A stretch of 23,618 bases of DNA from a virus: positions 1-23,618 of IMG/VR virus record IMGVR_UViG_3300042197_000047. One strand, written 5' to 3'. Under the pieces are notes generated by a model. That model ran no database searches, was not told where the DNA came from, and saw only the letters and a program-made list of their open reading frames with translations. Both the position numbers and the translations under genes were made by a program. Shown in pieces: positions 1 through 23,618 of this stretch (its first letter is position 1; each line of letters starts with the position of its first letter).

Positions 1-8
1 ACAGGCAT
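1..8 (-). CDS. Start of next gene downstream of the fibre (partial)
   Basis: An ATG on the minus strand (positions 8-6) follows the TAA of the fibre gene with no gap. A GGAGGA sequence in the last fibre codons sits about 9-10 bases upstream and would serve as its ribosome-binding site. Only two full codons lie in the window, so the product cannot be named. Genes after the fibre in such clusters are often small hypothetical, chaperone or lysis genes, but that is family knowledge and not something seen here. Confidence 0.4.
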
Positions 9-2102
9 TTAAGGTGTTCCTCCGTCAATCGGATCAATTGCCAAATAACTACTGTTAGGTGCGCCACCGTCTAGGTTTGGGCTGCCACCCCCGCCACCAA
101 CAGAAGTCCAAGACAGCGTTCCAGAACCATTTGTTGTTAACGCGTAACCAGGAGATCCAGGACCAGCAGGCCATATATAGGTGTTATTCCCGCCTGACGA
201 TGGAGCTTGCAGCTGGAATGAATTAGACGCGTCGTACTTGAGTTTTAAGCCTCGATTAGAAGCGCCACCAGCAAACGCAATCTCAAAATAATACGAACCG
301 TAAACCTGCCCAACCGGCGTTAAGTAGCCTTGTGCAACACCAGGATTGGCAAAGTATGCCGCTGTCGCAGAACCATCTTCTATTAACTTACCAGTTGTGC
401 CATCAAACACTGCAATAGCAGCATCCACCGCAGAAGCCGGTCCAACCACATCGCCGGAGCCACTTCCACCACTAACGTTGACAGTAACAGCATCTCCAAC
501 AGCTGTTGCCGTAACTCCAGAACCAGTGAAATTGAAAGAAGCAACATTGCTTGTGAGCAAAGTCCCTTCATCCGAAACCGTGATCGCAGACCCTGCCCCG
601 GTAGGGCCCGTACTGCCCGTAGGGCCCGTGGGTCCAGCCACCGTACTTGCCGCACCCGTGGGACCCGTCGGGCCGGTATCTCCCGTTGGTCCTGTCGGCC
701 CAGCAACCGTACTCGCGGCACCGGTCGGGCCGGTTGGGCCCGCCACCGTGGATGATGCCCCGGTGGGCCCGGTTGGGCCAGCCACCGTAGAGGCCGGGCC
801 AGTTGGCCCTGTACTTCCGGTGGGCCCAAGCTGAGTAAACATGACTTGCTGGGCAGTTAAGATTACAGATGGGATAGCGGGTCGAGTTGGATTTAGTTGC
901 CCAGCCTCTGCCACTAACGCAACATTCGTATTAGTGGCCGACCAATAAAGCTCAATGTAATCATTTGCCGCTAATTCCAGCATGTAATTCCATGCCGCCA
1001 CTGTTTTAGCCGCACTTGCGCTGCCAGTAATCGTTACCTTTGTGGTTGATTCGGAAATATTGCTTCCGTTTTTTGCAAACCAAATATCAACAATATCTGT
1101 GCCGCTGCCCGAGGTTCTATCAATCTGCGCCGAAAACTGAATGTTATAAACGCCAGCATAAGCAAAGGTAAGCCGAGAACCTGAAACAATACTAACGCCC
1201 GAACTGTCTGGATCGGTGTTGTTAACAGTGATTGGGTAAGCCGTTGTGGTTGATGCAATCGTCTGAGTGGTGTCCGAATAAAAAGAACCCCAATACCCAA
1301 GAGCGCCACCACCGCCGGTTGGACCCGTAGGGCCGACTCCAGCGGTCACGTTTACCGTCACCGCGTCTCCTACGGCTGTAGCAGTAACCCCAGATCCCGT
1401 AAAGTCGAAAGACGTTACGTTTGTTGTAAGCGTTGTCCCTTCATCCTTAACCGTAATTGCAGATCCGCCGCCCCCGGCCGGCCCCGTCGGACCCGTAGCT
1501 CCGGTCGGCCCGGTAATGGAAGCCCCAGTCGGGCCGGTACTTCCCGTGGGGCCGGGAATCGTAGACGCATCACCGGTCGGACCTTGCGCCCCGGTTGGCC
1601 CAGTATTGCCCTGCGGGCCTGTCGGCCCGGGTATTGTGCTGGCAGCCCCCGTCGGGCCGGTAATTGATGCTCCGGTTGGACCCGTGGCTCCCTGCGGGCC
1701 CGTAGGGCCGGGAACTGTAGAAGCGTCACCCGTCGGGCCTGTAGCCCCCTGCGGGCCAGTCGGCCCAGGAACTGTAGATGCGGCTCCGGTAGGCCCCGTA
1801 ACAGAAGCACCCGTCGGGCCCGTAGCCCCCTGCGGACCGGTAGGCCCAACATACTGCCCCGCATCAATCCATTCCGACCCGCTCCAGACATATAAATGCC
1901 CCGAGGCGGAAACTATATAAGCATCCCCAGGCTGATTCCCCGACGAAGGTAAATCCCCAACGGTTGCAACCGCGCCTTTTAAGACAATCCCACTGCCCGC
2001 AGGCCCTGTTGGCCCGTACGGACCAGTTGGACCTACCACGCCTTGATCGACAACAAGCGTTATCTGATTTGCGCTGGCAACGACAAGCTCAACATCACTC
2101 AA
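9..2102 (-). CDS. Collagen-like tail fibre protein with C1q/TNF-like domain
   Basis: A 697-residue fibre, presumably at the tail tip and contacting the host surface. Gly-Pro-Thr collagen-type triplets occupy roughly residues 23-37, 85-213 and 425-505. A beta module (GDLP...PGDAYIV...WSGSEW) lies at about 45-84. A roughly 40-residue beta module occurs twice, at about 214-253 and 505-544. Residues about 268-420 (GYWGSFYSDTTQT ... FAYAGVYNIQFSAQ) resemble a C1q/TNF-like jelly roll, which would trimerise like the collagen strands. The C-terminus has a GPASAVDAAIAVFDGTTGK module and ends with two LDGGxP/IDGGTP motifs, frequent at phage fibre ends. The start is TTG in a TTGA overlap with the upstream gene, with a GGGGTGA site before it. 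Receptor-binding function is inferred; no chaperone domain is seen at the end. Confidence 0.85.
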   Translation of the reverse strand: MSDVELVVASANQITLVVDQGVVGPTGPYGPTGPAGSGIVLKGAVATVGDLPSSGNQPGDAYIVSASGHLYVWSGSEWIDAGQYVGPTGPQGATGPTGASVTGPTGAASTVPGPTGPQGATGPTGDASTVPGPTGPQGATGPTGASITGPTGAASTIPGPTGPQGNTGPTGAQGPTGDASTIPGPTGSTGPTGASITGPTGATGPTGPAGGGGSAITVKDEGTTLTTNVTSFDFTGSGVTATAVGDAVTVNVTAGVGPTGPTGGGGALGYWGSFYSDTTQTIASTTTAYPITVNNTDPDSSGVSIVSGSRLTFAYAGVYNIQFSAQIDRTSGSGTDIVDIWFAKNGSNISESTTKVTITGSASAAKTVAAWNYMLELAANDYIELYWSATNTNVALVAEAGQLNPTRPAIPSVILTAQQVMFTQLGPTGSTGPTGPASTVAGPTGPTGASSTVAGPTGPTGAASTVAGPTGPTGDTGPTGPTGAASTVAGPTGPTGSTGPTGAGSAITVSDEGTLLTSNVASFNFTGSGVTATAVGDAVTVNVSGGSGSGDVVGPASAVDAAIAVFDGTTGKLIEDGSATAAYFANPGVAQGYLTPVGQVYGSYYFEIAFAGGASNRGLKLKYDASNSFQLQAPSSGGNNTYIWPAGPGSPGYALTTNGSGTLSWTSVGGGGGSPNLDGGAPNSSYLAIDPIDGGTP
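471..590 (-). repeat. Fibre beta module, second copy
   Basis: This encodes the second copy of a 40-residue module (starting SAITVSDEGTLLTSNVASF). It shares a continuous 19-residue core (FTGSGVTATAVGDAVTVNV) with the copy at 1344-1463. The DNA differs at many third positions, so the protein is much better conserved than the DNA and this is not a recent duplication. Confidence 0.8.
592..834 (-). repeat. Collagen-like Gly-Pro-Thr repeat tract (distal)
   Basis: This tract codes for tandem GPTGPTGA and ASTVA units within the fibre. Glycine and proline codons vary between units, so the DNA repeat is imperfect while the triplet pattern Gly-X-Y is kept. In the protein it lies between the C1q-like domain and the second beta module. 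Confidence 0.85.
1344..1463 (-). repeat. Fibre beta module, first copy
   Basis: This encodes the first copy of the 40-residue module (SAITVKDEGTTLTTNVTSF, then the shared FTGSGVTATAVGDAVTVNV core). It precedes the C1q-like domain. See the copy at 471-590. Confidence 0.8.
1464..1850 (-). repeat. Collagen-like Gly-X-Y repeat tract (proximal)
   Basis: This is the longest collagen tract in the fibre, about 130 residues of GPTGPQGATGPTG, ASTVPG and ASVTGPTG units. Occasional non-triplet inserts (ASTVP, ASVT) break the strict Gly-X-Y register, as is usual for phage collagen-like segments. It lies between the N-terminal WSGSEW module and the first beta module. Confidence 0.85.
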
Positions 2103-2581
2103 TTCGTCACCCCATTAGAACGGATCAAAAATAGCAAGAAGATGATTAAATCTTGCGCTGGCGTAGAACCGCTGGCAGGAATGGCGACTGTAATGTTTCC
2201 ACTGAATCCAACTGGGTTAGCCGCGTTTATATCTAACTCTGTATCTGTCGAAAGAACAGACCACGCAGATTCGTCGATTACCAAAGTAAATGAACCAGCA
2301 GCAAGGTTTTGATTGGTGATAGTAAGATTGACGGGAGACGGCGGCGGTGAGTAATCGGCTATATCAAACGTCAGGCCGTATCGAGAATCTCGGACGTTGG
2401 AAAGCTGTCGACGCAGGATTTGGCTTGTAACAGTCGCGCCCGTTAAGTTTCGCGGCGTTCCATCTGCATTGTTGAGCGTAAGGTTCCAGTAAGTTCGCTG
2501 GTTGTAAACAAGCTCGCCAGCGATAATCTGGTTATCAAATCCACTAACTTGAGTCAGTGTATTACGATTAAAAACAGCCAC
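2099..2581 (-). CDS. Putative baseplate/tail-tip protein, Ig-like (BppU N-domain-like)
   Basis: A 160-residue, beta-rich protein with no membrane signal. The stretch around YWNLTLNNADGTPRNLTGA followed by TVTSQILRR resembles the N-terminal Ig-like domain found in phage baseplate upper (BppU-like) and other tail-appendage proteins, where it attaches a module to the tail tip. Its position between the J-like tail tip and the fibre fits an adaptor for the fibre; that role is inferred. The start is GTG, preceded by a clear GAGGG five bases upstream. Its TGA overlaps the TTG start of the fibre gene, suggesting coupled translation. The family assignment is by eye only. Confidence 0.65.
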   Translation of the reverse strand: MAVFNRNTLTQVSGFDNQIIAGELVYNQRTYWNLTLNNADGTPRNLTGATVTSQILRRQLSNVRDSRYGLTFDIADYSPPPSPVNLTITNQNLAAGSFTLVIDESAWSVLSTDTELDINAANPVGFSGNITVAIPASGSTPAQDLIIFLLFLIRSNGVTN

Positions 2582-2604
2582 TTTTCCCTCGCTCGGTAAA
2601 TTGA

Positions 2605-2631
2605 CGTTGGCTAAGCACTCTCAGCGCAACG
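2605..2631 (-). other. Intergenic hairpin between tail-tip and Ig-like genes
   Basis: On the minus strand, arms 2631-2620 and 2615-2605 pair over 11 base pairs around a four-base loop (AGTG), with one bulged C and one G-U pair. No T run follows, so it does not look like an intrinsic terminator. It occupies about half of the 55-base gap after the tail-tip gene, one of the few real gaps in the cluster. A role in mRNA stability or processing is possible but unproven. Confidence 0.5.
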
Positions 2632-2636
2632 ATGGG

Positions 2637-5600
2637 CTATTTTATCTTTTGTTTTAACAATTCTACCTCTTCAGAAAGCTCTTGTATAGCCTTTACAAGC
2701 GGAGCTATGAATTGGTTATAGTCAATGTTTTGAATGTTTCTTGCGTCGGGGACGATGATTGTTTCATCGTCATCTGTGATCGATTCTACTTCGTCTGCAA
2801 CAAAACCATGCAGCCTTGAAGCTGGATGCGCGTTCTTGCGATACACAATCGGCTTTAATTGATTGATCCAACTTAACCCTCTCGTCTCTGGTTGTATGTC
2901 GTGCTTTGTGGTTCTGTCAGAAACGGCGGCAAGATATGTGATCAAAATCTCATTGACATTTCCGTAATACAAATCAACTGTTGTGATCGAATTTGATGTC
3001 GTGAAATACAAACCACCGCTTGTATTTGTATTCATCGCCGTTAAAGTGCCGCCAGCCCTTGGCTGATAACCAAAAAAAGATGAACCTCTAGCTGCGGTTG
3101 CAAACGATGGTATTGCGCTTGTGACAGTTACCGCGCTGCCGACTGTGCTGACAGAAATGCCAACGCCGGCAGAAACGCTAGACACAGCTCCAGAAGCGCC
3201 GGTAGGGCCCGTCGCTCCGGTTCCGCCCGTAGGCCCGGTAGGTCCAGTCGGCCCTACAGCTCCCGCTGCCGCCCAAGTTCCGTCATTTCTTAAAAAGGTA
3301 GATGTACTACCCGCTGGCGCTGCAATCGTATAGCCATTCCACCTTACAGATATATTTGAATTTAATTCAAATGTCGCGCCACTAAAAAATCCAGATCTAG
3401 AATTTGCGTCACCAGATGCAACAGTGCCAACAATGGCTTTAGTGCCCGCTCCCGTCGCTAACGCGTATATCGCCTGAGAATTGCTTCCTCCGCTTGCCCT
3501 CGTTTCTAAAGATGTTCCGTTATACGAATTGACGAAATATCCAGCCAAAGCCGCCGAATTGTTTCCGTAAGCCTCGACGCCTTTACCAATCCCAGCAGAA
3601 GCCCTTACCGCAGACGATGAATATGTGGACGCAGAAACTCCATAACCAGTATCTGATTCAGCTTCAATAGCAGCGGACACACCTTTAACCGAAATACCAA
3701 GGTCTTGTGAAAACTGCGAGTTGATAGCAACCGCAGGTTCCCCGCTTGATCCTGTTGAGGCTCCCTCAAACCTCGCAAGCCCCCGCGAATAAACACGATT
3801 GACGACAGCCGCGCCAGAATCTTTGTCTAAATACCATCCAGCAGTTCCTGCGTTCCATCCCGTAACAGTCCATCCGGTAACAGAGACAGGGAACGTCGTG
3901 CTTAATGTGATGGTATAAGTCCCCGTCAATCCTGAGCCGGTTCCAAACGCAGAAACAGTTCCAAAATATTCAATGCCTTGCGTGTAGTTGTAAGCATACA
4001 AAACCATGCCGACAGATATTCGACCCGTGGTAACCGCCGTAACGGTCATCGTGCTTGAGGTTGTTCCCGAGGTAAAGTTTGCTGAGAACTGTGCGAACGG
4101 CGGTACGCCTCCGTTCCAATTGTCTGACAGGATTGATTGAAAGACATTAAATGCAACCGGTGTCTGCCATGTTGTTATATTTGTCGACGGAGAGTAACTG
4201 CCGTAAGAAGCCCAAATCGTCTGCCCGACAACAATTGTTGGCATGGTTGCAGTCCAACCAGAAGGGACAGAAGAAGATCCGCTTGTTGGAGCTGGGGTCG
4301 CTGGGTAACCTAGCGTTTGGCTTTGCTGAAGGAATACAATTCTTTGAACATCCACGGAAGAACCGGTGGGGCCAGAAGCCCCGGTCGGACCTGTCGGGCC
4401 GGCACCCCCGGTGGGGCCTGTTGGGCCAACCGCTGAAGTCGGAGACCATACAAAAGCAGATGACGTTGCCGACCTAACAAGGCTTACATCATTACCTACC
4501 AAGAACCCAAAGTAATAAGTATCTGGCGCTAAATTGACATCTGTAAAAGTGTAAGTTGACGCATTGGTAAATGTTGCGCCGTTAATAAGCTGGGCAATAT
4601 TCCAAAGTTTCCAATCCGTGTCAGCAGGTGTCGCAACCGTTGTGTAGTACAAGCCTATTCTCGTGCATCTTCCTGTAGCGGGTATCGTGCAAACAACATC
4701 AAAAGTTGGTGGTTGCTGCGAAGGCTGAGCGTTTGTAACGGTAGGAGCGTTTGCCGCTGAAATGTAGCCGGCAGAAGGAAGCTGAGAATTCGGAGCGGCG
4801 GTAAACGCTGTAATATTTGCATCGTCATAAACAACAGCGTTGTATTCGGAAAGTTCTAACGTAGCACCTAGGTTGCCATCATCAACTGTCGCCTCCGAGA
4901 CTTTCATAACTCGGAAGAGTTTGTTCGTCCAACCGTAGTCTGCGTTAGTAATATCAACGACATCGCCAGCATCCACTTGGATGCCAGGATAAGTAGAGGT
5001 AATCGTAACGATTAGATCTTCTCGTGCTTGTTCAAGCCTTCTGTTTCCTAGATATTGGGCTTGTACAGAGTCGTTCGTAAACTCTAGTGTTGTGGTCTGT
5101 CTGTTAGCTGGTTCATTGGGATACAAAAGCCCAGCCGGGGTTTCCATGTAAACAAGATCAGGTTGGTCTCTGTTTAGCTTCGACGGAAACTCAATCTGAA
5201 TCTGGTTGATCTGCTGATTTATATCGACAGCAGAAACCCTGATTTCACCGATAAGATTTGTATCGTTAAATGAGAAAGTAGAGGATTCTGCTTTATTGAT
5301 GACGATTGACCAAAGACCTGATGCCGCGTTATATGCCATCCAAGAATCGCAGCACTCAAGCATCTTCTCAACGTTATCAAGAACGGGTTTTCCGGTGTCA
5401 ACCACCCCGTTGATTCTGTATCGAGCTTGTGTTGCAGACCCTCCGCCGGCTGGCGTATAGGTGATGGTCTGATCCGAGTAAGTATTAAGAGCGGTTGCGC
5501 TTGTAGAGTCAACCAATCCCGTCATGCCAGCGCCGTAGCGAGCGTCTGTCATGTAGTCGTACCAAACATCTCCAGGCTTAGCCACGCTACCGCCTTTAGG

Positions 5601-6260
5601 GTAGTGCGAGCAATAAAAAGTTATTGGGAGGAGTCCAGTCGTTCCCGCGTCTGAGTTGTAAACCAGTTTAACTATTGCAAAAGCCAAACCGTTCATCTGC
5701 CGACCAGATGAAGGCCAACGTAACGCGGCGGCAATATCTGCCCCTCCCATCGTTACATGGGGAGCGGTTCCATTGACCGCAGTTATGGTTCCTGCATTTG
5801 TCGACGTGTAAAGACTGATATAAAGATTACCGCTGATCTTTGTATCTACATTTCCATCGCCATCAGTAAGCGAAACAACCTTTGTTTGGTCGGTTCCGTC
5901 AAAAGTAACCAATCTGTCGCCGTAGTAAAACTTTGTACGGTCGTAGGAAAATGTTGCGGATGCGTCGGACGATATGGAAGAGATCGCCATAACGTAATAC
6001 ATTGTCTTTTGATCGGTGGATAGCACCGCGTCGACAAACGTACCGCCCAACCACGCGTCGCCATACACCACGGGAATTGAGTTGTTGTTAGCAGGAGGAA
6101 CTTGCTGTCTTGCACCTGTGTCTTGTGACTGCGGAGGCTTAGATCCAAATGCCCTGGTAACAACAAACGATACCGCAAAGTTGATGGCAAACGTCGCCGC
6201 TGCTAACGCAACGCCCGTTAACTGAACACCTACTGCGGCTAAGATAATGGATGCTGGCAT
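2637..6260 (-). CDS. Tail tip / host-specificity protein (J-like) with collagen inserts and peptidase S74 domain
   Basis: A 1207-residue central tail-tip protein, expected at the distal end of the tail and involved in host contact. Residues 1-35 are hydrophobic, as is common in this family. About 40-480 form the J-like hub region (IPVVYGDAWLGG near the start; LGNRRLEQAREDLIVTI near 410). A fibronectin-III-like segment follows near 505-600. Collagen-like GPTGPTG tracts lie at about 611-633 and 1000-1024. The C-terminus (from about 1112) is a peptidase S74 intramolecular chaperone: Ser1114 and Lys1119 in SDRTTK match the family's autocleavage dyad, and GFVADEVES matches its GF-A-EV motif. A short coiled coil ends the protein. 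It starts at ATG three bases after the GNAT gene stop. Trimerisation and self-cleavage are inferred from the family. Confidence 0.88.
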   Translation of the reverse strand: MPASIILAAVGVQLTGVALAAATFAINFAVSFVVTRAFGSKPPQSQDTGARQQVPPANNNSIPVVYGDAWLGGTFVDAVLSTDQKTMYYVMAISSISSDASATFSYDRTKFYYGDRLVTFDGTDQTKVVSLTDGDGNVDTKISGNLYISLYTSTNAGTITAVNGTAPHVTMGGADIAAALRWPSSGRQMNGLAFAIVKLVYNSDAGTTGLLPITFYCSHYPKGGSVAKPGDVWYDYMTDARYGAGMTGLVDSTSATALNTYSDQTITYTPAGGGSATQARYRINGVVDTGKPVLDNVEKMLECCDSWMAYNAASGLWSIVINKAESSTFSFNDTNLIGEIRVSAVDINQQINQIQIEFPSKLNRDQPDLVYMETPAGLLYPNEPANRQTTTLEFTNDSVQAQYLGNRRLEQAREDLIVTITSTYPGIQVDAGDVVDITNADYGWTNKLFRVMKVSEATVDDGNLGATLELSEYNAVVYDDANITAFTAAPNSQLPSAGYISAANAPTVTNAQPSQQPPTFDVVCTIPATGRCTRIGLYYTTVATPADTDWKLWNIAQLINGATFTNASTYTFTDVNLAPDTYYFGFLVGNDVSLVRSATSSAFVWSPTSAVGPTGPTGGAGPTGPTGASGPTGSSVDVQRIVFLQQSQTLGYPATPAPTSGSSSVPSGWTATMPTIVVGQTIWASYGSYSPSTNITTWQTPVAFNVFQSILSDNWNGGVPPFAQFSANFTSGTTSSTMTVTAVTTGRISVGMVLYAYNYTQGIEYFGTVSAFGTGSGLTGTYTITLSTTFPVSVTGWTVTGWNAGTAGWYLDKDSGAAVVNRVYSRGLARFEGASTGSSGEPAVAINSQFSQDLGISVKGVSAAIEAESDTGYGVSASTYSSSAVRASAGIGKGVEAYGNNSAALAGYFVNSYNGTSLETRASGGSNSQAIYALATGAGTKAIVGTVASGDANSRSGFFSGATFELNSNISVRWNGYTIAAPAGSTSTFLRNDGTWAAAGAVGPTGPTGPTGGTGATGPTGASGAVSSVSAGVGISVSTVGSAVTVTSAIPSFATAARGSSFFGYQPRAGGTLTAMNTNTSGGLYFTTSNSITTVDLYYGNVNEILITYLAAVSDRTTKHDIQPETRGLSWINQLKPIVYRKNAHPASRLHGFVADEVESITDDDETIIVPDARNIQNIDYNQFIAPLVKAIQELSEEVELLKQKIK

Positions 6261-6263
6261 GAT

Positions 6264-6701
6264 CTACTCTCGAAAGAAGGTCGCTTGCATAGGCTTAAAG
6301 TTGTATCTTGTGTAATCAATATTGGGTGAATTTGGCATAAGACTTGTGCATACAATCTGTACCCGTTTTTGATTTAGCATGTCTTGTGCGAGCTTGTTAA
6401 ATCTTAACCAGAGCTTTCCACCAACAGATGTATCTCTGAATTCTGGTTCAACCCACCACGCCACCTCATGGAGCTCTTTTACCGAACTGTTCCAAAAGTT
6501 TCGCGTCACATAAGCCGCCAAGAACCCTCGAAACTGATCGTCAATAAGCACAAAACCTCGACCCTTTATCATTTCGTAGAACAGTTCCTTGACATGCTCT
6601 TCGTTTTGGTTTTGTTTTAGCGTCTCTATTCCTGCTTCATCTGCGTAAGCCTTCATCATCTCAATAAGATGCGGCATATCGTATTTTGTGGCGTATCTCA
6701 T
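6264..6701 (-). CDS. GNAT-fold N-acetyltransferase-like protein in the tail cluster
   Basis: A 145-residue protein with GNAT hallmarks. The N-terminus MRYATKYDMPHLIEMM resembles strand 1/helix 1. VLIDDQFRGFLAAYV is the central hairpin. Motif A is at about 80-100, where AWWVEPEFRDTSVGGKLW contains the R-x-x-x-V-G-G acetyl-CoA loop. The end (NIDYTRYNFKPMQATFFR) resembles motif B. GNAT enzymes move an acetyl group from acetyl-CoA to amines; the substrate here is unknown. The gene lies between the L/DUF2163-like and J-like genes, where lambda has K (NlpC/P60 peptidase) and I, neither of which is visible here. Its ATG overlaps the TGA of the upstream gene. It could modify a host or virion protein, or be a structural use of the fold; the sequence does not decide. 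Confidence 0.75.
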   Translation of the reverse strand: MRYATKYDMPHLIEMMKAYADEAGIETLKQNQNEEHVKELFYEMIKGRGFVLIDDQFRGFLAAYVTRNFWNSSVKELHEVAWWVEPEFRDTSVGGKLWLRFNKLAQDMLNQKRVQIVCTSLMPNSPNIDYTRYNFKPMQATFFRE

Positions 6702-7354
6702 CCGGCTTGGCTTATATCGTTTAGATCGGTTTGTGATGGTTGAACGGTTCCAGGATCTGATTGCGAACCAGATTTAGGCGGCGCTCCAAAGTCAAAGTAT
6801 TGACCGCTAATTGCAGCCACGCGACTCATGCTCGTGTCGGACGCATAGCGTTGTTGCCATATCGTAAGGTTGGTTTTAATTCCGGCAATTCTGCTTTCAA
6901 GAATCGACCGGAAAGAAGTGCAAGAGATTGACGCGGTAGCCGTACGGCTGCGAATGTTTTCGTTCCAATCTTCTGTAATGGAAATATTAGAAACAATTCC
7001 CTGGTAGCGCTTGAAAAACTGAGTCGTTGGGCTTGTGATAATTTGATAGTCGGAATCAAAGAACCCGCGCCAAATCTCTACAGTTGAGCCCTTGATGTTG
7101 GTTCCCAATACTAACGAAATGTTTGTTGGGTCTATACCTATAAGCCCAATCACCATGTCAATTGAAGTCGCTTTGATTTCTCGATTGACCGCGCCCACAG
7201 AAAGAAGGCTTCCCAATCCTGAGAACGTATTTCCGCCGACAGTGATTGCGGCAGATGCGTTGCAAAATGTGTAGGTTGTTGTTGAGGTTGTCAGTTTGAC
7301 AAATTCGCCGTGGGTGATGCTTGCGCTTGAAAGCGCTGTCATTGGAGTACTCAT
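6698..7354 (-). CDS. Minor tail protein, DUF2163 / gpL-like
   Basis: A 218-residue protein expected to join the tail tube end to the tip. The N-terminal half (GEFVKLTTSTTTYTFCNASA, then SIDMVIGLIGIDPTNISL) follows the pattern of DUF2163-like baseplate proteins, which resemble the N-terminal part of lambda L and gene-transfer-agent hub proteins. The C-terminal part carries a DFGAPP segment. Lambda L binds an iron-sulfur cluster through cysteines; here I see only two cysteines (in TFCNAS and ISCTSF), so that cofactor is not supported. An upstream GGGAG supports the ATG start. ATGA overlaps join it to both neighbours. The assignment rests on position and pattern. Confidence 0.65.
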   Translation of the reverse strand: MSTPMTALSSASITHGEFVKLTTSTTTYTFCNASAAITVGGNTFSGLGSLLSVGAVNREIKATSIDMVIGLIGIDPTNISLVLGTNIKGSTVEIWRGFFDSDYQIITSPTTQFFKRYQGIVSNISITEDWNENIRSRTATASISCTSFRSILESRIAGIKTNLTIWQQRYASDTSMSRVAAISGQYFDFGAPPKSGSQSDPGTVQPSQTDLNDISQAG

Positions 7355-7998
7355 TGCACATTCTCCCGAAAGACGAAATCAGCATCCCAGTCAACAAACG
7401 CTCCGTTGGTCATCGGCCTTAACGTGTATGTCGGGCAAACCTCCGCCACTACCGAAAAAGTGCAAGCAGATCCGACAGCGGTAAGCGTTCCGGTAGATGG
7501 TGTACCGATTACTGGTCGATGCAAAGTGACGCTAACGGTTGATCCTGAGCCTCTAAGAACTTGAGTCGTTACCTTGTAAGGATAGTTGCCGATTTGCAAA
7601 AAATCACCGGCAGCAAAGACAATAGTTCCGCTTGCAACCGCTGGTAGATTACCTACTGAAATCGTCGTTGCATTTGCCGCCGGAACGGATGCAAGTGTCA
7701 GCGCTGCTGCTTGAACAGATGAAAGCTGGCCTTGGTAAGCGGTAAACCACTGAAGGTTTGTGGAGCTAAACGTAATGGTTGCCGCTGTCTGCCTGTCGAG
7801 GTTGTCAATGGTTTGAATTACGTCTCGAACTTGTGGGTAATAAAGGAAAGCGTGAGGCTTGACAGTGAACACCCAAGGGACAGATGTAACGTACTGCGCC
7901 GTTCTTACTTGCCCCGATCTTGAGTATTGCTGGCCGACCATGCGCCGGTTATTTACCGTGATGGTCTGGCTGATGTCTAGGATGGTTTGGAAGCTCAT
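7351..7998 (-). CDS. Distal tail / minor tail protein
   Basis: A 215-residue, beta-rich protein directly after the tape measure gene, where siphophages encode the distal tail (Dit) or M-like protein that caps the tube and starts tail assembly. The N-terminal half (SQTITVNNRRMVGQQYSRSG) is followed by a beta-barrel-like stretch. An inserted module (GDFLQIGNYPYKVTTQVLRG) recalls the galectin-like or OB-like inserts of distal tail proteins. The end WDADFVFRENV closes the fold. Overlaps of four bases join it to the tape measure gene and the L-like gene, and a GAGG lies 6 bases before the ATG. No catalytic motif is seen. Function is inferred mainly from position. Confidence 0.6.
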   Translation of the reverse strand: MSFQTILDISQTITVNNRRMVGQQYSRSGQVRTAQYVTSVPWVFTVKPHAFLYYPQVRDVIQTIDNLDRQTAATITFSSTNLQWFTAYQGQLSSVQAAALTLASVPAANATTISVGNLPAVASGTIVFAAGDFLQIGNYPYKVTTQVLRGSGSTVSVTLHRPVIGTPSTGTLTAVGSACTFSVVAEVCPTYTLRPMTNGAFVDWDADFVFRENVQ

Positions 7999-9731
7999 GC
8001 TCTGCCTCGCGGTGATAGCGATTTCTGAGCGTAGGAGTTAGCCGCCCAAACCGCTCGGTTGCTGCCCATGATTCTTTCCTCAAAAGACTTAACGTCGATT
8101 GCTTGTATGTTGTAGTTATTGACTGTCGATGTTCCGCTCATTGCATAAGACGGAACCACTTGGCCGGCCATGCTTGGAACAAATAGCTCCGGCCCTCTTT
8201 CTCCAACAAGGTACGGAGCGCCAGAGTTGACCGGACCGCCACCGGCTCGCTTATTAAAAAGACCGCCAAGAACGGGAACGTTAGACATAAAGTTCTCAAA
8301 CAAAGACGGAGCGCCTGTGATGTTTGATTTGAAAATAGTGTCTAAGAATTTATCTAGCGATCTAGATGCTAGCTTTTGCAAAAGAGAGGAAAGGGCAGAT
8401 TTAAAAGCATCGGCAGCAGACTTGCCCGACATGAATGCCTCGACAATCGTTGTGCCTATTGACTTAAACCCATCCCGAATGTCTTCTAACATTTCTAATT
8501 GCTCTTGCCCGTCTTTCTTCTTTTCCATCATATCTTCTAGTTCTTTGTTTGCTTTGATTTCGGCTTGCGCCTGAACCTCATTAAGAACTTGCGCTGATTC
8601 TTTTTCTAGTTCAATTTCACGCTCAATTTGCTTTAGCCTTAAGTCAAGGTTAAATCGTCTTAAATCATCCATCGCGGCCAGCTCTTGATTGGCTTCTTTT
8701 GTAAGCCTCATCATTTCTTCTTGCTGCTCGGCTTCCTCTCGCCGCAAACGGATAATTTCCTCTATCTTTGCAAGACCGGCAGGGCCACCTTGTTTTGCAG
8801 CCTCAAACCGTAACGCCGCTTCTTCGCCTTCTTTCAACTTAAGAATCTGCGCGTCTAAGCCCTCAAGATAAGTCTTTAACGATTTGGCGGCAGACTCAGC
8901 GCCAGAATCTTTTACGGCCTTAACTCTTGTTCCAGATTGCCTGCCACCCTGCGTAACGCCAACCACTGGAGCGGGTACGGCGGGCTCCTCTTCACCAAAG
9001 CCAAGAAACTTTTTGATCCCCGTATAGGCATCTCGCGCTTTGCCCATCAGGGTTAAAAAGCCGATCTTCGCCTTCTCGGTCATCTGGTCAATAGCGTCGC
9101 CTATCTCACCAATAGCCAATACACCCTTCTTTGCTTCGCCTGAGAACTTATCGGTATTTCTTGAAAGCTGATCGATCTTAGAAATATCCAAGTTGCCGAA
9201 TTGCTTGCCAAACAATTGAACCTGCAATCGAGCCCTTTCCGCGCCGGCGCTCATGCCGGAAAGAACCGAGGTTAAGTCGCGGAAGATGTCAATCTCAGGT
9301 CTTAAAAGACCGCTAGCGTCAGCGATGCTTACGCCCAACTCTCTAAACAGATCAGCCTGTTCCTTCTGACCGTCTGCGGCAGCGCCAAGCGTTACCGAAA
9401 AGCGATCCCACATCTGCGCGGCGTTATCGGCTTCCTTGCCTGATTGCACCATCGCGCTTTGAAGGGCTAAGACTTCCTCAATCGCTAGACCCGAGCCTTC
9501 GGCAAAATCATTAACCGCATCCGCAGCTTTGAAAAAGGAAGTGGCGAATGTCCCCGCAGCGGCGGCAGCTAGTAACATTGGGCTTCGCAAAGCGCCCATC
9601 GCAGTGCCGAGAACATCGACACTGACTTTCATTTCGCGGGTTTTGGCTTTAGCCCTGTCAATCTCTTGAACGAACTTTGCGCTCTCAAGACCTAACGCGA
9701 CTTGAAGGGCTGCGATTAGCTTACCGGCCAT
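7995..9731 (-). CDS. Tail tape measure protein
   Basis: A 578-residue protein that would set tail length and travel through the tube into the host envelope. The N-terminus (MAGKLIAALQVALGLESAKF) is typical of lambda-type tape measures. A hydrophobic patch lies at about 45-66. A helical region contains AADAVNDFAEGSGLAIEEVLAL. A charged coiled coil runs from about 285 to 420 (EEAALRFEAAKQGG onward). A Gly-rich region (RAGGGPVNSGAPYLVGERGPELF) is a common C-terminal tape-measure motif. At about 1.5 Å per residue it would specify a tail near 85-90 nm, rather short for a siphophage. The ATG follows an AGGGGG site and overlaps the end of the chaperone ORF by 11 bases. No lytic domain is visible. 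Confidence 0.9.
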   Translation of the reverse strand: MAGKLIAALQVALGLESAKFVQEIDRAKAKTREMKVSVDVLGTAMGALRSPMLLAAAAAGTFATSFFKAADAVNDFAEGSGLAIEEVLALQSAMVQSGKEADNAAQMWDRFSVTLGAAADGQKEQADLFRELGVSIADASGLLRPEIDIFRDLTSVLSGMSAGAERARLQVQLFGKQFGNLDISKIDQLSRNTDKFSGEAKKGVLAIGEIGDAIDQMTEKAKIGFLTLMGKARDAYTGIKKFLGFGEEEPAVPAPVVGVTQGGRQSGTRVKAVKDSGAESAAKSLKTYLEGLDAQILKLKEGEEAALRFEAAKQGGPAGLAKIEEIIRLRREEAEQQEEMMRLTKEANQELAAMDDLRRFNLDLRLKQIEREIELEKESAQVLNEVQAQAEIKANKELEDMMEKKKDGQEQLEMLEDIRDGFKSIGTTIVEAFMSGKSAADAFKSALSSLLQKLASRSLDKFLDTIFKSNITGAPSLFENFMSNVPVLGGLFNKRAGGGPVNSGAPYLVGERGPELFVPSMAGQVVPSYAMSGTSTVNNYNIQAIDVKSFEERIMGSNRAVWAANSYAQKSLSPRGRA

Positions 9732-10038
9732 TGTTTCCCCCTAAAATGTCTAAAAACTCTGACTTAAACCCTGGCAGACTTGTGAATGCTAGGAAGTCTC
9801 GCTCTTGTCTTGTCATGTAGTTTGGAGGAACAAAATATTCCTCCAGATGCGGGAAAAACTCTCGACTCTTGATTGGGTTTTTAGACAACGCGTTGTAAAC
9901 AATCGCCATCAGATGCGAGATCAACATTAAGTTTTGTCTCGCGCCAATCATGCCATCGCGGTACATCAATTCTAACTCTCGCGTGGTCACTACATCAAGG
10001 CTTTCAATGACTTCGGGAGACTGACCGTTAAAGATCAT
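9721..10038 (-). CDS. Tail assembly chaperone, T-like extension (frameshift product)
   Basis: A 105-codon ORF from the first in-frame ATG, in the -1 frame relative to the preceding G-like gene. No strong ribosome-binding site precedes the ATG. The frame stays open upstream through 12 codons to the slippery heptamer at 10080-10074. Slippage there would give a G-T fusion of about 272 residues (155 + 12 + 105). In lambda the equivalent GT protein binds the tape measure and recruits tube subunits. Position directly before the tape measure gene fits. The protein is helical and charged (VVTTRELELMYRDGMIGARQ), without catalytic motifs. Independent initiation at the ATG cannot be excluded. Confidence 0.75.
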   Translation of the reverse strand: MIFNGQSPEVIESLDVVTTRELELMYRDGMIGARQNLMLISHLMAIVYNALSKNPIKSREFFPHLEEYFVPPNYMTRQERDFLAFTSLPGFKSEFLDILGGNNGR

Positions 10039-10070
10039 CGCCGCCCGAATCTGCCGATATAGTGACCGCT

Positions 10071-10538
10071 TTAGTTTTTTTCGACTTCCTTGTAGTCTGG
10101 GTTTACTGCCTTCTCAATTAGATCGGTAAGGTGTTTGATCTGAGCAGGAGAAAAGGATTCAGAAATGTCTTCGTAAGAAAGAGCAAACAGATCTTGCCCT
10201 TCCTCGAAACCAACTAAGTTTATGAGCGCAATCTCGCGCATGATCTCTTGTGCTTTGAACCGTGACGCTTCTTTCAGGCTTCGCCCCTCGACCACAATGT
10301 CGTCGTCTTTACGCTCAACCTCTACCGTCTTGTTGATTTTGTACAGCTTCTCAAACGTGTCGACTAGCTTTGCGTATTCCTGCTCTAACAGAGCATCGGG
10401 AGGGTTTTTAATCTTGCCTTCAAGCTCAAGCATTTCCTTCCTGGTGGGAAGATAGACCTTTAGCGCATGACCAGCGAAATCAATGTCTGCGTATTTCTGT
10501 CTTTGGAACGAAGAACCAAACTTGTCTTGTAATCTCAT
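10071..10538 (-). CDS. Tail assembly chaperone, G-like
   Basis: A 155-residue acidic, helical protein upstream of the T-like ORF and tape measure gene, the standard place for the siphophage G-type chaperone. These proteins coat the tape measure during tail assembly and do not remain in the virion. The first part (FGSSFQRQKYADIDFAGHAL) has the beta start often seen in this family; the rest is charged helix. Its last codons GAA AAA AAC TAA contain an A AAA AAC slippery heptamer immediately before the stop. Its ATG overlaps the TGA of the gp10-like gene. Confidence 0.78.
   Translation of the reverse strand: MRLQDKFGSSFQRQKYADIDFAGHALKVYLPTRKEMLELEGKIKNPPDALLEQEYAKLVDTFEKLYKINKTVEVERKDDDIVVEGRSLKEASRFKAQEIMREIALINLVGFEEGQDLFALSYEDISESFSPAQIKHLTDLIEKAVNPDYKEVEKN
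10074..10080 (-). promoter_or_regulatory. Predicted -1 ribosomal frameshift site (A AAA AAC)
   Basis: Read on the minus strand, the heptamer A AAA AAC fits the X XXY YYZ rule in the G-like reading frame and ends directly before its TAA. Moving back one base opens a frame that runs without stop (LKRSLYRQIRAA) into the T-like ORF. A Shine-Dalgarno-like AAGGAAG lies four bases upstream (10091-10085), the kind of stimulator known from dnaX frameshifting. I saw no convincing downstream pseudoknot or stem. Conserved -1 frameshifting between tail chaperone genes is established for siphophages; its use here is inferred. Confidence 0.8.
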
Positions 10539-11011
10539 TTTCTAACCTTTGCTCGTTGTTTTGCCGCCCAAAGATCCATGTGAGCGCTCATGAGAGACGC
10601 TAACCGATCAAGCGCGGAGCTTGCCATTGATTGAAAACTGTTTCGTATGAACGGCCTAGCAGGAACCTCTGCCGTACCGAATTCTATAGCCTCGGCTGCA
10701 GGTCTGTACTCACCTTTAGCATCTTTATAACCAACACCAACGTCGACAAACCCGAAAGCAATAGTGTCGCGGGTAAGGTACTTTTTCTTTTTGTCTTTGC
10801 CCGTTGCAACCTTCGCGCCGTTGCGAACTTTAAGTTGTAGCTTTCCAGTATCGACAGGAACTCTTGCGCGGATCGCCGCCTTGACAGGCTCCATCGCAGA
10901 CTTAAGACCGGGAAGTAATGATCGCCTAGCTTTGGTCGTGCCGAACTCTTGAGCTAATTCTAAAAGCGAATCCTCAAACTCTCGGAAGCCTTTAACCTCA
11001 ATCTTTCCCAT
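10535..11011 (-). CDS. HK97 gp10-like tail completion / neck protein
   Basis: A 158-residue basic protein. RARVPVDTGKLQLKV and the later AIEFGTAEVPARPFIRNSF are the two hallmark segments of the HK97-gp10 family (the lambda Z-like tail completion group), acting at the head-tail junction. A lysine-rich linker (GKDKKKKYLTRDTI) lies between them. In most relatives this gene precedes the tail terminator and tube genes; here it lies after the tube gene and two small ORFs. The ATG overlaps the end of the upstream ORF by 14 bases, and its own TGA overlaps the chaperone ATG. Confidence 0.75.
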   Translation of the reverse strand: MGKIEVKGFREFEDSLLELAQEFGTTKARRSLLPGLKSAMEPVKAAIRARVPVDTGKLQLKVRNGAKVATGKDKKKKYLTRDTIAFGFVDVGVGYKDAKGEYRPAAEAIEFGTAEVPARPFIRNSFQSMASSALDRLASLMSAHMDLWAAKQRAKVRK

Positions 11012-11222
11012 TGGTCACGATCTTTTTGAAGATTAGATCGTTAAGACGAATTACATAATTAACTACTTCGTCTGGTGTCATGTCCGGAGCATGGTTTTCT
11101 GCAATCTTGTGGCAAAGACTAATGTTGATGAGCCTTTGTTGAGGATACCCAAACCAGTTTTTAGAACCGGTCTGGGCTTGCGTGACTAGGTAAGCCAGCA
11201 GATCATCACTCGCTCTTTGCAT
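10998..11222 (-). CDS. Hypothetical protein (74 aa) between tube and gp10-like genes
   Basis: I do not recognise this 74-residue protein. It appears mostly helical, with aromatic residues in KNWFGYPQQRL and an amphipathic stretch (PDEVVNYVIRLNDLIFKKIV). No membrane segment or metal motif is visible. It overlaps the preceding ORF by 17 bases and the following gp10-like gene by 14 bases, so it is embedded in the tail operon. It may be a small tail assembly factor, but nothing in the sequence proves that. Confidence 0.55.
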   Translation of the reverse strand: MQRASDDLLAYLVTQAQTGSKNWFGYPQQRLINISLCHKIAENHAPDMTPDEVVNYVIRLNDLIFKKIVTNGKD

Positions 11223-11394
11223 GAGCTCTCAACACTGAAAGACAGACTGCTTCGGCACCGCCGGGGCTGGCTTCCTGTAGGGCGGCATCCACCTCTTGTA
11301 AGGTAAAGGGATGCCCTTTTGCCATTGCATGAAGGTCGCCCCTAAATTCCGCCATTAGCGCCACTAATTCATCAAGTGTTGTTTGACCAGCCAT
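11206..11394 (-). CDS. Hypothetical protein (62 aa) after the tube gene
   Basis: The open frame extends back to 11523, but the upstream part is out-of-frame tube coding sequence. The ATG at 11394 has GAGG eight bases upstream, giving a 62-residue protein. It starts MAGQTTLDELVALMAEF and is acidic, probably helical, with one cysteine. It overlaps the tube gene's end by 23 bases and the next ORF by 17 bases. No family is recognised. The dense overlap suggests translation coupled to the tube protein. Confidence 0.55.
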   Translation of the reverse strand: MAGQTTLDELVALMAEFRGDLHAMAKGHPFTLQEVDAALQEASPGGAEAVCLSVLRAHAKSE

Positions 11395-11866
11395 ATTGAT
11401 TGCCTCGCGGATGAATCGTAAAAGTAACCTGAGCCTCTGCGCCAGGAGCAGGGTCAATCGTCCACTGACTAACGCGGCCATTGAAAGCGTAATAGACGTA
11501 ATTGGTTCCATCTGTCGCAGCAATTACAAACGTGCGGTCAATGGTTCCGTTGTAAGCGTCGCCCCTAAGTAAAAGAAGGTTTGTGTCTGCTGGATTCCAC
11601 GCAGCCACAACCGTCATAGAAGTTGGCGCAGACTGCACAGGGATCTTGTCAGATTGACGCGAACCGGCAACCGCAAAGTTAGCGACCGCATCATCCTGGC
11701 CGAATGCAGGAATCGCCTCAACCGGAACAAGATTGTTAGAGACAGCAATCGCGGAAACCGACGCATAAACGCTAAGGTTGGCCGTTGTTAAAACGGTTGG
11801 AGTAGCCCCCGGCTGGCAGTATAGAGAGGCTGAAAAGCCGGGTAAAACTTTATTTGGTAGTGCCAT
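11372..11866 (-). CDS. Major tail tube protein
   Basis: A 164-residue, beta-rich protein with Ala, Val and Thr richness typical of tail tube subunits, which stack as hexamers to form the tail tube. Segments such as KIPVQSAPTSMTVVAAWNPA and YAFNGRVSQWTIDPAPGAEA resemble siphophage tube proteins with the lambda V/HK97 gp6-type fold; the second is the usual end-of-core strand pair. The ATG has a strong GAGGTG site. Position between the tail terminator and chaperone genes supports the call. No Ig-like C-terminal decoration domain is present. The residue-level family match is by eye. Confidence 0.75.
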   Translation of the reverse strand: MALPNKVLPGFSASLYCQPGATPTVLTTANLSVYASVSAIAVSNNLVPVEAIPAFGQDDAVANFAVAGSRQSDKIPVQSAPTSMTVVAAWNPADTNLLLLRGDAYNGTIDRTFVIAATDGTNYVYYAFNGRVSQWTIDPAPGAEAQVTFTIHPRGNQYGWSNNT

Positions 11867-11874
11867 TTTTCACC

Positions 11875-12279
11875 TCACGAAGGAATATCTAAAGTAGAGT
11901 CTAAAACAATTTGATGTAGCTTACTGTCATTGTCGTATGTGTGGAAAAGCCAATCAACGTCAATCTTTGCCACAAAAAATAAGCCGCCAAATGTCCCCTG
12001 GTAGCCGTGGAGCGCATCGACAATCTGCTGAGCCTTTGCATAACAGTTCGCCATTTGTTGAGCAAAGACTGTCGCTTGAAAGACAGGTCGATCTATACCC
12101 TTAACTGATTGCGGCCCCGTATAAACCGGTTGATGCACATCTCTTAGCTGCCAAGTAACGAATGTCGGTTCGGTTGCAAAGTTGCGGTTAAACACAGCAT
12201 AGACCGGCGTGGGCGTACAAACCGTCGTTAGCTGCGCCTGTATCGCCTGAGCGTAAATAACGGCTGAATTTTGACCCAT
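11875..12279 (-). CDS. Tail terminator protein
   Basis: A 134-residue protein in the usual tail terminator (lambda U-like, DUF3168-like) position between the head-closure and tube genes. Such proteins cap the tube at the end joining the head. Seen here: an N-terminal helix (YAQAIQAQLTTV), a central beta segment (PVFQATVFAQQMANCYAKAQ) and the helix QIVDALHGYQG, which matches the DUF3168-like pattern of a helix before a final beta pair. The start ATG overlaps the preceding TGA by one base. Its TGA lies eight bases before the tube ATG. Confidence 0.62.
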   Translation of the reverse strand: MGQNSAVIYAQAIQAQLTTVCTPTPVYAVFNRNFATEPTFVTWQLRDVHQPVYTGPQSVKGIDRPVFQATVFAQQMANCYAKAQQIVDALHGYQGTFGGLFFVAKIDVDWLFHTYDNDSKLHQIVLDSTLDIPS

Positions 12280-12620
12280 CAGACCGCAACCGTCGGTTCG
12301 TTACGGTAACAAGTAAACGTTACCCACTGTCTATCGTCGTGTTCGTAAACCTCAGCAATCCGCCAAGACTTCTCACGGAAAGAAATACTGTAAGCCTCTT
12401 GAGCATCCGAGATCGTACGCATGTTAGGCGTGTAATTCACGGTGAACTCAATCATGTTGTCGTACTGCCGAAACTTCTCAAGCGTTCGAATTCGGTTATG
12501 CACAGATTTCGTTTTTGCTCGCGTCTGGAACCATGCGGTCTCCGTCGTTGTCTGCTCGCCAAGATTGGTAAGACCAAACGTCAGATTATTGATGGTGATT
12601 TGATCGACGCGTAAAACCAT
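12279..12620 (-). CDS. Head closure / head-tail joining protein
   Basis: A 113-residue, beta-rich protein. The C-terminal segment FREKSWRIAEVYEHDDRQWV then TFTCYR follows the pattern of phage head-tail joining proteins (SPP1 gp16/HK97 gp7-like stopper fold), in which a short strand is followed by a charged turn and an aromatic-rich strand. These proteins close the portal channel and receive the tail. Junctions with both neighbours overlap by a single base (TAATG upstream, TGATG downstream), pointing to stop-start coupling. Confidence 0.65.
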   Translation of the reverse strand: MVLRVDQITINNLTFGLTNLGEQTTTETAWFQTRAKTKSVHNRIRTLEKFRQYDNMIEFTVNYTPNMRTISDAQEAYSISFREKSWRIAEVYEHDDRQWVTFTCYRNEPTVAV

Positions 12621-13264
12621 TACATCACCAGCGTTTTGTAAGGTCTCAACAACTGGTCAATCGCCCACGGAAGCTGATACTGCTTAGCCTCGGAGATTGC
12701 AGAACGGTTATTGTAGAAATGCGTGAGAAGCATGAGACCGGCTTGCTTGACCACCGGATACTGACCAATAACGCTGCCCTGTAGTGTGTACTGGCAAAGC
12801 ATCGGAGCGGTCATGTAAGTATTGACGTTATTGGGAACCTCGAACAAAACCAACTTGTTTCCTGTCGGGTCATAGTAATACTGCGAGCTTGCAATTGTTG
12901 TTAGAACCGGCGGATTTAGGTCGTTGTAATACTTAACCCAGTTGATCGTGACTCCATTCTGCGAGACCTCGGGAAGATCTAAAGACACCGGAGCCGCCAT
13001 CAAGCCAGAAATTAAATAGGAAGCCTGATACGTCACATTGAAGATTGGAACACCCAAATAATCCTCAATTGCCATGCGTGTAGCCAACTCAAGCTGAGAC
13101 AGGAATTCATCCTGCGATTCATCAGCAAAGAGATTGAGTTGGTTGGTGATTTCGTCGAGCGTAAGCCATTGGGTAACCGGATCGCGGTTACTTTGAATGA
13201 CCTTCGAGTAGTTGAACGGGTTGCGAGAACCCGCGCCGAAATTACCTTGTAGCTGGCTTGGCAT
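12620..13264 (-). CDS. Head-tail connector (adaptor) protein, gp6-like
   Basis: A 214-residue protein. WLTLDEITNQLNLFADESQD and the following ATRMAIEDYLGVPI are the two-helix signature of the HK97 gp6/SPP1 gp15-type adaptor (phage gp6-like connector), which forms a ring below the portal. The rest is beta-rich, then an amphipathic helix (AGLMLLTHFYNNRSAI) ends with a partner-binding tail (LPWAIDQLLRPYKTL). This LL-P-Y ending is common in the family. It begins one base after the second capsid gene's TGA. The size is above the shortest family members, mainly through an N-terminal extension. Confidence 0.8.
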   Translation of the reverse strand: MPSQLQGNFGAGSRNPFNYSKVIQSNRDPVTQWLTLDEITNQLNLFADESQDEFLSQLELATRMAIEDYLGVPIFNVTYQASYLISGLMAAPVSLDLPEVSQNGVTINWVKYYNDLNPPVLTTIASSQYYYDPTGNKLVLFEVPNNVNTYMTAPMLCQYTLQGSVIGQYPVVKQAGLMLLTHFYNNRSAISEAKQYQLPWAIDQLLRPYKTLVM

Positions 13265-13265
13265 A

Positions 13266-14294
13266 TCAAGTTCCGATCAAACGAACACCAGCGGTTACAT
13301 CACGAACCGTCGAGACCATACGCTTTTCGGCGTAGATCGTGATAGTTCCGGGCTGCGTTTGCTCCATTCTCTGAAGCGTTATTTCCGAATGATCGACGAT
13401 CCACATAAAGCGCGGCCAATTTGCTAAATAAATAGGAGAAGCGCCGACAGCGGGAGCATCCAAGTATGGATTAGCAATGACCGGCCAGCCCATGATGTTT
13501 ACCGCTGGGCCTTGATCAGCTTCACCCGTTTCTAAGAGAGCGTAAAAATTGCCAGCATTCAAAAATTTACGAAGCGTTTGGATTGCGGTGGGGTGCATCA
13601 TCCAAGCAGTCCCTGGCATTCTCCAGAACTGCCCAGGAAGGGCATTAGCAACGTCTACAAGCGCATTCCAATCTAATCCGCCGCTATGGGTGTAGCCGAC
13701 AGTATTAAGCGTGTGGATGCCGTTTGTGATTGCCGTACCAGACGAACCATAAGCAGCAGTAGAACCCGCAGTTCCCGCGTACATCTTAAGACCACGCAGA
13801 CCATTAGTCGCGCCTGTGCTTGTAGTGGTCGATCCAGCTTGATCGTTATTAATTGCCATAGACGCGGCTTCGATCTGGCTAAATTCCATCGCAAGATCTT
13901 CAGCAAGAGCAGCATCAAGACCGTTGATGTCATCCATCGCGGCCGCGCGGATAGGCATCTGCGCCGAGATAACGCGCATTGGAAGTTGCCAAATGCTTGT
14001 GGCGATATTGGGCGAGCCGCTGTTAGCGTTGACCGTGTATCCCCAGGGATTTGTAGAGTTAGCCGCGTTACCAGTTTTAACCGTGAACTGAATGTCTGAA
14101 TCCGCAGTCATCGTTTGGTTAGCGTAAACGCGGAAAGGGTTCCAGTAACGCAGACTTGCAAATACATCTTCGTTGAATACTCGGCCACCAACGCCGGAGC
14201 CCGAGCCAGTGAGGGCTGAGGCTTCAGCGAGGTTAACCGTGGCTTTGCCCTCATGAAGAGCCTTTTTCAAGCCTTCCAAAATTACCTGTCTCAT
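13266..14294 (-). CDS. Second HK97-fold major capsid paralogue (no delta domain)
   Basis: A 342-residue HK97-fold capsid protein. It aligns along its length with residues about 108-449 of the upstream capsid gene: EASALTGSG/VGGR, FTVKTGNA/WGYTV, IATSIWQ, PIRAAAMDDINGLD, INNDQAG, GLRGLKMYAG and TITIYAEKRMVSTVRDVTAGVR all have counterparts. It lacks the N-terminal coiled-coil scaffold domain, having only a short MRQVILEGLKKALHEGKATV leader. It could be a minor or vertex protein or a second shell subunit. The ATG follows a GGAGAG site. The gene begins 39 bases after the first capsid gene. No frameshift or broken motif was noticed. Confidence 0.88.
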   Translation of the reverse strand: MRQVILEGLKKALHEGKATVNLAEASALTGSGSGVGGRVFNEDVFASLRYWNPFRVYANQTMTADSDIQFTVKTGNAANSTNPWGYTVNANSGSPNIATSIWQLPMRVISAQMPIRAAAMDDINGLDAALAEDLAMEFSQIEAASMAINNDQAGSTTTSTGATNGLRGLKMYAGTAGSTAAYGSSGTAITNGIHTLNTVGYTHSGGLDWNALVDVANALPGQFWRMPGTAWMMHPTAIQTLRKFLNAGNFYALLETGEADQGPAVNIMGWPVIANPYLDAPAVGASPIYLANWPRFMWIVDHSEITLQRMEQTQPGTITIYAEKRMVSTVRDVTAGVRLIGT

Positions 14295-14297
14295 AGT

Positions 14298-14329
14298 CTC
14301 TCCAAAGAGGGAGAGGGCTTGCGCCCTCT
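14298..14329 (-). promoter_or_regulatory. Mutually exclusive hairpins between the two capsid genes
   Basis: On the minus strand, AGAGGGC (14329-14323) pairs perfectly with GCCCTCT (14318-14312) around a GCAA (GNRA) tetraloop. Alternatively CTCTCC (14315-14310) pairs perfectly with GGAGAG (14303-14298), which is the Shine-Dalgarno sequence of the second capsid gene. The two stems share 14312-14315 and cannot coexist. The first stem starts four bases after the TAA of the first capsid gene, so a terminating ribosome would affect it. The first stem lacks a good T run. Control of relative capsid amounts is inferred. Confidence 0.55.
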
Positions 14330-14333
14330 TAAA

Positions 14334-15683
14334 TTAAGCCGCAGTACCGGTCGAGCGATAACGTACACCGGCGTTAGGATCGCGCACAGAAGTTGCCGCG
14401 CGGGTCTCGCCGTAGAACGTGATCGAGCCTGGGAGCGTCTGGTCATAACGACGCAGAACCATGCTCAAACGCATGACAATGGTGTGGAACTGCTGGAAGT
14501 CAGCAAAGTACATGGGGTAATAAGACGTTGTACCTGCTGCGCCGGTCGTGGGCTGGCTGGGATTGTCAACGTACTTGTTAACCACCACATCAAAGCCGAG
14601 CAACTTGCCAACGATGCCATCATCGCGGCTAAGACCGTCGATGTAGATTGGGCGCTTCTGATCGTCAACCAAGCCGCGAATGCCTTGCAACAAGATTGGG
14701 TTAATCATGAAGCGAGCGGTTGGTGTCCAGTACTGCTGCGGCAAGCTGTAGATGAAGTTAACAACGTCTTTGTAGACAATGTTATTTGCACCGACAGTGT
14801 TCGCGTTAGTGGTCAACTGGTCATACGTTGCCAAGCTGTGCAGACCGTTGGTCGTTGCAGTTCCAGAGGTTCCAAATGCTGCCGTGGAAACAGTGCCGCC
14901 CGTGTAGGTTGCATTTGCTCCAGCGTACTGATCCAAACCACGCAGACCGTCAGCGCCGCCAGTCGATACCGAGGTTCCGGTTCCCGATTGATCGTTGTTC
15001 TGAATCATCGAGGTTGCCATTGCCTGCTGGAATTCCATCAGCATATCGTCAACAACGTTGGGCTCAAGACCGTCAATATCGTCGAGCGCAGCGGTTCTGA
15101 TTGGGAACTGTGCGTTCAAGTCTTTGAGGATCACCTGCCAGATTGACGTTGCTTCAGTCGTGCTTGCGCCGTTGTTCTGAACGGTGTAACCCCACTGAGC
15201 GCCAGCGTTACCGGTCTTGACGCGGAACTGATAAGCCGAACCGTCGGTAGCAACGATGCGGGAAAGATCCATCATTGGATTTCCGAGACGCTTAGCAGCA
15301 AACACGGGGTCATAAGCGGTACGGCCACCAACATCGTAGCCTGAGCCGGTAAGCGCAGATGCCTCGCGGATGTAACCGTCAAACTGATCCACCGATTCAA
15401 AGATCTTAACTTCGCGCTCGACCTGATTGCCGCCCTTCATGTACTCTTTGAGCACATCGCGGAAGCGACGATTTGCCTCACCACGAACAGTCTTGTGGAT
15501 TGGGCGGATGATGGAAGGAGCACCGATCTTTGCTTCTAAAGCAGCGATCTTTTGCTCGGTTTCCGTTTTAAGGGTTTCTACAGCTTCGTTAACTTGAGTC
15601 TTTACAGCCTCAGCGGTTTCAGCGAGTTTTGCAGCGTTAGACGCTTCGATTGCGTCTAGTTTTTCAATGACTTTCTCAAGCAT
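14334..15683 (-). CDS. Major capsid protein, HK97 family, with N-terminal delta domain
   Basis: A 449-residue HK97-fold capsid subunit. Residues 1-55 are a charged coiled coil (LEKVIEKLDAIEASNAAKLA), followed by a basic linker to about 108. Together they form the delta domain that scaffolds assembly and is normally removed by the prohead protease. The shell domain starts near REASALTGSGYDVGG and ends with TLPGSITFYGETRAATSVRD and RYRSTG. There is no separate scaffold gene, as is normal for HK97-like phages. The ATG follows AAAGGA. The protease gene stop lies ten bases upstream. Processing is inferred; I cannot place the cleavage point. Confidence 0.93.
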   Translation of the reverse strand: MLEKVIEKLDAIEASNAAKLAETAEAVKTQVNEAVETLKTETEQKIAALEAKIGAPSIIRPIHKTVRGEANRRFRDVLKEYMKGGNQVEREVKIFESVDQFDGYIREASALTGSGYDVGGRTAYDPVFAAKRLGNPMMDLSRIVATDGSAYQFRVKTGNAGAQWGYTVQNNGASTTEATSIWQVILKDLNAQFPIRTAALDDIDGLEPNVVDDMLMEFQQAMATSMIQNNDQSGTGTSVSTGGADGLRGLDQYAGANATYTGGTVSTAAFGTSGTATTNGLHSLATYDQLTTNANTVGANNIVYKDVVNFIYSLPQQYWTPTARFMINPILLQGIRGLVDDQKRPIYIDGLSRDDGIVGKLLGFDVVVNKYVDNPSQPTTGAAGTTSYYPMYFADFQQFHTIVMRLSMVLRRYDQTLPGSITFYGETRAATSVRDPNAGVRYRSTGTAA

Positions 15684-15693
15684 GATAGTTCCT

Positions 15694-16458
15694 TTATCGG
15701 GTTGCGATTGCCTTTAGCAGCTCGCGGTATTGGAGCGCTTCCAGCAGTTTCACCGCTGCGTCCGAATCACTCGGTTGAGCGGGTTGCTTTGCAGATTCAG
15801 CATCACGCTGTTCAATAATCTGTTTCAGCAGCGCGGATGCAGCGGTTGCATCCTTTCTTGAAAGCCCTGCATCACGCAGTGCCTTCTCGATTACTCTTGG
15901 ATTAGGTTTGTTGTCCATCCAATATTCAAGTCGGCTTATTTCAGCCTTGGGATTGTTAGGGTTCATGACAATCGAAACCTCCGCCAATCCGCCCTTCATG
16001 ATCTGAAAGAAACCGTCAGGGTCATCTGTTGGCTCGCCGTTTTCATCGACCATCTGGTATTCGTCGGCATAAGCTCCGACAGAAACCCCACCAACCATGC
16101 GCGGCGATTCCTTCATGATCGTATAAAGATCAGACCCCGCTGTGGTATTCAGAAACAGTTTTCCGGTTCCCGTCATGCCTTCGTCAGTAATGTCGAATTT
16201 TGACCATTCGCCTACGGGCATCATGTCGGAGCTGTGCTGAAAGTACATGGGAAGCGGTCTGCCGGCTTCCATCCAGTTTTCGTGCCACATCTCAAAAGCT
16301 GCTGGCGTGTAAAAGAATCTGCGCCCGTCTGCGCCTTCTCTCGCGCCCCAGGTTGTCAAGGTCGCCTCAATTTCGCCTGTAGGCTCGCCCGTTGCCTCGT
16401 CAGCCATGCGGCCAAGCTCAACCTTTGCCTCGGTGAAAAATTGAATGTGCTTAGCCAT
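15694..16458 (-). CDS. Prohead protease (HK97 family)
   Basis: A 254-residue protease that would remove the capsid delta domain and itself during head maturation. The likely catalytic His75 lies in MYFQHSSDMMPVGEW, Ser126 in VGGVSVGAY, and the conserved GGLAEVSIVMNP motif is at 157-167. These are the expected landmarks of the HK97-type (U35) fold, in the right order. The C-terminal third is a helical, Gln/Ala-rich region that may be trimmed. The frame opens earlier, at 16488, but the ATG at 16458 has AAAGGA eight bases upstream and was preferred. The stop precedes the capsid ATG by ten bases. Confidence 0.9.
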   Translation of the reverse strand: MAKHIQFFTEAKVELGRMADEATGEPTGEIEATLTTWGAREGADGRRFFYTPAAFEMWHENWMEAGRPLPMYFQHSSDMMPVGEWSKFDITDEGMTGTGKLFLNTTAGSDLYTIMKESPRMVGGVSVGAYADEYQMVDENGEPTDDPDGFFQIMKGGLAEVSIVMNPNNPKAEISRLEYWMDNKPNPRVIEKALRDAGLSRKDATAASALLKQIIEQRDAESAKQPAQPSDSDAAVKLLEALQYRELLKAIATR

Positions 16459-16558
16459 TGATAGGTTCCTTTTGTTGCATTTTGCCATCCACGGGTTTTG
16501 GCTGCGGCTTCCTCTTTTCCGCCGCAGCTTTTAACCGCTCCAAAACATCCTTAAGCAT
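16451..16558 (-). CDS. Small ORF (35 aa) bridging portal and protease genes
   Basis: This ORF encodes a 35-residue, strongly charged peptide starting MLKDVLERLKAAAEKRK, then PQPKPVDG. The ATG overlaps the portal gene's end by eight bases (ATGCTTAA). The TAA overlaps the chosen protease start by eight bases (ATGGCTAA). A GGAAG lies about 9 bases upstream of the ATG. It fills an otherwise uncoding gap and follows the window's overlap style. The first half is likely an amphipathic helix. No family is recognised. It may instead be an incidental frame through an intergenic spacer. Confidence 0.5.
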   Translation of the reverse strand: MLKDVLERLKAAAEKRKPQPKPVDGKMQQKEPING

Positions 16559-17948
16559 TACCAGCTCTTCCGGTCTTGCCCACTACTTTAAGATTTCCGC
16601 CGCCGCCCGTATCCTTTGGCGAGCTGCCGGCAATAGGCTTATCAGCGCCAGTGGGAGTAAGCAGAGAATCAGCATCATCCAAACTATTAAGCCCCAGATA
16701 TTCCCTGGCTTCATTCGGCGTAAGAATCCCATTCTTTACCCCTGCAACCGCATAATTCATCTGATCCAGAGGAGCGCCCTTTAAGAAATCTTGCGTCTGG
16801 AACTGAACAAACAAATTCGGATAACCGGCTAGCAGACTTGTCTTTAACTTCTGCTCAATATTGGTGATAAAGGGCATCATCGTCGACTTATAAAACTCGT
16901 CGAGCATCGTCTGAGTATTGTTGTACTTAGACTCAGATACACCAATCATTGCCGGCGGCACACCAAACAAACCGGCAATTCTTGCCATCGTCTGTTTCTT
17001 TAATTCTCGTGCGTCTACGTCTTGCAAGGTCAAAGGCTTAATACTTTCGTACATCATACCTTGGTCTAAGAGCATAGACTGCCCAGGCTTAGAAAGATCC
17101 GATGGCTGGCTGTTAAGCATGTTCGTCCATGCCTCTTTTAGCCTTGCAGCAATCTCTTTGAACTTGGAATCAGGAATTACTTGCTCTGTACGGAACAAGC
17201 CAGAAGGCTTTGCGCCGTTCAACATAATGAAATTACTGTACAAGTCGATGTCTTGGTCTAGCGAGATTAGCTCGACAGCTTGCAAGCGGTTGAAAGACGA
17301 AGAACCCTGCCAAGGCTCCGACTTGCAGTGCATAACCTGGAAGTATTTGAGCGGTTCGTCTTTGTTAAAGCCGTAACTTGAGCTTGTAAGCGTGTAGTAA
17401 GGGTATCTATTCTCAGAGATACGCGGAACAATCAGCGTCGAGTCTAAAACGTAGATCTCAAACGGAATCTGATTAGGATCGGCCTCGTTTTTACGCCAAA
17501 GTAATACGAAAGTCTCACCGGCTAACTCATGCCACATCGTGAACTGATACCAGAACTCGTACTGGCTTTGAAAGTTATTCGGCTGAGAAAGAAGGTTAAG
17601 AATCGACTTAGCCCGAGTTTTTTCACGCTCGGGAACCGATTCATCCGTTTGGGTATCGACTAAAGTACCGTCATTCTGCCGAGACATGATCTTGATCGGC
17701 AATTGAGACAGAGCCCGAGCCTTAGCCCCCACGCAAGCCATGACTGTGCTATTGCGAGCAAGCGTTGTGATGTCTAAAGAGCGTCCAGCCTCGTTGACAG
17801 CAGAGGTGGTTACATAGAGAAGTTGATTAGATCCGTAGCCCTGCCCCTTGCCTCGAAGCATGACGTTGTTACCCAAAACCGTGTTGCCGAACAACGAATT
17901 CGACTCATTTTGGGTTGTTTTCTTGCGGAATCTGTCAAATATGCCCAT
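16551..17948 (-). CDS. Portal protein, HK97 family
   Basis: A 465-residue portal, the dodecameric ring at the packaging vertex. The N-terminus (MGIFDRFRKKTTQN) is the standard HK97-type beginning. DITTLARNSTVMACVGAKAR and ARALSQLPIKIM are the conserved clip/stem region. The C-terminal half has MARIAGLFGVPPAMIGVSES, a family signature, and NGILTPNEAREYLGL. The C-terminal tail is Gly-rich. The frame has an earlier TTG overlapping the terminase TGA, but the ATG at 17948 has GAGG six bases upstream and gives the usual family start. The terminase stop lies eight bases upstream. Confidence 0.93.
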   Translation of the reverse strand: MGIFDRFRKKTTQNESNSLFGNTVLGNNVMLRGKGQGYGSNQLLYVTTSAVNEAGRSLDITTLARNSTVMACVGAKARALSQLPIKIMSRQNDGTLVDTQTDESVPEREKTRAKSILNLLSQPNNFQSQYEFWYQFTMWHELAGETFVLLWRKNEADPNQIPFEIYVLDSTLIVPRISENRYPYYTLTSSSYGFNKDEPLKYFQVMHCKSEPWQGSSSFNRLQAVELISLDQDIDLYSNFIMLNGAKPSGLFRTEQVIPDSKFKEIAARLKEAWTNMLNSQPSDLSKPGQSMLLDQGMMYESIKPLTLQDVDARELKKQTMARIAGLFGVPPAMIGVSESKYNNTQTMLDEFYKSTMMPFITNIEQKLKTSLLAGYPNLFVQFQTQDFLKGAPLDQMNYAVAGVKNGILTPNEAREYLGLNSLDDADSLLTPTGADKPIAGSSPKDTGGGGNLKVVGKTGRAGNA

Positions 17949-17956
17949 TTTTAGCC

Positions 17957-19615
17957 TCAAAAGACTCTGAATCCATACGATTCAGATGGTGCGGGATTAT
18001 CAAGCGAACAGTGCATCGCAATAATGAGGGCAACGATCCCGTCGACCTTAGCGTGGCGGTCAACTCCGGCCTTTTTGACCTTGATGTTGCCTTGCACATC
18101 TGTAAACACTTCACAGTTTCCCAGTTGGTGGCCTAAAAACGGGTTACCATCGTGTTTGATTTTGTGACCAAGAATAAGCCGTTCTACATGCTTAGAAGGG
18201 TTGGAAAGTACCGCCATTCCTTGCCCAACTTTTTTAACCGGCATTCCAGCTTCGTATAATCGCGCAACCAGCGCAGCCGCATTATATGCGTCGTAGCCAA
18301 CCTCACGAACGTCGTATTTCTGGCTTTGTCCCAGAATATACTCTGAAATCTCACGATCGTCCATCACATTGCCTTCGGTGATGTGCAAAATGCCTGAATT
18401 GATCGCTTGTCGGAAAATATCTTGATAGTGAGCTGGCAATAAATCAAAACCGTCTTCAGGCAAAAAGAACTTCCACTCGGCTTCGTAATCATCCTCAGCA
18501 AATCGCTTAAGCGTACAAACCGCGTTTAAATCTCGGGTTGCCGCCAAGTCAAAACCAATAAACACGGCCTCGGGTTCTCTATCCGTCAGACCGACAGCTT
18601 CATCCCAATGCGAACGATCTACCCACGCGGTTTCTGCCGAGACATAGACGTTAAGGGTTTTGCAGAGGAACTCATTTAATGCCGCCGGCTTAATCTTGGC
18701 TTCCTCACATCGAGCGGCAATCGCATCGTGTGAGACCGAGATATTGTGCATGGGGTTTGCCTTATGCCAGACCGTCGGGTCTCGCCAATCGTCGCCAGCA
18801 TCCAAGGAATACAAAAGCCCAAACCATCGCGGGTTATCAGGAACGTCCTGGTGAAGAATATGCTCCATCACCTGAAGGTCTTCAAAGAACTTCGTGTCGC
18901 GCGTAAAGCTGGCCGTGGTTATGTATAGACGAAGCGGATTGGCTCGTGCCACCATACCCGAATGCAAGACCTCAATCGTATTCCTGTCGATGATCTGCGA
19001 AGCCTCGTCAATAATCGCGCAAGAAGGGTTGAGCCCGTCACCCGTACGCTTGGTATCCCGCGAGAGCGCTTTGAACACCGACTGAGAGTCGCCATTCTTC
19101 ACTATCGTGAACTTGCCAGGGATAAAGAGACCGGAGATTTCTCGAGGGAGGGTTTCGATAAATCCCTTGGCAGTAGTAAAGACGATGCTTGCCTGATCTC
19201 GATTAGTAGCGACTGTGTAAACCTCTGCGCCAGCATCGCCAAAGGCGAGCTCGTAAAGAGCGATCAAAGCGGTAAGCGTTGACTTGCCAGCCTTACGCGG
19301 GATGTAAACGATTACATCCTGAACCATCCGTTTAGAACGATCCCGCTTAAGACGGAACCCGTAGATCGCGCAGACTATAAGAATCTGGAAGGGCTCAAGA
19401 TTGACTTGCTGCCCTGCCCACTGACCCTTTACATGCCGGCAAAGACTTGTGAATTGCAGGAAGTGATTAATCTGCGCTGGATCAAATACCCATTCCCACT
19501 CTTTGTTTTCTAGGTGGTTAAGAAACCGCTGGCAAGCAAGCCTCACATTCCTGCAAGCATTAATGTCGCCTTTAGCGACAGAGACAGCGTATTCGATCCC
19601 ATCTTCTATTCTCAT
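17957..19615 (-). CDS. Terminase large subunit (HK97-type)
   Basis: A 552-residue packaging motor that would move phage DNA into proheads and cut it. The ATPase part has Walker A PRKAGKST (106-113), Walker B CAIIDE (199-204) and a coupling motif YITTAS (231-236). The RNase H-like nuclease part has three acidic positions: Asp356 in IGFDLAATRDL, Asp442 in GYDAYNAA and Asp525 in KVDGIVAL. This composition matches the HK97/Terminase_1 group, generally cos-packaging. An ATGA overlap links it to the small subunit gene. No intein or break is seen. Confidence 0.95.
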   Translation of the reverse strand: MRIEDGIEYAVSVAKGDINACRNVRLACQRFLNHLENKEWEWVFDPAQINHFLQFTSLCRHVKGQWAGQQVNLEPFQILIVCAIYGFRLKRDRSKRMVQDVIVYIPRKAGKSTLTALIALYELAFGDAGAEVYTVATNRDQASIVFTTAKGFIETLPREISGLFIPGKFTIVKNGDSQSVFKALSRDTKRTGDGLNPSCAIIDEASQIIDRNTIEVLHSGMVARANPLRLYITTASFTRDTKFFEDLQVMEHILHQDVPDNPRWFGLLYSLDAGDDWRDPTVWHKANPMHNISVSHDAIAARCEEAKIKPAALNEFLCKTLNVYVSAETAWVDRSHWDEAVGLTDREPEAVFIGFDLAATRDLNAVCTLKRFAEDDYEAEWKFFLPEDGFDLLPAHYQDIFRQAINSGILHITEGNVMDDREISEYILGQSQKYDVREVGYDAYNAAALVARLYEAGMPVKKVGQGMAVLSNPSKHVERLILGHKIKHDGNPFLGHQLGNCEVFTDVQGNIKVKKAGVDRHAKVDGIVALIIAMHCSLDNPAPSESYGFRVF

Positions 19616-20085
19616 GTTCCGAATTTAGGACCGGACAGGAACTCACCCATCTTGCTGCCATCCTCAAGTTTGTTCGCGGCCAACCTCGAGCGCGGCGTTA
19701 AGCCCATCTCGTTCATAAGTTTGACTGCATTCTCCATCGCTTTGTTTGCAAGCGATATGTAAGGATTGGGAGCGTGAGTTTTTCCACCGTTAGTCTTTAC
19801 CACCAGCGGATGCTTGGCCTGTTCTTTCCTTGCGTCGATATAAAGCTGCACTTGATCTGCAAGCATCATCAGCGTGTGGCGGTCTTGATCTGATCCGATC
19901 CCGTAGACGGTAAACAGATAGTCAGCAGTCTCACGAACGAATCGTTCTCGACTAAATAAAGTCGGATCGTCCGCCCACTCAGCGAAGGGTACGCGGATCT
20001 TGATTTTCTCGGGTAACGGTACGCCAGTGTTCTCGCCCTTTGTGCCGTGTACCAGATGTACCTCAGGTGGATATTTCCTCTGCAT
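19612..20085 (-). CDS. Terminase small subunit, P27 family
   Basis: A 157-residue DNA-recognition partner of the large terminase. The C-terminal half carries the P27-family pattern: KHPLVVKTNGGK, then APNPYISLANKAMENAVKL and GLTPRSRLA. The N-terminal region (RKYPPEVHLVHGTKGENTG) is also typical of the group. The frame could start at 20139, but the ATG at 20085 has GAGG seven or so bases upstream. This start overlaps the methyltransferase gene's end by 23 bases. It should bind near the packaging start site, which I could not locate. Confidence 0.88.
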   Translation of the reverse strand: MQRKYPPEVHLVHGTKGENTGVPLPEKIKIRVPFAEWADDPTLFSRERFVRETADYLFTVYGIGSDQDRHTLMMLADQVQLYIDARKEQAKHPLVVKTNGGKTHAPNPYISLANKAMENAVKLMNEMGLTPRSRLAANKLEDGSKMGEFLSGPKFGT

Positions 20086-21250
20086 TTTCAAGCCTCGCTT
20101 TTTGTCCAGTAAATTCTTCCCATCGCTTAACGATGACATCGCAGTATTTTGGGTCTAGTTCCATCATCCGACAAGAGCGCCCTGTTTTCTCGCAAGCAAT
20201 CAGCGTTGAACCTGAACCACCAAATCCGTCGTAAACAATATGTTTAGAAGGATTGTCTGTCATGGCCATTTCTATCAACTCTACAGGCTTCATCGTTGGA
20301 TGAACCGTGTTTTTCTGCCTTTTAAGAGTCCATACATCCCCTCTTAAAGTTTTATGGCCTCCGTAATCGCCATAGTAAAAAATAATTTCATGCTGTTTGA
20401 AATATTTGTCTAAGTGTTGAGCCGGATTAACTTTGTTCCAAACAATCATTGCTTTTGGTTTTCGAGCGATATTTATCATCGCCTCCCTAAACAAATGCGC
20501 GTAATGCCAAGAACAACACACGTACATAACCTCACAGCCCATCAAAGACTGGCTTAAAAAATCAACAAATTCACTATCGGGCATCTTGTCATTTTTAATT
20601 TTTTCTCTTTTGTCTTTTACCCCTTGATAGTCAATGTTGTAAGGCGGATCAGTAAACACCATGTCAGCCTTATCGCCGTTCATCAGCTTTTCCACCGCAT
20701 CTACGCTCGTACTATCACCGCACATAAGCCTATGCTTGCCTAGTATCCAAATATCCCCAGGCTTGGTAATAGGTTCTGGCGGAGGTTCGGGCACAGCATC
20801 TTCGTCGGTAAAACCTTCGTTCACAACCTCCGGCCTTAGCGCGTTTCTTTCCTCTTCGCCAAAACCAACCAGATCTAAATCCACGCCCTCAAGCTCCAAC
20901 TCCTCTAACTCGAGGTTTAAAAGCTCCGCATCCCAACCTGCATTTAACGCTAGTTTGTTGTCAGCAAGGATCAGCGCTTTCTTTTGCGTTTCTGACAGGT
21001 GGGTTATTTCTATCACCGGAACTTCTTCCATGCCGAGCTTCCGCGCCGCGGCCAATCTTCCGTGGCCAGCAATCAATCCCTTCTCGCCATCAACCAAGAT
21101 CGGGTTCGTCCAACCAAACTCTTTGATCGACGCAGCGATCTGCGCGACTTGCGCGTCTGAGTGCGTTCTTGCGTTTCTTGCGTAAGGGGTGAGATCCCCC
21201 ACGCGAGTCATGACCACGCGGGGAATTCCCTGTTTTTTTAAGCTACCCAA
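20063..21250 (-). CDS. ParB-domain / N6-adenine DNA methyltransferase fusion
   Basis: A 395-residue protein. Residues about 15-110 form a ParB/Srx-like domain (ARNARTHSDAQVAQIAASI; GLIAGHGRLAAARKLG). A Glu/Leu-rich linker and Pro-rich stretch (PEPPPEPITKPG) lead to the methyltransferase: DPPY at 201-204 (motif IV), HPTMKP at 317-322 and the AdoMet-binding DGFGGSGS at 341-348. Motif IV before motif I marks the beta class of adenine N6 enzymes. It would methylate adenines in phage or host DNA; target site unknown. A TTG start has AAAGGA nine bases upstream; ATG at 21211 is the alternative. It lies between the HNH and terminase genes, so it may protect the genome from host restriction or influence packaging. 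Confidence 0.9.
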   Translation of the reverse strand: MGSLKKQGIPRVVMTRVGDLTPYARNARTHSDAQVAQIAASIKEFGWTNPILVDGEKGLIAGHGRLAAARKLGMEEVPVIEITHLSETQKKALILADNKLALNAGWDAELLNLELEELELEGVDLDLVGFGEEERNALRPEVVNEGFTDEDAVPEPPPEPITKPGDIWILGKHRLMCGDSTSVDAVEKLMNGDKADMVFTDPPYNIDYQGVKDKREKIKNDKMPDSEFVDFLSQSLMGCEVMYVCCSWHYAHLFREAMINIARKPKAMIVWNKVNPAQHLDKYFKQHEIIFYYGDYGGHKTLRGDVWTLKRQKNTVHPTMKPVELIEMAMTDNPSKHIVYDGFGGSGSTLIACEKTGRSCRMMELDPKYCDVIVKRWEEFTGQKARLENAEEIST

Positions 21251-21327
21251 TTCAAATAATCCTTTTGCAGAAAGTTAGGGCCGCGCTTGCTCAACTCCAA
21301 CGCGCCAATTTTTAAGTTATTCCGCAT
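21238..21327 (-). CDS. Small ORF (29 aa) between HNH and methyltransferase genes
   Basis: An open frame of 29 codons starts MRNNLKIGALELSKRGPNF and ends WVA. Its ATG overlaps the HNH gene TAA by one base (TAATG), and its stop overlaps the methyltransferase TTG start by 13 bases. These tight joins fit the window's pattern and fill the only gap in this part. No good ribosome-binding site is seen, and the peptide matches no family I know. It may be a coupling leader or chance. Confidence 0.35.
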   Translation of the reverse strand: MRNNLKIGALELSKRGPNFLQKDYLNWVA

Positions 21328-21713
21328 TATGAAATCAAGTGTATCTCGCCCGCAACATAATCATGCACCTCGCCTTTCTTTTCAAGCCCTGTCTTTATGG
21401 AGTGGCACTCAGCGCAGAGCGACTGAAAGCGGTTGCCCATCCACTTTTCTCTATCCATTCTGTGCGGGAAGATGTGGTCAACGTGGTGAGCTGGCGTTAT
21501 TTTCCCCAGGCTTTGGCATCGAGCGCAGATCGGATGCTTTGATAGTTGGATCTGCCTGAACTGTTGCCATTGCTTAGTACCGTACAGTTTATTGAAAACC
21601 TTACGGTCTGTAGATACTGCGCCGCCATGCTGGTTGCAGAAGGTTGAGCCGTTAACCTTGGGATTTGTACAGCCTAACTCGCGGCAGGTTGTCTGCTTGG
21701 GCGTTCTTGGCAT
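21327..21713 (-). CDS. HNH endonuclease
   Basis: A 128-residue HNH nuclease. An N-terminal zinc-finger-like part has Cys10, Cys15, Cys26 and His29. The HNH core has Cys63 and Cys66 (PICARC), the AHHVDHIFPH segment with His80, Asn94 and the CAECH motif (Cys100, Cys103, His104) that would hold the structural zinc and metal. In HK97-like phages an HNH protein next to the terminase genes is required for cos cleavage, so this is likely a packaging factor and not a homing enzyme. The ATG lacks a clear ribosome-binding site and lies within the end of the preceding ORF (40-base overlap). Confidence 0.87.
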   Translation of the reverse strand: MPRTPKQTTCRELGCTNPKVNGSTFCNQHGGAVSTDRKVFNKLYGTKQWQQFRQIQLSKHPICARCQSLGKITPAHHVDHIFPHRMDREKWMGNRFQSLCAECHSIKTGLEKKGEVHDYVAGEIHLIS

Positions 21714-21913
21714 ACAGGATATAGAGCTAAGTCTAGGAATAGATCTGACTCTTTCTGAGTCATATGCCTTGTGATTGACTCTAGTTTTTCACGCTCCATA
21801 AGAGCGTTGAATAAACAGTAGAGTGAGTAAGGTAGATCATCTTGGTTGAATACGGCCTGGAAGATGAAGTCTTTCTCGTTGGCTAGATGTTCCAGCGCTT
21901 TCTCGATCCTCAC
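21674..21913 (-). CDS. Hypothetical protein (79 aa)
   Basis: This is a 79-residue acidic, largely helical protein (HLANEKDFIFQAVFNQDDL; LMEREKLESITRHM) with no recognised domain. The frame extends back to a TTG at 21943, but the GTG at 21913 has a perfect AGGAGG five to six bases upstream, so that start is preferred. It overlaps the preceding small ORF by 77 bases and the HNH gene by 40 bases. Its role is unknown; it may only serve to couple translation into the nuclease gene. Confidence 0.6.
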   Translation of the reverse strand: MRIEKALEHLANEKDFIFQAVFNQDDLPYSLYCLFNALMEREKLESITRHMTQKESDLFLDLALYPVCQERPSRQPAAS

Positions 21914-22022
21914 GATAACCTCCTGCATATGCTGCTCGTGCAACGGCCTGAGCCTTTTGTAGTGTTGGGAATGGCCCTTTACTTCCCCAGTACCATCCCT
22001 TTGTTGTCTTTCTGTAAGGCAT
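21837..22022 (-). CDS. Small phage protein, MPYRKTTKGWYWGSKGPF family
   Basis: A 61-residue basic protein. The opening MPYRKTTKGWYWGSKGPF then AVARAAYAGGY is a small-protein pattern I recognise from many phages, often without known function. Relatives usually stop soon after the YAxGY motif. Here the frame runs on for about 24 codons into the next gene, producing a basic tail (SQRERLHLPGRIQPR). The DNA for the AGGY segment also holds the AGGAGG of the downstream GTG start. The ATG overlaps the DUF5856-like TAA by one base. Confidence 0.6.
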   Translation of the reverse strand: MPYRKTTKGWYWGSKGPFPTLQKAQAVARAAYAGGYREDRESAGTSSQRERLHLPGRIQPR

Positions 22023-22408
22023 TACTTTAAGAACGTCAGCTTATATAGCGTTGACTGCATCAGCCCTGCTATCTCGTCTATTGCGTTTTGTATAGCCGAG
22101 TCACTACCCATTACCGCTCTGTAGTCAGTAACGTAGCCAAGCATGTATTCCAGCTCAGCTTTGGGTGTTTGCTGTGGCGGTCTGTACTCAACTGGGTAAC
22201 TGATGAGCTTGCCGTTGAGCCCTTGCCACTGCTCGACCACAGAATCTACTAGCTCGCCAAGATCCTCGTAGAAATTGCCTAACGCTTTGTGCTGTGCATA
22301 GCTTTGGCTTTGCAAGTGGAGAATGTGAGCGTTGGTGACTCCATGCAGTAGGCACATAATGAAAGCGCCAGCGGTTACCGGTTCTTCTTTGAATTTGAGC
22401 TTAATCAT
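22022..22408 (-). CDS. DUF5856-like phage protein (ferritin-like fold)
   Basis: A 128-residue helical protein. AHILHLQSQSYAQHKALGNF followed by YEDLGELVDSVVEQWQG matches the DUF5856-like pattern of phages, with His28, His31 and His40 and a Glu/Asp helix recalling a ferritin/Dps-like four-helix fold. Its function in phages is not established. It is the first gene after the intrinsic terminator at 22418-22441, only about ten bases from its T run. GGAG lies eight to nine bases before the ATG. Its TAA overlaps the next ATG. Confidence 0.7.
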   Translation of the reverse strand: MIKLKFKEEPVTAGAFIMCLLHGVTNAHILHLQSQSYAQHKALGNFYEDLGELVDSVVEQWQGLNGKLISYPVEYRPPQQTPKAELEYMLGYVTDYRAVMGSDSAIQNAIDEIAGLMQSTLYKLTFLK

Positions 22409-22417
22409 CTGCGCTCC

Positions 22418-22441
22418 AAAAAAAGCCCTCGGGGAGAGGGC
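22418..22441 (-). terminator. Intrinsic (Rho-independent) terminator
   Basis: On the minus strand GCCCTC (22441-22436), a five-base loop (22435-22431) and GAGGGC (22430-22425) form a perfect six-base-pair GC-rich stem, followed directly by seven Ts (22424-22418). This is the best terminator in the window. It separates the small-gene run on the right from the morphogenesis genes on the left, so late expression must read through or start very near it. Confidence 0.8.
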
Positions 22442-22462
22442 AAATACTCACAGGGGAAGGAG

Positions 22463-22654
22463 TCACTTTTTCAGTTTACTCCCAATCTTCGGGGAGTTCA
22501 ATGCCATGATGTACGCCTCGATCCTAGTGGCGTAAATCAGCATCTCAGCCTCGTTTTGCTTCGTCAGTAGGTTTCTACCAACGGCCTTCATTTCTTCGAC
22601 TGTAAGCCTTCTCCACGGCTCCACGATGCCTTTTACAGAGTCCCATTCACTCAC
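22463..22654 (-). CDS. Hypothetical protein (63 aa)
   Basis: A 63-residue, probably helical protein (VEPWRRLTVEEMKAVGRNLL, then a basic end PKIGSKLKK). The start is GTG, with GAGGAG about eight bases upstream. It overlaps the preceding small gene by eight bases. It is the last gene before the terminator. No domain or function is recognised; small, charged genes like this are common in early phage regions. Confidence 0.6.
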   Translation of the reverse strand: MSEWDSVKGIVEPWRRLTVEEMKAVGRNLLTKQNEAEMLIYATRIEAYIMALNSPKIGSKLKK

Positions 22655-22823
22655 CGCGCAGTCTCCTCAAGTTTTCCTCGGCTTCATCCGCTAATTGTTT
22701 GGCTCGCAGGGATAGATCCTCTGCCATCTCACAAATCTCGTCGATCTGAATCATCAGCCTGTCAAAGTCGGTTAGGTCTTCGGTCAGTGAGTTTAGGAAT
22801 GCTTGTCTTGCCGCCTCTTTCAT
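22647..22823 (-). CDS. Small coiled-coil hypothetical protein (58 aa)
   Basis: A 58-residue acidic, continuously helical protein, starting MKEAARQAFLNSLTEDLTDF and containing heptad-like hydrophobic spacing (LMIQIDEICEMAEDLSL; KQLADEAEENLRRL), suggesting a coiled coil. The ATG overlaps the wHTH gene's TGA by four bases and has GAGGG five bases upstream. Its TGA overlaps the next GTG start by eight bases. Without it there would be a 165-base hole in an otherwise continuous gene run. Function unknown. Confidence 0.7.
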   Translation of the reverse strand: MKEAARQAFLNSLTEDLTDFDRLMIQIDEICEMAEDLSLRAKQLADEAEENLRRLRGE

Positions 22824-23167
22824 AATTCCCTCTTAATTTGGTTTGCTAACTCTTCCCCGCGCTCGGTAAGCGTCCAAACGTAAGCCTTGCTTCCAGATGG
22901 AGCGGGTCGCTTTACCTTGTTTCCTTCGTCGTCTCGATAATGCGTCACCAGTCCTGCATCCTGGCAGTCTTTCCTGCGCTTGCCTATGCTGTTTTGCTGT
23001 AAGCCGGTTTTATCTGCAAGCTCATAGTCGGTAAGGTTGCCGTGTTCAAGCAGGGCAAGCAGGGCAGTGCGCCTGTGATTGTTTGCTTTGAATCGTGCGT
23101 CTATAGCTGCCATATGCGAAGTAAGTGGATCTGTTCGTCTTGCAATCGGTAGTGTGAACGGAATCAT
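22820..23167 (-). CDS. Winged-helix DNA-binding protein
   Basis: A 115-residue basic protein. ARRTDPLTSHMAAIDA is a motif found at the start of many small phage wHTH proteins. The middle (RTALLALLEHGNLTDYELAD, then GLQQNSIGKRRKDCQDAGL) fits a winged helix-turn-helix, with the recognition helix near NSIGKRRKDC. The YVWTLTERGEELA ending is typical of MarR-like or phage regulatory wHTH proteins. It probably binds DNA to control phage transcription or replication; the target is unknown. GAGGGG six bases upstream supports the ATG, in an ATGA overlap with the preceding gene. Confidence 0.72.
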   Translation of the reverse strand: MIPFTLPIARRTDPLTSHMAAIDARFKANNHRRTALLALLEHGNLTDYELADKTGLQQNSIGKRRKDCQDAGLVTHYRDDEGNKVKRPAPSGSKAYVWTLTERGEELANQIKREL

Positions 23168-23382
23168 CCTTTGCCCCTCAGTAAGTCTGCTGCGTCGTTG
23201 TGGCCGTGTTTCTCAAGTATTTCTATGCAGTGGTTTAGCTTTCCCTCGCTGACGTAAAACCTGATCAGTTCTGCAAAATACTCTAGCTCTTTTAGATTCA
23301 CCGGTTCGCCTGTCTTGAGGTAACTTGGCAGTTTGGCAATCTTCGCCATCCTAATTACCTCGTCTTGTCGTATTTCAATCAT
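23164..23382 (-). CDS. Hypothetical protein (72 aa)
   Basis: This 72-residue protein appears helical: VNLKELEYFAELIRFYVSEG and KLNHCIEILEKHGHNDAADLLR resemble a pair of helix-turn-helix repeats, but no family is recognised. AAAGGA lies five bases before the ATG. It overlaps neighbours by four bases at each end, so it belongs to the right-hand small-gene operon. An internal ATG at codon 12 is a possible alternative start. Confidence 0.6.
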   Translation of the reverse strand: MIEIRQDEVIRMAKIAKLPSYLKTGEPVNLKELEYFAELIRFYVSEGKLNHCIEILEKHGHNDAADLLRGKG

Positions 23383-23588
23383 GGCATTCCTTTCAAGTGT
23401 TTTGCCATAAGCATTTGTTTTATGTGCTCAGGGATCTTTGGCAGCGGAGCCCATGCAACTGCCCAATCCGTCCAAGTCCCGATTACGCAAACACCTCCAG
23501 CGTTTAGCAGCAGCATCTTTACTCCGCGCGGTGGCGTTTCATCGTCTGGTGTTCGCCAGACTGCATTACCGGCCAAATACTCTTTCAT
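23379..23588 (-). CDS. Hypothetical protein (69 aa), DUF551-like pattern
   Basis: A 69-residue protein. TPDDETPPRGVKMLLLNAGG, then GTWTDWAVAWAPLPKIPEH, follows the pattern of DUF551-type small phage proteins: a W/D-x-x-P-P start, a short hydrophobic strand and an AWAPLP end. Their function is unknown. AAGGAC precedes the ATG closely. The ATG overlaps the TGA of a partly visible upstream frame. The family match is tentative. Confidence 0.55.
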   Translation of the reverse strand: MKEYLAGNAVWRTPDDETPPRGVKMLLLNAGGVCVIGTWTDWAVAWAPLPKIPEHIKQMLMAKHLKGMP

Positions 23589-23618
23589 GTCCTTGCTTGT
23601 ATGGCATTGGCGCAGGCT
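23585..23618 (-). CDS. 3' end of an upstream gene (partial)
   Basis: One minus-strand frame is open from the window edge for ten codons (reading ACANAIQART) and stops at a TGA that overlaps the next ATG in the ATGA pattern used throughout this cluster. Only the last codons are visible, so the product cannot be named, and the frame could be chance. Confidence 0.4.
   Translation of the reverse strand, partial: ACANAIQART

Follow-up and report, generated by a model that had tools for sequence, protein, structure and literature searches.

Tandem HK97-type capsid genes in a group of aquatic phages, and a possible vertex role for the shorter paralogue

Introduction

Does a phage that encodes two HK97-type capsid proteins in tandem, only one of them with a built-in scaffold, use both of them in its head, and what would then be the place of the second one? 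The question is raised by a 23.6 kb fragment, IMG/VR record IMGVR_UViG_3300042197_000047, positions 1 to 23,618, which we refer to as the window. In 2025, T4 was called the single virus with a paralogous two-protein HK97 capsid (PMC12407261). Our partial coverage of the literature yielded no paper describing the pair reported here, termed P1 and P2, and an earlier mention is possible.

Gene layout of the locus

The window contains a minus-strand head-tail module that consists of the small and large terminase, portal, S78 prohead protease, P1, P2, connector and tail genes. The sequence-only reading had placed two tandem capsid genes in this region, and both reading frames were found exactly there. 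The features of the head region are as follows.

16551-17960, minus strand: portal protein (PF04860, E 1.6e-57)
15694-16488, minus strand: prohead serine protease (S78), directly upstream of P1 (PF04586, E 1e-9)
14334-15683, minus strand: P1, full-length HK97-type major capsid protein, 449 aa (PF05065, E 2.6e-22; TIGR01554, E 1.8e-26)
15366-15683, minus strand: P1 residues 1-106, delta-type scaffold region with long predicted helices (low-confidence AF2 helices; absent from all P2 proteins)
15339-15365, minus strand: P1 residues 107-115, EASALTGSG, the delta/N-arm junction (E-x-S-x-L-T is kept in both paralogues)
14484-14777, minus strand: P1 residues 303-400, approximate A-domain (from regional identity, with limits inferred from the P2 model)
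13266-14294, minus strand: P2, short, scaffold-less HK97-fold capsid paralogue, 342 aa (PF05065, E 2.9e-20; TIGR01554; AF2)
14226-14294, minus strand: P2 residues 1-23, conserved short leader helix (alignment; AF2 helix 2-15)
14199-14225, minus strand: P2 residues 24-32, EASALTGSG, the same junction motif as in P1 (alignment)
12620-13264, minus strand: head-tail connector (Ad1/gp6-like), beginning right after P2 (phrog_40 and phrog_442)

The spacing between P2 and the connector gene is a single base. Neither the Rfam nor the tRNA scan gave a match in the window. Adjoining the terminase genes is a gene that joins a ParB-like nuclease/partition domain to a DNA methyltransferase (20063-21250, minus strand). 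The tail module includes an acetyltransferase-like gene (6264-6701, minus strand; phrog_1249). Collagen-like GPTGPTG repeats occur in two tail fibre proteins (9-2102 and 2637-6260, minus strand), the larger of which ends in a Peptidase_S74 chaperone domain.

P1 and P2 are HK97-type capsid proteins

Both proteins belong to the HK97-type capsid family (PF05065/TIGR01554). The Pfam Phage_capsid model scored 80 bits for P1 and 73 bits for P2 against a curated cut-off of 24.2, NCBIfam TIGR01554 scored 93 and 65 bits against a cut-off of 27.5, and both proteins matched PHROG 10, 'major head protein'. These matches bear out the earlier assignment of the HK97 fold to both proteins, and the shared motifs on which it was based are indeed present. 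In a BLASTP comparison the two shell domains were 41% identical over 348 columns (E 9e-65), and the two paralogues have 62 conserved alignment positions in common.

Single-sequence searches of the PDB gave no convincing match. The AF2 model of P2 (pLDDT 67) displays the spine helix, the P-domain strands and the A-domain of the HK97 fold. In a Foldseek search of the PDB it was closest to 6tb9, the GTA capsid of R. capsulatus (E 1.1e-12), with HK97 prohead I at E 3.5e-10. The P1 model was of low confidence (pLDDT 46), too poor for a fold comparison. It contains helices at residues 2-53, 66-83 and 98-110, and the first of these is consistent with a coiled-coil scaffold.

The TIGR01554 alignment runs from model position 10 to 381 in P1 (residues 7-440), which has an N-terminal delta scaffold and an adjoining S78 protease, but starts only at model position 87 in P2 (residues 10-337, model 87-381). 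P2 is without approximately the first 86 model positions, which is the delta region. The earlier proposal that the short copy has lost its scaffold domain is therefore correct for the delta region, but part of the sequence ahead of the shell domain remains in P2: a conserved leader of 24-35 residues, predicted to form a helix at residues 2-15, which aligns with the final part of the P1 delta region. The EASALTGSG junction is probably the neighbourhood of the maturation cleavage. We also considered co-variation of the P1 and P2 junction motifs as evidence for a shared protease. With 28 pairs the best three of 176 columns were those of the junction, but the signal weakened with 68 pairs, and locus L328 provides a counter-example (ESSALT in P1 and EAAGLQ in P2). 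Our claim about the junction motif is limited to its conservation in both paralogues.

The pair is retained throughout the group

Relatives of either protein were taken from viral contigs and genomes, with some contigs present under more than one locus identifier. P1 was followed by P2 in 123 of the first 135 loci; the other twelve were contig ends, except L131, which carries frameshifts in several genes. A diverse set gave clean pairs in 41 of 46 loci, the remainder being L224, where P2 lies in two overlapping frames, and four single genes at contig ends. Among 96 further loci there were 89 clean pairs, two loci with P1 split by a frameshift and five single genes at contig ends. Once near-identical pairs had been removed, 68 non-redundant pairs remained, and the gene order was the same in every uninterrupted relative examined (these 68 pairs, hundreds of contigs). 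Frameshifts in one or both capsid genes of L131, L224, L297 and L343 are most simply explained as sequencing errors and were not scored as gene loss.

The sequence-only reading would have been contradicted by relatives in which the short copy is absent or pseudogenised. Each apparent absence turned out to be a contig end or a frameshifted contig, and no relative without P2 was found among the best 80 loci per scan in four viral-contig profile scans and one genome scan. The phages carrying the pair make up a large and mostly uncultured group, in which both genes have long been retained.

The only cultured phage found with the pair is Methylophilaceae phage P19250A, which has a genome of 38.7 kb; the contigs of several relatives are about 35-39 kb long. 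P1 of the window is 58-60% identical to gene 0005 of P19250A and P2 is 54-55% identical to gene 0006, compared with only about 42% between P1 and P2. The P19250A record labels gene 0005 'gene transfer agent capsid protein' and gene 0006 'hypothetical protein', and neither this record nor the related literature that we found mentions that the two are paralogous. The label 'hypothetical' overlooks a capsid gene that is conserved in many aquatic phages.

In the tree, P1 and P2 proteins are reciprocally monophyletic, with a support of 100/100 for the separating branch, and hence they derive from a single old duplication that predates the group. The duplication could not be rooted, as no single-gene outgroup was reached. 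In the window clade the dN/dS ratios were 0.058 for P1 and 0.046 for P2; other clades gave 0.10 and 0.16, respectively. P2 is functional and, with a dN/dS of about 0.05 in the window clade, under strong purifying selection.

Several loci have peculiarities of their own. In nine of them, which form one sub-lineage (L269, L271, L272, L274, L278, L279, L280, L282 and L327) P2 carries an extra N-terminal domain of about 100 residues, which matches phrog_2859 (unknown function; E 1.4e-22) and is fused just ahead of the usual leader, for example at L269:4692-6017. The gap between P1 and P2 is enlarged to about 344 nt in L331, and it includes a stretch of Cys-rich coding potential that is possibly an inserted HNH-like element. 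The capsid pair also occurs on the phage contig L250 (JAHEYD010000010), which was binned in a MAG labelled Candidatus Nitrosotalea. This archaeal binning is probably contamination, and the host is uncertain.

A hairpin separates the two genes

The short region between P1 and P2 contains the following elements.

14295-14333, minus strand: P1-P2 gap, 39 nt
14312-14329, minus strand: terminator-like GC hairpin AGAGGGC-GCAA-GCCCTCT with a weak T-rich tail behind it (comparison with relatives)
14300-14303, minus strand: GGAG, Shine-Dalgarno-like site of P2 (sequence)

The hairpin of the window taken by itself is not significant (z -1.2 against dinucleotide shuffles), and the T run is weak across the window clade. 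The claim of a conserved terminator-like hairpin is therefore based on the comparison among relatives. We required at least six base pairs, at least four of them G-C, within 60 bases. By this criterion, P1 is followed by a hairpin in 67 of the 68 non-redundant pairs, with 10.0 expected from dinucleotide shuffles, and by a hairpin with a T-rich tail in 65 of 68, with 2.6 expected. In the control regions, a hairpin with a T run was present in 5 of 65 cases in the 60 bases after P2 and in none of 28 before P1. The stem sequences vary among lineages, so that the structure is kept while the sequence is not. In 17 of 28 representative loci this hairpin was the top-scoring terminator-like element on the coding strand. 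It would probably stop a fraction of transcription once the abundant major capsid mRNA has been made, and so lower the expression of P2 and of everything downstream. In phage T7, a terminator likewise follows the capsid gene.

The paralogues diverge most in the A-domain

The identity between P1 and P2, expressed relative to the identity within each paralogue, is 0.67 for the N-arm, E-loop, P-domain and spine, and 0.50 for the A-domain region. Dividing the alignment into halves gave 0.67 versus 0.55 (p 0.008 in a column permutation that ignores phylogeny). The A-domain is well conserved among the P1 proteins (0.72), whereas conservation in this region is lower among the P2 proteins (0.51). The elements that P2 keeps, namely the N-arm, the E-loop and the P-domain, make the contacts between capsomers. 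The ring of a capsomer in HK97-fold shells is formed by the A-domains, which make the contacts inside the capsomer. A divergence biased towards the A-domain is the pattern expected if P1 and P2 share one lattice and build different rings, but a general relaxation of constraint also predicts it.

The most likely role of P2

We propose, with a probability of roughly 0.55, that P2 is a dedicated minor subunit of the shell, most likely a pentamer (vertex) protein that works in a manner similar to T4 gp24. The head would be built of two HK97-fold proteins that originated in one old duplication. P1, with its delta scaffold, would make the hexamers and thus the bulk of the shell. P2, which would have lost the scaffold but retained the maturation junction, a short leader and every shell element involved in joining one capsomer to another, would be produced in a lower amount owing to the terminator-like hairpin behind P1. 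It would enter the lattice as a minor subunit, most likely as pentamers at the non-portal vertices. For a T=7 shell, which we assume from the genome size of ~35-39 kb, this would correspond to about 360 copies of P1 and 55 of P2.

The vertex option is favoured by the universality of the pair, the constraint on P2, the hairpin, the A-domain divergence and the short, gp24-like leader. The sequence-only reading had suggested, as one of several options, that the shell has two components and that the short copy occupies the pentons. This is upheld as far as a conserved minor structural subunit is concerned, with its location and stoichiometry being our inference. The presence of P2 in the virion, its processing by the S78 protease, its lower copy number and its vertex position are likewise what we would expect from the comparisons above. 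Two points call for caution. The terminator would reduce all the downstream head and tail genes and not P2 alone, and the vertex role is proposed from sequence comparison, a level that gives no measure of pentamer preference.

The full shell fold and the inter-capsomer elements of P2 would also permit its co-assembly with P1 in the same capsomers, as mixed hexamers or an irregular tiling that relies on the P1 scaffold, as in two-component encapsulins. An irregularly tiled shell of two HK97 proteins is documented for the Streptomyces lydicus encapsulin (PMC12407261). We nevertheless find such an arrangement unlikely, as the most divergent part of the two proteins, the A-domain, would need to pack in mixed rings, and the terminator predicts unequal amounts. 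Somewhat less likely still is a structural role off the regular lattice, in which P2 would cement or decorate the shell, serve as an adaptor at the portal vertex or control the size of the head. The P2 gene lies between the major capsid and connector genes, where decoration genes are often found in phage head modules, and the phrog_2859 domain fused to P2 in L269 and its kin would suit such a role. P2 has, however, a complete HK97 shell fold with a conserved N-arm, E-loop and P-domain, which sets it apart from the known cement proteins, and it shares 62 conserved positions with P1. The decoration and size-control roles that the sequence-only reading had also entertained gained no specific support.

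The missing scaffold and the likely lower expression of P2 would fit a protein that serves a different or modified capsid in certain conditions, or an assembly regulator absent from virions. We regard this as improbable, since P2 is retained universally, with not one loss found in the group, and has a low dN/dS, both of which favour an essential part of every virion. That P2 is a non-functional recent duplicate or an assembly artefact has a negligible probability. Apart from the frameshifts in the four loci named above, nothing speaks for it, and it is refuted by the single ancient duplication, the purifying selection and the presence of the pair in the complete genome of a cultured phage.

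For the phage group as a whole, we think it rather probable that these widespread aquatic phages have an obligate two-protein HK97 lattice, in which the scaffold-less paralogue either forms the vertices or is mixed into the capsomers, that this lattice evolved independently as a second instance, and that its subunit ratio is set by the conserved terminator. If true, a second, apparently independent lineage would allow a direct test of how hexamer and pentamer duties are divided after a duplication. The lineage has useful traits in this respect: its genome is small, only one of the paralogues has a built-in scaffold, and one member is in culture.

Comparison with known systems

Genes 0005 and 0006 of P19250A are an orthologous pair in the same order as P1 and P2 of the window. 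HK97 gp5 and the R. capsulatus GTA capsid (6tb9) share with P1 and P2 the fold and the portal-S78 protease-capsid gene order, and they are the best structural and profile matches, but these systems have one capsid gene and not two.

Family 2B encapsulins resemble the pair in having two HK97-fold shell genes in one operon, and the two shell proteins of the Streptomyces lydicus encapsulin have diagnostic A-domain differences (PMC12407261). However, encapsulins are cellular compartments without portal, protease or DNA, and their shell is a randomly mixed, pseudo-icosahedral one. A two-component encapsulin would be expected in a shell operon that has a cargo enzyme and is free of phage morphogenesis genes, but genes for terminase, portal, protease, connector and tail surround P1 and P2.

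The closest parallel in function would be T4 gp23/gp24. Both phages contain two HK97-fold paralogues, the second with a much shorter N-terminal propeptide; in T4 the propeptides are 10 residues in gp24 and 65 in gp23 (PMC9958956). P2 is likewise an HK97-fold paralogue of the major capsid protein, encoded in the same genome and with a shorter propeptide. The T4 proteins differ from P1 and P2 in being about 20% identical, versus 41%, in using a separate scaffold core in place of a built-in delta domain, and in belonging to a phage with a large genome, as opposed to about 35-39 kb. There was no gp24 chain among the PDB profile or phmmer matches of P1 and P2, the closest being GTA/HK97-like capsids, and the profile searches did not hit gp23 either. 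P1 and P2 belong to HK97/GTA-like phages, and the two pairs are likely to have originated independently. In T4, the changes that bypass gp24, with gp23 replacing it at the vertices, map to intra-capsomer contacts of the A-domain (PMC9958956). Differences that matter for the type of capsomer reside in the A-domain in T4, and this is also where the divergence between P1 and P2 is concentrated.
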